Positions 1-64,000 of a DNA stretch of 64,000 nucleotides are shown one piece after another. The notes under the pieces were generated by a model, which was given only the letters and a program-made list of their open reading frames with translations, made no database searches and was not told where the DNA came from. The position numbers and the translations under genes are program-made. Position 1 is the stretch's first letter. Every line of letters begins with the position of its first letter. Source of the DNA: Halorubrum ruber (GTDB lineage: Archaea > Halobacteriota > Halobacteria > Halobacteriales > Haloferacaceae); the NCBI RefSeq assembly GCF_018228765.1, contig NZ_CP073695.1, positions 1,116,001-1,180,000 of the forward strand, read 5' to 3'.

Positions 1-1689
1 CGACGCGGCGCTGTACATCTCCGAGGGGGGTTCAGCGTCGGCACCGTGCCGCTGTTCTTCAAGGCCGCGATGGCGGGGCTGATCGTCGCCGGCGTCGTCT
101 GGGTCGGCTTCGCCTCCACCGACTCCGTGAGCCGGATGCTCGTCGTCTACCTCGCGTTCCTCGCGATCCCGCTCGGCGACCTGTTCCACGTGGTCGTCTC
201 CTTCACCGAGGTGCTCTACCTGTTCTTCGAGTATAACATCCCGCTGTACGGCGCCGAGATCAGCCTCTACTCCGGGATCGTCGGCTTCGTGATCCCGGTG
301 TTACTCGGGAACACCATCGGCGGGGTCGTCTTAGTCACGCTCGTCAACTACTTCCAGACCAGCGAGGAGCGCCTCGAAGAGGCGCGCTTCGAGGGCGTCA
401 GCCGCCGCCTGACGGTCCCCGAGTGGGTGTTCGGCCGCGCGGCCGGTCGCTCGTACGTCCCCATCTTGGACGCCACCGAGGCGACGCTGTTCGCGGGCGA
501 GGGATACCGGATCATGGTGCCGATCACGAATCCCCGGACGGACGGCCCCATCGTCGAGCTGGCTGCGCGGCTCGCGAGCAGCCACGAGGACGGCGTCGTC
601 CACATCGTCCACGTCGTTCAGGCGCCCGAGCGCATGTCGCTGTCCTCCGGTGACGCCGGACGGCGGATCGCGGACGTCTCCGCGGAGGGGATGGCGAACC
701 TCCGGTCGACCGCGACGGACTACGACGTCGACGTGTCGACCTCAACGGTCGTCTCGCACCGCTCGTTCGAGGAGGTGTTCAACATGGCCCGCCGGACCCG
801 TCCGGACGCGGTGCTGATGGGCTGGGGCGACGACCAGCTGTGGAGCGCCGCCCGCGCCGAGCGGCCCATCGACGAGCTGACCAACCAGCTCCCCTGCGAC
901 TTCCTCATCCTCAACGAGCACGAGCTGGACACCTCGCGGATCCTCATCCCGACCTCCGGCGGGCCGGACTCGGACCTGAGCGCGGAGGTGGCGAAGGTGC
1001 TCGCCGACACCGTCGGCGCCGAGGTGACGCTGCTCCACGTGGTCGACGGGCCCGAGAACAGGGGACGGGGGGAGGCGTTCCTCGCCAACTGGGCCGAGGA
1101 ACACGGCCTCGAGGACGCTGAGTTCGTGGTCGACGACGGCGGCGACGTGGAGACCGGCATCTGCGACGCGGCCGCCGACAAGACGCTCGTCATCATCGGC
1201 GCCACGGAGAAGGGGCTGCTCTCGCGGCTCGTCTCGAACTCGCTGCACCTCGACGTGATCCACGACGTCGACGCGTCGGTGCTGCTCACCGAACGCCCCA
1301 GCAGCCGGTCGCTGCGCGAGCGGCTGTTCGGCTCCGGCCGCCGCGCCACCGACATGTCGGGCGGCGTCGAGCGCGACCCCGAAGAGTCGGAGGGCACGAA
1401 CGTGCGCTCCGTCGAGGACGGTCAGCTCGCCGTCGACGACGGCAACGGCGACGGCGACGGACCCGACACCGACGGCGGCTCCGCCGACGCCGCGGACGCG
1501 GCCGTCAACGACGCGCTCGACGAGCGGGAGGAGGCGGCCGACAGCGGGCACTCCCCCGAGGACGAACAGCCGCACCTCGACGACACGTACGTCGTGGACC
1601 ACGACGACGCGGACGAGGAGGCCGCCGAGGAGGCGGCCGACGACGACGCGGCCGCCGAGCGGGACGACGAGGCCGACGACGGCCGATAG
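1..1689 (+). CDS. Formate/nitrite-type transporter C-terminal half fused to Usp domains (5' partial)
   Basis: The frame is open to the window edge, so the amino-terminal half is missing; a GTG at 46 is an internal codon rather than a convincing start. The first ~110 residues hold three hydrophobic segments and the FNT-like stretch GNTIGGVVLVTLVNYF, so the protein should be an inner-membrane channel for small monovalent anions. Two universal-stress-protein domains follow (starting near 507, YRIMVPIT, and near 949, SRILIPTSGG), then a disordered acidic tail of ~100 residues. FNT-Usp fusions are inferred to couple transport to nucleotide or stress sensing. Upstream of base 31 the reading frame looks shifted: frame 2 (DAALYISEGG) fits the family better than frame 1. 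Confidence 0.8.
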   Translation, partial: RRGAVHLRGGFSVGTVPLFFKAAMAGLIVAGVVWVGFASTDSVSRMLVVYLAFLAIPLGDLFHVVVSFTEVLYLFFEYNIPLYGAEISLYSGIVGFVIPVLLGNTIGGVVLVTLVNYFQTSEERLEEARFEGVSRRLTVPEWVFGRAAGRSYVPILDATEATLFAGEGYRIMVPITNPRTDGPIVELAARLASSHEDGVVHIVHVVQAPERMSLSSGDAGRRIADVSAEGMANLRSTATDYDVDVSTSTVVSHRSFEEVFNMARRTRPDAVLMGWGDDQLWSAARAERPIDELTNQLPCDFLILNEHELDTSRILIPTSGGPDSDLSAEVAKVLADTVGAEVTLLHVVDGPENRGRGEAFLANWAEEHGLEDAEFVVDDGGDVETGICDAAADKTLVIIGATEKGLLSRLVSNSLHLDVIHDVDASVLLTERPSSRSLRERLFGSGRRATDMSGGVERDPEESEGTNVRSVEDGQLAVDDGNGDGDGPDTDGGSADAADAAVNDALDEREEAADSGHSPEDEQPHLDDTYVVDHDDADEEAAEEAADDDAAAERDDEADDGR

Positions 1690-1717
1690 GCAAAACGGCT
1701 CTTTGTGTTATCTGCGG

Positions 1718-1724
1718 CTTATAC
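1718..1724 (+). promoter_or_regulatory. TATA-like box of the SIMPL lipoprotein gene
   Basis: CTTATAC lies 26 bases before the chosen ATG at 1750, the usual spacing for a leaderless haloarchaeal transcript. It argues against the longer reading frame that begins at 1705, upstream of the box. Confidence 0.4.
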
Positions 1725-1749
1725 GTCGTCGGGAAGCGAACGGTCGCGT

Positions 1750-2493
1750 ATGAACAGGCGACTGACGGCACTCATCGGCATCGCGGCGCTCGTCGCGCTG
1801 GCCGGCTGTACGGGGTTCGCGGGCACCGCCACCCCGACCGGCGGCGACGAGGCGCAACTGGAGCGGAGCATCGAAGTGACGGCCGCGGGCGAGGCGACGT
1901 CGGCGCCCGACCGCGCCACCCTCCGCGTCGGGGTCACCGCGACCGGCGACGACGCCGCGGACGTGCGCGACGAGCTGGCCGCCGGCGAGGAGGAGCTCCG
2001 GACGGCGCTGACCGACTGGGGGCTCGACGACGACGCGATCCGGACGGAGCGGTACGATGTCCGCGAGAGCTACGAGACCCGCGACGACCCGAACCGGACG
2101 CGGTACGAGGGCGTCCACCAGTACGCGATCGAGCTTGATGACGTCGACGCAGTCGGCGAGGTGATCGACGTCGCGATCGACGCCGGCGCGGACGAGGTCC
2201 AGCGGATCGAGTTCGGACTGAGCGAGGAGACCGAGCGGGAGGTCCGCGAGGAGGCGATCGCGACGGCCATGTCGAACGCCGACGACGACGCGGCCGCGCT
2301 CGCGAACGCGAGCGACCTGGAGGTCTCGGGCGTCTACGAGGTGTCGACGACGCAGTCGGGATCGCGGCCGTTCATCGCTGAGAGCTTCGACGCGGCGGCC
2401 GGCGGCGACGCGGGCGGCTCGACGGCCGTCGAGACCGGCGACGTGAGCGTGCGCGTCTCGGTGAACGTCGTCTACGAGGCGACGCCGGCCTGA
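1750..2493 (+). CDS. SIMPL-domain (DUF541) lipoprotein
   Basis: A 247-residue secreted protein with a short signal peptide and lipobox LAGC near residue 19, so it is probably anchored outside the membrane by a lipid. The body from about residue 35 (IEVTAAGEATSAPDRATLRVGV) is the SIMPL/DUF541 fold: an oligomer-forming beta-rich domain of uncertain function in the cell envelope. The start at ATG 1750 gives a clean signal peptide; the longer frame adds an unlikely polar extension. It stands alone, 60 bases after the FNT-Usp gene, and has its own TATA-like box. Family membership is clear, the biological role is not. Confidence 0.85.
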   Translation: MNRRLTALIGIAALVALAGCTGFAGTATPTGGDEAQLERSIEVTAAGEATSAPDRATLRVGVTATGDDAADVRDELAAGEEELRTALTDWGLDDDAIRTERYDVRESYETRDDPNRTRYEGVHQYAIELDDVDAVGEVIDVAIDAGADEVQRIEFGLSEETEREVREEAIATAMSNADDDAAALANASDLEVSGVYEVSTTQSGSRPFIAESFDAAAGGDAGGSTAVETGDVSVRVSVNVVYEATPA

Positions 2494-2520
2494 CGGCCGA
2501 ACGGGGACGCATCGATCACA

Positions 2521-3037
2521 GGCCGCTGTTACACTCATATTTTTAGACAGTTTACGACCTGAAAAAGCCGATTAATTGGGCCCTTCTTGATCGAGTGCGG
2601 GAGTGAGTATCGCAGACTGGCGGCCGTGATGTAGTTTTTAAATAGTCGTGAGCGACGGCGACGAGCTTTTAAAACCGAATGCGGTGGCGCGCCTGCGAGC
2701 GGCCGGAGCGAAGCGGAGGCCGCGAGCCAGCCCGCGAGGGACGCCGCGAGCGGAGCGAGCGGCGAGGTTGGGGAGGCGTGAGGTGCTGTGCGGTGCCGTG
2801 CGGGGCGGGACTCAAAGGGGCAGCTGGTGAGGCAGGCGCAGGCGACACAAGCACCGCAACGAGGGAGCGGTAGCGACCGAGTGAGGCGCGCAGCGAGCGT
2901 GCGCCTGCCTCACCAGCTGGGGCTTTGTAGGTGTCAACCGCAGCAGCCTCAACTATTTATAAACAGCCGACAGCAACCTCGCTGTTCTGCTTATAAATGC
3001 CCTCACCAACCACGTACTACACGTACTCCCGCGACTA
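2521..3037 (+). repeat. Dispersed structured element, copy A
   Basis: This gene-free stretch is copy A of the four-copy element. The core begins with a TTTTAAAA box (2667-2674) and GCGGTGGCGCG, runs through GGAGCGAAGCGGAG and TGGGGAGG to GGGACTCAAAGGGG, forms the long hairpin 2813-2927 and ends in two TTATAAA boxes near 2957 and 2991. Flanking sequence on both sides also matches copy C: left arm 2583-2640 and right arm to about 3037. The left end GGCCGCTGTT resembles the inverted end of copy C. The right end stops at the nog1 stop codon, so the terminus seems lost. Short reading frames inside are not credible genes. Confidence 0.75.
2813..2927 (+). other. Long hairpin of element copy A
   Basis: CAAAG (2813-2817) pairs with CTTTG (2923-2927). 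GGG faces GGG as an internal loop. A perfect 20-bp stem follows, 2821-2840 with 2900-2919. The 59-base loop is almost identical to that of copy D, although the stems differ by paired changes. Confidence 0.8.
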
Positions 3038-4018
3038 CTCCCCGTCTCGCGTGGGCAGGTCGGGCTCGTAGCCGACCGCGTCGACCGCCATGTCGAGGAC
3101 GTCCTCGACGTTCTCCTCTTCGGTGACGCTCATCGTCGCGTCGACGGACTCCGCCTTCACCGCCTCGAAGCGGTCGTGTTTGTTCGCCACCGTGAGCAGC
3201 GGTACGTCCGCGCCGAACAGTTCCCGGACCTCCTCGCGGAGCTCTAACTGGACGTCGAGGGGATAGCCGCAGTCGCCGGAGGGGTCGATGACGAAGACGA
3301 CGGCGTCCGCGAGGTGTTCGAGGGCGCTCACCGCCTGCCGCTCGATGTCGTTGCGCTCGTCCTCCGGGCGGTCGAGCAGGCCGGGCGTGTCGACGATCTG
3401 GTAGCGGACGTGGTTCCGGTCGAAGTGGCCGATCTGGACGCCCTTCGTGGTGAACGGGTACTCCGCGATCTGGTTCGACGCGCGGGTGACGCGGTTGACG
3501 AACGAGGATTTGCCGACGTTGGGGTAGCCGGCGACGACGATGGCGGGCTCGTCGGGATTGATCTCCGGCAGCACCTTCAGCTGGTCCCGCGAGTCGCCGA
3601 TGTACCGTAAGTCTTCTTCGATCTGGTCCATCACGTCGGCCATGCGCGCGAACGCCTGCTTGCGGTGCTTGCGGGCGGTGTCCACGTCCGAGTTCCGGAT
3701 CTTCGTCGTGTACTCGTCGCGGAGGTCCTCGATCTGGCGGCTGGCCCACATCACCTGCGAGAGCGCCTGTCGGAGGCGGTCGACGTCGACGATGGCGTCC
3801 GCGAGCTCGTAGTAGAACGGGTCGACGTCGAAGCCGAAGTCGGGCCACGAGGTGACGACGTTCTCCAAGTTGTCCGAGAGCACGTTGCCGGCGGTCCGGA
3901 GCATCGACTCCTGCGCCTCGTGGCCGCGCTTCGCGCGCCCGGCCCGCGCCGCCCGCGAGAACGCCTTGTCGACGAGCTCCTCGGAGCGCGGAGTCGTCGG
4001 GAGGCCCTCAAATATCAT
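3035..4018 (-). CDS. NOG1-family GTP-binding protein
   Basis: A 327-residue GTPase of the Obg/NOG1 class. The amino-terminal ~150 residues form the NOG1 helical domain, including MWASRQIEDLRDEY. G1 is GYPNVGKSS near residue 165, G3 is DTPGLLDRP and G4 is NKHD; after these comes a short carboxy-terminal tail. The eukaryotic relative acts in 60S ribosome assembly; an analogous large-subunit role is inferred here. ATG 4018 begins MIFEGLPTTPR, the family's usual start, and replaces a longer frame rich in arginine. The gene ends exactly at the edge of repeat copy A, so its 3' untranslated region would run into the element. Confidence 0.88.
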   Translation of the reverse strand: MIFEGLPTTPRSEELVDKAFSRAARAGRAKRGHEAQESMLRTAGNVLSDNLENVVTSWPDFGFDVDPFYYELADAIVDVDRLRQALSQVMWASRQIEDLRDEYTTKIRNSDVDTARKHRKQAFARMADVMDQIEEDLRYIGDSRDQLKVLPEINPDEPAIVVAGYPNVGKSSFVNRVTRASNQIAEYPFTTKGVQIGHFDRNHVRYQIVDTPGLLDRPEDERNDIERQAVSALEHLADAVVFVIDPSGDCGYPLDVQLELREEVRELFGADVPLLTVANKHDRFEAVKAESVDATMSVTEEENVEDVLDMAVDAVGYEPDLPTRDGE

Positions 4019-4241
4019 GTTGCCCCGACTTGACCGCCGACGCGTATAAGAGCGTCCGTTCGCGGACCGCCGCGACACGGCGGCACACGGTCGGACGCGC
4101 GGGGTGACGGAAGCGGGCGCCGCGCCGTCGTCCCGTCGGACGCCTCGGGCTCGCGGCCCCGCCGCGAACGAGATGAACGATCGTTATCTTTCTCACGCAT
4201 ATTTCGAGTTGTTCTTATGCTTCAAAAGAATATAACCGCGC

Positions 4242-5705
4242 ATGGCACGCTCGTTCACGCCGACGGCGTACGAGGACCTCGACCCGGACCGTCGCCCGAG
4301 CTTGGCGGCGGCGCTGGTCCCGGTCCTCGCCGTCGTCGCGTTCCTCGGCATCGGCTCGGCCGTCCTCGGCTTGGACCCGCACCCGCCGCTCCTCTGGAGC
4401 ATCGCCTTCGTCGGCGCCTTCGGACTGTGGCTCGGCTACGACTGGGACGAGCTGTTCGACGGCATCGCCAACGGGCTCGTGATGGGGCTCCAGGCGATCC
4501 TGATCATCTTCACCATCTACGGGCTGATCGCCACCTGGGTCAGCGCCGGCACCATCCCGAGCTTGATGTACTACGGGTTGGAGGTGCTCTCGCCGACGAC
4601 GTTCCTCCCGGCGGCCGCGGTCCTCGCCGCGGTCGTCGCGTTCGCGATCGGCTCCTCGTGGACCACCGTCGGGACGCTCGGCGTCGCCTTCGTCGGCATC
4701 GGCGCGGGGCTCGGCGTTCCCGCCCCGATGACGGTCGGGGCGGTCCTCTCGGGCGCGTACGCCGGTGACAAGCAGTCGCCGCTCTCCGACACCACGAACC
4801 TCGCGGCCGGCGTCACCAACACCGACCTGTACGGCCACATCCGCCGCATGCGGACCGGCACCGCGATCGCCTTCGGGCTCGCGGTCCTCGGCTTCGCCGC
4901 GCTCGGCCTCCGCACAAGCGGAGCCATTCCGGCGGGCCGGATCGCCGAGATACAGGGCGGGCTCACGGAGACGTACGCGATCACGGTCGTCGCGTTCGTC
5001 CCGCTCGTCGTCACCTTCGGGCTGGCGCTGCGCGGCTACGCCGCGCTCCCGACGCTCGTCGCCGGCGTGTTCGCCGGCGCGTTCATGACGATCCTCCTCC
5101 AGGGGACCGGCTTCGTCGCCGCGTGGGAGGTGTTCATGTCCGGGACCGCGCCCCAGTCGAGCTCTCAGACGGTGAACGACCTCCTCGCCACCGGCGGTCT
5201 CACCGGCTCCGCGTGGACGATCACGGTCGTCGTCGCCGCGCTCTCGCTCGGCGGAATCTTAGAGCGCACGGGCGTCCTCGCGGTGATCGCGCACGCGTTC
5301 ACGTCGGCCGTCCGGAGCCCGGGCGCGCTCGTCGCGGGGACTGGCGTCTCCGCGATCGTTATTAACGCGCTCACCTCCCAGCAGTACATGAGCATCGTCC
5401 TCCCGGGCGTCACGCTCCGGAACACCTACGACGAGTTCGGGCTCGACACCGACCAGCTCTCCCGCGCGGTCGAGGCCGCCGGGACGCCGACCGGCGCGCT
5501 GTTCCCGTGGCACGCCGGCGCCGTCTTCATGGCGAGCGCCACCGGCGTGCCGACGCTGGAGTACGCGCCCTACTACCTGTTCGCGTTCCTCTCGCCGCTC
5601 GTGTTGTTCGTCATGGCCGCGACCGGCTACACGATCGACGTGGGCCCGCTCGCGGCCGGGGCGCCAGCCGCCGACGAGCCGGCCGCGGCGACCGACGACG
5701 ACTGA
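4242..5705 (+). CDS. NhaC-type Na+/H+ antiporter
   Basis: A 487-residue polytopic membrane protein with about eleven hydrophobic segments. Motifs typical of the NhaC/ion transporter superfamily include FAIGSSWTTVGTLG, GAVLSGAYAGDKQSPLSDTTNLA and LTSQQYMSIVLPG. It should exchange sodium for protons at the cell membrane, plausible for a salt-in halophile. The start ATG 4242 is followed by a short charged leader and the first membrane helix. It is a single-gene unit between divergent neighbours. The family is clear; specificity (Na+/H+ versus amino-acid-coupled exchange) cannot be read from sequence. Confidence 0.85.
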   Translation: MARSFTPTAYEDLDPDRRPSLAAALVPVLAVVAFLGIGSAVLGLDPHPPLLWSIAFVGAFGLWLGYDWDELFDGIANGLVMGLQAILIIFTIYGLIATWVSAGTIPSLMYYGLEVLSPTTFLPAAAVLAAVVAFAIGSSWTTVGTLGVAFVGIGAGLGVPAPMTVGAVLSGAYAGDKQSPLSDTTNLAAGVTNTDLYGHIRRMRTGTAIAFGLAVLGFAALGLRTSGAIPAGRIAEIQGGLTETYAITVVAFVPLVVTFGLALRGYAALPTLVAGVFAGAFMTILLQGTGFVAAWEVFMSGTAPQSSSQTVNDLLATGGLTGSAWTITVVVAALSLGGILERTGVLAVIAHAFTSAVRSPGALVAGTGVSAIVINALTSQQYMSIVLPGVTLRNTYDEFGLDTDQLSRAVEAAGTPTGALFPWHAGAVFMASATGVPTLEYAPYYLFAFLSPLVLFVMAATGYTIDVGPLAAGAPAADEPAAATDDD

Positions 5706-5724
5706 GCCGCGACTTCCGAGGCCC

Positions 5725-6486
5725 TCAGCCCGGACGTCGAAACGCGAGACTGTACATCCGCCCGACTGATTCCGACCCGATCTCGGTCGCGAGCCCGCGA
5801 GCGGTCGCCGACAGCGCATCGCCCGCTTCACCGGGACATTCCGCGGCCATGGAGGCCGCCTCGTCGGCGTGTGCCGAGACGTGACTCTCGGTCCAGGGGA
5901 CCGGCTCCAAGAGCGTCCGCTCCCGATCGAACTCCCAGTTGTGGCCCGCGAAGAACCGTCGCAGGAACGCCGCCGGGTAGAAGGTGAGCGCCGGGCGGCA
6001 GCGGGCCAGTTCCGACGCGGCGTTCTCGACGGCGAACAGCTCGCCGATCGCGGCGCCGTCTGGCAACGGGTCGTAGTCGTCGACGACGAGGTGCGCACCC
6101 GGAGCCGCGACCCGAGAGAGCTCCTCGGCCACCGCCGTCAGCGCCGCCGGATCGAGGACGTTACACACGCCGTGCGCGGTGATCAGGTCGACGGAGCCGT
6201 CGGGTAGCGGGATCGACCGGAGGTCCGCCTCCAGCACCGCCAGTCGGTCGGCGTCGTTGCCGCGGTCGGTACCGTCGCCGCCGCTACCGTCGCCGCCGCT
6301 ATCGGCGACGCGTCGGCGCGTCGTCCGCGCGTGGTCCCGGTCGTTCGTCACGGCGTACACCCGATCGGCGCCGTTCGCGAGCAGTCCGGCGGTCGCGTTC
6401 CCGACGCCCGCACCGGCCTCCAGACAGCGTCTCCCGGTCACCGGCCGGTCGTCGAGCGCGGTCGCGACCGTGTCTGGCACGTCCAT
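5725..6486 (-). CDS. Class I SAM-dependent methyltransferase
   Basis: A 253-residue Rossmann-fold methyltransferase. Motif I is LEAGAGVGNATAGL near residue 22, and the adenine-binding acidic region is VLEADLRSIPLPDGSVDLI. A serine/glycine-rich insert (DSGGDGSGGDGTD) separates the first two strands and looks like a haloarchaeal low-complexity loop. The acceptor substrate is unknown. It is convergent with the NhaC gene (19 bases apart) and lies 9 bases downstream of the aldo/keto reductase on the same strand, so the two may be cotranscribed. Confidence 0.8.
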   Translation of the reverse strand: MDVPDTVATALDDRPVTGRRCLEAGAGVGNATAGLLANGADRVYAVTNDRDHARTTRRRVADSGGDGSGGDGTDRGNDADRLAVLEADLRSIPLPDGSVDLITAHGVCNVLDPAALTAVAEELSRVAAPGAHLVVDDYDPLPDGAAIGELFAVENAASELARCRPALTFYPAAFLRRFFAGHNWEFDRERTLLEPVPWTESHVSAHADEAASMAAECPGEAGDALSATARGLATEIGSESVGRMYSLAFRRPG

Positions 6487-6495
6487 TCGCCGTTC

Positions 6496-7380
6496 TCAGT
6501 GGTGGAGCTGTTCGGGAACCGGGCTGTCGTCGTGGCGCGCCCGTTCGATCACCGACCGCTGAGCGGCCTCGTCCATGCCGTCGTAGTCGGCCGCGGCCTC
6601 GAGGATCATGGTGACGAGCTTCGGATCGCCGGCGTTGATGACGCTGGTGAGCCCCTGTGCGGCAGCGAAGTCGAACCGCTCGCGGATCTCGTCGGGCGCG
6701 GTGACCGGCCGGTACCAGTTCGCGAACGGTCGGTCCGCCTCGGGAAGCTCGTCGGTCGGCGGCCACGAGCCGCCGGCGAACGCCTTGATCCCCAGCGTAC
6801 CGACGTTCTTCTCGTCGGCGCGGGCGAGGACCGCCTCGTAGTCGTACTCGTCGTCGTCCTTCCCGACGACGACAGGGTTCAGGGGGAACATCACCGACTC
6901 GAGGTCGTCGATGCGGTCGAGCGCGTCGAGGATGAGTCCCGGGTCGCCGTGGCTCGTCAGGCCGATGTGGTCGATCAGCCCCTGCTCTTTGGCCTCGCGA
7001 AACGCCGTGAGCGCCCCGTCGTCGCCCGTAATCTCGTTCAACTCCTCGTCGTACTCGAGCCCGTGGACCTGATACAGATCGATTTTCTCGACGCCGAGGC
7101 GGTTCAGCGACCGGTCGAGCTTGCGCCACGCGCCCTCGTAGGTCCGCTCTTGGGTCTTACAGCCGAGAAAGATCTCCTCGCGGTGTTGGCGGAGCTTCGG
7201 GCCGAGCTTCAGCTCCGCGTCGCCGTACGTCGGGGCCACGTCGAAGTGATTGACGCCGTAGTCGAGGACGTGTTCGACCAGCTGGTTCGCGCCTTCCTGT
7301 TCGAGCCAGTTGAGCGCGATCGCCCCGAACGTCATGACGGTGCTGTCGTGGCCGGTGTCGCCGAGCGGGCGGGTCTCCAT
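6496..7380 (-). CDS. Aldo/keto reductase family protein
   Basis: A 294-residue TIM-barrel protein beginning METRPLGDTGHDSTVMTFG. Catalytic-type residues are visible: Asp in GVNHFDVAPTYGDAE, Lys in CKTQERTYEG and His in QVHGLEYDEE. It probably reduces carbonyl compounds with NAD(P)H. The GLTSHGDP segment and overall pattern resemble the stand-alone predicted oxidoreductase branch of the superfamily rather than classical AKR1 enzymes. ATG 7380 is preferred over a nine-residue upstream extension because it gives the canonical amino terminus. It precedes the methyltransferase gene in the same direction. Confidence 0.85.
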   Translation of the reverse strand: METRPLGDTGHDSTVMTFGAIALNWLEQEGANQLVEHVLDYGVNHFDVAPTYGDAELKLGPKLRQHREEIFLGCKTQERTYEGAWRKLDRSLNRLGVEKIDLYQVHGLEYDEELNEITGDDGALTAFREAKEQGLIDHIGLTSHGDPGLILDALDRIDDLESVMFPLNPVVVGKDDDEYDYEAVLARADEKNVGTLGIKAFAGGSWPPTDELPEADRPFANWYRPVTAPDEIRERFDFAAAQGLTSVINAGDPKLVTMILEAAADYDGMDEAAQRSVIERARHDDSPVPEQLHH

Positions 7381-7500
7381 ACGTGCGCCATCTCGCTGGC
7401 CCGACATAACGGTTTCCGGGCGTAAGCCGGACGTCGCGGCCGCCCTGAAGCGGGATGCGGTCCGGTAGGTTTACCGCCGTCGGCGCCCCCCGATTCGCAC

Positions 7501-8028
7501 ATGAGTTTGGAGGTCGCCGTCGCCGCCCCGTTCAAGACCCGGGCCCAGGACCGGCTCGGCGAAGGGGAGTTCGTCGTCGCGCTGTCGTTAGAGCGGGAGT
7601 GGTTCTCGCCCGACCAGGCGAAGCGCCTCGTCGACGTCGCCGTCGGTCGCGGGCTGCTGTCGTCCGAGGACGGCGACTTAGTCCCGCAGTTCGACCCGGC
7701 CGAGGTGACCGTCCCGGAGGGGTTCGCCCCGGACGAGTCGGTGCTCCGCGAGCAGTCCACCTTCGAGAGCGCGCTCGACGCCATCGTGGCCGCGGGCGTC
7801 GAGAAGCAGCGCGCGGTCGCCGCGATCAACGAGCGCCAGCGAGCCCTGTCGGTCACCATCGAGGCAGCCGCGGTCCTTTACGCCCGCGAGCAGGGCGCCG
7901 CGGTCGACCGCTTGGCGGCCGACGTGCGCGAGGAACTCGCCGCCGCGGCGGGCGACGACGGGGGCGCGGCGACCGGCGGGACCGACACGGCCGAACCGAG
8001 CGACGCCGACGACTCGGGGGCCGCCTGA
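7501..8028 (+). CDS. DUF2240 family protein
   Basis: A 175-residue soluble protein matching the archaeal DUF2240 family (MSLEVAVAAPFKTRAQDRLGE at the start, then a winged-helix-like region SLEREWFSPDQAKRLVDVAV). The last ~30 residues are an acidic, Gly/Ala-rich tail. No catalytic motif is seen; a DNA- or protein-binding role is only a guess from the helical pattern. It lies one base upstream of the next gene (stop TGA 8026-8028, ATG 8030), so the two form an operon. Confidence 0.75.
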   Translation: MSLEVAVAAPFKTRAQDRLGEGEFVVALSLEREWFSPDQAKRLVDVAVGRGLLSSEDGDLVPQFDPAEVTVPEGFAPDESVLREQSTFESALDAIVAAGVEKQRAVAAINERQRALSVTIEAAAVLYAREQGAAVDRLAADVREELAAAAGDDGGAATGGTDTAEPSDADDSGAA

Positions 8029-8029
8029 G

Positions 8030-8437
8030 ATGGTCACGGACCGCCTCGCCGACGGCGTCCGGATCGCCGAGCTGCTCGCCTCGGAGGTGACCGGCAACGA
8101 GAGCGACCTCCGCGGGCTGACGGTCGCCGACGCCGACCGCGACGTCGAGCCGACAGCCGACGGCGCGCTGGCGTACCGGATCGCACGCGAGCGGGCCGGA
8201 ACGGACGAGGGGGCGACCGAGCCCATCGCCGAGGTGTACGTCCAGCCGGACCGCGCGCGGATCGAGGCGGTCGTCGCTCCGGACGCGGCCGCGGACGCGG
8301 CGAGGGAGGTCGACCTCCGCGCCCGTCCGAAGGCGGTCCACCCGCCGCGCACGCTGGTGTTCGTCGAGGACGGCGCGCAGGTGAAGCGGGCGCTCGGGGT
8401 CCTCGAAGCGGTCGGAAACGCGTCGGATACCGAGTAG
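8030..8437 (+). CDS. Hypothetical haloarchaeal protein
   Basis: A 135-residue acidic protein with no membrane segment or recognised motif. Alternating strands such as AEVYVQPDRARIEAVVAPD and a conserved-looking end RTLVFVEDGAQVKRALGVLEAV suggest a small alpha/beta domain. I do not recognise the family. Its start lies directly after the DUF2240 stop, so translation is probably coupled, and its job may be linked to that protein. Confidence 0.7.
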   Translation: MVTDRLADGVRIAELLASEVTGNESDLRGLTVADADRDVEPTADGALAYRIARERAGTDEGATEPIAEVYVQPDRARIEAVVAPDAAADAAREVDLRARPKAVHPPRTLVFVEDGAQVKRALGVLEAVGNASDTE

Positions 8438-8493
8438 CCGACGGCCGACGCCGACCGGTGAAAAGAAAAGCGTCCTCGCCGCGCAGTCGTCGA

Positions 8494-10404
8494 CTACTCC
8501 GGCTGTCCGCCGTCGCCGACCGCGACGGTCGGCCCGGGCGCGGCGCCCGGGTCGACGTCGTCGCCGGAGACGTCGAATTCGCGGACGAGCGCGCCGAGCC
8601 GCTCGGCCTGCTCCGCGAGCGAGCCGGCCTCCGTCGTCGCCTCGTTCATCGCGGTCAGCTGCTCGTCGGCGGCCTCGGCGACCGCGTCTGCCTCGTCGGC
8701 GGTCGACCCACTGATGTCCGCGACCTCCTCGGCCATCGAGACGGTCTCCTCCGTGCTGGCCGCCTGGTCGTCGGTCGCGCGGCTGATCTCGCGGATCCCC
8801 TCGCCGGCCTCCGCGGCGTTGTCCGACACCCGCGCGAACGCGTCCGCGGCGTCCTCGACGGCGTCGGCGCCGACGGCGATGTTCTCCTCGGCGCTCCGGA
8901 CCGCCTCGACGGTCCCCTCGGTCTGCGACTGCGTGGCGCCGATCAGCTCCTCGATCTCCGTGGCCGCGTCCTGGGTCTCCTCGGCGAGCTGTTTCACCTC
9001 GTCGGCGACGACCGCGAAGCCGTCGCTCCCGCCGCCACCGCCGCCGCCGGCGCGGGCCGCCTCGATGTTCGCGTTCAGGGCGAGCAGGTTCGTCTGCTCG
9101 GCGATGTCGCCGATGAGGTCGACGATTTCCCCGATGTCTTCCATCCGCTCGTCGAGCTCCTGGACGGTCCCCGCCGCGGAGTCGAGCGCCTCGCGGGACT
9201 CCTCGACGCGCTCGATCGCGGCCTCGGCCGTCTCCTCGCCGTCGTCGGCGATGTCGGCGGTCTGCTCCGCGACCTCGACGACCGTCTGGGTCGAGGAGGC
9301 GACCTCCTCGATCGTCGCCGAGAGGTCGTTCATCTCGTCGGACACCTGCCGGAGCATCTCGCGCTGCTCGTCCGCCCCCTCGGCGATCTCCGTGACCGAC
9401 TGGCTGACGGCCTCGCTCCGGTCGGCCGCGGTCTCGACGCCGTCGACCGTGTTCGCGCTCGCGGTCGACACCTCCTGAGCGAACGACCGGACCTCGCCCA
9501 TCGCCTCGTCGATGTCGTCCATCATGCCGTTGAACGCCTCGCCGATCTGGGCCATCGCCTCGCTCTCGCTCTCGGCGTCGAGCCGGACGGTCAGGTCCCC
9601 GTCGGCCGCCCGGTCCATCGCGGCGCTGTAGTCGTCAGCCTTCGTCTCGAGGTGGCTGTTCAGCCGCTCGACCTCCTCGCGGCGCTGTTCGACCTCCGCC
9701 TTGGCGGCCTCGACGTCCTGTATCTCCGACTGCTTCCGCTCGGCGAGTTCGAGCTGCTCGCGCGCCGCCTCGCGCGACTTCTCGATCGAGTACCAGTTGA
9801 CCATCAGCGCGCCGGCGAGCGCGAGGACGAACACCGCGTGAATGCCGCCCCAGACGATCGGGTTCTCGATCGCCGCGGTGTGGTTGTAGACGAGGCTCGA
9901 GTCGATGAGGCTGAACGCGCCGTGGCCGATCGCCACGTACGCGACGCCGACGGCGAACGGGAGCCAGTCCTCGTACAGCGCGAGCACCCCGATGAACACG
10001 AAGAAGCTGAAGTGCGCCTCGATGTACCCGCCCGACAGCTTCACCATCGCCATCGAGACGGTCATGAGGCTGAACGCCGTGAGCACCGTCCGCTGGCGGC
10101 GCCCGAGCCCCGACCAGTTCGCCAGCGCGGCGGTCGCGAGGATGACGGCGACGAACCCGCCGAGCATCCACGGCGGCGTCGCCGGGATCTGCGCGCCGGT
10201 GATCGACTCGGTCCCGCTGTACAGCCCCATCGCGATCAACAGCGGCACCTGTACCACGGTCGCGATCAGGATGTTCCGGTGGCGCGGCGCCCACATCTCT
10301 TCCGGCATCGAAGTGCCGTCAGGGATGTACCGGATCACCTCTCGTACGCTCCCGGTCAGCCCGCCCGATCCGCCCGAATCTATCCCGGTCGCAGTCTCTG
10401 CCAT
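8494..10404 (-). CDS. Membrane-bound methyl-accepting chemotaxis transducer
   Basis: A 636-residue transducer. Residues ~40-215 hold six hydrophobic segments with the motif [17 protein letters not shown], which recurs in membrane sensors of unknown ligand. A coiled coil and a HAMP-like region ([14 protein letters not shown]) follow, then the long antiparallel signalling domain with methylation helices. The hairpin tip reads [14 protein letters not shown] then a run of glycines then [17 protein letters not shown], so CheA/CheW binding is expected. The polyglycine at the tip is odd. No che or flagellar genes are nearby. Taxis signal unknown. Confidence 0.88.
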
Positions 10405-10423
10405 ACCCGTGGGTTGTCGTATG

Positions 10424-10432
10424 TTTTAAAAA
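10424..10432 (-). promoter_or_regulatory. TATA-like box of the chemotaxis transducer gene
   Basis: An A/T block (TTTTTAAAA on the minus strand) lies 20-28 bases before the ATG at 10404, fitting leaderless transcription. Confidence 0.4.
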
Positions 10433-10665
10433 CACATCGCCTCCAACTATTATCCCTGATACCGTCGTTTAGCGTGCGCAGCGACGCTAAGAAACTGGAG
10501 CCATTCGCTGACGAGACTCCTCTTTCGGCCCATTTTGCTGGTAAATTGACGTAGTCCGAACTGGTTCGGTCGATCGGCGGTCCCGATCGGCCGTCCCTCG
10601 ATTCAGCTCGACGGATCGAGTCGCCGCCGGGCCGCGACGGTGCCGTCGACCGCGCGGCCGACGAC
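10433..10665. other. Intergenic region with no recognised feature
   Basis: This gap separates the divergent transducer and nurA genes. Apart from the two TATA-like boxes at its edges I see no repeat, RNA or reading frame worth calling; the long frame that crosses it is antisense to the transducer gene. Confidence 0.5.
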
Positions 10666-10673
10666 TTTTATAT
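10666..10673 (+). promoter_or_regulatory. TATA-like box of nurA
   Basis: TTTTATAT lies 23-30 bases upstream of the GTG start at 10696, consistent with a leaderless transcript and supporting that start. Confidence 0.45.
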
Positions 10674-10695
10674 CCGTCCGGACCGCCGTACGGTC

Positions 10696-11991
10696 GTGAC
10701 GCTCGATCCGATCCACGTCGAGAACATCGCCCAGCTCGCGTACGGCATCGGCGGCGACGTGGACGCGACGGACCACGACGACCTCGCCGAGCGCGTGTGG
10801 CGCGAGTGGCTCCCCGAACTGCGCCGCGACGGGCGGGTCGTGATCGCGGCGCTCGGCGACCACGAGCGCCGCCGGGCCGCCATCGACGACGTGGCGCTCG
10901 CCGAGCGCCCGTTCGAGACCGTCCACGGCCTCGACTCGGGGACGATCAACCCGACGACATTTAAAAACGGCCTCGTCGTCGACGTCGCGCACGCGGCGAT
11001 GGCGAGCTCGCCGACGGATCTGGACCTCCACCGCGACCGCACCATCGTCGCCACCGTCCACGCCGGCGACTCGACCGCCGGCTTCGACAGCGAGTGGACC
11101 CGCCGCGACGAGGGGCACACCAAACAGCGCGTGCTCCACGTCCCCCGGGTGAACCGCTACGCGGAGCGGGTCGTCCACGCGCTCGCCCTCTACCTCGCGG
11201 AGGGGACCCACGCGCTCGACCGCGCCGACGAGGTCGACGAGCTGCTCGTCCTCGACGGCCCCATCTACCCGAAGGAGCTCTTCACCTGGGCCGACCGCGA
11301 CCCCGAGCTCGGCGCGCTCGCCCGCGAGGCGAAGCCCCGCGCGGTGATCGAGAAGTACGTCCGCCTCGTCGAGCGGTTCGCCGAGCGCGGCGTGCCGCTG
11401 GCCGGCTTCGTCAAGAACCCCGCGAGCGGCGCCGCGGTCCGGGCGCTCTCGCGCGCCGGCGTCGAGTCGCCGTGGCCCGACGACACGGCGCTTTTCACGC
11501 GGCTGCTGGAGCGGCGGGAGCAGGGTGACGGCGCCGAACCCGTCGGAACGGACGGTGACGACCCCGCGGCCGCCCGCGGCGCTCGCCTCGACGACGACCT
11601 CACGTTCACCACCTGGTTCCGCAGCCGCGGCGGCGCGGACGCGCCGATGGCCGCCGACGGCGACGCGCTCGGCGTCGAGCGCGAGCTCGACCCGGAGCTG
11701 TACGAGCCCACGTTCATGGTCGTCTACGACCCGCGGACCGACGTGACGTATAAGCTGGAGGCGCCGTACGCGTTCACCCGCGACGCGGCGACCCGCGAAC
11801 GGCTCACCCGGCAGGTGGTCACCGAGGTGGCGGCGACGCGCGGCCCGCCGGAGCCGGTCTCGAAGGCCGACGAGCTGGCGCGGATCTCCGCGACCGAGAA
11901 GGCCGCGCTCCGCCGGAAGTTCGAGGAGCGCCTCGGCAGCGACCAGCAGGCGACGTACGACGACCTGCGCTGGGGGAAAGAAACGTACTGA
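10696..11991 (+). CDS. nurA: NurA-domain DNA repair nuclease
   Basis: A 431-residue protein of the archaeal NurA family, the 5'-3' nuclease that works with the HerA helicase in end resection of double-strand breaks. The acidic metal-binding region VHGLDSGTIN lies near residue 78, further conserved aspartates occur in LLVLDGPIYPKEL, and the carboxy terminus carries basic helices. GTG is the chosen start because of the TATA box position. herA is not in this window. The last 87 bases of the gene are present a second time at 18875-18960. Confidence 0.82.
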   Translation: MTLDPIHVENIAQLAYGIGGDVDATDHDDLAERVWREWLPELRRDGRVVIAALGDHERRRAAIDDVALAERPFETVHGLDSGTINPTTFKNGLVVDVAHAAMASSPTDLDLHRDRTIVATVHAGDSTAGFDSEWTRRDEGHTKQRVLHVPRVNRYAERVVHALALYLAEGTHALDRADEVDELLVLDGPIYPKELFTWADRDPELGALAREAKPRAVIEKYVRLVERFAERGVPLAGFVKNPASGAAVRALSRAGVESPWPDDTALFTRLLERREQGDGAEPVGTDGDDPAAARGARLDDDLTFTTWFRSRGGADAPMAADGDALGVERELDPELYEPTFMVVYDPRTDVTYKLEAPYAFTRDAATRERLTRQVVTEVAATRGPPEPVSKADELARISATEKAALRRKFEERLGSDQQATYDDLRWGKETY

Positions 11992-12055
11992 ACCGCCGGC
12001 GAGACGGCGCGGGGCAGGGCGGGGCGAGACGGCGCGACCGACGCCGACGCCACCG

Positions 12056-13084
12056 TCACTCCGCGTCCGGGCGCATCGCCGCCCGCATCGCCACCGTCCC
12101 GATCTCCGCCGAATGGTCCGCGATCCGGCCGAGCGCGTCAAGCAGCCGCGTCAGCGCCCGTGCGTCGGCCGCCGTTCCGTCGAAAGACGCGTCCGAGTCG
12201 TCGAAGACGGCCGCTTCGAGGTTGTCGAGCCCGGCGGTCACCTCGTCGCGGTCCGCCAGCACCTCGTGCGCGTCCGTCGCGCTTGCCCCTTCGAGGACCG
12301 CCGTGGCGGCCGCCGCCACCAGCGCTTCGGCGTCGTCGACCGTCGCTTCGAGATCCGCGACGAGCCGGTCGCCGATCGCCGCCGAGGAGTCCCCGGCGGT
12401 CTCAGCGACCGTGACGCTCAGGTCGGCGACGGCCGTGAGTTCCCTCGCGGTTACGTAGTAGTCGAAGAGCGCCGGACGGTCCACGCCGAGGCGGTCGAGT
12501 TCCGCCATCGAGACGAGCGAACGGTTGAGGTGGCGGGCGACCATCTCGAACAGCCGGTCCGCCTCCGCCGCCCGCTCGCGGAGTCGTTCGAGGTCCGCGT
12601 CCCGGTCTCCGCAGAAGGCGACGGCGGCTTGTCTGAGCGCCGACCGAGCGACGAACCGGAGCTGGACGACCGTCTGGCGAACGGACACGTCCGCGGTCTC
12701 CAACACGCTGTGGAGCGCGAACTCGTCGGCGGTGTCGGCGGCGACCTCCGTCCCGACCAGCCCGCGGTTCGTCTCCCGCGCGGCGCGGAGCTGGCCGTCG
12801 GCAAGCGAGTCGCGGGGGGTGAGGGTCACCCGCTCGTAGCCGGTCGCGTAGGCCGCTCGAAGCAGCCGTCGCACGAGGGCCGCGTCGTCCCCGTCGACGT
12901 CGAGCGCGACGCCCTCCAACGCCGCGCCGTCCCGCTCGGAGCTCCGCACGACGATGGAGCCGTCGGCGTGCGCGTAGAGGCGCACCTCGGTCCCGGCGTC
13001 CAGACCGCGTTCGACGGCCCAGCGCTTGGGGACCGAGACGGTGTACGTCCCGCCGCCGACCCGCTGGAGTTTTCGGGTCTCCAT
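12056..13084 (-). CDS. AbrB/SpoVT-type DNA-binding domain fused to PhoU domain
   Basis: A 342-residue regulator. Residues 1-50 (METRKLQRVGGGTYTVSVPKRWA) form a swapped-hairpin AbrB-like DNA-binding domain. The remainder carries helical PhoU-type repeats, for example ADLSVTVAETAGDSSAAIGD. This archaeal architecture suggests a phosphate-responsive transcription factor, whereas the stand-alone PhoU next door is a sensor or adaptor. It is the last gene of the pst operon, 4 bases after phoU. Direct control of the operon is inferred from position only. Confidence 0.82.
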   Translation of the reverse strand: METRKLQRVGGGTYTVSVPKRWAVERGLDAGTEVRLYAHADGSIVVRSSERDGAALEGVALDVDGDDAALVRRLLRAAYATGYERVTLTPRDSLADGQLRAARETNRGLVGTEVAADTADEFALHSVLETADVSVRQTVVQLRFVARSALRQAAVAFCGDRDADLERLRERAAEADRLFEMVARHLNRSLVSMAELDRLGVDRPALFDYYVTARELTAVADLSVTVAETAGDSSAAIGDRLVADLEATVDDAEALVAAAATAVLEGASATDAHEVLADRDEVTAGLDNLEAAVFDDSDASFDGTAADARALTRLLDALGRIADHSAEIGTVAMRAAMRPDAE

Positions 13085-13088
13085 CGTC

Positions 13089-13781
13089 TCAGTAGAGGAG
13101 TTCGGCGTCGTGTTCGACCATGTACACCGTCCTCGCGGCGACGTTGACGGCGTGGTCGCCGACGCGCTCGACGTCGCGGACCGTGAGCAGCAGCCGGGAA
13201 ACGTCGTCGAGGACGCGCTCGACGCCCCAGGAGTCGTCCGCCACCTCGCCCGTCGCGCGCTCGACGAGGTCGCGGACGACCTGTTCGCTCGCGCGCTGAC
13301 ACAGGGCGTCGATCCGGTCGTCGCCGGCGTGGATCTCGCGGCACAGCTCGATGTCTCGCGTCCGGTAGGCGGTCAGCGCGTCCTCGACCGCGTCGCGCGC
13401 CTCGCGGCCGATCGCCACGGCGTCGACCGCCGGCGGCGACTCGCCGGGCTCCGCGAGCGCGTACCGTCCGAAGTTCGTCGCCAGGTCGCCGATCCGTTCG
13501 AGGTCAGTCAGGATCTTGAACGAGGCGGCCACGAACCGCAGGTCGCTCGCGACGGGCTGTTGGAGCGCGAAGAGGTCGATACAGTCCGCCTCGACGGAGA
13601 GGTACGCGTCGTTGATCGCGTCGTCGCCGTCGATGACCTCGCGGGCGACCGCCGGGTCGCCCGACTCTAAGGCGTCGAGTCCCGTCTCCAACTGGTCCAA
13701 GACCGCCTCGCCGAGCGCGACGACCCTGTCTCGGAGGTCGTCTAGCTCGGTGCGGTATCGGTCTCTGGGCACGCTGGTCAC
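13089..13781 (-). CDS. phoU: Phosphate signalling complex protein PhoU
   Basis: A 230-residue all-helical protein with two PhoU repeats. The signature regions are [22 protein letters not shown] and [21 protein letters not shown], whose acidic and asparagine residues bind metal clusters in characterised PhoU proteins. It should modulate the Pst transporter when phosphate is sufficient. The GTG start overlaps the end of pstB by four bases, pointing to translational coupling. A close paralogue lies at 48304-48978. Confidence 0.92.
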
Positions 13782-14674
13782 CCGAACTTGCCGGTGACGT
13801 AGTCCTCGACCCGCTGGCTCTCCGGGTTCTCGAATATCTTCTCCGTCTCGTCGTACTCGACGAGCTCGCCGCCGGTGAGGAACACCGCCGTCTGCTCGGA
13901 GATGCGCGCGGCCTGCTGCATGTTGTGCGTGACGATGACCACCGTGTACTCCTCCGCGAGCTCGTCGATCAGGTCCTCGATCTTGGCGGTGGCGATGGGG
14001 TCGAGCGCCGACGCCGGCTCGTCCATCAGGATGACCTCGGGGTCGGTCGCGAGACAGCGCGCGATGCAGAGCCGCTGCTGCTGGCCGCCCGACAGCCCGA
14101 GCGCGTTGTCGTCGAGCCGGTCGTTCACCTCCTCCCAGATGGCGGCCCGGCGGAGCGACCGCTCGACGAGGTCGTCGAGCTCCTCGGTGTCGTCGCGGCC
14201 GAGCGCGCGGGCCAGAAGCCCCGTTTCGAGGTCGCCGTGCTTCCGTGGCCCGTAGGAGACGTTGTCACGGATCGACTTCGGGAAGGGGTTGGGATTCTGG
14301 AACACCATCCCCACCCGCTTCCGGAGCTCCACGAGGTCGACGCCGTCGGCGTACACCTCCTCGCCGTCGAGCCTGACCGACCCCTCGACGCGCGCGCTCC
14401 GGATGCGGTCGTTCATGCGGTTGAGCGAGCGCAGGAACGTGGACTTCCCGCAGCCCGACGGGCCGATGAGCGCCGTCACGCTGCGCTCGGGGATCTCCAT
14501 CGAGATCCCGTCGAGCGCGTGGTCGCTGCCGTAGTACACGTCGAGGTCCTCGACCGCCATCTTCGGCGCGCCGCTGAACTGGTAGTTCGACCACTCGGGG
14601 TCGACGCGCTCGTCGGTCTCCCCGGTGGTGGTCTGTTCCGCCGCCGTCGTGGATTCGCTCGTAGCCTTACTCAT
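13778..14674 (-). CDS. pstB: Phosphate ABC transporter ATPase PstB
   Basis: A 298-residue ABC ATPase that powers phosphate import. Walker A is GPSGCGKST, the signature is LSGGQQQR, and Walker B is [12 protein letters not shown] with the switch histidine in IVTHNMQQA. The typical PstB phrases [11 protein letters not shown] and [13 protein letters not shown] are present. A haloarchaeal acidic extension of about 35 residues precedes the domain. It overlaps pstA by 8 bases and phoU by 4, so it sits in the middle of one transcript. Confidence 0.96.
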
Positions 14675-16226
14675 GCTGTAACCTCCGCCGGAAGTAGATG
14701 CGAGTGCCGACGCCGATCGCGTAGAAGCTCAAGACGACGGCCAGAAGGACGAACGCGGTCGCCCAGCCGAACTCCTCGTTGCCGCTCACGCCCGCCGTGA
14801 TCGTCGCGTAGAGCTGATACGGTAGCGCCGGCGCGCTCTGGAGGAGCGCGTCGTTGACGACGAACGGCGGCCGCGCGACGAACTGGAACGAACCCAGCAC
14901 GCTCGGCGCGTCGTCGCGCAGCCCGCCCGCCATCACGAGCAGGATCGGGGCCGTCTCCCCCGCGATCCGACCGACCCCGAGGATGACGCCGGTGACGATG
15001 CCCGGGAGCGCCGTCGGGACGACGACGCTTCGGATCGTCTCCCACTGGCTCACCCCGAGCGCGGCGCTTGCGTCGCGGTACTCGTCGGGGACGGCCTTGA
15101 TGGCCTCCCGACTGGTGATCGTCACCAGCGGGAGAAGCATGAACCCGAGCACTAACATCCCCGAGAGCAGCGACGTGGTGTTGCCGAACCGGGGGACGAG
15201 GAACGCGTAACCGAACAGGCCGAAGACGACGCTCGGCGTGCTCCAGAGGCCGTTCGTCGCGACCTCGACCAGCTGCGTGAACCGGCCGCGCTCAGCGTAC
15301 TCGGAGAGGAAGACGGCCGCGCCGACGGCCAGCGGGACGCCGACGAGGACGGCGCCGATCACGAGCCACACCGTCCCGACGACGGCGGGGAAGACGCCGT
15401 TCGCCACGTCCGGCCGGAAGTTGTACCCGTCCATGACGAACGGCCAGCGGAACTCGAAGGCGAGCGGGTCGAAGACGATCCCCTGCGTCGCCCGGCCGAA
15501 CCCCTTCACGCCGATGAAGAGGATCAGCGTCGCCAGGACGACGAGCATCCCGATCGCGTTGAGCCCGACGAGGAAGTACGCCGCCGACTGCCGGCCCGCG
15601 GCGCCGAATCCGCTCCGGGCCGACACCGCCGCCCAGCAGGCGACGAGCGACGCCACCCCAGCGAGCACCGGGATGACCATGTAGCCGGGGAACGTGACTG
15701 AGAACCCCTCTGGCGCCCACGTCCAGCCGGCGGTAACGACGTCGGCGAGGACGAGCGCGCCGACGAGCAGCGCGAGTCCGCCCGCGGGGAGCGTCGTCCC
15801 GAGGTCCTCGCGGGCGAGCGTGACGAAGCCGCCGACGGCCAGCCCCGCGACCAGCGCGGCCGGTAGGGAGACGACAAGCGGGAGCCCGAGCGTCTGGGAC
15901 GCCGTCAGGCCTCCCGCAGCGAGCGCGATCCCGCCGAATCCGAGCGCCGGACCGACGGTCCCGCGCTCCTCCGGGGTCGTCTCGAAGGTCCCGAGGAACG
16001 AGCCGACGCCGAGGCCGACGACCGTCAGACCCGCCGCGGCGAGCGCGAGCGCGACCCACTCGAACGCATTGAGTCCGAAGGCGGCGGTGTCGCCGGTGAT
16101 CACGCGGGCGATGGCGAGGGCCGACAGGCCGATGACGGTCATACCGACGCCGACGACGCTGTCGGTCAGACGGACGAAGCCGTCGCCTTGGTCGCTTCGA
16201 AGCGAGCGGTTGGTGACGGTGCTCAC
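14667..16226 (-). CDS. pstA: Phosphate ABC transporter permease PstA
   Basis: A 519-residue permease, much longer than bacterial PstA (~280-300). The amino-terminal ~230 residues add about six extra hydrophobic segments. The canonical permease domain then follows with [21 protein letters not shown] and the EAA-type loop [21 protein letters not shown]. It forms the membrane channel with PstC. The start overlaps the pstC stop by four bases. The extra membrane region is common in haloarchaeal homologues, and its purpose is unknown. Confidence 0.93.
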
Positions 16227-17335
16227 GCTTGGCCCTCCAGTTTCCGTTTCATTCGCGATTCGACCGCCTGCGAGACGATGCTGAGGAACATCACGGAGAC
16301 GAAAAGCACCACGCCGGCCGCGAACAGCGCCTGCATGTGCATCCCGTCGGCGTTACCGTACTGGCTCGCGATGAGGCTGGTCAGCGAGATGGTGTTCCCG
16401 AAGACGTTGTACAGCGGCTCGGGCAGCTGGACCACGTTCGAGAGGATCACGGTCGCGGCCATCGTCTCGCCGACGGCGCGTCCCACGCCGAGCAGGACCG
16501 CCGCCGAGACGCCCGAGAACGATGCCGGCATCGTGATCCCCTTGATCGTCTGCCAGTCGGTCGCGCCGAGCGCCAGCGAGCCGTCCTTCATCGAGTTGGG
16601 GACGCTCGTCAGCGCGTCTTCGGCCACGGAGACGACCGTCGGCAGCGCCATCAGCCCGATGACGACGCCGACGATGGCCATGTTTCCGAGGCCAGGCGTG
16701 CCGAGGTGGTCGTAGACGAACGGCGAGATAAGGACGAATCCGAGCCACCCGTACACGATCGAGGGGATGCCGGCGAGTATCTCGATGCCGGGCTTCACCG
16801 ATTCGCGCACGGTCGGCGGGGCGATCTCCGCGATGAAGACCGCGCCCGCGACGCCGAGCGGGCCGGCGACGAGCATCGCGATGACGGTCGTCATCAGCGT
16901 GCCCCAGATCATCGGGGTCAGCGAGTAGACGTCCCCGCTCGTGCTCCAGAGCTCTCCGACGCCGGGGATGAGGGTGACTCCGAACACGCGGACCGGCTCG
17001 GTGAGCCCGAAGATCCGTATCCCCATGTGCTGAAACACGGGTATCGAGCGCGCGATCAGGAAGATCGAGATGAGCCCCAAGATGACCGTCGTCGCGACCG
17101 TCGCGAGGAAGGTCACCGACTTGACCGTGGCCGCCTGGTGGTTGAACCACCCGTACGCCGTCGCGGCGAGAAAGCCCGAGACAGGGACGACGGTCAGCGT
17201 CGAGTTCGAGAGGAAGAGCCCGAACGCGACGAGGAGACACGCCCCGCCTACGAGACCGGTGAGGAGGACCCCACGGTCCGCGTCCGTGACGCTTCGTCCC
17301 TCGAAGCCGGCGATGCTAGTGTTACTGAGTTTCAT
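16223..17335 (-). CDS. pstC: Phosphate ABC transporter permease PstC
   Basis: A 370-residue permease with about eight membrane segments. Family markers are GIEILAGIPSIVYGWLGFV and the EAA loop EDALTSVPNSMKDGSLALGATDW, which contacts PstB. ATG 17335 (MKLSNTSIAGFEG) is chosen; the longer frame adds 48 unlikely residues. It lies about 160 bases after pstS and overlaps pstA, so it is the second gene of the operon. Confidence 0.94.
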   Translation of the reverse strand: MKLSNTSIAGFEGRSVTDADRGVLLTGLVGGACLLVAFGLFLSNSTLTVVPVSGFLAATAYGWFNHQAATVKSVTFLATVATTVILGLISIFLIARSIPVFQHMGIRIFGLTEPVRVFGVTLIPGVGELWSTSGDVYSLTPMIWGTLMTTVIAMLVAGPLGVAGAVFIAEIAPPTVRESVKPGIEILAGIPSIVYGWLGFVLISPFVYDHLGTPGLGNMAIVGVVIGLMALPTVVSVAEDALTSVPNSMKDGSLALGATDWQTIKGITMPASFSGVSAAVLLGVGRAVGETMAATVILSNVVQLPEPLYNVFGNTISLTSLIASQYGNADGMHMQALFAAGVVLFVSVMFLSIVSQAVESRMKRKLEGQA

Positions 17336-17494
17336 TCGTGCGTGTGTGGTGAATCGGTGAACGGCTCGTTCGTATACTGAAACATGAATGGCCTTCTCGT
17401 GGCCCGAAAGATGGGTCGCCGCGTCGGCCGGACGTCGGCGCGGAATCTCCGGAGACCGGCGCGCCGAAGAACGGCGCACCGCGAGCCCTCGGCG

Positions 17495-18643
17495 TTACGC
17501 CGACGGTTCCGGCAGCGCGTCGATCTGCTCCTGACGGAACTCGTCCTCGAGGGGGAGGTAGTCGTTCGGCTCGACGAACATCTCCTGTCCGTACTCGCTG
17601 AGGATCATCCGGATGAACGCCGCCTCCTTGTTGGAGGTGCCGTCCCAGGTGTAACAGTGGAGCGCGCGCGAGAGCGGGTAATCGAGCGTGCCGAGGTTCT
17701 CGCCGTAGCGGTACGTGGTGCCCTCGATGGTGAGCGCGACCGGCGGCACGCCGCCGTCGGGCTCGAGGAACGCCAGCGCGATGTACGCGATGGAGTTGTC
17801 AGTGTTGTCGACCGTCGAGGCGACCTGCTGGTTCTGCCCCTGACGGACGTCGACGCCGCCCATCGACGCGTCCGGGTCGCCGAGGACGTTGACGCGGAAC
17901 GAGGTGTCGGTCCCCGAGCCCTCGGCGCGGCCGACGGCGTTGATCTCGCGGTCGGGACCGCCGAGCTCCGACCAGTTGGTGACGTCTCCCCGGTAGATGT
18001 CCTGAACGTCTTCGAGGGTGAGCTCAGTGACGCCCGCGTCGTAGATCTCTCGGCTGACGACGATCGGCTGAGCGTCGACCGCGACGACGTGGTCCGTGAA
18101 CGGTTCGAGTTCCTCCTCGCTCCGATCCGGGAACTCCGCGCTGACGGGCGCGGACGCGTCACCGATGTCGACCTGGCCGCGCTCGAGCTTCTCCAGCCCG
18201 ACGCCGGTGTGGTTGAGGCCGATACTCGTGAAGAACGGGGGCGTCCCCTCCTCGCCGCTGGGTTCGAAGCCGTAGAGGCCCGCCCAGTAGTCGGCCATGT
18301 TCTGGTCCGTGTCGATGCCGTACTGCCCGGGGCCCCAGTACTCCTCGTCGGAGGCGGGCGCGTTCCCGTTCCAGAGCGACCCCGCGAGGCTCGTGATCGG
18401 GTACACGGTCGAAGAGCCGTCCGCGGTCAGGGGCGAGGTGTCTGCGCTCTCGTCCTCGCCGTCGCCGCCGTCGCCGCCGTCGCCGCCGTCGCTACCGTCG
18501 CTTCCGTCGCTACCGTCGCTACCGTCGCCGCCGTCGCTCCCGCCCGAACAGCCCGCGAGGCCGGCCGCTCCCACGGCTCCGGTCGTGACGAGAATCTTAC
18601 GACGCGATACTAAGTCCGCCAGACGCTCTCCGTCCTGCGTCAT
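17495..18643 (-). CDS. pstS: Phosphate-binding lipoprotein PstS
   Basis: A 382-residue extracellular phosphate receptor. A twin-arginine signal (SRRKILVTTGAVGAAGLAGC) ends in a lipobox; a low-complexity Gly/Ser/Asp linker of ~35 residues then leads to the binding domain. Ligand loops of the PstS fold are visible: TADGSSTVYPIT and GRAEGSGTDTSFR. It delivers phosphate to PstCA. It is the first gene of the operon and has two TATA-like boxes upstream. The ATG at 18643 is preferred to a GTG one codon earlier. Confidence 0.94.
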   Translation of the reverse strand: MTQDGERLADLVSRRKILVTTGAVGAAGLAGCSGGSDGGDGSDGSDGSDGSDGGDGGDGGDGEDESADTSPLTADGSSTVYPITSLAGSLWNGNAPASDEEYWGPGQYGIDTDQNMADYWAGLYGFEPSGEEGTPPFFTSIGLNHTGVGLEKLERGQVDIGDASAPVSAEFPDRSEEELEPFTDHVVAVDAQPIVVSREIYDAGVTELTLEDVQDIYRGDVTNWSELGGPDREINAVGRAEGSGTDTSFRVNVLGDPDASMGGVDVRQGQNQQVASTVDNTDNSIAYIALAFLEPDGGVPPVALTIEGTTYRYGENLGTLDYPLSRALHCYTWDGTSNKEAAFIRMILSEYGQEMFVEPNDYLPLEDEFRQEQIDALPEPSA

Positions 18644-18665
18644 CACGTGGACGCTCGGGAAGCCA

Positions 18666-18685
18666 CATAAAAGCCGTTTATAATA
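18666..18685 (-). promoter_or_regulatory. Putative tandem promoters of the pst operon
   Basis: On the minus strand two TATA-like boxes, TTTTATG (18666-18672) and TATTATAA (18678-18685), lie about 23-42 bases upstream of the pstS ATG. The spacing allows two nearby transcription starts; a phosphate-responsive operator is expected but I cannot point to one. Confidence 0.4.
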
Positions 18686-18874
18686 GGGGTACGAGACCGG
18701 ACTGATACCACCGGACTACTCTGACCAGTACGGAGGTCACATACCTCTATTTACTCGATATATATTTTCCTCTGTCTTCGGTCCTCAGTTCGCGCTCGAG
18801 AGTGCGTTCGAGCGGTATGGTTGCGAACTGGATCAAATCTCGGTCCCGGAGAAGGCTCGGTCCCGGAGATGGCG

Positions 18875-18960
18875 GCGCTCGGTCGGAAGTTCGAAAGCGC
18901 CTCGGCAGCGACCAGCAGGCGACGTACGACGACCTGCGCTGGGGGAAAGACGGGTACTGA
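18875..18960 (+). pseudogene. Duplicated 3' end of nurA (gene fragment)
   Basis: These 86 bases match the end of nurA (11905-11991). Positions 18896-18950 are identical to 11927-11981 over 55 bases, the stop TGA is kept, and one base is lost near 18895, so the frame is broken. A 14-bp direct repeat (18839-18852 and 18856-18869) lies just upstream. No promoter or start belongs to it. The rest of the 18644-19020 gap holds only the pst promoter and the TATA box of the next gene. Confidence 0.85.
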
Positions 18961-18991
18961 GCGGTCGGCTCGGCTCCCGTGCGGTCCGGGA

Positions 18992-18998
18992 TTTTTAT
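18992..18998 (+). promoter_or_regulatory. TATA-like box of the MscS gene
   Basis: TTTTTAT lies 23-29 bases upstream of the ATG at 19021 and supports that start over the longer frame. Confidence 0.45.
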
Positions 18999-19020
18999 CG
19001 GAGCGACGCGACGCGACCGT

Positions 19021-19893
19021 ATGATCCGGCTGACGGCGCTGCCAAGGTGGGCGACAGAACTGGTGTCGGCGTACGACCGCGTGCTCTCGGAGCTGTTCTG
19101 GTTTCTCGTCGCGCTCGCGGCCGTCTACGTCCTCGGACAGGTCGTCGTCGTGCCGTTCGTCGTCCGCGTCGTGCGGGCGCGGAACCGCAACAACCCGACG
19201 ATCGAGACGGCGGTCAGGACGTACGTCCGAGTGGCGCTGATCGGGTTTGCGACGCTGACGGGCGTGATAGCCGCCGGCTATGGGGCCGTCCTCACCGACT
19301 CGGCGATCGTCATCGCGGCGATCACCTTCGTCTTCGGCATCGCCGGCCAGCAGGTGTTCGGGTCGCTCATCAGCGGGATCTTCCTCGTGGCCGACCCCGA
19401 CTTCAACGTCGGCGACTGGATCGCGTGGCCCGGCGGAGAGGGGACCGTCGAGGCCGTCGACTTCCGCGTGACGCGGGTCCGGACCCCGGACAACGAGACG
19501 ATATCGGTGCCGAACACCGAACTCACGAGCAACGCGCTCACCCGCCCGTACGGCCGGGACACTTACCGGATCACGGAGACGGTGTACGTCGCCTACGACG
19601 AGGACGTCGAGCGGGCGCTCATGACGCTCCGCTCGGTCGCGACCGACACGGGAGCGGTCCTTGACGACCCGGCGCCGAACGCGCGCGTCCTCGACCTCGG
19701 CGAGAACGCGATCACGGTCCAGGCGGAGCTGTGGGTCGACGACCCCGGAGACAGGGACGTGGCGACCCTCCGGTCCGACTTCCGCCGCGAGGTGAAGCGT
19801 CGGTTCGACGAGGAGGGAATCGCGATCGCGCCCCCGTCGGCGCAGTCGCTCTCGGGCGAACTCGCCGTCACGGAGCGCTCGGCCGGCGGGTGA
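19021..19893 (+). CDS. MscS-family mechanosensitive ion channel
   Basis: A 290-residue protein with three membrane helices (~20-120), the last being the pore-lining helix (FVFGIAGQQVFGSLISGIFL). The soluble beta domain follows (FNVGDWIAWPGGEGTVEAVDFRVTRVRT, then the NTELTSNALTRP motif). It should open on membrane tension to release solutes during hypo-osmotic shock. The start is set by the TATA box. It is a single gene, convergent with the CPBP protease gene. Confidence 0.88.
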   Translation: MIRLTALPRWATELVSAYDRVLSELFWFLVALAAVYVLGQVVVVPFVVRVVRARNRNNPTIETAVRTYVRVALIGFATLTGVIAAGYGAVLTDSAIVIAAITFVFGIAGQQVFGSLISGIFLVADPDFNVGDWIAWPGGEGTVEAVDFRVTRVRTPDNETISVPNTELTSNALTRPYGRDTYRITETVYVAYDEDVERALMTLRSVATDTGAVLDDPAPNARVLDLGENAITVQAELWVDDPGDRDVATLRSDFRREVKRRFDEEGIAIAPPSAQSLSGELAVTERSAGG

Positions 19894-19942
19894 TCAGCGC
19901 CGAGGGCGAACCGGTGACCTCGGTCCCCGCCGCTCCGGCCCC

Positions 19943-20677
19943 TCAGAGCGCCTGCGCGAGCAGCACCACGTAGATGGTGGCGTTGTACACGCCGTGCGCC
20001 AGTCCCGGGACCACGACGTTGTCCGTCCACTCGTAGAGCGCGCCGAGGACCGACCCGAGCACGACGACGACGCCGACGTACGCCCACCGCTCGACCGGGG
20101 TGCCGGAGACGGAGGGGAGGTGGATCAGTCCGAACGCGAGGCTCGCGATAAGCACCGCGGGGACCGCGTCGAACGCGCGCCGGACGCCGCCCTGGACGAC
20201 GCCGCGGAACAGCAGCTCCTCTACGGGTCCGACCACCGCGAGCGACACCGCGATCATCGCGAGGTAGTAGGTGACCGGGTCGCCCGCGGGGACGACCGCC
20301 TGGTTCTGGCCGGTCGAGAGCCCGACCTGATCGAGCGCGAACAGCGCCCCGTACTGGAACGCGAAGAGGACGGCCCCGCCGCCGACGACTATCGCCGCCT
20401 GGCGCGCGTCGGGTCGGGAAACGCGGGCGAGCTCCCACTCGCCCGTGATCGCGAGGTACCCCGCGACCGCGACCGCGAACCCGCCGAACTGGAGCACCGT
20501 CCGGAGCAGTTGGTAGCCGGTCGACCCCTCCGTGACCAGCCCGATCGAGACCGCCAGGTCCGCTGCCGGGACGGTGATCGCGCTCGCGACGAGGAGCGCG
20601 AACACGATCGCGAACAGCGCGCTCGCGACCCGGAGCACTCGCTCGGCGACCGCCGAGCCAGGTGCGTCGTCGCTCAT
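19943..20677 (-). CDS. CPBP-family intramembrane glutamic endopeptidase
   Basis: A 244-residue membrane protein with about seven hydrophobic segments. The Rce1/CAAX-type motifs are present: EELLFRG near residue 152 (paired glutamates and arginine), then a histidine in FGLIHLP and a final His/Asn region (GLAHGVYNATIY). Substrates in archaea are unknown; processing of membrane proteins or bacteriocin-like immunity are family possibilities. It stands alone, 87 bases from pgi on the same strand. Confidence 0.85.
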   Translation of the reverse strand: MSDDAPGSAVAERVLRVASALFAIVFALLVASAITVPAADLAVSIGLVTEGSTGYQLLRTVLQFGGFAVAVAGYLAITGEWELARVSRPDARQAAIVVGGGAVLFAFQYGALFALDQVGLSTGQNQAVVPAGDPVTYYLAMIAVSLAVVGPVEELLFRGVVQGGVRRAFDAVPAVLIASLAFGLIHLPSVSGTPVERWAYVGVVVVLGSVLGALYEWTDNVVVPGLAHGVYNATIYVVLLAQAL

Positions 20678-20764
20678 TGGGGGTCGTACGGCGCCCCGAG
20701 GCTTAGACGCACCGGATGTCGACTCGGCGTCGCGCGCGTTCGAGCCGGACGCCGAGCCCGCCGC

Positions 20765-22051
20765 TCACTCGATCCGCAGCTCGCGCTTCTCGTCGACCGC
20801 CTCGGCCTCGGCGAAGTCTCCGCCGCCGAGCAGCCCGCGTGCGGCCTTCTTCCCCCACTCGACCGCGGGCTGCGTGAACGTCGAGACGCTCGCGAGCTCG
20901 CCGTAGAGGACGCAGGCCGCCTCCATGCCATAGAGCAGCTCGCCGAGCGCCCGCTCGTCGACGCGGTCGATCTCGACGCGCACGTTGGGGACGTCCGCGG
21001 CCGCGAGGCTCGCCTCGGTCGCCTCGAACTCGGCGTCGAGCAGGCCGCCGAGCGACGACCCGCCGAGGTACGCGAGTCCGTCCAGCTCGGTCTCTGGGAT
21101 CCCCACGTCGGCACGCTCGGTCGGTCGCACGAGCGTCACCAGCTTGTCCGGCGGGCCGGCGCGGTATAACTGGAGCTGGGAGTGCTGGTCGGTCGCGCCG
21201 AGCGCGCGCGCCGGCGTCTGCCCGAGCCCGTCCTTCCCGAGGCTCTCGGCCCACAGCTGGGCGAACCACTCCGCGAACGTCTCCAGCGACTCGGCGTACG
21301 GCATCACGGCGTTGGTGCGCGCGCCGCGCTCCGCGAGCGCGTACGTCGCCGCGCCGTAGGCGTACGCGGGTGATTCGTACAGCGACCCCGCGAGCGACTC
21401 CATTCCGTCGCGGCCGCCCGCGAGGACGGCCTCGACGTCGTGGCCCTGAAGGGCCGCGACCGCGAGCCCGACCGTCGACAGCGCCGAGAACCGCCCGGGA
21501 ACCCCGTCCGGGACCGGCAGCGACGGGAGGTCGTGGCGGTCCGCCAGCTGTCGGAGGTTCCCCGCCTCGCCCGTCGTGACGAGCGTGCGCTCGGTCCAGT
21601 CGACGCCCGCGTCGGCCATCGCCTCGCGCACGACGAGGAAGTTCGCGAGCGTCTCGGCGGTCGTCCCCGACTTCGAGACGACGTTGACGACGGTGTCGTC
21701 GAGCGGGAGGTCGGCGAGCAGCGCCCGCGTGTCGTCGGGGTCGACGTTGTCGAGAACGTACGCGTCCACGTCGCTCGACAGGGCGTTCGACAGCGTCGCC
21801 GCGCCGAGCGCGCTCCCGCCGATGCCGACCGTCAGCACCGCCTCGGGGCGGTCGAACCCGTCGACCGCGGCGTAGATCGCGTCCGGGTCGGCGGCCTCCG
21901 GCAGGTTCAGGGCGGCGTACCCGAACTCGTCGTCGGCCATGCCGGCCGCGATCCGCTCGTGCGCGGCCGCGACGCGGTCGTCGAGTCTGTCCAGCGTTGC
22001 CGTCGTGAGCCCGGGGGTCGTCTCCAAGGCGTTTCCGAGGTCCACTCGCAT
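20765..22051 (-). CDS. pgi: Glucose-6-phosphate isomerase
   Basis: A 428-residue PGI of the SIS fold. It interconverts glucose-6-phosphate and fructose-6-phosphate in gluconeogenesis and sugar metabolism. The sugar-phosphate sites are GIGGSALGAATL and VVSKSGTTAETL, followed by GRFSALSTVG, the catalytic-region stretch LGATDQHSQLQLY and the terminal lysine region FTQPAVEWGKKAARGLL. It is shorter than animal and bacterial enzymes, as in other archaeal/Bacillus-type PGIs. With gnd at 62.5 kb it provides hexose-phosphate enzymes in this window. Confidence 0.95.
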   Translation of the reverse strand: MRVDLGNALETTPGLTTATLDRLDDRVAAAHERIAAGMADDEFGYAALNLPEAADPDAIYAAVDGFDRPEAVLTVGIGGSALGAATLSNALSSDVDAYVLDNVDPDDTRALLADLPLDDTVVNVVSKSGTTAETLANFLVVREAMADAGVDWTERTLVTTGEAGNLRQLADRHDLPSLPVPDGVPGRFSALSTVGLAVAALQGHDVEAVLAGGRDGMESLAGSLYESPAYAYGAATYALAERGARTNAVMPYAESLETFAEWFAQLWAESLGKDGLGQTPARALGATDQHSQLQLYRAGPPDKLVTLVRPTERADVGIPETELDGLAYLGGSSLGGLLDAEFEATEASLAAADVPNVRVEIDRVDERALGELLYGMEAACVLYGELASVSTFTQPAVEWGKKAARGLLGGGDFAEAEAVDEKRELRIE

Positions 22052-22135
22052 ACTACCCTCACCGCGCGAGAGCGACTTAAAAACCGCCGGCCGGGTCGAG
22101 CGCCGCCCCGCGGCGGGGACGCGTCGACCCGACCG

Positions 22136-23239
22136 TCAGTCGGCCGCCGCGACCGGCTCCTCGCCGTCGTCGAGCGCGGGGCGACCGAACCACCGGTCGA
22201 ACGAGAGCGGCCCGGAGCCGAGCGTGAAGACGGCGGAGGCGAGACCGAACAGCGCGACGTGGGCGAGGACGGGGTCGTCGGGGAGCCCGAACAGCGTCGT
22301 CGTGAACAGCACGAACGAGAGCGCGGCCGCGCCGCGGGTGAAGAACCCCGCGATCAGCGCGAGCCCCACGGCGACCTCGGTCACGCCGGCGCCGACGACC
22401 CACAGCCCCGGGTCGACGGGGACGACCGACGTGAGGTCGTACTTCTCGACGACGAGCAGCGCGCTGCCGGGGTCGGCGAGCTTCTGGATCAGCCCGAGGT
22501 AGACGAACGAGACGCCCATTCCGACCCGGAGCACCGTCGGAACATAGCGCCGCAGCGGGGTGGTCGCCTCGTCGAGGAACGACTTCAGGTGGTGGACGGG
22601 GTCGATCCGGCCGTAGTACGACCCCGGCGTGCTCGCCACCGCCAGCAGCATGTCGTCGGCGCTCGGCCGACCGCCGCCGAGTATCAGCAGCGCGAGGAAC
22701 ACCGGGACGTACTCCACCGCGAGGACGACGAGGGGGTCGCCGGCGACGAGCACCCACGCGTACGTCAGCAGGCCGGCCGCGGCGGTGATCCGCGTCGCGA
22801 GCCCGAAGAGGGTGAAGAAGCCGAGCCCGATGAAGAGCACGCGGAGCAGCGGGCTCGCCCCGACGTCGAACGAGAGGGTCGGCGCGAACAGGTACCCCTG
22901 GAAGCCGGCGCCGACGAGGGGGAGTCCGACGGCGAGCCGCAGCATCCACGGGACGAGGTCGCCGTAGCCGGCGAGCTTCTCGCGGAGGACGACGACGTCG
23001 ACGACGGTCGGGCGCACCCAGAGATACGCCGCGACCCCGGCGGCGGCGAGGAGGCCGGAGCCCGCGAACAGCGCCGCGTTGAACGGGTCGGAGAGCACCT
23101 CGGCGACGAACGCGACCGCGTCGAGGGGATCGCCCGAGTCCTCGGTGACGTAGTCGACGTGGGCCGCGACCGGCCGCGCGGCGAGCGTCGCGAGCAGCGC
23201 GAGCGCGGCGACGGCGACCGATCGGTGGCGAACGGACAT
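22136..23239 (-). CDS. DoxX-like multi-pass membrane protein
   Basis: A 367-residue protein with a signal-like first segment (MSVRHRSVAVAALALL) and about nine further hydrophobic segments. Its second half contains a DoxX-type module (LRVGMGVSFVYLGLIQKLADP, then TEVAVGLALIAGFFTRGAAALSFVLF). DoxX proteins are associated with quinone or thiol redox complexes in the membrane, but the partner here is unknown. ATG 23239 is preferred over an eight-residue extension. It lies 85 bases upstream of pgi and could be cotranscribed. Confidence 0.75.
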   Translation of the reverse strand: MSVRHRSVAVAALALLATLAARPVAAHVDYVTEDSGDPLDAVAFVAEVLSDPFNAALFAGSGLLAAAGVAAYLWVRPTVVDVVVLREKLAGYGDLVPWMLRLAVGLPLVGAGFQGYLFAPTLSFDVGASPLLRVLFIGLGFFTLFGLATRITAAAGLLTYAWVLVAGDPLVVLAVEYVPVFLALLILGGGRPSADDMLLAVASTPGSYYGRIDPVHHLKSFLDEATTPLRRYVPTVLRVGMGVSFVYLGLIQKLADPGSALLVVEKYDLTSVVPVDPGLWVVGAGVTEVAVGLALIAGFFTRGAAALSFVLFTTTLFGLPDDPVLAHVALFGLASAVFTLGSGPLSFDRWFGRPALDDGEEPVAAAD

Positions 23240-23350
23240 ACCTCGCTTACGCGCCGAACGCACCTAACGGTATTTCTTCACGAACGTTCGACTCGGACCC
23301 TGTGGGGCGGGTTTGCGCCGCTTCGGACCGCTCGATACCCGGGCCGTCGC

Positions 23351-23911
23351 CTACGGCGCTCGCGCGACGAGCGCGAACGTCTCGGTCCGCGTCTCGGCGC
23401 GCTCGACGTCGAACCCGGCCTCGGCGAGCGCGTCGCGTGCGTCGCTCACCGAAAAGCGCTCGTCGACCGGCGGGCCGTGCTCGCCGTCGCCGTCGGCCGA
23501 CCAGTCGAAGACGACGAACCGCCCGTCCGGGCGGAGGACGCGGGCGACCTCGTCGATCGCTTCCGGGCTGCCGAACTCGTGGTACGTTATCGTCGAGAAC
23601 GCGCCGTCGAGTTCGCCGTCCGCAAACGGGAGGTCCGACACGTCGCTCGCGACGAGTTCGACGTTGTCGGGGACGCCCTTCTCGCGGTAGTACTCGTGCA
23701 TCTCGGACTGAACGTCGACGCCGTAGACGGTCTCGGCGTGTTCGGCGACGTCGTCGGTGTAGAAGCCGGTGCCGCTTCCCAGGTCCGCGAGGACGCCGAA
23801 CGCGTCCGCCGCGAACGGACCGATCAGCTCCTCGGCGGACACCCAGCGATACCGCACCGCCGGTCGCTCCAAGCGGTCAGCGCCCTCGGCGTCGAACGTG
23901 TGAAATCCCAT
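23351..23911 (-). CDS. Class I SAM-dependent methyltransferase
   Basis: A 186-residue methyltransferase of the UbiE/type-11 kind. Motif I is LADLGSGTGFYTDDVAEH, the acidic strand end is YGVDVQSEMHEYY, motif II is ASDVSDLPFADGELDGAFS and motif III is VARVLRPDGRFVVFDW. It starts MGFHTFDAEGADRLERP; the upstream extension is arginine-rich and unlikely. The acceptor is not identifiable. It lies 114 bases after the aminotransferase gene on the same strand. Confidence 0.82.
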   Translation of the reverse strand: MGFHTFDAEGADRLERPAVRYRWVSAEELIGPFAADAFGVLADLGSGTGFYTDDVAEHAETVYGVDVQSEMHEYYREKGVPDNVELVASDVSDLPFADGELDGAFSTITYHEFGSPEAIDEVARVLRPDGRFVVFDWSADGDGEHGPPVDERFSVSDARDALAEAGFDVERAETRTETFALVARAP

Positions 23912-24025
23912 GCCCGGTCTTGCGCGCGGAGTGACAAAACGCGTCCGATCGCGCGGCACGGGCGTCCGTCGCGACGGCGGTCGCGCTGCCCCGGGCCGCC
24001 GCGTCTCGCCCCGCCCCGCTCCGCC

Positions 24026-25138
24026 TCACCACTCCGGTTCCAGCGCCTCGACGAGCCGGTCGATCTCGGCCTCGGTCGAGACGGCGTGGACCGACGCCCG
24101 GATCCCGTTCGGATGCGGCAGCGACCGCACGACGATGTCCTGTTCCCCGAGCCGCTCGACGGTCGCTTCCGGGTCGTCGACGTCGATCGTGACGAGCCCC
24201 GACTCGTACTCTCGCGGGCTGCGCAGTCGGTCCTCCGGGACGCCGTCCTTGAGACGGTCGGTCAGCGACTCGATCCGCGACTCGATCGCGTCGAGACCGA
24301 CGGCGTCGACCGCGTCGAGCGCCTCGACGAGGCCGACGTGGGCCGCGGCCGTCGTCGTCCCGATCTCGAAGCGCCCCGCCGCGGGCTTGAACTCGATCTC
24401 GTCGCCGGTCGGGTCCTCGACCCCCCGGTAGCCGACGGCGTGCGGTTCGAGGCCGGCCGCGGTGTCGCGGTCGACGTAGAGGAAGCCGGCGCCCCAGGGA
24501 CCGAGCGTCCACTTGTGGCCGGCGGCCGCGACCGCGTCGGCGCCCCACTCGTGGACGTCCATCGGGACCTGTCCGGGGGACTGGACCGCGTCGACGAGGG
24601 TGAACGCGCCCGCGTCGTTCGCGACCTCGACGAGGTCGGCGACCGGGAGGCGGGTGCCGTGGGTCCACGTGATCGCGCTGAAGCAGACGAGGCGGGCGTC
24701 CGCGACCGCCTCGGCGTACTCGTCGCGGTCGACGCGGCCGTCCTCGGTCTCCAACACGCGCACCTCGACGCCCTCGCGTTCGAGGCGCTGCCACGGGAGG
24801 ACGCCGGCCGGGTGTTCGAGGTCGGTCCGGACGACGACGTCGCCCGGCTCCCAGTCGATCGCGCCGGCGACGCGGTTGATCCCGTCGGTCGTGCTCTCGG
24901 TGAGCGCGATCTCCTCCGGGTCGGCGCCGACGAACTCGGCGATCCGCTCGCGCACCCGGTCGTACGTCTCGAACGCGTGTTCGTACGGGTCGGTCGTCGC
25001 GGAGCCGTACTCGTGCTCCTCGATGAAGGACCCGGCCGCCTCGACGACGTACTCGGGGCTCGGCCCGTGCGCGCCGAAGTTGAAGTACGCCGCGTCGCCG
25101 AGCGCCGGGACGTCCGCGCGAAGCTCTCTGGGGGTCAT
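24026..25138 (-). CDS. Class V PLP-dependent aminotransferase / cysteine-desulfurase-like protein
   Basis: A 370-residue fold-type I PLP enzyme. Key regions: YFNFGAHGPSPEYV at the amino terminus, TESTTDGIN for cofactor phosphate, DAVQSPGQVPMDVHEWGAD with the PLP aspartate, and AAGHKWTLGPWGAGFLYV with the Schiff-base lysine. It resembles isopenicillin-N-epimerase-like and Csd-like proteins. No obvious cysteine-loop for sulfur transfer is seen, so a desulfurase role is uncertain. ATG 25138 (MTPRELRADVP) is chosen; an ATG at 25168 would add ten residues. Confidence 0.82.
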   Translation of the reverse strand: MTPRELRADVPALGDAAYFNFGAHGPSPEYVVEAAGSFIEEHEYGSATTDPYEHAFETYDRVRERIAEFVGADPEEIALTESTTDGINRVAGAIDWEPGDVVVRTDLEHPAGVLPWQRLEREGVEVRVLETEDGRVDRDEYAEAVADARLVCFSAITWTHGTRLPVADLVEVANDAGAFTLVDAVQSPGQVPMDVHEWGADAVAAAGHKWTLGPWGAGFLYVDRDTAAGLEPHAVGYRGVEDPTGDEIEFKPAAGRFEIGTTTAAAHVGLVEALDAVDAVGLDAIESRIESLTDRLKDGVPEDRLRSPREYESGLVTIDVDDPEATVERLGEQDIVVRSLPHPNGIRASVHAVSTEAEIDRLVEALEPEW

Positions 25139-25208
25139 ACGGTCGTCGTCGAGTTGGATCGTTCTCATGGTGTCGGTTTCGGCGGCGCCGCGGCGGGTCT
25201 CGCTCGGA

Positions 25209-25547
25209 TCAGGCGTCGGCCTGGCGGACCGCGTTCGCCAGCGCCTCCTCGGTCTGCGCGCCGACCATCTGATTGACCAGTTCGCCGTCCGCGAACACGA
25301 GCAGCGTCGGGATGCCCTGAACGCCGTACTCGCCGGCTAACGCCTGGTGGACGTCGACGTCGACCTTCAGCACCGTCGCGTCGGTGTCTTCCGCGACCGC
25401 CTCGACGGCGGGCTCCATCATCTGACACGGGCCGCACCAGTCGGCGTAGAAGTCAACGAGGACGACGCCGTCGGCCACTTGCTCGTCGAACGCGTCGGCG
25501 TCGGTCAGCTGGATCGGCTCTCCGGGTGCAGCTTCTGTCGAACTCAT
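25209..25547 (-). CDS. trxA: Thioredoxin
   Basis: A 112-residue thioredoxin with the active site DFYADWCGPCQMM near residue 35 and the cis-proline loop GIPTLLVFADG. It is a cytosolic dithiol reductant. The amino terminus has the short acidic extension usual for halophiles. ATG 25547 (MSSTEAAPG) avoids a basic 17-residue upstream extension. The following ~230 bases to the aIF-1A gene hold no recognisable feature. Confidence 0.93.
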   Translation of the reverse strand: MSSTEAAPGEPIQLTDADAFDEQVADGVVLVDFYADWCGPCQMMEPAVEAVAEDTDATVLKVDVDVHQALAGEYGVQGIPTLLVFADGELVNQMVGAQTEEALANAVRQADA

Positions 25548-25777
25548 ACCAAGCCGTACGCGCTTCGTGGTAATAATGGTTTTGGATGGTTTCCACAATA
25601 CTACGATGGCACAGACGTGTGTTTTCTGTCCGGCTCCGTCGCGATACGGGCCGATGCAGTCGCTATCGGCGTTCGAAAACCGGTACGGTCGGGCGGGCGG
25701 CCGCCCGGCCGGAGTCTATCGGAGTGGAGAGAAACCGCGAGAAGTCGGTCGACAGCGACGCGGTGCGGGTAGTTCGA

Positions 25778-26062
25778 CTACTGAATGTGGCCTTCGCGGC
25801 GGAGCTGGTCGGCGTCCTCGTCCTCGTACCGCCACTCGACGTTCGCCTTCTCGTCCTGCCAGTCCCACGGTTCGGCGAGGACCACGTCGCCCTCGCTGAT
25901 CCACGTTCGGTACTTCATGCGGCCGGGGATCCGACCGAGCCGCTCCTCGCCGTCGGCGCAGCGCAGCTGAACGTGGTTGCCGCCGAGGTGTTCGGTCACC
26001 ACGGCGAACACTTCGTCGTCGTTGGGCATGCGGAGGTTCTTCCGCCCGGATTCTTCGCTCAT
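25778..26062 (-). CDS. eif1A: Translation initiation factor aIF-1A
   Basis: A 94-residue OB-fold factor that binds the small ribosomal subunit A site during initiation. The archaeal/eukaryotic signature is intact: [27 protein letters not shown], then [33 protein letters not shown]. The length is normal for archaea. It is a stand-alone gene, about 100 bases from the kinase gene on the same strand. Confidence 0.96.
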
Positions 26063-26162
26063 ACCACCAGTAGTGCGTTCGCCCGTATAAGTGATTGGAG
26101 ACGCGTGTGTACCCCCGTCATGCGATCTGATCGCACGAAACCGGTGCCGCGGAGGGCGACGC

Positions 26163-26840
26163 TCACTCCGCGTCGGTGACCGGGGCCGAGCGGTCGCCGC
26201 AGTCGGTGGGCTGGTCTTCGCCGCCCTCGTTCTCCCCGAACGCGGCGTCGATCTGCGCGAACGTCTCCGCCTCCGTGCCGGAGTTGTCGACGACGACGTG
26301 GTCGGTCGCCACCTCGTCGAACAGCTCCTTGAAGTGGAGGTGGATCTCGAAGTCGGCGTCGCTGATCCCGTCGCGGCGCTCGATCCGGCGCTCGACGACG
26401 GCCTCGTCGCAGGCGACCTCGACGAGGTCGAACTCGGCGGCGGCCGCGGCGGCCGTCTCGCGGGCGTCCGCGCGGAACCGGGCGTCCGCGAACGTCGCGT
26501 CGAGGACGACGGCGTCGCCGGCGTCGACGTCGTCGCGGGCGCGTGCGAGGAGTTCGGCGTAGACGGCCTCGGTCTCCGCGTCGGTGTACTCGGGGTCGTC
26601 GAACAGCTCCTTGCGTATCACGTCGGTCCGGCGGATCCGCCCGTCGACGTGGTCCGCGACCCGCTCGGCGACGGTCGTCTTGCCGACGCCGGGCAGGCCG
26701 CAGACGACGACCAACCGCCCCGCCAACCCCTCGTCGTCGTCGACCGAGGTCGACGGCGTTGGATCGAACGAATCCGCCGTTTCACCGCTTGAATCGGGGG
26801 ATTCGGTTCGGTCCGACGCTCGGCCACCGCGGTCACTCAT
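26163..26840 (-). CDS. P-loop kinase of unknown substrate
   Basis: A 225-residue P-loop protein. After a disordered acidic amino terminus of ~40 residues, Walker A is [17 protein letters not shown], a substrate-type loop is [13 protein letters not shown] and a second strand is [19 protein letters not shown]. This layout matches the zeta-toxin/gluconate-kinase-like or polynucleotide-kinase-like AAA_33 group. The phosphate acceptor cannot be told from sequence. The carboxy-terminal 30 residues are acidic and disordered. Confidence 0.75.
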
Positions 26841-26927
26841 CTGTCCGTACCCTCCGGGCTAGCGTAAAAGAAACTTCGCATTGAGCGCCCCCTACGGTCC
26901 GGGGTCCGGGCTCGCTCCGGCTGGGAC

Positions 26928-27710
26928 TCAGAACTCCTCGACGTACCGGTTGAGGACCGAGGTGTCATCGTGAGTCGCCCACTCGTAGTCGGTGAACTCC
27001 TCGTACACTTTCAGGTCGACCGGCTCCGGCCGCGGGGAGTTCAGCTGATCCCGGGGTACTCCGCCGGTCGTGATCCCGACGACCGCCCCATCGAGCGTGA
27101 GGAGCGGCGCGCCGCTGTTGCCGCTCAGCGAGGGGACGGAGGTAAGCAGCGTCTCCCCGTTCCCGCGCTCGACGTACCGCCCGATCGACACGACCCAGTC
27201 GCCGATCCCGAACGGGTGGCCGACCTGAATGAGCGGCTGTCCCGTCTCGACCGAGTCCGACTCGCCGAGAGAGAGCCGGTTAGTTGGCGAGAAATCCGTC
27301 TCGAGGACGGCTACGTCGTGGTACGGGCTGTTCAAGTAATCAGACGCTCCCACGAGGTCGGGCTCGAACTTTTCGCCGGCGATCGGCCACGCCTCGAAGC
27401 GCTCGTTGCCGTCGACGACGTGGCTGTTCGTGAGGAGCCGACCGTCGTCGAGGAACCACGCGGTGCCGCCCGCTCCGTTCTCGCCCCTGATCACCGCGAC
27501 CGCCTCGCGGACGTCCTCCCCCAGCGACTCGGCGCGGTCCAGCTCTTCCTCTGTGAATCCGCCCAGTTCGGGCGGTTCCGTGTCCTCCACGTTCCCGGAG
27601 AGCGCTCGACGCTCGACGGCGTCCGGAATCGCTCCGCTACATCCCGCGACGCCGGTGACCAGTCCGGTTGCCCCGACCGTGATAACCTCTCTCCGAGTCC
27701 GATCCTCCAT
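26928..27710 (-). CDS. Trypsin-like serine protease (S1C-type) lipoprotein
   Basis: A 260-residue exported protease. An RR-containing signal with lipobox VAGC ends near residue 24. The catalytic triad is visible: His in LLTNSHVVDG, Asp in SPYHDVAVLE and Ser in LSGNSGAPLL. There is no PDZ domain, unlike DegP/HtrA. It is likely membrane-anchored outside the cell and acts on envelope proteins. A TATATA stretch lies about 25-30 bases upstream of the start. Confidence 0.86.
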   Translation of the reverse strand: MEDRTRREVITVGATGLVTGVAGCSGAIPDAVERRALSGNVEDTEPPELGGFTEEELDRAESLGEDVREAVAVIRGENGAGGTAWFLDDGRLLTNSHVVDGNERFEAWPIAGEKFEPDLVGASDYLNSPYHDVAVLETDFSPTNRLSLGESDSVETGQPLIQVGHPFGIGDWVVSIGRYVERGNGETLLTSVPSLSGNSGAPLLTLDGAVVGITTGGVPRDQLNSPRPEPVDLKVYEEFTDYEWATHDDTSVLNRYVEEF

Positions 27711-27821
27711 GAGATAATACTATCAACTGTCGGTATATAGGTTAATATGCGAAACCGTACCGGTCTCGTGTTCGTTATGGTACGTAACGTCCTCGTCGTA
27801 CTGTTTTCGCGTATAAGGAAG

Positions 27822-27896
27822 TGGGTTGGGGCGGATTTGAACCGCCGGCCTCCTCCATGTCAAGGAGGTGTCATAACCGGACTAGACTACCAACCC
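27822..27896 (-). tRNA. tRNA-Val (GAC)
   Basis: A 75-base cloverleaf on the minus strand. The acceptor stem GGGTTGG pairs with CCAACCC and the discriminator base is A. The anticodon stem CCTCC/GGAGG encloses loop TTGACAT, giving anticodon GAC. The T arm is GGCGG-TTCAAAT-CCGCC. No intron is seen and the CCA end is not encoded. Confidence 0.95.
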
Positions 27897-28068
27897 GCAG
27901 GGGCTTACTGACGCGTCTCGTCGTATCCGGGGGACGTAATTGAACCTTTCGTTTCGGGGATCCGGACGGGGGGAGTTACCGCCCGCCGATCGGGAGACGG
28001 CAGGCCCTCGGAGCCGACGGCGCGACGGCTTTCGACTGTTTTTACCCGCTCGCCGACAGTCCGTCCGT

Positions 28069-29223
28069 ATGGTCGACCTTGCCGCCCGCACGGAGAGGCT
28101 CGACGCGTACCTCGACGAGCGCGGGCTCGAAGCGGTCTGGTTCGCCCGCCCGAACGGGTTCGCGTGGCTCACCGGCGGCGACAACGTCGTCGACGCTGAC
28201 GCGCCAACGGGCGTCGCCGCCGCCGGCTACGACGGCGAGCTCCGCGTGATCACCGACAACATCGAGGCGGATCGGCTCGCCGACGAGGAGCTCCCGGACG
28301 CGTTCGCGGTCGAGTCGGTCCCGTGGCACGCCGGCTCGCTCGCCGAGGCCGTCGCCGAGCGCTCGCCCGCGCCGGCGGCCGCCGACTTCGACGTGCCCGG
28401 CTTCGAGGGCGTCGACGGGAGCCGACTCAGGCAGCCGCTCACCGACGACGACGTCGAGCGCTACCGCGAGCTGGGCCGCGAGGTCGCGGCCGCCGTGGAG
28501 ACCGTCTGTCGGAACCTCGAACCGGAGGACCCCGAGTACGAGGTCGCGGCCGGCATCGACATCTCGCTCGCCTCCCGCGACGTGGATACGCCGGTCGTCC
28601 TCGTCGGCGGCGCGGAGCGGGCGCAGGCGTTCCGCCACTACACGCCGAGCGACGCCGCCCTCGGCGACTACGCGCTTGTCTCCGTCACCGCCGAGCGCGC
28701 GGGGCTGTACGCCTCGATGACGCGCACCGTCGCGTTCGACGCCCCCGACTGGTTCGAGGAGCGCCACCGCGCCGCGGCGCGCGTCGAGGCGACCGCCCTC
28801 CGAGCCACCGAGGCCGCCGCGGCCGGAGCGCTCTCCGGAGGCGGGGAGGGCGCCGACAGCGACGCACCTGACCCCGACGCCCCCGACACCGCCGGCGACG
28901 TCTTCGAGGCCATCCGAGCGGCGTACGACGAGGTCGGCTTCGCGGACGAGTGGGAGCAACACCACCAGGGCGGCGCGGCCGGGTTCGCTGGCCGAGAGTG
29001 GATCGCGACCCCCGAGAGCGACGAGCCGGTCCGGCGCCCCATGGGCTACGCGTGGAATCCGACGGTTCAGGGGACGAAAAGCGAGGACACGCACCTCGTC
29101 ACGTCCGATCTGACCGAGCGGCTCACGAAGACGGGCCGCTGGCCGACTCACGAGGTCGAGCCGGTCGATGTCTCGGGGATCGATACCGAACCCGTCGAGT
29201 TAGCGGCGCCGGTGATCCGGTAA
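28069..29223 (+). CDS. M24-fold (creatinase/aminopeptidase P-like) protein, probably non-catalytic
   Basis: A 384-residue pita-bread-fold protein. The amino-terminal creatinase-like domain (LDERGLEAVWFARPNGFAWLTGG) precedes the M24 core. The place of the first metal aspartate reads LVSVTAERAGLYASMTRTV, where the usual Asp residues are Thr and Met, and the late glutamate motif is absent. A histidine cluster WEQHHQGGAAGF remains. So it has either a metal-free activity like creatinase or a binding role. ATG 28069 follows a TTTTTAC box. Length is normal for the family. Confidence 0.75.
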   Translation: MVDLAARTERLDAYLDERGLEAVWFARPNGFAWLTGGDNVVDADAPTGVAAAGYDGELRVITDNIEADRLADEELPDAFAVESVPWHAGSLAEAVAERSPAPAAADFDVPGFEGVDGSRLRQPLTDDDVERYRELGREVAAAVETVCRNLEPEDPEYEVAAGIDISLASRDVDTPVVLVGGAERAQAFRHYTPSDAALGDYALVSVTAERAGLYASMTRTVAFDAPDWFEERHRAAARVEATALRATEAAAAGALSGGGEGADSDAPDPDAPDTAGDVFEAIRAAYDEVGFADEWEQHHQGGAAGFAGREWIATPESDEPVRRPMGYAWNPTVQGTKSEDTHLVTSDLTERLTKTGRWPTHEVEPVDVSGIDTEPVELAAPVIR

Positions 29224-29271
29224 GGAGGGCGATACCGCCGGTACCGCGCGGACATCCGCGCGAACGCGGCG

Positions 29272-30659
29272 TCAGTAGACGTACTCGCTCTCGTCGATGC
29301 CGACGTAGTTCTTCTTCACCCGGCGCTTGTTCCACTTGTAGCCGAGCAGGAGCTTGGCCGACTCCCAGCCGGAGCGGTACGGCTGCGAGAGCAGGCTGCC
29401 GCCCGCCTCGGCGGCGAGCATCGCGTCCGCGGCGCCGATGACCCGGTTCCAGTCGTCCGGCTCGTACTCCGCGACCATGTCCGCCATCGTCACGTTGCGG
29501 ACGACCTCGTCACCGATCGCCTCCTTCCAGCGGCGGTTGTAGGCGGCCAGGTCGCCCTCGGCGGCGAGTTCCCCGGCGATCGCGCCGGTGCGGACGGCGA
29601 CGTGGTCGCCGCCCTCGTGGAACGCCGAGGTCGTCCCCATCGCGCCGCCCGCGACCGCGATGCCGGCGTCGACGGGCGAGTCGATCGGCCGGGTCGACGA
29701 GATCGGATACGTCTCCGTCCCGTTCCGCTTCCCGGCGTCCTCGACGACCGGGAACTCCTCTCCGACGTCGTATTCGTCGCCGTACTGCCACTCTAAGAGG
29801 CGACGGATGTACTCGCCGCCCTGCGGGATCGACTCGTCGTCCTCGTGGAGCAGCGCGTACTCCGAGGCGTCGACCTCGTCGATGTCGAGGCCGATCGGCA
29901 TCGTCAGCCCGACCCGACAGACGCGGTCCGCGTTCGGGAAGATCCACGGGTACGCGGTCTCGCCGGGCATCACGCCCCACCAGAAGACGAGGGCGTCGTT
30001 CACTTCCTCGAACACCTCTTCGGGGACGCGCCGGTACTCCTGATAGGCGATGTGGTTCGCGGTCCGGGAGGCTAACCGTTCCGAGGCCTGCGCGTCCGCG
30101 GGGAGGTACTCGTCTAGGACGCGGTTCGTCACGGTCCGCTGCGGGCCGTCGGCGAGGACGACGAAGTCGGCGCCGACGGTCCCCCCGTCGGCGAGTTCGA
30201 GCGTGTGTCGCGGGTCGTTGTCGTCCGGGGTCACCGAGAGATCGGTGTCGACGCCGCGGACGGAGGTGCCGACGCGGTACTCGGCGCCCGCGTCCTCCGC
30301 GCGGTCGCGGAGCCAGTCGTCGAAGCGCGCACGCTGGAAGGTGTACCCGAACTTGTCGTACGAGGAGTCGATGCCGGTGGCGGTGAGCGTCGCCGACTCG
30401 TCCGGGCCGCGGAACTCCGCGCGGTTCAGCTCGCGCTGGACGACCCCGTCGTCGAACTCGTCGGGGTGGATCCCCATGATGTCCACCCAGTAGTCCAGGA
30501 TTCCGGCCGCGTCGGTTGAGTCGGGACCGAGGCGGTCGCGGTCGGCCCGGGGACCCCCTTCTCGATGACCAGCGCGTCCGCTCCGCCGGTCGCCGCCGCG
30601 TGCGCCGCGGACGACCCGGCCGGCCCGCCGCCCACGATCGCGACGTCTACGCGTTCCAT
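29272..30659 (-). pseudogene. Geranylgeranyl-reductase-family flavoprotein, frameshifted
   Basis: The amino terminus MERVDVAIVGGGPAGSSAAHA (FAD-binding) begins at 30659. The rest, ending YVGIDESEYVY, is in another frame. Adding one base to the G run at 30549-30552 joins the parts and reads EKGVPRADRDRLGPDSTDAAG into YWVDIMGIHPDEF. The family saturates isoprenoid chains of membrane lipids or quinones using FAD. The carboxy-terminal substrate region is intact (GWESAKLLLGYKWNKRRVKKNY). This is either a genuine null allele or a sequencing error in a homopolymer. The ~215 bases upstream of 30659 hold no recognised feature. Confidence 0.85.
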
Positions 30660-30874
30660 ACCCCGTGAGGTCTCTGTCCGGCTATTAAATTCACGGTCCC
30701 CGATGCGGATCGGTCTCGGCCGTTGCTCCGGGGCGATTCTCGGCGACTTTGAGGGTCCCTCGGCGCCAGTCCGTCCTCGTCACGCCGGTGCCCGATTGAT
30801 CACGTTCGATGATTAACGGTAAGAGCGGCAGAGAGACACGTTTTTACACGGTTGGGGATCTCTCTCAGATATCA

Positions 30875-32230
30875 ATGGCACGCGAGACGTGGGCAACGCG
30901 GATGGGGTTCATCCTCGCCGCGGTGGGTAGCGCGGTCGGGCTGGGGAACGTCTGGCGGTTCCCCTTCATCACCGGCCAGTACGGCGGATCGTCGTTTCTG
31001 ATCACCTACTTAGCGTTCGTCGCGCTGATCGGGTTCCCGGCGATCCTCGTGGAGTTCGTCATCGGGCGGCGGACCGAGAGGAACCCCGTCGGCGCGCTGC
31101 GGGAACTGGGGAGCGGCGTCTGGTCGTACGCCGGGTGGCTGTTCGTCGTCACCGGCTTCGTCATCCTCTCGTACTACAGCGTCGTCGCGGGCTGGTTCCT
31201 CCGGTACACGCTCATTGGGATCACGGAGGGATACACGCTGACCGATCCGTCGGAGGCGAACGCGCTCTACCAGTCGGTCTCGGCCGGTCTCGACGCGGTC
31301 GTCTTCCACGCCTTGTTCATGCTGCTCGTCGTCGGCATCATCGCTGCCGGCGTCAGGCGCGGGATCGAACTCAGCGTGAAGGTAATGGTGCCCGCCATTC
31401 TGGTGTTGCTCGTCGGCCTCGCCGCGTACGGATCGACCCTCGATGGCGCGAGCGCGGCGTACGCCTACTACCTCTCGCCCGACTTCGGCACGATCGCCGC
31501 TAACTGGACGGAGATCCTCCCCGCCGCCGCCGGACAGGCGTTCTTCACCCTCTCGCTCGGAATGGGCGTGATGATCACGTACGCCTCCTATCTCGGCGAG
31601 GACCGGAATCTCGCGGCCGACGCCGGGGCCATCGCGACGATCGACACGCTCGTCGCAGTCCTCGTCGGCTTCGTCGTCTTCCCCGTCCTCTTCTCGGTCG
31701 GTATCGAGCCGGGGACGGGCGGTCCCGGCGCGATCTTCGTGAGCCTCACCGCCGCGTTCGCGGGGATCCCCGGCGGTCGAGTCCTCGGAATCGTCTTCTT
31801 CGGCATGGTCGGGATCGCGGCGCTCTCCTCCGCGATCAGCATCCTCGAAGTGCTCGTCTCCTACCTGATCGACGAGGTCGGCGTCGCTCGCGTGCCGGCC
31901 GCGGCTGCGGTGGGCGCGGCGGTGTTCCTGCTCGGCGTGCCCGTCGCGGTCGACACGATCTTCCTCGGTCTGTACGACGGGCTCGCGTACGGCATTCTGC
32001 TCGTCCTCGGCTCGCTGCTGCTCGTGCTGTTCGTCGGCTGGGTCGTTCCGGATCTGGGCCGCGAAGAGCTTCGGAAGGGGATCGCGGACGTCGGCGGCCT
32101 CGACGTCGCGTGGATCTGGGTCGTTCGGCTCCCGGTCGCTATCGTCATCCTCGTCTCGCTGATCCTCGGCGTCACCGACTACGTCGACTTCCTCACCGGC
32201 GGCTTCGCAGACTGGCTGGCGGCGCGGTAA
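30875..32230 (+). CDS. Sodium-dependent transporter of the SNF (NSS) family
   Basis: A 451-residue LeuT-fold symporter with about eleven membrane segments. The start MARETWATRMGFILAAVGSA followed by VGLGNVWRFPFITGQYGG is the diagnostic NSS sequence with sodium-site residues. It should import an amino acid or similar solute with Na+; the substrate is not predictable. ATG 30875 is chosen over a longer frame. It stands alone between divergent genes. Confidence 0.9.
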   Translation: MARETWATRMGFILAAVGSAVGLGNVWRFPFITGQYGGSSFLITYLAFVALIGFPAILVEFVIGRRTERNPVGALRELGSGVWSYAGWLFVVTGFVILSYYSVVAGWFLRYTLIGITEGYTLTDPSEANALYQSVSAGLDAVVFHALFMLLVVGIIAAGVRRGIELSVKVMVPAILVLLVGLAAYGSTLDGASAAYAYYLSPDFGTIAANWTEILPAAAGQAFFTLSLGMGVMITYASYLGEDRNLAADAGAIATIDTLVAVLVGFVVFPVLFSVGIEPGTGGPGAIFVSLTAAFAGIPGGRVLGIVFFGMVGIAALSSAISILEVLVSYLIDEVGVARVPAAAAVGAAVFLLGVPVAVDTIFLGLYDGLAYGILLVLGSLLLVLFVGWVVPDLGREELRKGIADVGGLDVAWIWVVRLPVAIVILVSLILGVTDYVDFLTGGFADWLAAR

Positions 32231-32294
32231 TCTGGCAGCGCGGTAAGCCGACGGCGCGGTGGCCGCGGTCGCGGGGTCGACCTCTCGCCCCGCC

Positions 32295-32951
32295 TCAGAC
32301 GTGTTCCTCTCGCGGCTGGACCACGACGAAGCCGCCATCGCCGTCGAAGCGCATCTGGTAGCGCTCGCCGGACTCCTGACCGATCATGTCCGAGAGGCTC
32401 CGGTTGACTTCCACGTCCGGCGAGGTACCGCTCCACGCGACGGTCGCGCTCGGGTCGGTCGCCACGGGCGGTTCTAAGACGATCGGGTCGCCGTGGGTGG
32501 TGAGCGCGACGTACCCCGGTCCTTCGAGGTAGACGTTGCTGAAGCCCCCAGCGAGCGCGCCGGCGAGGCTGTCGATGGCGCTGATCTCGTAGGAGAGCGA
32601 CTCCTCGAACGCGAGCACGTCCTCGCCGTTGACCGTGATCGACTCGCCGGCGTCGAGCTCGACGACCTGAACCTTCTTCCCGTCGTCGGCGAAGTAGACG
32701 TGGCCCTGTCCCTCGACGGCCATGATCGGCGTCCCCTCGCCGGTGGCGGCCTCCTTGAGGAACCCGGTGATGCCGCCCTCCGCGGAGGCCTTCCCGGTGA
32801 ACGACACGTCGCCGGTGAACGCCACCATTGAGCCGGCCTTCGCCATGACGGTGCCGTCGACGTCGACGTCGAGGGTGTAGCTGTTCTCGCGCTGGAACGG
32901 TTCCGCGCTGTCGGTCGGTGCGTTCTCGGCGGTGAACTCGTCTAGGTTCAT
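32295..32951 (-). CDS. AIM24 family protein
   Basis: A 218-residue beta-rich protein of the AIM24 (formerly DUF124) family, with the repeated pattern GTVMAKAGSMVAFTGDVSF and GQGHVYFADDGKKVQVVELDAGESI, and the late GDPIVLEPPVATDPSATVAWSG. The mitochondrial relative affects membrane architecture; the prokaryotic role is unsettled. No signal or membrane helix is present. A single gene with its own start at ATG 32951. Confidence 0.85.
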   Translation of the reverse strand: MNLDEFTAENAPTDSAEPFQRENSYTLDVDVDGTVMAKAGSMVAFTGDVSFTGKASAEGGITGFLKEAATGEGTPIMAVEGQGHVYFADDGKKVQVVELDAGESITVNGEDVLAFEESLSYEISAIDSLAGALAGGFSNVYLEGPGYVALTTHGDPIVLEPPVATDPSATVAWSGTSPDVEVNRSLSDMIGQESGERYQMRFDGDGGFVVVQPREEHV

Positions 32952-33062
32952 GGTACGGGGACCGAACCGTTCGGTTCGGCTGTACGGAGATTCCGCGGTA
33001 TCACTTAAGAACCTACGGGAGACTCGGGAACGTCCGACACCGATCGGCCGCGTCGCCGTCGG

Positions 33063-33728
33063 TCAGTACACGACCAGCGAGAGGTACAGCTGGCCGATCC
33101 CCGCGACGACCATCACGACGCCCGCGATCCGCTTCAGCAGCCCGGCGTGAGCCATCACCCGGTTCGCGTTGCTGACGAGGCCGACTCCGGTCGCGACGGT
33201 GGTCGCAGCCATCAGGACCGCGACGGTGCCGGCGTAGACGGCGACGACGAGGAGCGCCGCCTCGGACGGGAGCGCGATCGCGCGGGCGACGACGCCGAGG
33301 AACACCGGCGCGACGCAGCCCGCTCCGGCCAGCGCGTACCCCGCGCCGAAGACCCCGAAGCCGAGGACGCTCGACCGCCGCTCGGGAAGGGGAACCGATA
33401 TCGACGGCATCCGGCCCGAGACTACGAGCAGCCCGAAGACGATTAACAGCCCGCCGACGAGCGTCTCGAAGACGGTGATGTTCGACAGCGTCGAGTAGCC
33501 GACCCGGACGGTGGCGCCCGCGAGCAGCGCGAACGTCGCTAACACGCCGACTGCGGCCGCGACGCCGCGGGCTCCGGCCCCGAGGACCGATGCGGAGTCG
33601 GCCTCGACGGAGTTCACATAGAAGCCGACGTACCCCGGGAGGAGCGGGTACGCGCACGGCGAGAAGAACGTCGCCACGCCCGCGGTCACGGCGAAGGGGA
33701 CGTTGGTCGCGAGCGAGATGTCGGTCAT
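33063..33728 (-). CDS. ccdA: CcdA-like thiol-disulfide membrane reductase
   Basis: A 221-residue membrane protein with six helices. The two redox cysteines are in ATFFSPCAYPLLPGYVGF and ALAGAGCVAPVFLG, as in CcdA/DsbD. It passes electrons from cytoplasmic thioredoxin across the membrane to extracytoplasmic thiols. It is the third gene of a run after the SCO-like and TlpA-like genes (37 bases from the latter), which suggests it reduces the TlpA-like protein for cytochrome maturation. Confidence 0.88.
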   Translation of the reverse strand: MTDISLATNVPFAVTAGVATFFSPCAYPLLPGYVGFYVNSVEADSASVLGAGARGVAAAVGVLATFALLAGATVRVGYSTLSNITVFETLVGGLLIVFGLLVVSGRMPSISVPLPERRSSVLGFGVFGAGYALAGAGCVAPVFLGVVARAIALPSEAALLVVAVYAGTVAVLMAATTVATGVGLVSNANRVMAHAGLLKRIAGVVMVVAGIGQLYLSLVVY

Positions 33729-33764
33729 CGGCGGTTCCGTCCGTTCATCGACCGGCTCGCCCCG

Positions 33765-34310
33765 TCATCGGTCGAGCGCTCGTTCGATTCCCTCGACTAA
33801 CTCCTCCGTGCTGTGGGTCCCGGAGGTGGCCCACCGGACGCGTCCGGAGGCGTCGATGGCACGGGCGCTCGGGTAGCCGCCCACGTTGAGCCGCGCGGCG
33901 AGTGCGGTGGTCACGTCAGCCGCAACGAGCCAGTCGCCGTCGTTCTCGCGCCACCAGTCGACCACCGTCTCCTCGCTCACCGAGCCGCCGACGTCCTCGG
34001 GCGTCACCGAGACGAACAGCACCTCGTCGCCGAGCCGGTCGTGCGCCTCGGCGAGGTCCGGCATCTGCTCGACGCAGGGGCTACACCAGGTGGCGAAGAA
34101 GTCGACGAACGTCGGCCGGTCGGGCGCGGGGAGTGTCACCTCGCCGTCGCGGCTTCCCGGAGCGTCGACCGTGTCGAGCGTCACCGGCTCGACCGGTTCG
34201 GGCGCGTCGCCGCCGCCGACCGCGTCGGGGATCCCGCCAGTCGCGACGGCGCCCGCCCCACCGAGGACGCCGACGCTCGCGAGCCCGGCCAGCAGGTGTC
34301 GGCGCCTCAC
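33765..34310 (-). CDS. TlpA-like extracytoplasmic thioredoxin
   Basis: A 181-residue protein with an RRRH-type twin-arginine signal and hydrophobic segment, then a thioredoxin fold with active site FFATWCSPCVEQMP and cis-proline loop NVGGYPSARAI. It is likely an exported thiol reductase for haem-binding or copper-site cysteines. The GTG start at 34310 overlaps the SCO-like stop by three to four bases. This position, plus the RR motif, sets the start over the long antisense-derived frame. Confidence 0.85.
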   Translation of the reverse strand: MRRRHLLAGLASVGVLGGAGAVATGGIPDAVGGGDAPEPVEPVTLDTVDAPGSRDGEVTLPAPDRPTFVDFFATWCSPCVEQMPDLAEAHDRLGDEVLFVSVTPEDVGGSVSEETVVDWWRENDGDWLVAADVTTALAARLNVGGYPSARAIDASGRVRWATSGTHSTEELVEGIERALDR

Positions 34311-35002
34311 GCCGTAACCACCCGTCGGAAGTCGTCCACCAGCCGTTCGATGTCGGTCTGCGGGCCCCTCGGGTACGCGCGCTCGACGATCCCCTGCTTG
34401 TTCGCGAGGATGATGAGCCCGTAGTGCGGGAACCGGTACTCCAGGTTCTCGATGTCGTCGGCCGGCTGCTTCTCGATCACGAGCCCGAACTTCTCGTCGT
34501 GTATCTCCTGGGCCCGCTCGTAGGTCTCCGGGCGGAGGAAGTGCCAGTTGCCCGCGTCGAGGTCGACGCCCTGCTGGTCGGCGTACTCGCGCAGGACTTC
34601 CTCGGTGTCGCGCTCGGGGTCGAACGTGATCGGGAGAAACGCGGCCTCGTCGCCGAACCCCTCCTCGGCGGCGACCTCCTGCGCGCGGCGCAGCCGGAGG
34701 ATGAGCGCCGGGCACACTCCGTCCGGGCAGTGGGTGTAAAACGAGGTCCACAACACCGCGCGCTCACCCTCGAACTCCGAGACAGTGATCTCCTCGCCCG
34801 CGATCGGATCCGGGACGGTGAAGTCGGGCATTTCCTCCCCATAGCTCGGGTGAGACGCCTCACTCAGGTCGATCTCCGGCGGGCCGAGGATCGTTCCCTC
34901 GGGACCGGACTCGCCGAGGACGCCGGCGCAGCCGGCGGTGGCTGTCGCGCCGGCGGCGGCGCCGGTGGCGGCGAGCGAGCGGAGGAAGTGGCGGCGGTCC
35001 AT
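34307..35002 (-). CDS. SCO1/SenC-type copper chaperone lipoprotein
   Basis: A 231-residue exported protein: MDRRHFLRSLAATGAAAGA is a twin-arginine signal ending in lipobox TAGC. The thioredoxin-like domain has the copper/redox site THCPDGVCPALI and a late histidine in RFPHYGLIILANKQG. SCO proteins load the CuA site of cytochrome oxidase. The cysteines are spaced CX4C, one residue more than the usual CX3C. It heads the SCO-TlpA-CcdA operon. Confidence 0.87.
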   Translation of the reverse strand: MDRRHFLRSLAATGAAAGATATAGCAGVLGESGPEGTILGPPEIDLSEASHPSYGEEMPDFTVPDPIAGEEITVSEFEGERAVLWTSFYTHCPDGVCPALILRLRRAQEVAAEEGFGDEAAFLPITFDPERDTEEVLREYADQQGVDLDAGNWHFLRPETYERAQEIHDEKFGLVIEKQPADDIENLEYRFPHYGLIILANKQGIVERAYPRGPQTDIERLVDDFRRVVTA

Positions 35003-35210
35003 GTCGTTGTCCGACCTACGTGGTCGCTCGTAAATGAACCCCGCGGCTGGTTGCGCGCGGTGAACACGACCGAGAGAGTTGGAACATCGACCGTAGCGGC
35101 CAGAGACGAGGCGGTATTCGGCGTTTCTCGGATAGACGAACGTCCGGAACCCCCGTGGTACCGTGCCCCTCGCAAGGGTTATCCCCGAACGGGCTGTACG
35201 TTTATTCGCA

Positions 35211-35417
35211 ATGGCAAACGGTAAGGTTGATTTCTTCAACGACACTGGCGGCTACGGTTTCATCTCGACTGACGACGGCGACCTCGACGACGACGAAGAC
35301 GTGTTCTTCCACATGGAAGACGTCGGCGGCCCGGACCTCGAGGAGGGTCAGGAAGTGGAATTCGACATCGAATCGTCCCCCAAGGGACCCCGCGCGACGA
35401 ACCTCGTCCGCAACTAA
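35211..35417 (+). CDS. cspA: Cold-shock-domain protein
   Basis: A 68-residue CspA-like OB-fold protein, MANGKVDFFNDTGGYGFISTDD with the RNP1-like GYGFIS and RNP2-like DVFFHMED motifs. It binds single-stranded RNA or DNA as a chaperone. It is very acidic (DGDLDDDEDV), a halophile adaptation. ATG 35211 is the family start; an upstream frame is spurious. The 177 bases to radB contain only that gene's TATA box. Confidence 0.95.
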   Translation: MANGKVDFFNDTGGYGFISTDDGDLDDDEDVFFHMEDVGGPDLEEGQEVEFDIESSPKGPRATNLVRN

Positions 35418-35562
35418 CCCCCACGTAGCGGACGGCGCGTCCGCACGCACTACCGGATTTCGGCTGTCGCTCGACGCGATCGACGCCTATCTCCGTTTCT
35501 TTCACACTTATTACACCTCGACGAGCGACGGCGCTCGCCCGGACGGGTGCCGCGATCGACCG

Positions 35563-35570
35563 TTTAAATA
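35563..35570 (+). promoter_or_regulatory. TATA-like box of radB
   Basis: TTTAAATA lies 25-32 bases before the GTG at 35595, supporting a leaderless radB transcript and the GTG start. Confidence 0.5.
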
Positions 35571-35594
35571 CGAGCGCGAGCGAATCGCTCGGTA

Positions 35595-36302
35595 GTGAGC
35601 GATCCGATCCCGACCGGCTGTCGCCCGGTCGACGAGCTGTTGGGCGGCGGCTTCGAGCGCGGCGTCGTCACGCAGGTGTACGGGCCGCCGGCGGCGGGGA
35701 AGACGAACCTCGCGCTCGCCGCCGCGGTCGAGGTCGCGGGCGGCGGCGACCGCGCCCTCTACATCGACACAGAGGGGCTCTCGATCGACCGCTTCGAGCA
35801 GATGGCTGAGGGGCGGCTCGACCGGGGCGACGGCGACGACTCCCTCGAGGAGCTCGCCTCGCGGCTCGTCATCTCGGAGGCGTACGACTTCCACGACCAG
35901 CGCGAGGCGGTCCGCGACGCCGAGGAGCTCGCCGAGGAGGTCGAGCTGATCGTGTTGGACTCCGCGACCGGCTTCTACCGCCTTGAGCGCGCCGGCGACA
36001 CCGAGGGCGGCGAGTCGCTCCGCAAGGTCGCCAAACAGGTGACGCACCTCCTCTCGCTCGCCCGGCGTCACGACATCGCCGTCGTGATCACGAACCAGGT
36101 GTTCACGGACCCGGAGGGCGACCGCGACCGCGCGCTCGGGGGCAACACGCTGAACCACTGGACTGGCGCGATCGTTCGGGTCGACCGGTTCCGCGGCGGG
36201 AACCGTCGGGCAACTCTGGAAAAACACCGCTCGAAGCCCGCCGGAGACACCGCGACGTTTCGGATCGTGGGCGACGGGCTCGCTGAGGGGACCGACACCT
36301 GA
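35595..36302 (+). CDS. radB: DNA repair and recombination protein RadB
   Basis: A 235-residue archaeal RecA-family paralogue. It lacks the helix-hairpin-helix amino-terminal domain of RadA. Walker A is GPPAAGKTN near residue 29, Walker B is VELIVLDSATG and the motif VVITNQVFTD follows. The carboxy-terminal ATLEKHRSKPAGDTATFRI is typical. RadB acts as a recombination mediator with RadA. Start by GTG, fixed by the TATA box. The gap to the convergent CBS gene (~190 bases) shows nothing. Confidence 0.95.
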   Translation: MSDPIPTGCRPVDELLGGGFERGVVTQVYGPPAAGKTNLALAAAVEVAGGGDRALYIDTEGLSIDRFEQMAEGRLDRGDGDDSLEELASRLVISEAYDFHDQREAVRDAEELAEEVELIVLDSATGFYRLERAGDTEGGESLRKVAKQVTHLLSLARRHDIAVVITNQVFTDPEGDRDRALGGNTLNHWTGAIVRVDRFRGGNRRATLEKHRSKPAGDTATFRIVGDGLAEGTDT

Positions 36303-36491
36303 GCGTCACGAGGGACGAACCGAAGCGGACAGCGGCGGAGGCAAAGACGGGGGACCGAACGCTCGTAGCGACCGATCGAGGTCCGTTGACAGCGTCGAGA
36401 TCCGTCGACGGGGTCGGCGAGCAGGTCGGCGGTGTCGGTGAGCAGGTCGACGGCGTGACGACTGCGCCCGCCGATTCGGGCGCCTATCGGC

Positions 36492-37631
36492 TCACAGCTC
36501 GCCGAGCTTGCGGAGGAGCTGGCCGCGGTACTCCTCGTCGGCGTTGACGCCCTTGATCTCGAGGACGTTCCGCTCTAACTTGTCGAGCGCGACGTGGAAG
36601 GCGTGTTCGGCGCCGTACCCCTCGCCGGAGCCGCCGACCTGGCCCTCGTTGGTGCGGAGGCGGATCTGACACTGGATCAGGGGCGTGCCGCGGAGCTTCT
36701 CCTTGTGCGCGTGGAGCCGGACGTGCGCGTGGATGACGTGCATGTCCGCGTACTTGTCCGCGACCTGCTCGATGGACTCGACGATGTGTTCGCGGGTGGT
36801 TCCCTCCAGCAGGTCGACGTTGGTGATCTGGACGTCCATCGAGTCCTGCTCGGTGAACGTGAGCGCGCGCAGCACGTCGGTCTTCGTCACCATCCCGGCG
36901 ACGGTGTCGGCGCCCTCGGGCGTGACGACTAACCCGGAGACGTCGTTGTCGAACATGCGCTGGACGACGGTCTGGGCCGTCTCGTCGTGCGCCGCCGTGA
37001 CGACCGGGCTCGACATGATGTCGTAGACGGGGATGTCGAGCATGCGGTCGATGTCGCCCGCGCGATCGCCGCTGCCCTGGCGCTCCTGGTCGCGGACGAC
37101 GAACTCCACGATGTCGTTGGTGGTAACGACGCCGACGAGGTCGCCGTCGTCGTCGAGGACGGGGAGCCGGGAGACGCCGTTCTCGCGGAGGCGGTTGATC
37201 GCGCGGCCGACGCTCTCCGTCTCGCCGATGCCGATCACGTCCTCGGTGGCGATCTGGCCCACGGTGATCGCGTCGAGGCTGTCGAGGACGGCCTCGAGGA
37301 TCTGGTCGACCGTGACGATCCCGAAGAGCTTCTCGCCCTCGTAGACCGGCGCGATCTTCACGTCGCCCTCGACGAGGAGCCGGGCGGTCTCGCGGACGTC
37401 CTCGTGGCGGTCGACCGAGGGCGCCGGCTTCATCACCGCCGACACCTTCGTGTCGTCCTCCATGCGCGAGCGCATGAGCTGCTTCTCGCCGACGACGCCG
37501 GCGTACTCGCCGTCCTCGACGACGACGATCCCCTTGGGGTTCTCTCGCTCGAAGATAGAACGGACCTTGGCGAGCCGCTCGTCGACGTCGACCTCGACGT
37601 ATTCCGGCACTGCGATATCAGAGATGTTCAT
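36492..37631 (-). CDS. Multi-CBS-domain regulatory protein
   Basis: A 379-residue cytosolic protein with four CBS repeats in two pairs (starting near residues 5, 65, 120 and 195), each with a pattern such as GVSRLPVLDDDGDLVGVVTTNDI. CBS pairs bind adenosyl nucleotides. The last ~110 residues (DVQITNVDLLEGTTREHIVESI, then RGTPLIQCQIRLRTNEG) resemble a ribosome-hibernation-factor-like beta-alpha domain, so a link to ribosome or stress control is possible but unproven. ATG 37631 gives the clean start MNISDIAVPEY. Confidence 0.82.
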   Translation of the reverse strand: MNISDIAVPEYVEVDVDERLAKVRSIFERENPKGIVVVEDGEYAGVVGEKQLMRSRMEDDTKVSAVMKPAPSVDRHEDVRETARLLVEGDVKIAPVYEGEKLFGIVTVDQILEAVLDSLDAITVGQIATEDVIGIGETESVGRAINRLRENGVSRLPVLDDDGDLVGVVTTNDIVEFVVRDQERQGSGDRAGDIDRMLDIPVYDIMSSPVVTAAHDETAQTVVQRMFDNDVSGLVVTPEGADTVAGMVTKTDVLRALTFTEQDSMDVQITNVDLLEGTTREHIVESIEQVADKYADMHVIHAHVRLHAHKEKLRGTPLIQCQIRLRTNEGQVGGSGEGYGAEHAFHVALDKLERNVLEIKGVNADEEYRGQLLRKLGEL

Positions 37632-37757
37632 AGTCCGTTCTGAGGATTCGACGGGCCGGGTATTGAAAGTGCGGGAGTCGTCGCGCGCGGCGGCGACCGT
37701 CGTCTGACGGTCGAAATTCGCCTGAAGGTATTTGGGCGTCGCCGACGAAGTCGGGAC

Positions 37758-37898
37758 GTGAAGCTCTCGACCGCGCTGATCGCCGTCGGCGTCGCGCTGA
37801 TCGTGATTCCGCTCCCCGTTCCGATCCCCTTCGTCGGCGTGATCGTCGGCACCCTCGCGCTGCTGGCCGGGCTCGTTCTCCGGCTGTTCGGCGTGTGA
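37758..37898 (+). CDS. Small hydrophobic membrane protein, 46 residues
   Basis: A GTG-started frame reading VKLSTALIAVGVALIVIPLP, then VPIPFVGVIVGTLALLAGLV. Two hydrophobic stretches separated by a proline-rich turn suggest a helical hairpin in the membrane. It starts shortly after the CBS gene's promoter region in the divergent direction. I do not recognise a family. Codon use is in keeping with neighbours, and the frame fills an otherwise empty 300-base gap. Confidence 0.5.
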   Translation: MKLSTALIAVGVALIVIPLPVPIPFVGVIVGTLALLAGLVLRLFGV

Positions 37899-37955
37899 AG
37901 CGCCGCGCTCCCGGCGTGTGAAACCTTTTTGCCCGTTACCGTCACAGAGAGAGGC

Positions 37956-38636
37956 GTGTACGACGCCGTCGTCCTCGACAACGACGGGGTGTTGGTCGGG
38001 CGGACGCCGTTCGACACGCTCCGCGAGGCCGCGTGGGACGCGTTCGTGAGCCTCGGCGTCGAGGATCCGGACCTCGCGCACGTCGACGACGTCGCCGTCG
38101 GCGTCGACCCCGCGACGCTGACCGACATCTGCGAGCGCTACGGGGTCGACCCGGCGGAGTTTTGGCGTGTCAGAGACGAGACGGCGGCCGCGGCGCAGAT
38201 CGACGCCGCGCGGAGGGGGCAGAAGACGCCGTACGACGACGTCGACGCGCTCCGCGCGCTGGACGCCTCGCTCGGCGTCGTCTCCTCGAACCAGCAGGCG
38301 ACCGTCGACGCGCTCCTCGACCACTTCGGGCTGGCGGGCCGCTTCGAGGTCGCGTACGGCCGCGAGCCCTCGGTGGCCAGCCTCTCGCGGAAGAAGCCCT
38401 CGCCCTATTACATCGAGCGCGCCCTCGAGGACCTCGGCGCCGAGACGGCGCTGTTCGTCGGCGACAACGAGTCCGACGTTCGCGCGGCCGACAACGCCGG
38501 CATCGACTCGGCGTTCATCCGCCGTCCCCACCGGCGGTCGACGGAGCTCTCCTGTCATCCGACCTACGAGATCGGCGACCTCCACGACCTCGTGAGCATC
38601 TGCGGGCGGGCCCCCGAGGCGGACGACTCGGCCTGA
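37956..38636 (+). CDS. HAD-superfamily hydrolase
   Basis: A 226-residue phosphatase-like protein. Motif I is VVLDNDGVL (nucleophile Asp and i+2 Asp present), motif II is GVVSSNQQATV, motif III lysine is in RKKPSPYYI and motif IV is FVGDNESDVRAADNAGI. The helical cap lies between motifs I and II, as in phosphoglycolate-phosphatase-like members. The substrate is unknown. The GTG at 37956 (VYDAVVLDNDG) is preferred to a non-standard TTG nine codons earlier. Confidence 0.85.
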   Translation: MYDAVVLDNDGVLVGRTPFDTLREAAWDAFVSLGVEDPDLAHVDDVAVGVDPATLTDICERYGVDPAEFWRVRDETAAAAQIDAARRGQKTPYDDVDALRALDASLGVVSSNQQATVDALLDHFGLAGRFEVAYGREPSVASLSRKKPSPYYIERALEDLGAETALFVGDNESDVRAADNAGIDSAFIRRPHRRSTELSCHPTYEIGDLHDLVSICGRAPEADDSA

Positions 38637-38719
38637 GGGCGCCCGCCGCCGCGGCGACGGTGGCCGTCGGCGGCGCCTGGTCCGAACCGCTTTTTGACCG
38701 CCCCACGCGATTCGTTCGT

Positions 38720-39496
38720 ATGAACCTCCCGCCCGTCGGCCTCGGAACGATGGGGATCGACGACCCGGACGCGGTCGCGACCGCGCTCTCGCTCGGCTAC
38801 CGCCACCTCGACACCGCCCGGATCTACGAGAACGAGACGGTCGTCGGCGAGGGGCTCGCAGCGGGGCTGGCCGGCGGGGAGTTCGACCGCGAGGACGTGA
38901 CCGTCGCGACGAAGCTGTGGATCGACGACCTCGCGGCCGACGCGGTCGCGCCCGCCGCCCGCGAGAGCGCGGACCGCCTAGGCGTCGACGCGATCGACCT
39001 GCTGTACGTCCACCGGCCGCGCGGCGACTACGACCCGGAGGCGACGCTGCCCGCGCTCGACCGGTTGGTCGACGAGGGGCTCGTGCGGAACGTTGGCGCC
39101 TCGAACTTCGAGCTCCCGGACCTCGACCGCGCGGTCGACGTCCTCGACGCGCCGCTCGCGGCCCATCAGACCGAACTTCATCCGCTCTTTTATAAACCGA
39201 AGCTGCTCGATCACGCCCGCGAACACGGCTATCCGGTGGTCGCGTACTCGCCGCTCGCCGGTGGGCGAGTTCGCGAGGTCGACGCCGTCGTCGAGGTCGC
39301 GGACGCGCACGGGACGACGCCCGAGGCGGTCGCGATCGCGTGGGCGACCGCGAAGGATCCGGTGGTGACGATCCCGAAGGCCTCGTCCGAGGCACACCTC
39401 CGCGCGAATCTCGCCGCGGCCAACCTCGAACTGACCGAGTCGGAGGTCGCCGCGATCGACGCCGTGGAGCGCGAGGCGGAGCTGTTCCCGGAGTGA
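38720..39496 (+). CDS. Aldo/keto reductase
   Basis: A 258-residue reductase of the classical NADPH type. The tetrad is visible: Asp and Tyr in HLDTARIYENE, Lys in TVATKLWIDDL and His in DLLYVHRPRGDYD. The cofactor end is VVTIPKASSEAHLRANLAAAN. It is about 20 residues shorter than eukaryotic AKRs and close to 2,5-diketogluconate-reductase-like prokaryotic enzymes. A TTTTTGA box precedes the ATG at 38720. Paralogous in fold only to the gene at 6496. Confidence 0.9.
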   Translation: MNLPPVGLGTMGIDDPDAVATALSLGYRHLDTARIYENETVVGEGLAAGLAGGEFDREDVTVATKLWIDDLAADAVAPAARESADRLGVDAIDLLYVHRPRGDYDPEATLPALDRLVDEGLVRNVGASNFELPDLDRAVDVLDAPLAAHQTELHPLFYKPKLLDHAREHGYPVVAYSPLAGGRVREVDAVVEVADAHGTTPEAVAIAWATAKDPVVTIPKASSEAHLRANLAAANLELTESEVAAIDAVEREAELFPE

Positions 39497-39559
39497 CCGA
39501 TCCTCATACGTGGATCAAATCCGGGATGAGACGAGTTCGATGACCACGATCCCGCGTCA

Positions 39560-39566
39560 TTTTTAT
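39560..39566 (+). promoter_or_regulatory. TATA-like box of folD
   Basis: TTTTTAT lies 24-30 bases upstream of the ATG at 39590, consistent with leaderless transcription. Confidence 0.45.
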
Positions 39567-39589
39567 CGCGGGGGCGACGACGGTCGCAC

Positions 39590-40483
39590 ATGACGGAGAT
39601 CATCGACGGGGAGGCGGTCGCGGCGGACGTGCGCGACGCGGTCGCCGACGAGGTGGCGCGGCTGTCCGGCGAGGGCGTCGAGCCGGGGCTCGCCACGGTG
39701 CTGATGAGCGACGACCCGGCCAGCGAGACGTACGTCTCGATGAAACAGCGCGACTGCGAGGAGGTCGGCATCGAGAGCGTCCACGTCGAGATCGACGCCG
39801 ACGCGCCGGCCGAGGAGCTGTACGAGACGATCGACGACCTCAACGATCGCGACGATGTCCACGGGATCTTGGTCCAGCTTCCGGTCCCCGACCACGTCGA
39901 CAAGCGGACCGTCCTCCGACAGATCGACCCGGAGAAGGACGTGGACGGCTTCCACCCGGAGAACGTGGGGCGCCTCGTCGCGGGCGACGCCCGATTTAAA
40001 CCCTGTACGCCGCACGGCGTCCAGAAGCTCCTCGACGCCTACGACGTGGAGACCGAAGGCGCGGACGCGGTCGTCGTCGGCCGTTCCGACATCGTCGGCA
40101 AGCCGATGGCGAACCTCCTGATCCAGAAGGCGCCGACCGGCAACGCGACCACGACCGTCTGTCACTCGCGGACGGAGGACTTGGAGGGGAAGCTGGCCGG
40201 CGCGGACCTCGTCGTCGCGGCCGCGGGCATCCCCGAGTTCGTCGACGGTTCGATGCTGAAGGCGGGCGCGACCGTGATCGACGTGGGGATCAACCGGGTG
40301 GACGCGGACACGGAGAAGGGGTACGAGCTCGTCGGCGACGTGGAGTACGAGTCGGCGAGCGAAGTGGCGGGGGCGATCACGCCCGTCCCCGGCGGGGTCG
40401 GCCCGATGACGCGCGCGATGCTCCTTTATAATACGGTGAAGGCGGCCGGGCTCCAGCGCGACGTCGACGTGAACTTGGACTGA
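39590..40483 (+). CDS. folD: Methylenetetrahydrofolate dehydrogenase/cyclohydrolase
   Basis: A 297-residue bifunctional FolD interconverting methylene-, methenyl- and formyl-tetrahydrofolate. The catalytic tyrosine/lysine region is SETYVSMKQRDCEE, the next motif HGILVQLPVPDHVD, the NADP site VVVGRSDIVGKPMANLL, and the end TPVPGGVGPMTRAMLL. Length and motifs are standard. Folate-linked one-carbon metabolism is normal in haloarchaea. It is followed directly by repeat copy B. Confidence 0.96.
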   Translation: MTEIIDGEAVAADVRDAVADEVARLSGEGVEPGLATVLMSDDPASETYVSMKQRDCEEVGIESVHVEIDADAPAEELYETIDDLNDRDDVHGILVQLPVPDHVDKRTVLRQIDPEKDVDGFHPENVGRLVAGDARFKPCTPHGVQKLLDAYDVETEGADAVVVGRSDIVGKPMANLLIQKAPTGNATTTVCHSRTEDLEGKLAGADLVVAAAGIPEFVDGSMLKAGATVIDVGINRVDADTEKGYELVGDVEYESASEVAGAITPVPGGVGPMTRAMLLYNTVKAAGLQRDVDVNLD

Positions 40484-40523
40484 GACTGCGAGGCAGCGGA
40501 TTCGGCCGGTTCGCTCGCGGTCG

Positions 40524-40963
40524 TTTATAAATAGTTGAACAGGCGTTTATAAATAGCTGATAGCGGAGCGGCGGCGAATACCTCCAAAGTCCCAGCCGCT
40601 CGGCGATACGTGACTGGCTCTCGACAAGCGGAGACCGCCTCCAAAGCCCCAGCCGCGAGGACTCGCGCGGCTTGCTGTCGTTCGAGACGCCGCCGGCGTC
40701 TCGTGATGACGAAACGGCTTCGCCGTTTCGAACCACGCTCCTCGCTCGTTCGCTTCGCTCACTCGCTGCGGTGCTTGCGGCGCCGTGCTTCGCCCTCGCG
40801 GCTGCCCCTTTGTATCCCGCCCCGCCCAGCACAGCAACCGCGCCTCACGCCTCCCCAGCCTCGTCGGTCGCCTCCGCTTCGCTCCGGCGACCGACTCCCT
40901 CGCGCGTGCTTCTCGCGCCCGAGGGGCGCTCGAAGGCACGCGCCACCGCGTCTGTTTATAAAC
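40524..40963 (-). repeat. Dispersed structured element, copy B
   Basis: Read on the minus strand, this copy runs from a GTTTATAAAC box (40954-40963) through GCGGTGGCGCGTGCC, CGGAGCGAAGCGGAG and GAGGCTGGGGAGG to CAAAGGGGCAG, then the long hairpin, then two tail units containing GGCTGG..CTTTGGAGG, and ends in two TTTATAAA boxes near 40524 and 40546. Its core is most like copy D. It fills the gap between folD and the nucleotidase gene. No inverted ends are visible. Frames predicted inside it are artefacts of base composition. Confidence 0.75.
40642..40812 (-). other. Long hairpin of element copy B
   Basis: CAAAG/CTTTG outer pairs (40642-40646 with 40808-40812), a three-base internal loop and an 11-bp stem (40650-40660 with 40794-40804). 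The loop holds two smaller perfect hairpins at 40683-40703 and 40710-40730, separated by TGATGA. Confidence 0.75.
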
Positions 40964-40988
40964 AATCGCTCGTTGCCGCGACTCCCGT

Positions 40989-42413
40989 TCAGTCGTCGTC
41001 GGCCGCGGCGGCGTGGTTCCGGATCTCGATCCGGTCTTCGATTTCTGGGTTGATGCCGTGTTCGCGGGCGTACGCCGCCAGCACCTCGTACTGGATGTCG
41101 GCCTCGTCGATCCGGTGGCGTTGGGCGAGCGTCGGGTACTCGTGTTCGGAGTGGAGCAGATACTCCGAGACGGCGACGGTGTAGCGCGCGTCGGGGTCGA
41201 TGGGCTCGCCGCCGACGGTGGCCTCCAGGATGAGTTCGGCGTCGTCGTCCCAGACGACCCGGGCGTTCGAGACGTGGCCGTGCCACCAGTCCTCCTCGCC
41301 GAAGTCCACGTCGGGGGCGGCCATCTCGCGGAACACGTCGTGGAGTTCCGCGCCGGTGACCGAGGCGAGCGCGACGGGCTCCTCGAACGGGATCAGGGAG
41401 ATTAGGTCGGCCTTCGTCACGTCGCCCGCCCACGGGTCGCCCTGTCGGAGCCCGCCGGCGTTCGACAGCCCTACGTCGGCGTCGTGGACCCACCGGAACG
41501 CGTCCGCGACGAAGTTGCCGACGCGGCACTCCCCGCCGTGGACCACGTCGCCCGACCGCTCGATCGGCTCGTCGACGACGTCGACGGTCTCGTCGAGGTC
41601 GGCCGCGGCCATCCGCTCCGCCAGCGCGTCCGCGAGGTCGGGCGCGGGGTCGGCCCCGTCGGGCTCGTGAAGCGTCGCGATCGGCGGGTCGGCGTCGAGA
41701 TCGATCTCGGCCACCGTCTCCCCGTTGACCCCGGGTCGGACGAGCAGCGTGTCCGCGACGACCTCGTTCCGGCGGCTGTGGACGTGGCCGCCGAGGATCG
41801 CGTCGACGTCGAGCTCGCGCGCGAGGTCGTCGTCGCCCGCGCCGAGGTGCGAGAGGACGACGACGTGATCGAGCGGATCTGTATCCGCGTCCCCCTCCTC
41901 CCCGCGCTCGGCGACCGCCGTGCGCATCTCCGCGAGCGCGTCGCGCGCCGCGGCGACCGGGTCGTCGAAGGAGAGCTCCGCGGCCATCGGGTTCAGCGAG
42001 TCCGTCGCGGGGTCGGTGACGCCGACGAACCCGACCGTCTCCCCGTCGACCTCGCGGGTCGCCCACGGGACGACGCCTTCGTCGCGGCCGAACGGCTCGC
42101 CGTCCTCGTCGCGGACGTTCGCGGAGACGAACGTCGCGGGCGAGTCGGCGACGAGGCCGCGGAGCGCGTCGGGACCGTAGTCGAACTCGTGGTTGCCGAA
42201 CGTGTCGAAGACGGTGTCAGTCGCCTCGTAGAAGTCGAGGACCTGCCTCCCGGTCGCGACCAGCGAGAGGACGCCCGGCGCGGTCGTGTCGCCGGTGCCG
42301 ACGACCGCGGCGTCGGGGCCCGAGAGCGCCCGCACCCGACCGGCGAGGCGGGCCGCCCGCTCCGGGGCGTCGAAGACGTTCTCGATGTCGGAGTAGTGAA
42401 CGAGGCGGACCAT
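40989..42413 (-). CDS. 5'-nucleotidase / metallophosphatase family protein
   Basis: A 474-residue protein with a calcineurin-like metallophosphatase domain (GTGDTTAPG, FGNHEFDYG, VVLSHLGAGDDD, GGHVHSRRNE) and a carboxy-terminal 5'-nucleotidase domain (LSNAGGLRQGDPW, LISLIPFEEPVALASVTG). It probably removes phosphate from nucleotides. The first metal motif reads HYSDIEN, where the family usually has Asp-x-His. No signal peptide is visible, so it should be cytosolic, unlike most relatives. Confidence 0.82.
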   Translation of the reverse strand: MVRLVHYSDIENVFDAPERAARLAGRVRALSGPDAAVVGTGDTTAPGVLSLVATGRQVLDFYEATDTVFDTFGNHEFDYGPDALRGLVADSPATFVSANVRDEDGEPFGRDEGVVPWATREVDGETVGFVGVTDPATDSLNPMAAELSFDDPVAAARDALAEMRTAVAERGEEGDADTDPLDHVVVLSHLGAGDDDLARELDVDAILGGHVHSRRNEVVADTLLVRPGVNGETVAEIDLDADPPIATLHEPDGADPAPDLADALAERMAAADLDETVDVVDEPIERSGDVVHGGECRVGNFVADAFRWVHDADVGLSNAGGLRQGDPWAGDVTKADLISLIPFEEPVALASVTGAELHDVFREMAAPDVDFGEEDWWHGHVSNARVVWDDDAELILEATVGGEPIDPDARYTVAVSEYLLHSEHEYPTLAQRHRIDEADIQYEVLAAYAREHGINPEIEDRIEIRNHAAAADDD

Positions 42414-42532
42414 TCGTTGGCCGAATGGAAGGGCGAGCCGGGCTTAAAAAGCGCGGAGTCGGTCTGCCGCTGCGGTCCCTCGGTCGTCGGCCCGTGATCC
42501 CCGCTCGCACACGCGCGGGTCATTGAAAGCGC

Positions 42533-42539
42533 TTTTATG
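42533..42539 (+). promoter_or_regulatory. TATA-like box of the ribosomal protein operon
   Basis: TTTTATG at about 115 bases before rpl7ae. A start near 42562 would leave a leader of roughly 90 bases, unusually long for this genome. Confidence 0.4.
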
Positions 42540-42633
42540 GATGTCCGGACTACGACGGGGCACAGCCTCTGTGGGGTCGATGATGTGCCGTTCCGTTAGG
42601 GACCGACCACGGGACGGACACGCGAGCCTACAC

Positions 42634-42645
42634 GGAGGATAGGAG
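42634..42645 (+). promoter_or_regulatory. Shine-Dalgarno region of rpl7ae
   Basis: GGAGG (42634-42638) and AGGAG (42641-42645) precede the ATG at 42652. The second lies 6 bases from the start. Most genes here seem leaderless, so this operon uses the alternative initiation mode. Confidence 0.6.
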
Positions 42646-42651
42646 AAACAT

Positions 42652-43014
42652 ATGCCCGTTTACGTAGACTACGACACCCCGGCGGACCTCGCGGAGCGAT
42701 CCCTCGAAGCGCTCGAGGTCGCCCGAGACACCGGTACAGTAAAGAAAGGAACCAACGAGACCACCAAGGCCGTCGAGCGCGGCAACGCCGACCTGGTCAT
42801 CGTCGCCGAGGACGTCTCCCCCGAGGAGATCGTGATGCACCTCCCCGAACTCGCCGAGGAGAAGGGGATCCCGGTCGCCTTCGTCGACACGCAGGACGAG
42901 GTCGGGCAGGCCGCCGGCCTCGAGGTCGGCTCGGCCGCCGCCGCCGTCGTCGACGCCGGCGACGCCGCCGACGACGTCGAGGACATCGGCGAGAAGGTCG
43001 CGGAGCTCCGATAA
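42652..43014 (+). CDS. rpl7ae: Ribosomal protein L7Ae
   Basis: A 120-residue L7Ae/L30e-fold RNA-binding protein that recognises kink-turns in 23S rRNA, box C/D guide RNPs and RNase P. The RNA-contact sequence [24 protein letters not shown] is intact, followed by [16 protein letters not shown]. It opens a four-gene operon with rps28e, rpl24e and ndk, the usual archaeal order. It has a true leader with a Shine-Dalgarno site. Confidence 0.97.
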
Positions 43015-43020
43015 CCACCC

Positions 43021-43245
43021 ATGAGCGCAGAAGAGGGCACCGGCGACTCGACGACCGCGGAGGTCATCGAGGTCGTCGGCAAGACCGGGATGCACGGCGA
43101 GGCCATGCAGGTCAAGTGCCGCATCCAGGAGGGATCGAACCAGGGCCGGATCATCACCCGGAACGTCCTGGGTCCCGTCCGTCTGGGCGACGTGCTCCAG
43201 CTGCGGGAGACCCAGCGCGACGCCGACTCCATCGGAGGCCGATAA
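43021..43245 (+). CDS. rps28e: Ribosomal protein S28e
   Basis: A 74-residue OB-fold small-subunit protein. The signature [20 protein letters not shown] and [20 protein letters not shown], with the terminal [13 protein letters not shown], is complete. Its start lies 6 bases after the rpl7ae stop and its stop 3 bases before rpl24e, so it is the second gene of the operon. Confidence 0.97.
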
Positions 43246-43248
43246 CCA

Positions 43249-43443
43249 ATGGTCGAGACACGCACCTGCGATTACAGCGGTGAGGAGATCGAGCCCGGCA
43301 CGGGCACGATGTTCGTCAAGAAGGACGGCACCGTCCTCCACTTCGTCGACTCGAAGGCGGAGAAGAACTACTTCCTCGGCCGCGAGGCGCGCGACGTCGA
43401 GTGGACCGAGGAGGGCCACCGAGCCGGAGGCGACGAGCAGTGA
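43249..43443 (+). CDS. rpl24e: Ribosomal protein L24e
   Basis: A 64-residue large-subunit protein with the L24e pattern [21 protein letters not shown] and [17 protein letters not shown]. Only the first of the four zinc cysteines of typical L24e is kept; the others are Ser, Asp/Val and Ala positions, so this version probably folds without zinc. Its stop codon overlaps the ndk GTG by four bases, implying coupled translation. Confidence 0.95.
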
Positions 43444-43919
43444 GCCACCACGACGAGCGCACCTTCGTGATGGTGAAGCCCGACGGCGTCCAGCGCGGAC
43501 TCATCGGCGAGATCGTCTCTCGCTTCGAGGACCGCGGGCTCAAGCTCGTCGCCGGCAAGTTCGTCCGGCTCGACGAGGAGCTCGCGAAGGACCACTACGG
43601 CGAACACGAGGACAAGCCGTTCTTCGACGGCCTCGTCGAGTTCATCACCTCCGGCCCCGTCTTCGCGATGGTGTGGGAGGGCGCGGACGCGACCCGCCAG
43701 GTCCGCGCGATGGTCGGCGAGACCGACCCGACCGAGTCGCCGCCGGGCACGATCCGCGGCGACTTCGGCCTCGACCTCGGCCACAACGTGATCCACGCGT
43801 CGGACCACGAGGACGAGGGCGCCAACGAGCGCGAGATCGACCTGTTCTTCGACGACGAGGAGCTCGTCGACTACGACCTCGACACCTCGGCGTGGGTGTA
43901 CGAGGACGAAGACCACTGA
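43440..43919 (+). CDS. ndk: Nucleoside diphosphate kinase
   Basis: A 159-residue NDK balancing NTP pools. The start region [18 protein letters not shown] and the active-site histidine in [14 protein letters not shown] are present. The acidic surface is typical of halophilic NDK. The GTG start at 43440 lies within the rpl24e stop (GTGA overlap), preferred over a basic upstream extension. The operon seems to end here; the following 167 bases hold no feature. Confidence 0.96.
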
Positions 43920-44086
43920 CGCCGCGGCTCTCGGAACTTTTCACTTTTCGCTGCGCCCGACGCCCGCCGAGCCCTCGCTCAGTCGACACACCGCGTTTCC
44001 GGTGAATCCCGCCCGGTGACTCGTCGCGGTCTCTCGGTTTCCGTGAGGAATCTGCTTATAAGTCGACCGTGAACGTCCACGCCCTC

Positions 44087-45367
44087 TCAGGTGTCGACCG
44101 CGATCGCGGTCCCGTCGTCGGCGACCACGATCACCTCGTCGCCGCCGTCGCCCGTGACGTCGGCGAACAGGGGGCCGCCGTAGGCGACGACGTCGCCGGC
44201 GTCACCCCGGGCGATCACCTCGCCGCTCTGGGTCATCGCGAGCACCCCGCCGGCCCGGTTGACTACCACCGGCGCGCGCTCGCCGTTCCCGTCGACGTCG
44301 CCCATGCGCGGCTCGTTGATCCGGGTCGACGCGCCGTACTGCTGTTTCCAGACGACCTCGCCGTCGAGGAGGTCGACCGCCCACACGCTCCCGGAGCCGC
44401 CGACGTACACCCGCCCGGGGTCCGAGTCCCCCACGGCGATCGGGCGGTCCTGGAGCTTGACGTCGTACCGGTCCGACCCGTCGCTCGCCTCTACGGTCTC
44501 GATGGTCCCGCTCGCGCCGCCGAGCGCAAGCACCGGCCCGTCGCGGCTGTCCGCGGCGTTCCAGCTGAGCGGGTTCACGCTCGGCTCGGTCGTCCAGCGC
44601 GTCCCGCCGTCGCCGTCGAGCATGTGAACCGTCGCGGGGTCGCCGGCGGTCGTCAGCACGGCGAGCCCGCCCCGCTCGCCGGCCTCGGCGTCCGGTTCGA
44701 CGATGAGCGGCCGACGGCTGATCTCGCCCGACAGCGAGGCCTCGGCGACCGAATCGCCCGCGGCGTCGACGACGCGAACGCCCCCGTCGGTCGTGACCGC
44801 CGCGATCTCCCGGTTCCCGTCGCCGGTGAGGTCGCCGACGGCCGGTCGGAGCCCGGCGGGGCCGCCGAGGTCGACCGCGAACCGCTCCGTCCCGTCCGCC
44901 GCGTCGAGAACGACGAGCTCGCCCGACGCCGTCGTGAGCGCGACCACCGAGTCGCCGCCGAGGGTGCTCGCGGTGAGGCCGCTGACGGCGACGGGATCGC
45001 CGCCGTCCGCTCCGTCGGAGTCGTTCCCGTCGGCGTCTCCGCCGCCACCGGTGCCGCCCCCGCCGCCGCGCTCCGCGTCCGGTCCGGAGACCGGAACCGT
45101 CCACGGAGTCTCGTTGGTGCCGGCGACCGTCGCGGTGACGACCCGCGACCCGTTCTCGACCGCGGGCCGGAGGAGGAGCGGGTCGCCGTCGACGGTCGCG
45201 ACCACGGCGCCGCTGCCGTCGTCGCCCGCCGCCGGCTCGGACTCCCACACGACCGTGGTCTCCGTCGTGGCGTCGTCGACGCCGACGAACGCGAACAGCG
45301 CCACGCCGACGCCGGTCGCGCCGCCGGCCAGCAGAATCAGCGTCGCGAACAGGACGCGTCGGTCCAT
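44087..45367 (-). CDS. Membrane-anchored PQQ-like beta-propeller protein
   Basis: A 426-residue protein. Residues ~5-29 form a membrane anchor (VLFATLILLAGGATGVGVALF), so the rest faces outside. A Gly/Asp low-complexity insert near residue 105 precedes repeated propeller-blade sequences with acidic FG-GAP-like loops (VGDLTGDGNREIAAV, MGDVDGNGERAPVVV, FADVTGDGGDEVIVV), which may bind calcium. There is no enzyme motif. It may serve as a surface scaffold or sensor. Convergent with the ndk operon and separate from the carbonic anhydrase gene by 112 bases. Confidence 0.75.
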   Translation of the reverse strand: MDRRVLFATLILLAGGATGVGVALFAFVGVDDATTETTVVWESEPAAGDDGSGAVVATVDGDPLLLRPAVENGSRVVTATVAGTNETPWTVPVSGPDAERGGGGGTGGGGDADGNDSDGADGGDPVAVSGLTASTLGGDSVVALTTASGELVVLDAADGTERFAVDLGGPAGLRPAVGDLTGDGNREIAAVTTDGGVRVVDAAGDSVAEASLSGEISRRPLIVEPDAEAGERGGLAVLTTAGDPATVHMLDGDGGTRWTTEPSVNPLSWNAADSRDGPVLALGGASGTIETVEASDGSDRYDVKLQDRPIAVGDSDPGRVYVGGSGSVWAVDLLDGEVVWKQQYGASTRINEPRMGDVDGNGERAPVVVNRAGGVLAMTQSGEVIARGDAGDVVAYGGPLFADVTGDGGDEVIVVADDGTAIAVDT

Positions 45368-45479
45368 TTGAACCCCCTTCGGGCGTCGCCGTGAAACGGT
45401 TGTCGGATGCGGGCCCGACGGTCGTCGGACGCGGCCCCTCCGGTCCGCGGCGGTCGGGAGACGTGTTCGGGGTCGCCCC

Positions 45480-46199
45480 CTACGGCTCCAACAGCGTCGC
45501 CACGCGGTCGGCGTGCGCCTCGCCGACGAGGTCGCGCAGCGCCGCGGGGTCGCGCTCGCCGTCGGCGTTCACCAAGTAGACCGCGCCGTCGCGGTCGCCG
45601 TAGACCCCGTGGAGGTCGTAGACGAACCCGTACACGGTCGCGTCCGCCGCCTCCTCGCTCTCGCGGGCGAACGCGACCTGCTCGTGGACGTTGTACTCGA
45701 CGAGGCGGTCGCGGACCGAGATACCGGCATCATCATCCGGATTTTTGTCGACCGCCTCACCGGCGACGGCCGGATCGTTCAGCCCGTCCTCGACGATCGG
45801 GAGCAGCGCCTCGATGTCTGCGCGGACGCCCGGTTCGGCCGGGAACTCCCCGGTGCGGGCCGCCGTGAGCGCGGCGTCGACGGCGCCGCACCCGGTGTGG
45901 CCGACCACGACGAGCACCTCGGTGCGGGTGTGTCGGAGCGGGTACGCGACGCTCCCGTCGAGGACGCGCTCGCCGTCGACGAGGGCGCTCACGCTGTTGC
46001 CGATGGCGCCGGAGGTGAAGAGGAATCCCGGCTCGTCGACGGCGAACATGCCCTCTTGGGAGACGCGCGAGTCGGAACAGCAGACGGAGACCACGCCAGG
46101 GCGCTGCCCGTCGCGGTGGCGGTCGAAGGAGCCGGACGGGAGCGCGGCGACGTGGTCGTCGTTGCGGTCGAGGAGGTCGACGAGTATCGCGCGGTGCAT
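45480..46199 (-). CDS. Beta-class carbonic anhydrase
   Basis: A 239-residue zinc enzyme converting CO2 and bicarbonate. Zinc ligands are visible: Cys in VCCSDSRVSQ, and His and Cys in VVGHTGCGAVDAA; the Asp/Arg dyad is in CSDSR. A GAIGNS segment in the active-site region is intact. It is cytosolic. A functional tie to the DabAB bicarbonate pump about 5 kb away is an inference. Confidence 0.92.
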   Translation of the reverse strand: MHRAILVDLLDRNDDHVAALPSGSFDRHRDGQRPGVVSVCCSDSRVSQEGMFAVDEPGFLFTSGAIGNSVSALVDGERVLDGSVAYPLRHTRTEVLVVVGHTGCGAVDAALTAARTGEFPAEPGVRADIEALLPIVEDGLNDPAVAGEAVDKNPDDDAGISVRDRLVEYNVHEQVAFARESEEAADATVYGFVYDLHGVYGDRDGAVYLVNADGERDPAALRDLVGEAHADRVATLLEP

Positions 46200-46285
46200 A
46201 CCGTCTCGACCCGGCGGGAGAACAAAAGCGTCGGGGCGGGAGGACTCTCGGGACGCGGGCGATCCGCGCCGAGGGGGCGGCCCTG

Positions 46286-46420
46286 TCAGGCGACGAGTCC
46301 GACCGCCGCGACCAGGAACCCGACGACGAACACCGCGATGAGCGCGACCGTCGCGATCACGACCGCCGGCGCGAGCGCCTCCTCGTTCTCGTCGAGAACG
46401 AAGTCTTCCATGTTCTGCAT
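46286..46420 (-). CDS. Small membrane protein, 44 residues
   Basis: A short frame reading MQNMEDFVLDENEEALAPAV, then VIATVALIAVFVVGFLVAAV. An acidic cytosolic head and one membrane helix are evident. It fills the gap between the carbonic anhydrase and the peptide-binding lipoprotein genes. The family is unknown to me; the clear charge/hydrophobic partition argues that it is a real gene. Confidence 0.55.
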   Translation of the reverse strand: MQNMEDFVLDENEEALAPAVVIATVALIAVFVVGFLVAAVGLVA

Positions 46421-46489
46421 GTCCGGAGCGTCGTCGCGGCGGGATTTGAACGCTTCGACCGAGGCCGCGCTACCCGCCGAAACGGTCCG

Positions 46490-48163
46490 TCACTGGTCGA
46501 GCCAGACGTTGTTGTAGTCGCTCAGGACCCGCGGGTTGTACTGCGAGCGCGGGTGGGCGACGAAGTCCTCGACGTAGTCGCGGACGCCGATGGAGACGCG
46601 CAGGCTGTAGCTGGGCAGGTGGACCCGGTCTTCGAGCACCGTCGGAATGATCGACTCGTACAGCTCCCGACGCTCGTCGATGTCGCTGGCGCGTCGGGCC
46701 TCGATGATGTCGGCCATGAGGTCGTCGTTCTCGTAGTAGGTTCCACTGGTGGCGCCGACCTGACCGTCGTGGAACAGGTTGTACACGTACGAGTCCGGAT
46801 CGGGACCGCCGAGCCACCCCAGCGCGTACATGTTGTAGTCGTCCTCGTTGCCCGTGGTGTACGAATCGAGGAACGTCCCCCAGTCGTACCGGCGCACCTC
46901 CGCGTCGTAGCCGGCCTCGTCGAGTCCGTTCGAGACCGAGATGCCGATCTGTTCGCGGAGGTCGTCCGGCGGCACGATGATACGGAAGTTGTAGTCCTCG
47001 GGCACGCCCGCGTCCGAGAGCAGCTCCGCGGCGCGGTCGACGTCGCGGTCGTGGCCGATGTCCGCCCACTCGTCGGTCGGGAAGTCCCACGAGTCCGCGA
47101 CCGGGAGCGGCACCGGCGCGTAGTTGCGCTCCCCGGCCGGCTCGATGAAGTTCGAGACCGCCTGGTCCATCGAGACGGCGTAGTCGATCGCCTCGCGGAC
47201 CTGCGGGTCCGCCGTCGGCCCCTCGTTGCAGTTGAACGCGATGTAGTAGTAGGAGATGCCGGGCTCGGACTGGAGCGACATGTTGTCCGCGCTCTGGACC
47301 GTCTCCCACGTCTGGGGCGTGATCCCGTCCGCGACGTCCGACTGACCGGTCTCTAAGGAGACGACGCGCGTCGTGCTCTCCTCGACCGGCTCGAACCGGA
47401 GCCGGTCTAAATGCGGCAGCGTGTCGCCCCAGTAGTCGTCCCACTTCACCAGGTCGACGAACTCCCCTTCGGTCCAGTCGTCGAACTCGAACGGCCCCGA
47501 GCCGACCGGCGATTCGAGGTTAAACGCGTCCTTGTCCTCCTCCCGGACCGACTCGGGGACCACGCTCCGCGTCAGCGCGAGCGTGTAGAAGGGGCCGTAC
47601 CCGTACTGGAGGTCGATCTGGACGGTCCGGTCGTCGACGATCTCGATCGCGTCGATCATCTCGACGTCCGGCGCGTTGGCCGTCTCCTCCTCGACCGGCG
47701 CGAGCAGCGAGTACCTGACGTCCTCGGCGGTGACCGGGTCGCCGTTCTGGAAGCGCGGCCCGTCGCGCAGCTCCACGACGTACCGCGTCCCGTCGCGCTC
47801 GACGGTCGGCTCCTCGCTGGCGAGGTGCGGGACCGGGTCCGTGCGCTCGTCGTAGGCGTACAGCGGCTCGAACACCTGCGAACACACCTGCTGCGAGTAG
47901 ATGTCGTTGACGACGATCGGGTCGAACTCGATCGGCGACACCTGCTGTGAGTACACCAGCTCGCCGCCGCTGACGGGCTCGCTCTCGCCGTCGGCGCCGT
48001 CGTCGGTTCCGTTGCCGTCGTTTCCGCCGGTACCGTCTCCGGCCGTTCCGTTCCCGTCGCCGTCGGAGCCGCGGCCGGCGCACCCGGCGACCGCCCCCGC
48101 CGTCACTCCGGTCGCGAGGCCGCGAAGCACGCGCCGCCGCGACTGGTCGAGTTTCCGTGACAT
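46490..48163 (-). CDS. Family 5 (peptide/nickel-type) ABC substrate-binding lipoprotein
   Basis: A 557-residue extracellular receptor. The twin-arginine signal SRRRVLRGLATGVTAGAVAGC ends in a lipobox, then a Gly/Asn/Asp linker. The SBP_bac_5 fold shows EPLYAYDERTDPVPHLASEEP, RDGPRFQNGDPVTAEDVRYSL and a late QEIG-like region. Ligands could be oligopeptides, nickel or sugars. No permease or ATPase genes for this system are adjacent, so it must share a transporter encoded elsewhere. ATG 48163 gives the canonical signal. Confidence 0.9.
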   Translation of the reverse strand: MSRKLDQSRRRVLRGLATGVTAGAVAGCAGRGSDGDGNGTAGDGTGGNDGNGTDDGADGESEPVSGGELVYSQQVSPIEFDPIVVNDIYSQQVCSQVFEPLYAYDERTDPVPHLASEEPTVERDGTRYVVELRDGPRFQNGDPVTAEDVRYSLLAPVEEETANAPDVEMIDAIEIVDDRTVQIDLQYGYGPFYTLALTRSVVPESVREEDKDAFNLESPVGSGPFEFDDWTEGEFVDLVKWDDYWGDTLPHLDRLRFEPVEESTTRVVSLETGQSDVADGITPQTWETVQSADNMSLQSEPGISYYYIAFNCNEGPTADPQVREAIDYAVSMDQAVSNFIEPAGERNYAPVPLPVADSWDFPTDEWADIGHDRDVDRAAELLSDAGVPEDYNFRIIVPPDDLREQIGISVSNGLDEAGYDAEVRRYDWGTFLDSYTTGNEDDYNMYALGWLGGPDPDSYVYNLFHDGQVGATSGTYYENDDLMADIIEARRASDIDERRELYESIIPTVLEDRVHLPSYSLRVSIGVRDYVEDFVAHPRSQYNPRVLSDYNNVWLDQ

Positions 48164-48303
48164 TGCCCGCCGTTTCGCCCCGATATATAAATCAACGTAC
48201 ACACGGGCAGCGTTCGACCCTACGTCGGACAACCGGAGACAATCTCCGCTACTTCGCCGTTGCCGACGTGTTTTTGTGCGTCGGGCGAGGCGGATACGCC
48301 AAG

Positions 48304-48978
48304 ATGCCACGCGAACAGTACCAGACGAAGCTCGAGGGGCTCCGCGACGACGTCCTCTACATGAGCGAAGTGGTCGCCGAGCGGCTCCGCATGGGGCTCG
48401 ACGCCCTCGAACGGCAGGACGAGGAGTTGGGCGAGGAAGTGATCACCGGTGACGCCGAGATCAACGACCTGTACCTTGAGCTGGAGGGGCAGTGTACGGA
48501 CCTCATCGCGCTCCAGCAGCCGGTCGCCGGCGACCTGCGGTTCATCGCGGCGTCGTTCAAGATCATCACCGACCTCGAACGGATCGCGGACCTCGCGACC
48601 AACCTCGGCGAGTACGCCAAGCGGGCGGACCGCGAGGTCTTCCCCGACGTCGACGTCCAGCGCATCGGGGACGACACGCTCGCGATGCTCCAGGAGGCGA
48701 TGGACGCGTACGCGGAGTCGGACCCCGAGCGCTGTTACGCCGTCGCCGAGTCGGACGACGACCTCGACGCCGCCTGCGAGGCCGCGAGCGAGCTCGTCGT
48801 CCGCGACCTCATCGAGCGCGACGAACTCCGCGAAGAGGAGGACGTGGAGGGGACGATGCGGAACGTCTCGCGGCTCCTCCTCACGATCCGCGACCTCGAA
48901 CGCGTCGGCGACCACGCGGTGAACATCGCCGCCCGGTCGCTGTACATGATCGAGAACGACGACGAGCTGCTGTACTGA
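48304..48978 (+). CDS. PhoU-family phosphate regulator (second copy)
   Basis: A 224-residue PhoU closely similar to the operon-linked phoU (13089-13781): MPREQYQTKLEGLRDDVLYM, ALQQPVAGDLRFIAASFKIITDLERIADLATNLG, and [20 protein letters not shown]. It lies 35 kb from pst, alone. Different PhoU copies might serve different transporters, but this is inference. ATG 48304 gives a start equivalent to its paralogue. Confidence 0.93.
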   Translation: MPREQYQTKLEGLRDDVLYMSEVVAERLRMGLDALERQDEELGEEVITGDAEINDLYLELEGQCTDLIALQQPVAGDLRFIAASFKIITDLERIADLATNLGEYAKRADREVFPDVDVQRIGDDTLAMLQEAMDAYAESDPERCYAVAESDDDLDAACEAASELVVRDLIERDELREEEDVEGTMRNVSRLLLTIRDLERVGDHAVNIAARSLYMIENDDELLY

Positions 48979-49095
48979 TCTGAGTCTGTACCGACCGGGG
49001 ACGAGGACTCGCCGCGTCGGCGGGCCGTCCGCGACGTGTCACCGAGCGTGACGCTGTCCCCGGCTTATATCCCTCCGACCGGAGACGGCGTACAC

Positions 49096-49440
49096 ATGGT
49101 TCTCGGAGCAATCGTCTCGTTCGTCGTCGCGCTGTTAGTCGGTGGATTGGGAATTTACGTCAGCGGACGCGTCGTCGCGGGCGTCGACGACTACTCGCAC
49201 GCGGTTATCACGGCGCTGCTCGGCGCCCTCGCGTGGGCGATCGGATCGCTGATCCCGGTGATCGGGTCGGTGGTCGCGCTGGTCGCGTGGGTGTGGGTCA
49301 TCAAGTGGCGCTACCCCGGCGGCTGGAAGGACGCGGCGATCATGGGGCTCGTCGCGTGGGCGGCCGCCTTGGTCGTCATCGCCGTCCTGAACGGCGTTCT
49401 CGGTCTCGGAATCAGCGCGTTCGGCGTCCCCGGCGTGTGA
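49096..49440 (+). CDS. Small multi-pass membrane protein
   Basis: A 114-residue protein with four hydrophobic segments: VLGAIVSFVVALLVGGLG, then HAVITALLGALAWAIGS, IPVIGSVVALVAWVWVIKW and IMGLVAWAAALVVIAVLN. A conserved-looking KWRYPGGWKDAAIMG loop joins the last two. No family function is known to me. ATG 49096 begins right at the first helix. Convergent with the ZIP gene. Confidence 0.72.
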   Translation: MVLGAIVSFVVALLVGGLGIYVSGRVVAGVDDYSHAVITALLGALAWAIGSLIPVIGSVVALVAWVWVIKWRYPGGWKDAAIMGLVAWAAALVVIAVLNGVLGLGISAFGVPGV

Positions 49441-49477
49441 ACCGCTCGTCACGGCTCCCGCGGCGACGCGGTGCCCG

Positions 49478-50326
49478 TCAGACCGCGACCCACCACGCCA
49501 CGGCGACCGCGACGCCGCCGAGGATCGAGCTCAGGACGGCGTGTCGGCGGAGCCGGTCCCGGAATCGGTGGCCGTCGGCGTCGTGGTCCGCGGCGTCGAC
49601 CGGGCACGTCTCGCTCCCGGTGGTACACTCCGGCAGCAGATCGACGGCGACGTGAAGGAACACGCCGGCGGCGATGCCGAAAAGGAGCCCGCGAGGTCCG
49701 CTCTCCGGCGAAAGCCCGGCGATGCCGACCGGGAGGGCCACGATGCCGACCGCCGCGGCGGGCAACAGCAGGGTGACGACGGACTGCCCCCGCTCGGCGA
49801 GGCGACGGGCCGCGGCGTACCCGGCGGGCGCCTTGTGCGAGACGAGCGCGACCCCGAGGACGGAGGTGAGCGAGGGCATCGCCGTGTAGATCGCGCCGAT
49901 GATCGCACCGGCCGAGAGCGCGTGAACCGTCAGCTCGGCCGTCGTTCGATCGACGGGGAGATCCAGATGGGTGAACCGGTGTCCGACCGTGTGACCGGCG
50001 TACCCGCCCAGGAAGCCGACCGCGATGCCGAGGCTGCCGAGTCGACCGTGCTGGCCGAGCGCCTGCGGGATCAAGAAGAGCGCGGCGCTGGTCACCATCG
50101 CGCCGCTGGCCAGCCCGTACCCCCAGACCGGCTCCAAGGGGTGGCTGCTCCGCACCGCACGCGCGCCGAGCGGTGCGCCGACCGCCATCGCCGCGAACGC
50201 GGTCCAAGAGACCGCCACGAGCTTCCAATTAACCCCGTCGGCTATCGCCGCCACCGACAGGAGTACCAGTGCTATCAGTCCGGCCGCTCCGACGGCTCGC
50301 TCCCGGCCGGCCGTCGATCGATCCAT
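49478..50326 (-). CDS. ZIP-family metal transporter
   Basis: A 282-residue membrane protein with about eight helices. ZIP signatures are seen: ALSAGAIIGAIYTAMPS with LTVH before it, then ALVSHKAPAGYAAARRL and GIAAGVFLHVAVDLLPE, whose His/Glu residues form the metal path. It should bring Zn2+ or another divalent ion into the cytosol. ATG 50326 is chosen; a GTG at 50356 would add ten residues. Upstream lies an A/T-rich stretch, then repeat copy C. Confidence 0.85.
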   Translation of the reverse strand: MDRSTAGRERAVGAAGLIALVLLSVAAIADGVNWKLVAVSWTAFAAMAVGAPLGARAVRSSHPLEPVWGYGLASGAMVTSAALFLIPQALGQHGRLGSLGIAVGFLGGYAGHTVGHRFTHLDLPVDRTTAELTVHALSAGAIIGAIYTAMPSLTSVLGVALVSHKAPAGYAAARRLAERGQSVVTLLLPAAAVGIVALPVGIAGLSPESGPRGLLFGIAAGVFLHVAVDLLPECTTGSETCPVDAADHDADGHRFRDRLRRHAVLSSILGGVAVAVAWWVAV

Positions 50327-50475
50327 CGCAGCTTGGGAGAGATGTTCTCCGGTCACTATTGTACAGTAATAACTAAACTGCCCGAATTAATAAAAACTTC
50401 GGGCACGTCTTCGGACCGGACGTGGGCCCGCGGCTACGAACCACGAACCCGGCTGTATCGGGGATTTAAACGGCA

Positions 50476-51128
50476 GGCTCTGTCGAAATCCTTCGGAAGT
50501 GCTACATTCTGACCGGGCGTGGTCAGTACAGGGGTAGCGGCGAGCGATAGCGGGAGTAGGTGTAGTACGTCGTGAGCGAGGTTGTTTATAAACCAGAGCG
50601 CGGTGTTGCTGTCGGCTGTTTATAAGTGACTGACGCTGCTGGGATGGCGATCTCCAAAGGGGCAGTCGCGACGGCTCGCGCGCCTTGCTGTCGTTCGAAA
50701 GGCGCGACGCGCCTTTCGTGATGACGAGACGCCGGAGGCGTCTCGAACCACGCTCCTCAGTCGCTCGTTTTACTCGCTCCTTGCGGTGCTTACTGCGGCG
50801 TGCTTCGCCCTCGCGACTGCCCCTTTGAGTCCCACCCCGCACCGCACAGCGACCGCACCTCACGCCTCCCCAGCCTCGCGGTTCGCGCTCTGCGAGCGCT
50901 CACCGCGTCCCTCGCGGGCTGGCTCGCGGCCTCTGCTTCGCTCCGGCCGCTCGCAGGCGCGCCACCGCACCCCTTTTATAAACCCTTGTCGCCGTCGCTC
51001 GTGGTTTTTAATACGACATCGCGGCCGCCGATCTGCGCTACCCACTCCGCACTTGATCAAGAAGCACCATTCAGCGACCGGGTTTTTCATCCCAAGTTAT
51101 ATTTGAAGAATAGGGTTTCAACAGGGCC
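50476..51128 (-). mobile_element. Dispersed structured element, copy C, with inverted ends (MITE-like)
   Basis: This 653-base copy has inward inverted ends: 50476-50491 (GGCTCTGTCGAAATCC) and, on the minus strand, 51128-51113 (GGCCCTGTTGAAACCC), alike at 13 of 16 positions, all differences being transitions. Flanks AAACGGCA (50468-50475) and AAACGGCT (51129-51136) form a 7-of-8 target-site duplication. Inside, on the minus strand, lies the same core and hairpin as in copy A, with A-like arms on both sides. No transposase is encoded, so it would need one in trans. An 8-base duplication recalls IS6-type elements, but the assignment is tentative. Confidence 0.7.
50655..50827 (-). other. Long hairpin of element copy C
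   Basis: CAAAGGGGCAGTCGCGA (50655-50671) pairs without mismatch with 50811-50827. The loop contains two perfect small hairpins, 50696-50718 and 50725-50745, joined by TGATGA, the same layout as copy B but with different stem sequences. Confidence 0.8.
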
Positions 51129-51199
51129 AAACGGCTCTAAAGTGCCGGAATCGGAGCGAGGGGTATCGGCGGCGCACCCCCGTCGAGCGGGCTGTGGCC

Positions 51200-53707
51200 T
51201 CAGTCGTCCGCCACGGCGGGGGCCGTGCGCGGCTCCGCGTGCGCTTCGACCGCCTCGGGCGTCGGCGCCCACGCTAAGTCCCCCTCGTAGTGGAAGGCGC
51301 GGTGGTCACGCGTCGGGTCGACGACCGTCAGCGAGAGCCAGTCGTTGTCCAAGAGCCCGGTCACCGCCTCGTTGTCGGCCAGAATCTCGGTGACGCGGTC
51401 GACCGGCGCGTGGACGACCGTCGAGAGCCGGAGCGGCTGGTGGTACGGCTCGCCGGCGGCGGCCTTGACCGACTGGAGCGGGAGTCCCGTCATGAGGTCG
51501 CCGCCGTTGCCCTGGTAGACGCCGACGTTGCCGACGGGGTTGTGGGTCACCTTCGACCCGCTCCCGTACGCCGCGTTGTCGACCGTCGAGAAGTAGTACT
51601 GCGCGTTGATCCACTGCGTGACGACCATCGGCCCGGTGAGGATCGCTTCGAGCGCGTCGCCGTCCGGGTCCGTCGCCCAGTCGTACGAGTGGAGGAAGGC
51701 GCGCCCGTCGAGGTCGAGGCCGCTCGTCAGCTCGCGGGGGCCGACGACGAACCCGGCGTTGCCCGCCAACCCCCACTCGGGGCGCGTCTCGGCCCAGTCG
51801 GCGGCGCGGCGCTCGGTCTCACGAACGGCCGACTCCTCGGCCTCTTGCCCGGTGCGCTCTCTTGCGGCGCGCCCGCGTGCGGCGTCGAGGTCCGCGCGCA
51901 GCCGTTCGAGGTCGGCGGCGTGCGACTCCGGCACGTCGCCGTCGTACAGTTCGATCTCGTCGGTCGTGGTGTTGTGTTCGGCCGCGAGGAAGACGGTGTC
52001 GTCGGGCACGTCGATGCCGCGCTCGCGCAGCCCCGCCTTCACCTCCGAGTCGTTACAGATCGCGGCGAGCGCGCGGGCGTTCGGCCCGCCCGGGTTGCCG
52101 GCGCAGGCGCCGCAGTCAAGGCTGGAGTCGTAGGGGTTGTTCGCCGTCTCGGCCGCGTGGCCCGTGAAGACGACGAGGCGACCGAACGCCTCCCAGCCCA
52201 TCAGCTCGAAGGCGGTCGCGGCGTACTCGACCCGCTCGTCGCGGGTCAGTCCCGTCGGAAGCCCCTCGCCGGAGTCGTCGTGCTCGTGGACGCCCGGCTC
52301 GCAGAACTCGTGGTCGGCCGGCACCGCGTCGTCGGCGCCGTCGAGCAGGTCGCGTACCCGGCCGGGGACGAGCGTGCGCGCCGCGAGCGCGAGACCGTAC
52401 CCGCTCCCGGCGCCCTCGACAAAGCTGAACGCGGTGGCGGGGTTCGACCGCAGCGTCTCGACCACCTCGCCGGCGGCCTCGCGGAGGTCGGCCCAGCGGT
52501 CGCGGCTCGCCCGCGCGTCGTCGTCGCCCGGGACCTCGGAGACGCGGTGTTGCGGGTCGACGATCGGCGGACACGCCTCGACGGACGCCTCGGCGTCGTA
52601 CCCGGTGTACTCCATCGGGACGCCGAAGAAGCCCGCGTACCCGTGCGTCTCGTAGTCGCCCGTCGCCTCGACGTGCCGGCGGATCACCTCGGAGCGCGTG
52701 TCGATACAGAAGACTAACTGGGCGTCCGGGCGCCCCGACGCGCCGCCGTCGGGGCGTGCCCCGTCCTCCTCGCGTGCTTCGGTTCCTCCGTCGCGCGCCT
52801 CGCTCTCGGCGGCGACCCGCTCGACGAGCCCGTCGCGGTACGTGCCCTCCCACGCGCTCAGGAACGCGTCGGCGATCTCGTCGCTCGGGTCGACCGCCGG
52901 CCCGTCGGACCCCTCCGGCGGCGAGAGGTCGACGCCGAAGGCGTCCGCCAACGCGAGCCGGGCCGCGAGGTAGCCCGTCGGCGTGATCGGGTGCGCGGAC
53001 TGCCACGCGCCGCCGTCGTCGGCGCGCCGCTTGAGCAGCCCGGTCCACCCGGGGAGCGCGGCGAACTGCGACTCGAAGACGGCCTCCCACCGGTCACGGG
53101 GGTACGGCTCCAGCGCGGCCTCGATCGCTTCGGTCGGCGACGGCGGCAGGTCGGCGACGAGTCCCGTATTCGGAATTTCGTCGTCGTAGGCGGCCACCGA
53201 CCGGAAGGCGTCGTAGAACCCCGCCTCGCGGTTCGGCATCGACCACTCGGCCTGCCCCTCGTCGAGGAACGCCGACAGCCACTTCGTCAGCACGCGGTCG
53301 ACGCGCTCGGCGTCGGAGTCCGCCGCCTCCGCCCCGCCGGAGCCGCTCGTTTCCACCGTCTCCTCGGCGGTCTCCAGCCGCTCCAGCAGGGCCTCGGGGT
53401 CGCCATCGTAGCCCCGGTCGGTCAGTTCCGCGTCGAGCAGGTCGGGGTCGATACGTCCCTCGTCGAGGGCCGCCCGGAACGTCTCCGCGCGCGGGTAGCC
53501 GCGGCCGCCGAAGAGGTCCGCCGCCCGGCTCACGGCCTCGTCGAACGGCCGGTCCTCGAAGCCGGCGAGGGGGTTCGCGGTCACGAACGAGTGGACCGGC
53601 CAGACGGACCCGACCGCGGTCGCGGCCGCGTCGACCTCGTCTTCGATCGCGCCCGTGTCGTCTTCGATGCCGTCAGCGTCGTCGTCGATACCGATTTCAG
53701 TCGTCAT
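51200..53707 (-). CDS. dabA: DabA-type inorganic carbon transporter subunit (DUF2309)
   Basis: An 835-residue cytosolic partner of the DAB pump. The amino-terminal VWPVHSFVTANPLAGFEDRP is typical. Its carbonic-anhydrase-like zinc site is intact: Cys and Asp in LVFCIDTRSEVIRRH, then His in FTGHAAETANNPYDSS and, 15 residues later, Cys in LDCGACAGNPGG. DAB couples ion flow to one-way CO2 hydration, storing bicarbonate. It overlaps dabB by 11 bases. Charged low-complexity inserts (near residues 125 and 310) are halophile features. Confidence 0.93.
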   Translation of the reverse strand: MTTEIGIDDDADGIEDDTGAIEDEVDAAATAVGSVWPVHSFVTANPLAGFEDRPFDEAVSRAADLFGGRGYPRAETFRAALDEGRIDPDLLDAELTDRGYDGDPEALLERLETAEETVETSGSGGAEAADSDAERVDRVLTKWLSAFLDEGQAEWSMPNREAGFYDAFRSVAAYDDEIPNTGLVADLPPSPTEAIEAALEPYPRDRWEAVFESQFAALPGWTGLLKRRADDGGAWQSAHPITPTGYLAARLALADAFGVDLSPPEGSDGPAVDPSDEIADAFLSAWEGTYRDGLVERVAAESEARDGGTEAREEDGARPDGGASGRPDAQLVFCIDTRSEVIRRHVEATGDYETHGYAGFFGVPMEYTGYDAEASVEACPPIVDPQHRVSEVPGDDDARASRDRWADLREAAGEVVETLRSNPATAFSFVEGAGSGYGLALAARTLVPGRVRDLLDGADDAVPADHEFCEPGVHEHDDSGEGLPTGLTRDERVEYAATAFELMGWEAFGRLVVFTGHAAETANNPYDSSLDCGACAGNPGGPNARALAAICNDSEVKAGLRERGIDVPDDTVFLAAEHNTTTDEIELYDGDVPESHAADLERLRADLDAARGRAARERTGQEAEESAVRETERRAADWAETRPEWGLAGNAGFVVGPRELTSGLDLDGRAFLHSYDWATDPDGDALEAILTGPMVVTQWINAQYYFSTVDNAAYGSGSKVTHNPVGNVGVYQGNGGDLMTGLPLQSVKAAAGEPYHQPLRLSTVVHAPVDRVTEILADNEAVTGLLDNDWLSLTVVDPTRDHRAFHYEGDLAWAPTPEAVEAHAEPRTAPAVADD

Positions 53708-55184
53708 CGTACTCCTCCGTGGCGGTTAGAACAGTGGTCGGAGCGGGCTGGCCCGCGTTCACCAGCGCGACGTAGAGGCGCTCGCTCCGCTCGTGGACGC
53801 CGGTCTCGATCGCGACGTACGCCGCGAGGAAGGCGACGGCGACGAGCGCGTGGAGCGCGGTCAGCTCGGTCGGGGCGGAGACGAGCGGTAGCCCGGCGAG
53901 CAGCCCCGAGACCGCCCTGTACGCGAGCGCGTACACGGCGATGGCGGGGAGCGCGACCAGCGGGACCGCCCCGTAGCGGGCCGCCGTCGAGAGGGCGGTC
54001 CGCCGGACGGCGCTCCGGGCCGCGTGGAGCGTCGTGAGCGTCACGAACCCGGCGAGCAGCAGCCCGGTGTCGACGCTCGTCCCCTTCCCGGTCAGGAGCG
54101 CGAACGTCGCGCCGCCAGCGAGCCCGGTCAGCAGCACGACGACCGCGCCGGCGACGCCCGTTCCCTCGGGTTCGGGCCCGGTCTCCGTCGGGGCCGCGCG
54201 CTCGACCTCGCCGCCCGCGCTCAGGAAGTGGTACGCCTTGTAGAACCCGTGTAAGACGAGATGCGTGACGGCGGCACCGAAGAAGCCGAGCCCGGCTTGG
54301 ACGATCATGAAGCCCATCTGACCGACCGTCGAGCAGCCCAGTTCGCCCTTGACGTCCGCCCGGACGGTCTTGAGCAGCTTCCCGCTGAGGGCGCTGACGA
54401 CGCCGACGACCACGATAGCGAGCATGAGCCCGGTCTCGACGGTCACGACCGGCGCGAAGCGGGTCAACAGGATGCCGCCCGCGTTGACGAAGCCGGCGTG
54501 CATCAGCGCCGAGGCCGGCGTGGGGGCCGTCATCGAGGAGAGCAGCCAGCCGTGGAACGGGACGAGCGCCGACTGGATCATCGCCGCGAGGAGGAGCGCG
54601 GCGCCCGCGACGAGCCACGCGGGCCCCCCGAGGGAGTCGGCGCTCGCGGCGATACCGGAGACCGTCGTCGCGCCGGTCGCCCACCACAGCGCCGTCACGG
54701 CGACGCCGAGCAGCGCGCTGCTGGCGAGGAAGTACCGACGGGCGACGCTCGCGGCGGCCCGGGCCTGCGGCCAGCCGTCGACGGTGCCGATGAGCCGCGC
54801 CATCAGGAGCCCCATCGCCAGCCAAAAGCACCAGAACAGCGCGACGTGGTCGGCCGCGACGAGCGCCATCACGGCGAGCGTGAACGCGGAGACGCCGAGG
54901 AAGAAGTCAGTCTCGTGGGCGCTCCCGGCCATGTAGCGGCGCGAGTAGCTGTGGACGATCCCGCTGAAGAACGTCACGACGACCCACAGCAGGACGGTCA
55001 GCCCGTCGACGGCGATCGCGTCGGAGACCTCCCAGGGCCCGCCGAGTCGGACGTGGGCGACGAGCGCGGCGAGGCTCGCGGCGAACAGCGTCCACGCGAG
55101 CCGCGTTAGTGCGACGGGAACGGTCGACGACTCGGCCGTCTCCCGGAGCGCTCCGACCGTCGGGTTCGAGGTGCGTCCTGACAT
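53697..55184 (-). CDS. dabB: DabB-type proton/sodium-conducting membrane subunit
   Basis: A 495-residue NuoL/MrpA-like membrane protein with about thirteen helices. The ion-channel motifs are present: FSGIVHSYSRRYM, SALVPFHGWLLSSMTAPTPASALMHAGFVNAGGI and the lysine-bearing GKLLKTVRADVKGELGCSTVGQMG. It drives DabA. ATG 55184 (MSGRTSNPTV) is chosen because a TATA-like box lies at 55273-55280, downstream of the earlier candidate ATG at 55295. It is the promoter-proximal gene of the dabBA operon. Confidence 0.9.
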   Translation of the reverse strand: MSGRTSNPTVGALRETAESSTVPVALTRLAWTLFAASLAALVAHVRLGGPWEVSDAIAVDGLTVLLWVVVTFFSGIVHSYSRRYMAGSAHETDFFLGVSAFTLAVMALVAADHVALFWCFWLAMGLLMARLIGTVDGWPQARAAASVARRYFLASSALLGVAVTALWWATGATTVSGIAASADSLGGPAWLVAGAALLLAAMIQSALVPFHGWLLSSMTAPTPASALMHAGFVNAGGILLTRFAPVVTVETGLMLAIVVVGVVSALSGKLLKTVRADVKGELGCSTVGQMGFMIVQAGLGFFGAAVTHLVLHGFYKAYHFLSAGGEVERAAPTETGPEPEGTGVAGAVVVLLTGLAGGATFALLTGKGTSVDTGLLLAGFVTLTTLHAARSAVRRTALSTAARYGAVPLVALPAIAVYALAYRAVSGLLAGLPLVSAPTELTALHALVAVAFLAAYVAIETGVHERSERLYVALVNAGQPAPTTVLTATEEYDDD

Positions 55185-55272
55185 CGTTCGAGCGACCACG
55201 CGACCGGGGTCGGACCGCGCGGGCGCTGGGTCCGGTTCCGGTCGGTTTTCATCGCTTTCAAGAACGGAATAG

Positions 55273-55280
55273 CTATTAAA
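55273..55280 (-). promoter_or_regulatory. TATA-like box of the dabBA operon
   Basis: TTTAATAG on the minus strand. Transcription starting ~25 bases downstream would leave a leader of about 65 bases before ATG 55184 and would exclude the ATG at 55295. Confidence 0.4.
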
Positions 55281-55446
55281 TCTGTCTGTATTCACAATTC
55301 GTTCGGCTAAATCGACTTATAGAACATTATGTTTATCGGCTCCGCGATCCGATCGGGCTCGGCCAGCCTCGCGGCGACGGCCGCTTCCGGCCCGTTCGGC
55401 GTCGCCACTCAGGAAACCATAACCTCTCCCGGTCCGGAGGGCCGGT

Positions 55447-56463
55447 ATGGAAGAACTCTCGGGAACCGTCCTCGCCGGAGAGTCGTTCGCGCCGGTGCGA
55501 GGGCGGGTCATCGTCGAAGACGGGCGGATTGCGGCGGTCGAGGAGACGGACACCGACTCGACAGACATCGTGCTGCCGGCGTTCGTCAACGCGCACACCC
55601 ATCTCGGGGACTCCGTCGCGAAGGATGCGGCGGTCGGCCTCTCGCTCGACGAGGCGGTGGCGCCGCCGGACAGCCTGAAACACCGGCGGCTGGCGGCCGC
55701 CGACCGCGACGATCTCGTGTCAGCGATGCGGCGGACGCTCCGATTCATGCGGCGGACCGGCACGGTTTCGACGCTCGACTTCCGCGAGTCCGGAGTCGCC
55801 GGGGCGCGGGCGCTCCGCGACGCGGCGGCGGACACCGGCGTCGACCCGTTCGTCTTCGGGAGCGGCGACCCGTCCGTCCTCGACGTCGCCGACGGCTACG
55901 GCGCCTCCGGCGCGAACGACGACGACTTCGCCGCCGAGCGCGCCGCCTGCGAGGAGCGCAGCCGGCCCTTCGCGATCCACGCGGGCGAGCCGGACGCGAC
56001 TGACATCCACCCGGCGCTCGATCTGGACCCGGACCTGCTCGTTCACATGGTCCACGCCGAGCGGGAGCACTTGGAGCGCGTCGCGGACCAGTCCGTTCCG
56101 GTCGCGGTCTGTCCGCGCGCGAACGCGGTCCTCGACGTCGGAACGCCGCCGATTCGGGAGCTGCTCGATCACACGACGGTCGCGCTCGGCACGGACAACG
56201 TCATGCTGAACCAACCGTCGATGTTCCGGGAGATGGCGACCGCGGCGAAGCGGTTCGACGTAACCGACCGCGAGGTGCTGCGGATGGCGACCGCCGCGGG
56301 CGCCGAGATCGGCGGCCTCGACTGCGGGGTCGTCGAACCGGGCCGGCGGGCGGCGCTCCTCGTCCTCGACGGCGACTCGGACAACCTCTCCGGCACCGAA
56401 GACCCGGTGGCAGCGGTCGTTCGGCGGGCGACCGGGCTCGACGTGAAGCGCGTCCTCGTCTGA
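55447..56463 (+). CDS. Amidohydrolase-superfamily protein
   Basis: A 338-residue metal-dependent hydrolase. The metal motif is VLPAFVNAHTHLGDSV near residue 43, further ligands are the His in RPFAIHAGEP and the His in LLVHMVHAE, and the late Asp is in VALGTDNVMLNQP. The ends form the small composite beta domain (VEDGRIAAVEE and VEPGRRAALLVLDGD). The pattern resembles the cytosine-deaminase/chlorohydrolase group; the substrate is unknown. Convergent with the Lrp gene, 27 bases apart. Confidence 0.85.
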   Translation: MEELSGTVLAGESFAPVRGRVIVEDGRIAAVEETDTDSTDIVLPAFVNAHTHLGDSVAKDAAVGLSLDEAVAPPDSLKHRRLAAADRDDLVSAMRRTLRFMRRTGTVSTLDFRESGVAGARALRDAAADTGVDPFVFGSGDPSVLDVADGYGASGANDDDFAAERAACEERSRPFAIHAGEPDATDIHPALDLDPDLLVHMVHAEREHLERVADQSVPVAVCPRANAVLDVGTPPIRELLDHTTVALGTDNVMLNQPSMFREMATAAKRFDVTDREVLRMATAAGAEIGGLDCGVVEPGRRAALLVLDGDSDNLSGTEDPVAAVVRRATGLDVKRVLV

Positions 56464-56490
56464 CCGCCTCTCCGGCCCGTCCCGCCTCGA

Positions 56491-56970
56491 TCAATCCTCG
56501 CCGTTCCGCTCGACGTCGAACTCACCGAACGGGGTCGTCTTGTGGGTCCGCACGAGCACCTCGTCGGCGACGGTGACGCCCATGTCGAGGAGCGCCTGCG
56601 CCACCGGCGTGATGTCATCGTCCGACTCGCCGACGACGGTCACGAGGAGGTTCTGCTCGCCGGTGACGAGTTCTTGGACCGACACGACGCCGTCGATGTC
56701 GAGGATGTCCGGGATGAGCTCGCCGCGCTCCGGAATCGACGCGGTGCAGTAGAGCAGCATCCGGAGGGGGTAGCCCGACCGCTGGTAGTCGACGCTGGCG
56801 CTGTACCCCTTGATCACCCCCTCGGATTCGAGCCGCTGAATCCGCTTGCGGACGGTGCTGTCCGAGGTGCCGGTCCGCTCCGCGACGTCCCCGGACGACG
56901 TGTTCCGTGCGTCCTCCTGTAGCGCGTACAGGATCGCCCTGTCGACGTCGTCTATCGCGCCGTTGCCCAT
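56491..56970 (-). CDS. Lrp/AsnC-family transcriptional regulator
   Basis: A 159-residue regulator. Residues 5-55 are a winged helix-turn-helix (DVDRAILYALQEDARNTSSGDVAERTGTSDSTVRKRI) and residues ~65-145 a RAM ligand/oligomer domain. The last ~20 residues are charged. Targets are unknown. It diverges from the thioesterase gene with about 117 bases between them and could control that unit or itself. Confidence 0.9.
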   Translation of the reverse strand: MGNGAIDDVDRAILYALQEDARNTSSGDVAERTGTSDSTVRKRIQRLESEGVIKGYSASVDYQRSGYPLRMLLYCTASIPERGELIPDILDIDGVVSVQELVTGEQNLLVTVVGESDDDITPVAQALLDMGVTVADEVLVRTHKTTPFGEFDVERNGED

Positions 56971-57087
56971 ACCGCGGTGATAGACGCGCGGCCGTTTTAT
57001 ACGTTGTCGAGACCGCCAACTCCGCGTTTTCGGCCGCGGTCGTCCCGATCCCGACGCCTACATACGATCCCCGCCAGTGGGTCGGAT

Positions 57088-57486
57088 ATGGGTACGTACA
57101 CCGCGGACATCGACGTGCGGTTCCGCGACATCGACGCGATGGGCCACGTCAACAACGCCGTCTACGCGACGTACATCGAGCAGGCGCGGACGCGGTACTT
57201 CAGCGACGTCCTCGACGCCGACCTCTCGCGCGTGTCGACCGTGCTGGCGTCGATCTCGATCGACTTCCGGCGCCCGATCGAACTGTCCGACGGCGAGGTC
57301 ACCGTCACCGTCGACGTGGCCGACCTCGGGCGGTCGAGCGCGACGATGACCCACGAGATCCGGGCCGGCGGCGAGGCGGCCGCGGAGGCCGAGGCGACGC
57401 TCGTCTCCCTCGACCCGGAGACGGGGGAACCCGCACCCATCCCGGAGGAACACCGGGCCGCGATGGAGTCGTACCACGACCTGTGA
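57088..57486 (+). CDS. 4HBT-type thioesterase (hot-dog fold)
   Basis: A 132-residue acyl-CoA thioesterase-like protein. The catalytic-loop pattern VRFRDIDAMGHVNNAVYATYIEQARTRYF, with the Asp near residue 14, is the 4-hydroxybenzoyl-CoA thioesterase signature. It likely hydrolyses an acyl-CoA. ATG 57088 gives a short standard start; the upstream extension is basic and spurious. The gene is followed after 87 bases by the glutaredoxin gene on the same strand. Confidence 0.88.
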   Translation: MGTYTADIDVRFRDIDAMGHVNNAVYATYIEQARTRYFSDVLDADLSRVSTVLASISIDFRRPIELSDGEVTVTVDVADLGRSSATMTHEIRAGGEAAAEAEATLVSLDPETGEPAPIPEEHRAAMESYHDL

Positions 57487-57573
57487 GGCGCTGGGGCGAG
57501 GCTCCGTGCCGCGGTCGGGGTAGGGGGAGGCGCGGACGCACACCTTCTTGACGGCGCGGACGGATCGATCGGT

Positions 57574-57813
57574 ATGAGCGTTCGACTGTACGCCCTCGAC
57601 GGGTGTCCGTGGTGCGAGAAGGCGGCCGACGCCTTAGACGAGGCCGGCGTCGACTACGAGACGGAGTGGGTGGAGGCCCTCCACTCCGACCGGAACGAGG
57701 TCAAGCGCGTCAGCGGCCAGCGCGGCGTCCCCGTCCTCGTCGACGAGGAACGCGGCGTGACGATGTCGGAGAGCGCGAACATCGTCGAGTACGTCGAGAG
57801 GACCCTCGCATGA
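57574..57813 (+). CDS. Glutaredoxin-like protein
   Basis: A 79-residue thioredoxin-fold protein, MSVRLYALDGCPWCEKAADAL, with a CPWC active site, a cis-proline stretch GVPVLVDEE and the GST/glutaredoxin ending SESANIVEYVERTLA. Haloarchaea use gamma-glutamylcysteine rather than glutathione, so the thiol partner is inferred. Its stop overlaps the next ATG by four bases (ATGA). Confidence 0.9.
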   Translation: MSVRLYALDGCPWCEKAADALDEAGVDYETEWVEALHSDRNEVKRVSGQRGVPVLVDEERGVTMSESANIVEYVERTLA

Positions 57814-58343
57814 GCATCTACACCGGCCGCGGCGACGAGGGCGAGACCGACCTCCGGGACATGAGCCGGGTGTCGAAGTCGAGCCACCGCATCGAGGCGT
57901 ACGGCTCCGTCGACGAGGCGAACGCGCTGCTCGGCACGGTTCGCCCGACGGGCCACGACGACGTCGACGACCTGCTGGAGACGATCCAGAACCACCTCCA
58001 CATCGTCCAAGCGGACCTCGCGAACCCCGATCCCGACCCGGACGACCCGCAGGTTGAGAGCCGCCACACCGAGGAGTTAGAGCAGCACATCGACGCGTTC
58101 GACGAGGAGCTGGAGCCGCTCACGTCGTTCATCCTTCCCGGCGGCGGCGAGGCGGGGGCGGCGCTCCACCACGCGCGCGCCGTGGCGCGACGGGCGGAGC
58201 GCCGCGTCGTCGACCTCGCGCGCTCGGAGCCGATAAACGAGGCCGTCGTCACCTACCTCAACCGGCTCTCCGACCTCCTCTTCACCCTCGGGAGGGTCGT
58301 CAACGCGCGCGACGGCGAGCCCGAGGAGTCGCCCTCGTACTGA
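57810..58343 (+). CDS. PduO-type cob(I)alamin adenosyltransferase
   Basis: A 177-residue trimeric enzyme that adds the adenosyl group to cobalamin. The ATP-binding amino terminus MSIYTGRGDEGETDL with RVSKSSHRIEAYGSVDEANA, and the late EPINEAVVTYLNRLSDLLFTLGR, are diagnostic. ATG 57810 lies in the glutaredoxin stop codon, so the two are translated together. No other cobalamin genes are in the window. Confidence 0.93.
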   Translation: MSIYTGRGDEGETDLRDMSRVSKSSHRIEAYGSVDEANALLGTVRPTGHDDVDDLLETIQNHLHIVQADLANPDPDPDDPQVESRHTEELEQHIDAFDEELEPLTSFILPGGGEAGAALHHARAVARRAERRVVDLARSEPINEAVVTYLNRLSDLLFTLGRVVNARDGEPEESPSY

Positions 58344-58421
58344 GCCCGCGCCGTTTCGACCGGCGGGGGCGGCCCAGCTCCCGAGCGCGCGATTTTTCCC
58401 CGTCCCGCGCGAGATGCGGGT

Positions 58422-58748
58422 ATGACGCTCGACAGCTACGCGGCGGCGGTCTCCGGTCTCGACCCGGCACCCGGCGAGGTCGAGACGGCGGAGCTCGTCG
58501 TCACCGACGACGCGCTCGTGAAGGCGTTCGTTCTCGGCCCCGACGCGTCGGTCGACCCCCACGAACACGCCGACGCCACGAACGTGTTCCACGTCCTCGA
58601 AGGCGAACCGACCGTGGTCCGTGACGACGAGGAGGCGGCGCTCGCGGCGCCCGCGGTGGTGCCGAACGAGCGCGGCGCGGTCCACGGCGCCCGCAACGAC
58701 ACCGACGAGCGGGCCGTACTCACGGCCACTCTCGCCCCCCTCCCCTGA
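58422..58748 (+). CDS. Cupin-domain protein
   Basis: A 108-residue single cupin barrel. Metal-type residues occur in DPHEHADATNVFHVLEGEPTVV and a later HGARN segment. Function unknown; such proteins range from isomerases to sensors. Its last base is the first base of the rhodanese ATG, so the two form an operon. Confidence 0.82.
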   Translation: MTLDSYAAAVSGLDPAPGEVETAELVVTDDALVKAFVLGPDASVDPHEHADATNVFHVLEGEPTVVRDDEEAALAAPAVVPNERGAVHGARNDTDERAVLTATLAPLP

Positions 58749-59170
58749 TGGACGGCGAAATCGACCCCGCGGAGCTGTCGGCGCTGCTCGATGAGCGCGA
58801 CGACTCCGGAGACGACGTCGCCGGCGCCGACGGGAACGCCGAGGAATCCGAATCGCTCCGCATCGTGGACATCCGCGACCAACGGGCGTTCGACCGCGGT
58901 CACCTCCCCGACAGCGAGTGTATCCCGTTCCCGGAGCTGACGAGTCGGATCGCGGAGCTCGAGGGCGCGGAGCGGATCGTCACTGTCTGTCCGCACGGCG
59001 TCGCCAGCCAGCAGGCGGCCCAGCTGATCGGCAGCTACGAGGGCACACAGGAGGCGCGCGTCGAGAGCCTCCGCGGCGGCATCGAGGCGTGGGAGCAGGA
59101 GATCGGCGAGCTGACCGCATCGGAGAACCCCGACGCCGACCCGGACGAAGGCCCCGAATCTCCCTTCTGA
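58748..59170 (+). CDS. Rhodanese-like domain protein
   Basis: A 140-residue sulfurtransferase-like protein. A leading acidic insert (DSGDDVAGADGNAEESESL) interrupts the first part; then come the rhodanese motifs VDIRDQRAFDRGHLPDS and the active-site loop TVCPHGVASQQAA with the catalytic cysteine, and RGGIEAWEQEIG. It may carry persulfide or act as a sensor. Translationally coupled to the cupin gene. Confidence 0.88.
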   Translation: MDGEIDPAELSALLDERDDSGDDVAGADGNAEESESLRIVDIRDQRAFDRGHLPDSECIPFPELTSRIAELEGAERIVTVCPHGVASQQAAQLIGSYEGTQEARVESLRGGIEAWEQEIGELTASENPDADPDEGPESPF

Positions 59171-59195
59171 CGCGGGGCGGTCTCTTTTAAATAGC

Positions 59196-60104
59196 TCAGA
59201 TCGCGCGGACGCGGACCCGCCAGAAGTCGCGGAACGCGTCGTCGAGTGCCGCCTCCGGCTTCCCGGTGGCGTCGGAGACGTCCGTCACATCGGTGCGGTC
59301 GCGCACCCGTCCGAGGACGCTGCGCTCGCCGACGGCGATCACGCGGTCGAGGTTCTCCCCGTCCGCGACCTCGGCGAGCGTCTCGTTCGCCTTCTTCAGG
59401 TGGTCGTCGATCTGTCCCTCGCGGCGGCGCTCGAAACGCCCCTGCGAGAAGCCGCCCTTCGAGTGGGCCTCCTTCACGTCGCTGGTGAACCCCTCGAAGG
59501 CGACCCGCTCGTCGTCCTCGTAGGTGCCGACGGCGAAGACGTCCGAGCGGACGAGGGCGAACGCGAACCGACCGGTCGGCCGGAACCACGCATCCGGTAG
59601 CCGGAAGCGGTCGCTCCAGCGGTCGAACGGTTCCGGTTCGATCGGCGGGGTCAGCGCCGCGCTCACGGCGCCGGTGTCGTCGGCGAGGACGACCGCGGGC
59701 GCCGCGCGCCGGACCAGTTCCGTGCGGTCGCCGAACCACTCCGAGACGGTCGCCGGCACCGAGTCGGCGTCCGGGACGTACGCCGTGAGCAGTCCCTCGG
59801 GGTCGTCGCTCTTGACCGCCCGGAAGCGGTCGAGTACGTCGGCCAGCCTCGAGCCGCTGCGGTCGCTCACGCGCCGGAACTCGACGGACGCCTCGGCCCC
59901 TTCCGCGCGCTCCAGCCGCTCTTCGAGCGACTCGATCCGGTGTTCGAGTTCGTTGACGCGCTCCTCGGCGCGCTGGCGGTCGGCGACCGCGTCGGAGCGC
60001 CGCTCCTCTTCGGCCTCGGCGCGGCGTTCGAGGTGGCGCTTCTCCTCTTCGAGCTCCTCGATCCGCTCTTTCAGCTCAGCGCGCCCGAGCAGCCTGTCGA
60101 TCAT
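59196..60104 (-). CDS. Vms1/ANKZF1-like release factor (aVLRF1-type)
   Basis: A 302-residue protein. Residues ~8-75 are a long charged coiled coil. The Vms1-like release-factor domain follows; the loop AHSKGGFSQGRFERRREGQI carries the glutamine equivalent to the peptidyl-tRNA-hydrolysing residue of eRF1-like and Vms1 proteins. It is expected to free peptides from stalled large ribosomal subunits. No zinc finger or ankyrin region is present. It diverges from repeat copy D. Confidence 0.82.
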   Translation of the reverse strand: MIDRLLGRAELKERIEELEEEKRHLERRAEAEEERRSDAVADRQRAEERVNELEHRIESLEERLERAEGAEASVEFRRVSDRSGSRLADVLDRFRAVKSDDPEGLLTAYVPDADSVPATVSEWFGDRTELVRRAAPAVVLADDTGAVSAALTPPIEPEPFDRWSDRFRLPDAWFRPTGRFAFALVRSDVFAVGTYEDDERVAFEGFTSDVKEAHSKGGFSQGRFERRREGQIDDHLKKANETLAEVADGENLDRVIAVGERSVLGRVRDRTDVTDVSDATGKPEAALDDAFRDFWRVRVRAI

Positions 60105-60319
60105 ACCGAATCCGCGACCCCCTGCGACCTAAAAGGTGCGTCTGCGGCGGCGACGTGGTCGAACTCATTTATAAATGAATGCCGTGCGGTGGCGCGTGCC
60201 GACGAGCGCCCGATAGGGCGCGAGTCGCACGCGCGAGGGAGTCGGCCGACCGGAGCGAAGCGGAGGGAGGCCGACGAGGCTGGGGAGGTGTGAGGTGCTG
60301 TGCGGAGCGGGGTGGGACT

Positions 60320-60432
60320 CAAAGGGGCAGCCGGGAGGCGGGCGCAGGCGACGCAAGCACCGCAACGAGGGAGCGGTAGCGACCGAGTGAGGAGCGCAGC
60401 GAGCGTGCGCCCGCCTCCCGGCTGGGGCTTTG
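60320..60432 (+). other. Long hairpin of element copy D
   Basis: CAAAG/CTTTG outer pairs (60320-60324 with 60428-60432), GGG facing GGG, then a perfect 19-bp stem, 60328-60346 with 60406-60424. The loop is 59 bases, as in copy A, and nearly the same sequence, while several stem positions differ as complementary pairs. Confidence 0.8.
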
Positions 60433-60699
60433 GCGGTGTTCGCCGTCGATCCGGAATCAACGACTTATAAGCGAGCGGCTGGAGCTTTGGCGGTGTTCGC
60501 CGTCGATCCGGAATCAACGACTTATAAGCGAGCGGCTGGAGCTTTGGCGGTGTTCACCGACTCACCGACAGCAGCCATTTATAAACGAGCGGCTGGGGCT
60601 TTGGCGGTGTTCACCGCGGTGGTAGCAGTCATTTATAAACGAGCGACTGGGGGTTCGGGAGTGCTCTCAATCCGTGCCCGACTGGTTATTTATAAATAG
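60419..60699 (+). repeat. Tandem array of 57-base tail units
   Basis: Units begin CGGCTGGRGCTTTGGCGGTG at 60419, 60476, 60533 and 60590, with a diverged fifth at 60644. The spacing is 57, 57, 57 and 54 bases. Units 1 and 2 are nearly identical. Each ends in TTATAA or TTTATAAA. The period is a multiple of three, so one frame stays open (60430-60699), but it has the composition of the repeat, not of neighbouring genes. Confidence 0.85.
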
Positions 60700-60740
60700 C
60701 AGCGACAATCGACGGGAAATACGGAGCCACTTTCCACGTA

Positions 60741-61085
60741 TCACGCGTTCACGAACGGCTCCCACCCCTCCCAGCGCAACAGCTTCTCCGCTCGGTCCGC
60801 GTCCGCCAACAGCACGTTCCGGTGGTCCGGGAGCGTCTCGTCGGCGAGCTCCTGGGGAATCGCGAGCGTGCCGCTGGGTACGTCGTCGTCGCCGCCGACC
60901 GGGATGTGGCCGCCGTCGACCTTCATCACGAGCGGGGCGTCGAGCCGCTCGACCCCTTCGCCGTCCGCGTACAGCTGCTCGTTGACGCGTTCGTGGTCCG
61001 CCCGCTGGATGACGGCGCGCTCGCCGTCGCGGGGTTCCACGTACAGTTCCCCCAGGTAGTAACCGCTCGAGAATCGCTCGAACAT
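60741..61085 (-). CDS. DUF5802 family protein
   Basis: A 114-residue haloarchaeal protein, MFERFSSGYYLGELYVEPRDG, then VNEQLYADGEGVERLDAPLVMKVDGGHIPV and ADRAEKLLRWEGWEPF. It matches the DUF5802 family as I recall it; the function is unknown. ATG 61085 is chosen because a TATA-like box (61115-61121) lies 30 bases upstream; an in-frame ATG at 61109 would sit too close to the box. Confidence 0.75.
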   Translation of the reverse strand: MFERFSSGYYLGELYVEPRDGERAVIQRADHERVNEQLYADGEGVERLDAPLVMKVDGGHIPVGGDDDVPSGTLAIPQELADETLPDHRNVLLADADRAEKLLRWEGWEPFVNA

Positions 61086-61114
61086 TCTATGCGTGATATC
61101 CTCTACCATGACCG

Positions 61115-61121
61115 TATATAA
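61115..61121 (-). promoter_or_regulatory. TATA-like box of the DUF5802 gene
   Basis: TTATATA on the minus strand, 30 bases before ATG 61085. It decides between two in-frame starts. Confidence 0.45.
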
Positions 61122-61242
61122 GCCTTTCTCGGACGCGGCCGATCGCCGGGACCGTTCGGCGCGTCCGACCGGCCGACACGAGTCGAAGCGATCGACGCGC
61201 GGAGCGGGCCGCTCCGCGTCCGTGCGCTCGGCCTCCCGCGTA

Positions 61243-61668
61243 TCACTCGCCCCGGAGCGTTCCGCGGACCGCACTGACCGTCTCTCTGAACGCGCCGACG
61301 TCCATGGAGTCGGCGGTGAAGAGGACGCCGGCATCGCCCTCGAGCGCCCTGACGACGAACCCGTCCTCGTGGAACCGGACGGTGAAGTCGTACGGCCCGA
61401 TGTCCGGACCGTCGCCGCCGTGTGCGATCTCGGTCCGCGCCGACCGTTCCGCGAACCCCACGCGTTCGAGCTGGACCAGCTGCGCCTTCCGCGCTCTGGC
61501 GGCCTCGTCGGACGGGTAGAGGTCCTTCCGCACGTACAGCAGATCGAACGACGAAGGGGTGAAGTACACGACGCTCCGGAGCGCGTCGCCCAGACTGGTG
61601 CGGGTGGCGCTCAGAATGCTGTCGGCCGTCTCGTCGCTGATCCCGGTCTCGGACGGTATCGGTTCCAT
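61243..61668 (-). CDS. Conserved haloarchaeal protein of unknown function
   Basis: A 141-residue soluble protein starting MEPIPSETGISDETADSILS. The central strand VVYFTPSSFDLLYVRKDLYPSDEAARARKAQLVQLERVGF looks conserved in style, and the end is an alternating beta pattern with VRALEGDAGVLFTADSMDV. No catalytic motif or membrane helix is found. I do not recognise a named family with confidence. The start is set by length and composition. Confidence 0.7.
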   Translation of the reverse strand: MEPIPSETGISDETADSILSATRTSLGDALRSVVYFTPSSFDLLYVRKDLYPSDEAARARKAQLVQLERVGFAERSARTEIAHGGDGPDIGPYDFTVRFHEDGFVVRALEGDAGVLFTADSMDVGAFRETVSAVRGTLRGE

Positions 61669-61859
61669 GTGACGTAGTAACGCGCCCAGTCGTAATAGCA
61701 CCGCCGGCGGCTCCGCGCGAGGCGCCTCGCGCGCGTCGTCTTCCGTTCCGAGGGCAGTCCGTCCGGCGGTGTCGCGTACGCCCGGCGTCCCCTTCCGAGT
61801 CGAAGGGGGCGAGCGGGCACGGGAGAAGAGCTAGGTTCTGCCCGGTTCAACGGGAGCGT

Positions 61860-62165
61860 ATGTACGAGGACAGCGAGGGCGCGTCCGCGGACCGCGTGCT
61901 CAAACCGGGACAGCGAGCGTACGACGAGAACGGCCGAGTCGTCGGCGTCATTCGAGCCATCACGGACATCGGCGTCGAGGTCAACACCCTCGGAGACGTC
62001 GAGACCCTATCGCTCCGGCAGTCCCCCGGCGTAAATCTCGGAGAGGGGTACCTTGTGCGGCGGCGTAGCGAGTGCGGCGAGTCGGGCGACGTCGACCGGG
62101 TCCCCGACCGCTGCCCGAACTGCGGGGCCGGCGGGAACGCTCTGTACGCCTACCTGGAGGAGTAA
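61860..62165 (+). CDS. PRC-barrel-like/zinc-knuckle hypothetical protein
   Basis: A 101-residue protein. The first ~65 residues (LKPGQRAYDENGRVVGVIRAITDIGVEV) resemble a PRC-barrel-like beta domain. The tail holds cysteines in SECGES and RCPNCGAGGNALYAYLEE, which could form one zinc site. Function unknown. It is followed after 4 bases by another small zinc-type gene, so the two form an operon. Confidence 0.75.
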   Translation: MYEDSEGASADRVLKPGQRAYDENGRVVGVIRAITDIGVEVNTLGDVETLSLRQSPGVNLGEGYLVRRRSECGESGDVDRVPDRCPNCGAGGNALYAYLEE

Positions 62166-62169
62166 CCGC

Positions 62170-62364
62170 ATGTCCGACGACCACCCGCCGCGCGACTCCC
62201 CGGAGTGGGACAATCCGGACCTGTGCCCGTTCTGCGGTGCCACGCTGTCGGACGGCGGAATCGGATTCATCGACCATGTGTCGGACGCCCCCGAGTGCGC
62301 GGAGCGGTTCGAGGCCTGGCGAGCGGCGATCCGAGACGACATCGGCGGAGAGTGGGGCGGGTAG
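62170..62364 (+). CDS. Small zinc-finger-like protein
   Basis: A 64-residue protein with LCPFCGATLSDGGIGFIDHVSDAPECAERFEAWRAAI. The CPFC pair plus later His and Cys give a plausible Cys2-His-Cys zinc finger. ATG 62170 is used; the longer frame overlaps the preceding gene heavily. Small zinc-finger proteins are abundant in haloarchaea and some affect metabolism and biofilm; no role can be assigned here. Confidence 0.72.
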   Translation: MSDDHPPRDSPEWDNPDLCPFCGATLSDGGIGFIDHVSDAPECAERFEAWRAAIRDDIGGEWGG

Positions 62365-62516
62365 CCGAGGTTCGTCCGTCGGCCCCGTCTCCCGATCCCC
62401 GCCGGTCTCCGAGGAGTCGACGGCGTTCCGCGCTCGGCGAAGACTGTCATCGCCCGGCTCCGGCCCCGGTCGGAGCCCCGGGTCCGCTCACGCCTCCTGC
62501 GGAGCCCCGGGTCCTC

Positions 62517-63422
62517 TCACTCCCCGTCGGACCGCCGCGCGACCTCGTGTCGACCGAAGCCGTACCGCAGGCGGTTCGCGAGTCGGCGCGAGAAGCGTCC
62601 CTCGTTGCGCGAGTCGAACCGCTCCGCGAGCGCCTGATAAATAATGGGGACGGGCACCTCCTGTTCGAGCGCCTCTCGGACCGTCCACGTGCCCGTCGAG
62701 CCGCCCGCGACGTGATCGGCCACGTCGCCCAGATCCGACCCCTCCTCGCGGAACGCCTCCTCGCAGAGCTCCAGCAGCCACGACCGGATCACGGCGCCGT
62801 TGTTCCACGTCCGAGCCACGGACTCCATGTCGAGGTCGTAGCGGCCGTCCGTGAGCAGCTCGAACCCCTCGCCGTACGCCTGCATCAGCGCGTACTCCAC
62901 GCCGTTGTGGACCATCTTCACGTAGTGGCCGGAGCCCGACTCGCCCATGCGGTCGTGGCCGTCCGGGCCGGTCGCCACCGCGTCGAACACCGGCACGAGC
63001 GCCTCGTAGGCCCACTCCGGGCCGCCGACCATCAGCGAGAAGCCCGCCTCCGCGCTCGCGGGCCCGCCGGAGGTGCCGCAGTCGAGGTACGCGGCGTCCG
63101 TCTCCTCGGCGCGGCGCACCGAATCCTCGAAGTGCGAGTTGCCGCCGTCGACGACGACGTCGTCGTCGTCGAGGTGCGGCTCCAGGTCAGCGAGCGTGGC
63201 GTCGACGGCGTCGCCCGCGGGCACCATCAGCCAGATCCGCTTTTCGCCCCCCAACCGGTCACAGAGGTCGCCCACCGAGTCGGCCGGCTCCGCGCCCGCC
63301 TCCGCCGCCTCCGCGGTCGCCTCCGCGGAGAGGTCGAACGCGACCACGTCGTGGCCCGCCGAAAGCGACCGGTTCGCGACGATCTGTCCCATCCGCCCGA
63401 GTCCGATGACCCCGAGTTCCAT
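62517..63422 (-). CDS. gnd: 6-phosphogluconate dehydrogenase, decarboxylating
   Basis: A 301-residue short-form 6PGDH, oxidising 6-phosphogluconate to ribulose-5-phosphate. The cofactor loop is GVIGLGRMGQIVANR, the substrate motif DCGTSGGPASAEAGFSLMVGG, and the catalytic lysine and His/Asn lie in SGHYVKMVHNGVEYALMQAY. The short length is that of the YqeC/GndA-like group found in archaea. It supplies pentoses in the oxidative pentose phosphate route described for haloarchaea. Confidence 0.93.
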   Translation of the reverse strand: MELGVIGLGRMGQIVANRSLSAGHDVVAFDLSAEATAEAAEAGAEPADSVGDLCDRLGGEKRIWLMVPAGDAVDATLADLEPHLDDDDVVVDGGNSHFEDSVRRAEETDAAYLDCGTSGGPASAEAGFSLMVGGPEWAYEALVPVFDAVATGPDGHDRMGESGSGHYVKMVHNGVEYALMQAYGEGFELLTDGRYDLDMESVARTWNNGAVIRSWLLELCEEAFREEGSDLGDVADHVAGGSTGTWTVREALEQEVPVPIIYQALAERFDSRNEGRFSRRLANRLRYGFGRHEVARRSDGE

Positions 63423-63474
63423 GCGCGAGGGGTGGCGACCGGCCGCCGTAGTGGTTCCGGTTCCGCGCCCCCCG

Positions 63475-64000
63475 CTACTCGTCGGCTCGCGCCTCCGCCT
63501 CGACCTCCCGCTCGCCGAGGTGTGCGCGGAGCGCGTCCACGTCCTTGTTTCCCGCGCCGGTGTTCAGCAGGACGACCGTGTCGTCGGGGCCGAACTCGCC
63601 GGATTCCGCGAGCGCGAACGCTCCCGAGACGGCGGCCGCGCAGGTGGCGCCCACCTCTAGCCCCTCCTCGCGGGCGACCTCAATGGCGGCGTCGAGGATC
63701 TCTCGGTCCGTCGTCGCCACCGCCCCGCCGTCGGACTGGCGGACCGCCTCCAAGATGAGGTGGCTCGCGCCCGGGTCCGGGATCGCGATCCCGTTACACG
63801 CCGTGTCGACCTCGTCGTCTGCGAGCGGCTCGTGGCGGTCGGCGCCCGACTCGTAGGCGCGGACGACCGGGGCGCAGCCCGCGGCCTGCGCCGCGTACAT
63901 CGGGACGAGTTCGTCGGTCCACCCCAGCTCCCTCGCCTCGCGGGCGGCCTTGTGCATCCCGACGAGCCCGACGCCGCCGCCGGTCGGGTAGACGACGCCG
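63475..64000 (-). CDS. thrC: Threonine synthase (3' part of gene, partial)
   Basis: The frame is open to the window edge, so the amino-terminal part with the PLP lysine is missing. The visible part includes VYPTGGGVGLVGMHKAARE (the PLP-phosphate glycine loop), AAQAAGCAPVVRAYESGA, CNGIAIPDPGASHLILEAV and a late LLNTGAGNKDVDALR. These match threonine synthase, the last step of threonine formation from O-phosphohomoserine. Other beta-family PLP enzymes are less likely. It is on the same strand as gnd, 52 bases away. Confidence 0.88.
   Translation of the reverse strand, partial: GVVYPTGGGVGLVGMHKAAREARELGWTDELVPMYAAQAAGCAPVVRAYESGADRHEPLADDEVDTACNGIAIPDPGASHLILEAVRQSDGGAVATTDREILDAAIEVAREEGLEVGATCAAAVSGAFALAESGEFGPDDTVVLLNTGAGNKDVDALRAHLGEREVEAEARADE

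Follow-up and report, generated by a model that had tools for sequence, protein, structure and literature searches.

Why does the end of nurA occur twice in Halorubrum ruber, once in the intact gene and once in front of mscS, with a pst operon between the two copies? Within the window, as we call the whole 64,000-nucleotide stretch analysed here, the intact resident gene (10696–11991, plus strand; PF09376) encodes a protein of 431 residues and shares 98.3% DNA identity with nurA of the sister strain Halorubrum sp. Atlit-26R (L093). Its bases 11927–11981 are identical at 55 of 55 positions to bases 18896–18950 of the same strand, at an offset of 6969, and the similarity continues to the stop codon. 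In the whole 3.02-Mb genome the 55-bp repeat occurs at these two places only (E values of 2.1e-55 and 2.6e-31) and is thus not a chance match. The genes between the repeats (12056–18646, minus strand) were identified by Pfam as pstS, pstC, pstA, pstB, phoU and a gene for an AbrB/MazE-PhoU regulator. Alignment, genome-wide search and domain annotation therefore bear out an earlier sequence-only reading, which had reported a nurA 3′ end repeated before mscS with 55 identical bases and the pst operon enclosed by the repeats. All genes were named from Pfam families (NurA, AbrB/MazE-PhoU regulator, PhoU, PstB, PstA, PstC, PstS, MscS, Rce1-like (CPBP) and PGI), and the pst subunit names were assigned from family and gene order. 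The N-terminal part of pstS (18445–18550) contains a run of 9-base repeats of the CGCCGCCGT type, encoding a Gly/Ser/Asp-rich linker.

The copy in front of mscS is the decaying 3′ remnant of a second nurA (~18824–18960, plus strand). It had been described as starting at 18875; the 3′ end is indeed shared up to the stop codon, but similarity actually reaches back to about 18824. This upstream part is weakly similar to nurA: none of 300 shuffles matched its score against the nurA genes of two relatives, and 7 of 300 were as good against the window's own nurA. A 1-base deletion near 18895 puts the sequence upstream of 18895 out of frame, in line with the earlier description of a copy broken by one base, and from 18895 to the TGA at 18958–18960 the remnant translates as KRLGSDQQATYDDLRWGKDGY followed by the stop. 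The 14-bp direct repeat said to precede the copy is present, yet it is one portion of a 17-bp tandem duplication that lies within the remnant (18840–18873, plus strand; CTCGGTCCCGGAGAAGG, CTCGGTCCCGGAGATGG), whereas nurA of the relative G023 has the stretch as a single copy (CTCGGCCACCGAGAAGG). The remnant probably has no function of its own.

The two copies differ in their last codons. Intact nurA ends in GAA ACG TAC TGA (KETY), which at the protein level is the ending of Atlit-26R, and the remnant ends in GAC GGG TAC TGA (KDGY), the same as G023 nurA. The likeness to G023 continues beyond the stop codon: the spacer before mscS (18961–19020, plus strand) aligns ungapped with the nurA-mscS spacer of G023, and mscS retains its own upstream spacer. 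This spacer contains a T-rich box, TTTTTATC (~18992–18999, plus strand), possibly the mscS promoter, going by its position alone.

We compared the window with its relatives in 250-bp bins. From upstream of the pst operon through nurA, the closest relative is Atlit-26R (95–100% in the nurA bins). The pst block between 13000 and 18500 shares 84–96% DNA identity with H. rubrum YC87, and 12000–13000 shares less (68–81%); across the order beyond H. rubrum, the best long matches listed for the operon reach ~72–80%. From 18840 to ~20750, G023 is closest (88–96%), through mscS (19021–19893, plus strand; PF00924, PF21082; 95% protein identity to G023) and the CPBP (Rce1-like) protease gene (19943–20677, minus strand; PF02517), whose bins at 20000–20749 show 93–96% DNA identity to G023 versus 76–92% to Atlit-26R. 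Within the 3′ half of pgi, informative sites mark a right crossover zone (20700–21400) in which the closest relative changes from G023 back to the sister, the return to Atlit-26R falling at ~20.9–21.4 kb. The switches between bins thus place the remnant at the left-hand margin of a tract of G023 type. The block borders coincide with changes of closest relative, as expected for import by homologous recombination. The join between the sequence upstream of the pst operon and the nurA stump (~18785–18824) looks non-homologous. Judged by these sequence comparisons, both flanks and the pst operon would be parts of a horizontally assembled locus.

The arrangement of the locus in other genomes points the same way. 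nurA-CPBP-pgi is the basic Halorubrum order, found in most relatives and also in Atlit-26R, which lacks both pst and mscS here. The order nurA-mscS-CPBP-pgi without pst is present in G023, G019, H. halodurans Cb34 (G014; L121) and Halobellus captivus ZY8 (L122), in the last of which mscS is broken across two frames. H. rubrum YC87 (L125/G011) has nurA-pst-mscS-CPBP-pgi, with no nurA remnant detectable above shuffles between pst and mscS. The sequence-only reading had called for a check of relatives for the fragment: a second nurA tail occurs in 1 of 52 Halorubrum genomes, that of the window itself, and the end of the remnant and its spacer match G023. When the junction of pst and remnant (18640–19020) was compared with 243 genomes of the order, only its nurA-like or its mscS-side portion matched elsewhere; H. 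rubrum lies outside this sample, and its junction was read directly. Among the relatives we found neither of two candidate intermediates: nurA-pst-CPBP, or nurA-pst-stump-mscS flanked by sequence of G023 type.

Depending on the species, the interval from nurA to CPBP/pgi is empty or holds mscS, pst plus mscS, or other sequence. The nurA-CPBP interval (loci L093–L131 and L156) is a hotspot whose length ranges from near zero (L099) to ~4.7 kb (L104). In Atlit-26R, the spacer (L093:10951–11120) carries three TTATAAAT(A/T)GC motifs, 57 bp apart, in a repeated unit. G074 has one related unit after its nurA, and the window has single matches to the motif at 40547 and 60690; these units may represent a family of intergenic repeats in Halorubrum.

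The operon between the repeats probably took over from an older one at another position. A related pst operon, with ~75% DNA identity between the nurA-linked version and this usual Halorubrum operon, lies 68–91 kb downstream of nurA in G023, G028, G031 and G074. In the genome of the window that operon is gone: its flanks, found conserved in both G074 and G023, meet directly, the matching stretches being separated by 27 bases (G000:C1:1212419 and 1212447), at a site ~83 kb downstream of the pst operon in the window. The loss amounts to about 8 kb, neighbours included. H. rubrum matches straight across the same junction and likewise lacks the old operon, having only the nurA-linked version and one more distant second operon; a second pst operon, again more distant, is also retained in the genome of the window, near 2.735 Mb. 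Both genomes combine acquisition of the nurA-linked pst with disappearance of the older operon.

Taken together, the stump very probably marks the boundary of a nurA-mscS tract that was imported. Its KDGY end, the spacer, mscS and CPBP are all of the G023 type, which makes the copy the edge of an imported nurA-mscS-CPBP tract and not a young copy of resident nurA. The segment from the nurA tail through mscS and CPBP to the 3′ part of pgi would have come from another Halorubrum lineage by homologous recombination. Extant genomes display the starting point, the nurA-mscS-CPBP-pgi arrangement. The pst DNA may then have inserted between nurA and mscS through one homologous join, in or near nurA, and one non-homologous join at its other side, inside the nurA 3′ end; to the left nurA would stay intact, and to the right a stump of the former nurA would remain. 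In a third step, the resident nurA/CPBP junction would have been replaced by the assembled block, or by two parts in turn, with outer crossovers near the nurA 3′ end and within pgi. The last step, decay of the stump through the 1-bp deletion and the 17-bp tandem duplication, can be read from the window and is as expected in the absence of selection as a protein. On this scheme, a nurA-mscS chromosome would have supplied the stump, mscS and CPBP, another source pst, and the resident chromosome nurA, the very end of which was possibly exchanged.

Entry of pst into a nurA-mscS locus is favoured by H. rubrum, where pst lies between nurA and mscS, and by the lack of any nurA-pst-CPBP genome among those seen; the exact order of pst entry and block replacement nevertheless stands at about even chances. 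Two observations on other genomes count against the import of a nurA-mscS tract: no intermediate genome was found, and H. rubrum, whose pst occupies the corresponding position, has no detectable nurA stump. We regard the nurA repeat as an unremarkable trace of gene exchange, left in an interval that is a hotspot of gene gain.

A third point against import alone is that it does not account for the 55 bases, which match the resident gene throughout but depart from G023 at 3 positions, so either conversion or an exchanged nurA end must be added to it. The earlier reading had taken the high identity as a sign of a recent copy or of conversion; the former is not supported, and conversion is a candidate explanation for the 55-bp run. 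It would have acted between the stump and the intact gene and homogenised this run after import, as an addition to the border reading and not a replacement for it. Near-clade species pairs usually differ at 3–4 positions over the 55-bp region and are identical in 2 of 78 pairs, in comparison with 0 differences here. Of the 22 differences between the nurA of the window and that of Atlit-26R, 5 fall in the last 65 bases of the gene (1.1 expected, P = 0.004), and no such excess appears at P < 0.05 in pairs of other genomes. Both tests were chosen after the data had been seen, so they support conversion weakly, and the stretch is short. The same pattern would be explained by a crossover with the donor in the nurA end, and the direction of any conversion is not readable. 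We put conversion at slightly below an even chance.

Recombination between the repeats, which had been proposed as a route to loss of the phosphate operon, is mechanically possible as a prediction from the sequence. By sequence arithmetic, a crossover in the 55 bases removes 6,969 bp, leaves nurA in frame with the ending KFEERLGSDQQATYDDLRWGKDGY, like G023 nurA, and would put nurA beside mscS again. If conversion kept the repeat identical, the foreign pst operon could be a reversible module whose excision leaves a complete nurA beside mscS; populations, or chromosome copies within one polyploid cell, would then differ in pst carriage. We consider such a module a long shot.

The identity of the 55 bases, together with the finding that the exact 55-mer occurs in no other genome among those compared, might also be read as a recent duplication of the resident nurA end inside this genome, the copy event that the earlier reading had favoured. 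This is highly unlikely, since the end of the copy, its spacer and the gene after it follow the nurA-mscS type of G023, the intact nurA follows the sister strain, and the upstream half is diverged and frame-broken. The end and the spacer, both of G023 type, go most of the way to refuting a fresh duplication of resident nurA. Slightly less likely still is site-specific integration of an element at the nurA 3′ end, with the repeats as attachment sites: a gene 3′ end is repeated on either side of the insert, as such an event would leave it, but the right repeat runs on into the spacer and mscS of another lineage. Integrase-driven insertion was rejected, there being no integrase between the repeats, where the genes at 12056–18646 are all of the pst/phoU type. 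An assembly artefact is the least credible reading, for the genome is one 3.02-Mb contig, each piece is present in independent genomes, and a misassembled nurA could not yield the copy's own mutations and G023-type context.

The locus is a well-documented single case of how a haloarchaeal mosaic locus is built, within a phenomenon already known in general. Interspecies recombination is frequent in haloarchaea (PMC4500145). Two foreign blocks meet in a gene end, where a scar persists in the form of the stump, and in exchange for a core nutrient operon the genome has taken up a distant version at another position. It also carries a caution, in that a partial gene repeat may mark the border of imported DNA and not a duplication.

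The closest parallel is offered by the homeocassettes of Halorubrum ezzemoulense, alternative islands between the same core genes whose exchange is thought to be homologous, via conserved flanks (PMC11078007). As in those islands, variable content, including a foreign transporter operon, lies between core genes (here nurA and CPBP/pgi), with exchange through conserved flanks, and the scar at the border of the variable nurA-CPBP interval would be of the same kind as the island exchange described there. Unlike the homeocassettes, the replaced pst lay elsewhere, the foreign operon sitting at nurA and the ancestral one having been lost ~83 kb away, and an extra scar, the nurA stump, is left behind. 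For the joins themselves, homology-facilitated illegitimate recombination is the nearest model: a homologous join at one end combined with an illegitimate one at the other is known from natural competence in bacteria and from conjugation of E. coli (PMC3240628), and such a combination leaves a stump of just this kind. The model predicts an insert with one homologous side and one non-homologous side, the latter here inside the nurA end; the difference from the cases described in that source is that ours concerns an archaeon and would be read from the final structure alone. Haloferax volcanii is known to carry out microhomology end joining (PMC2700283).
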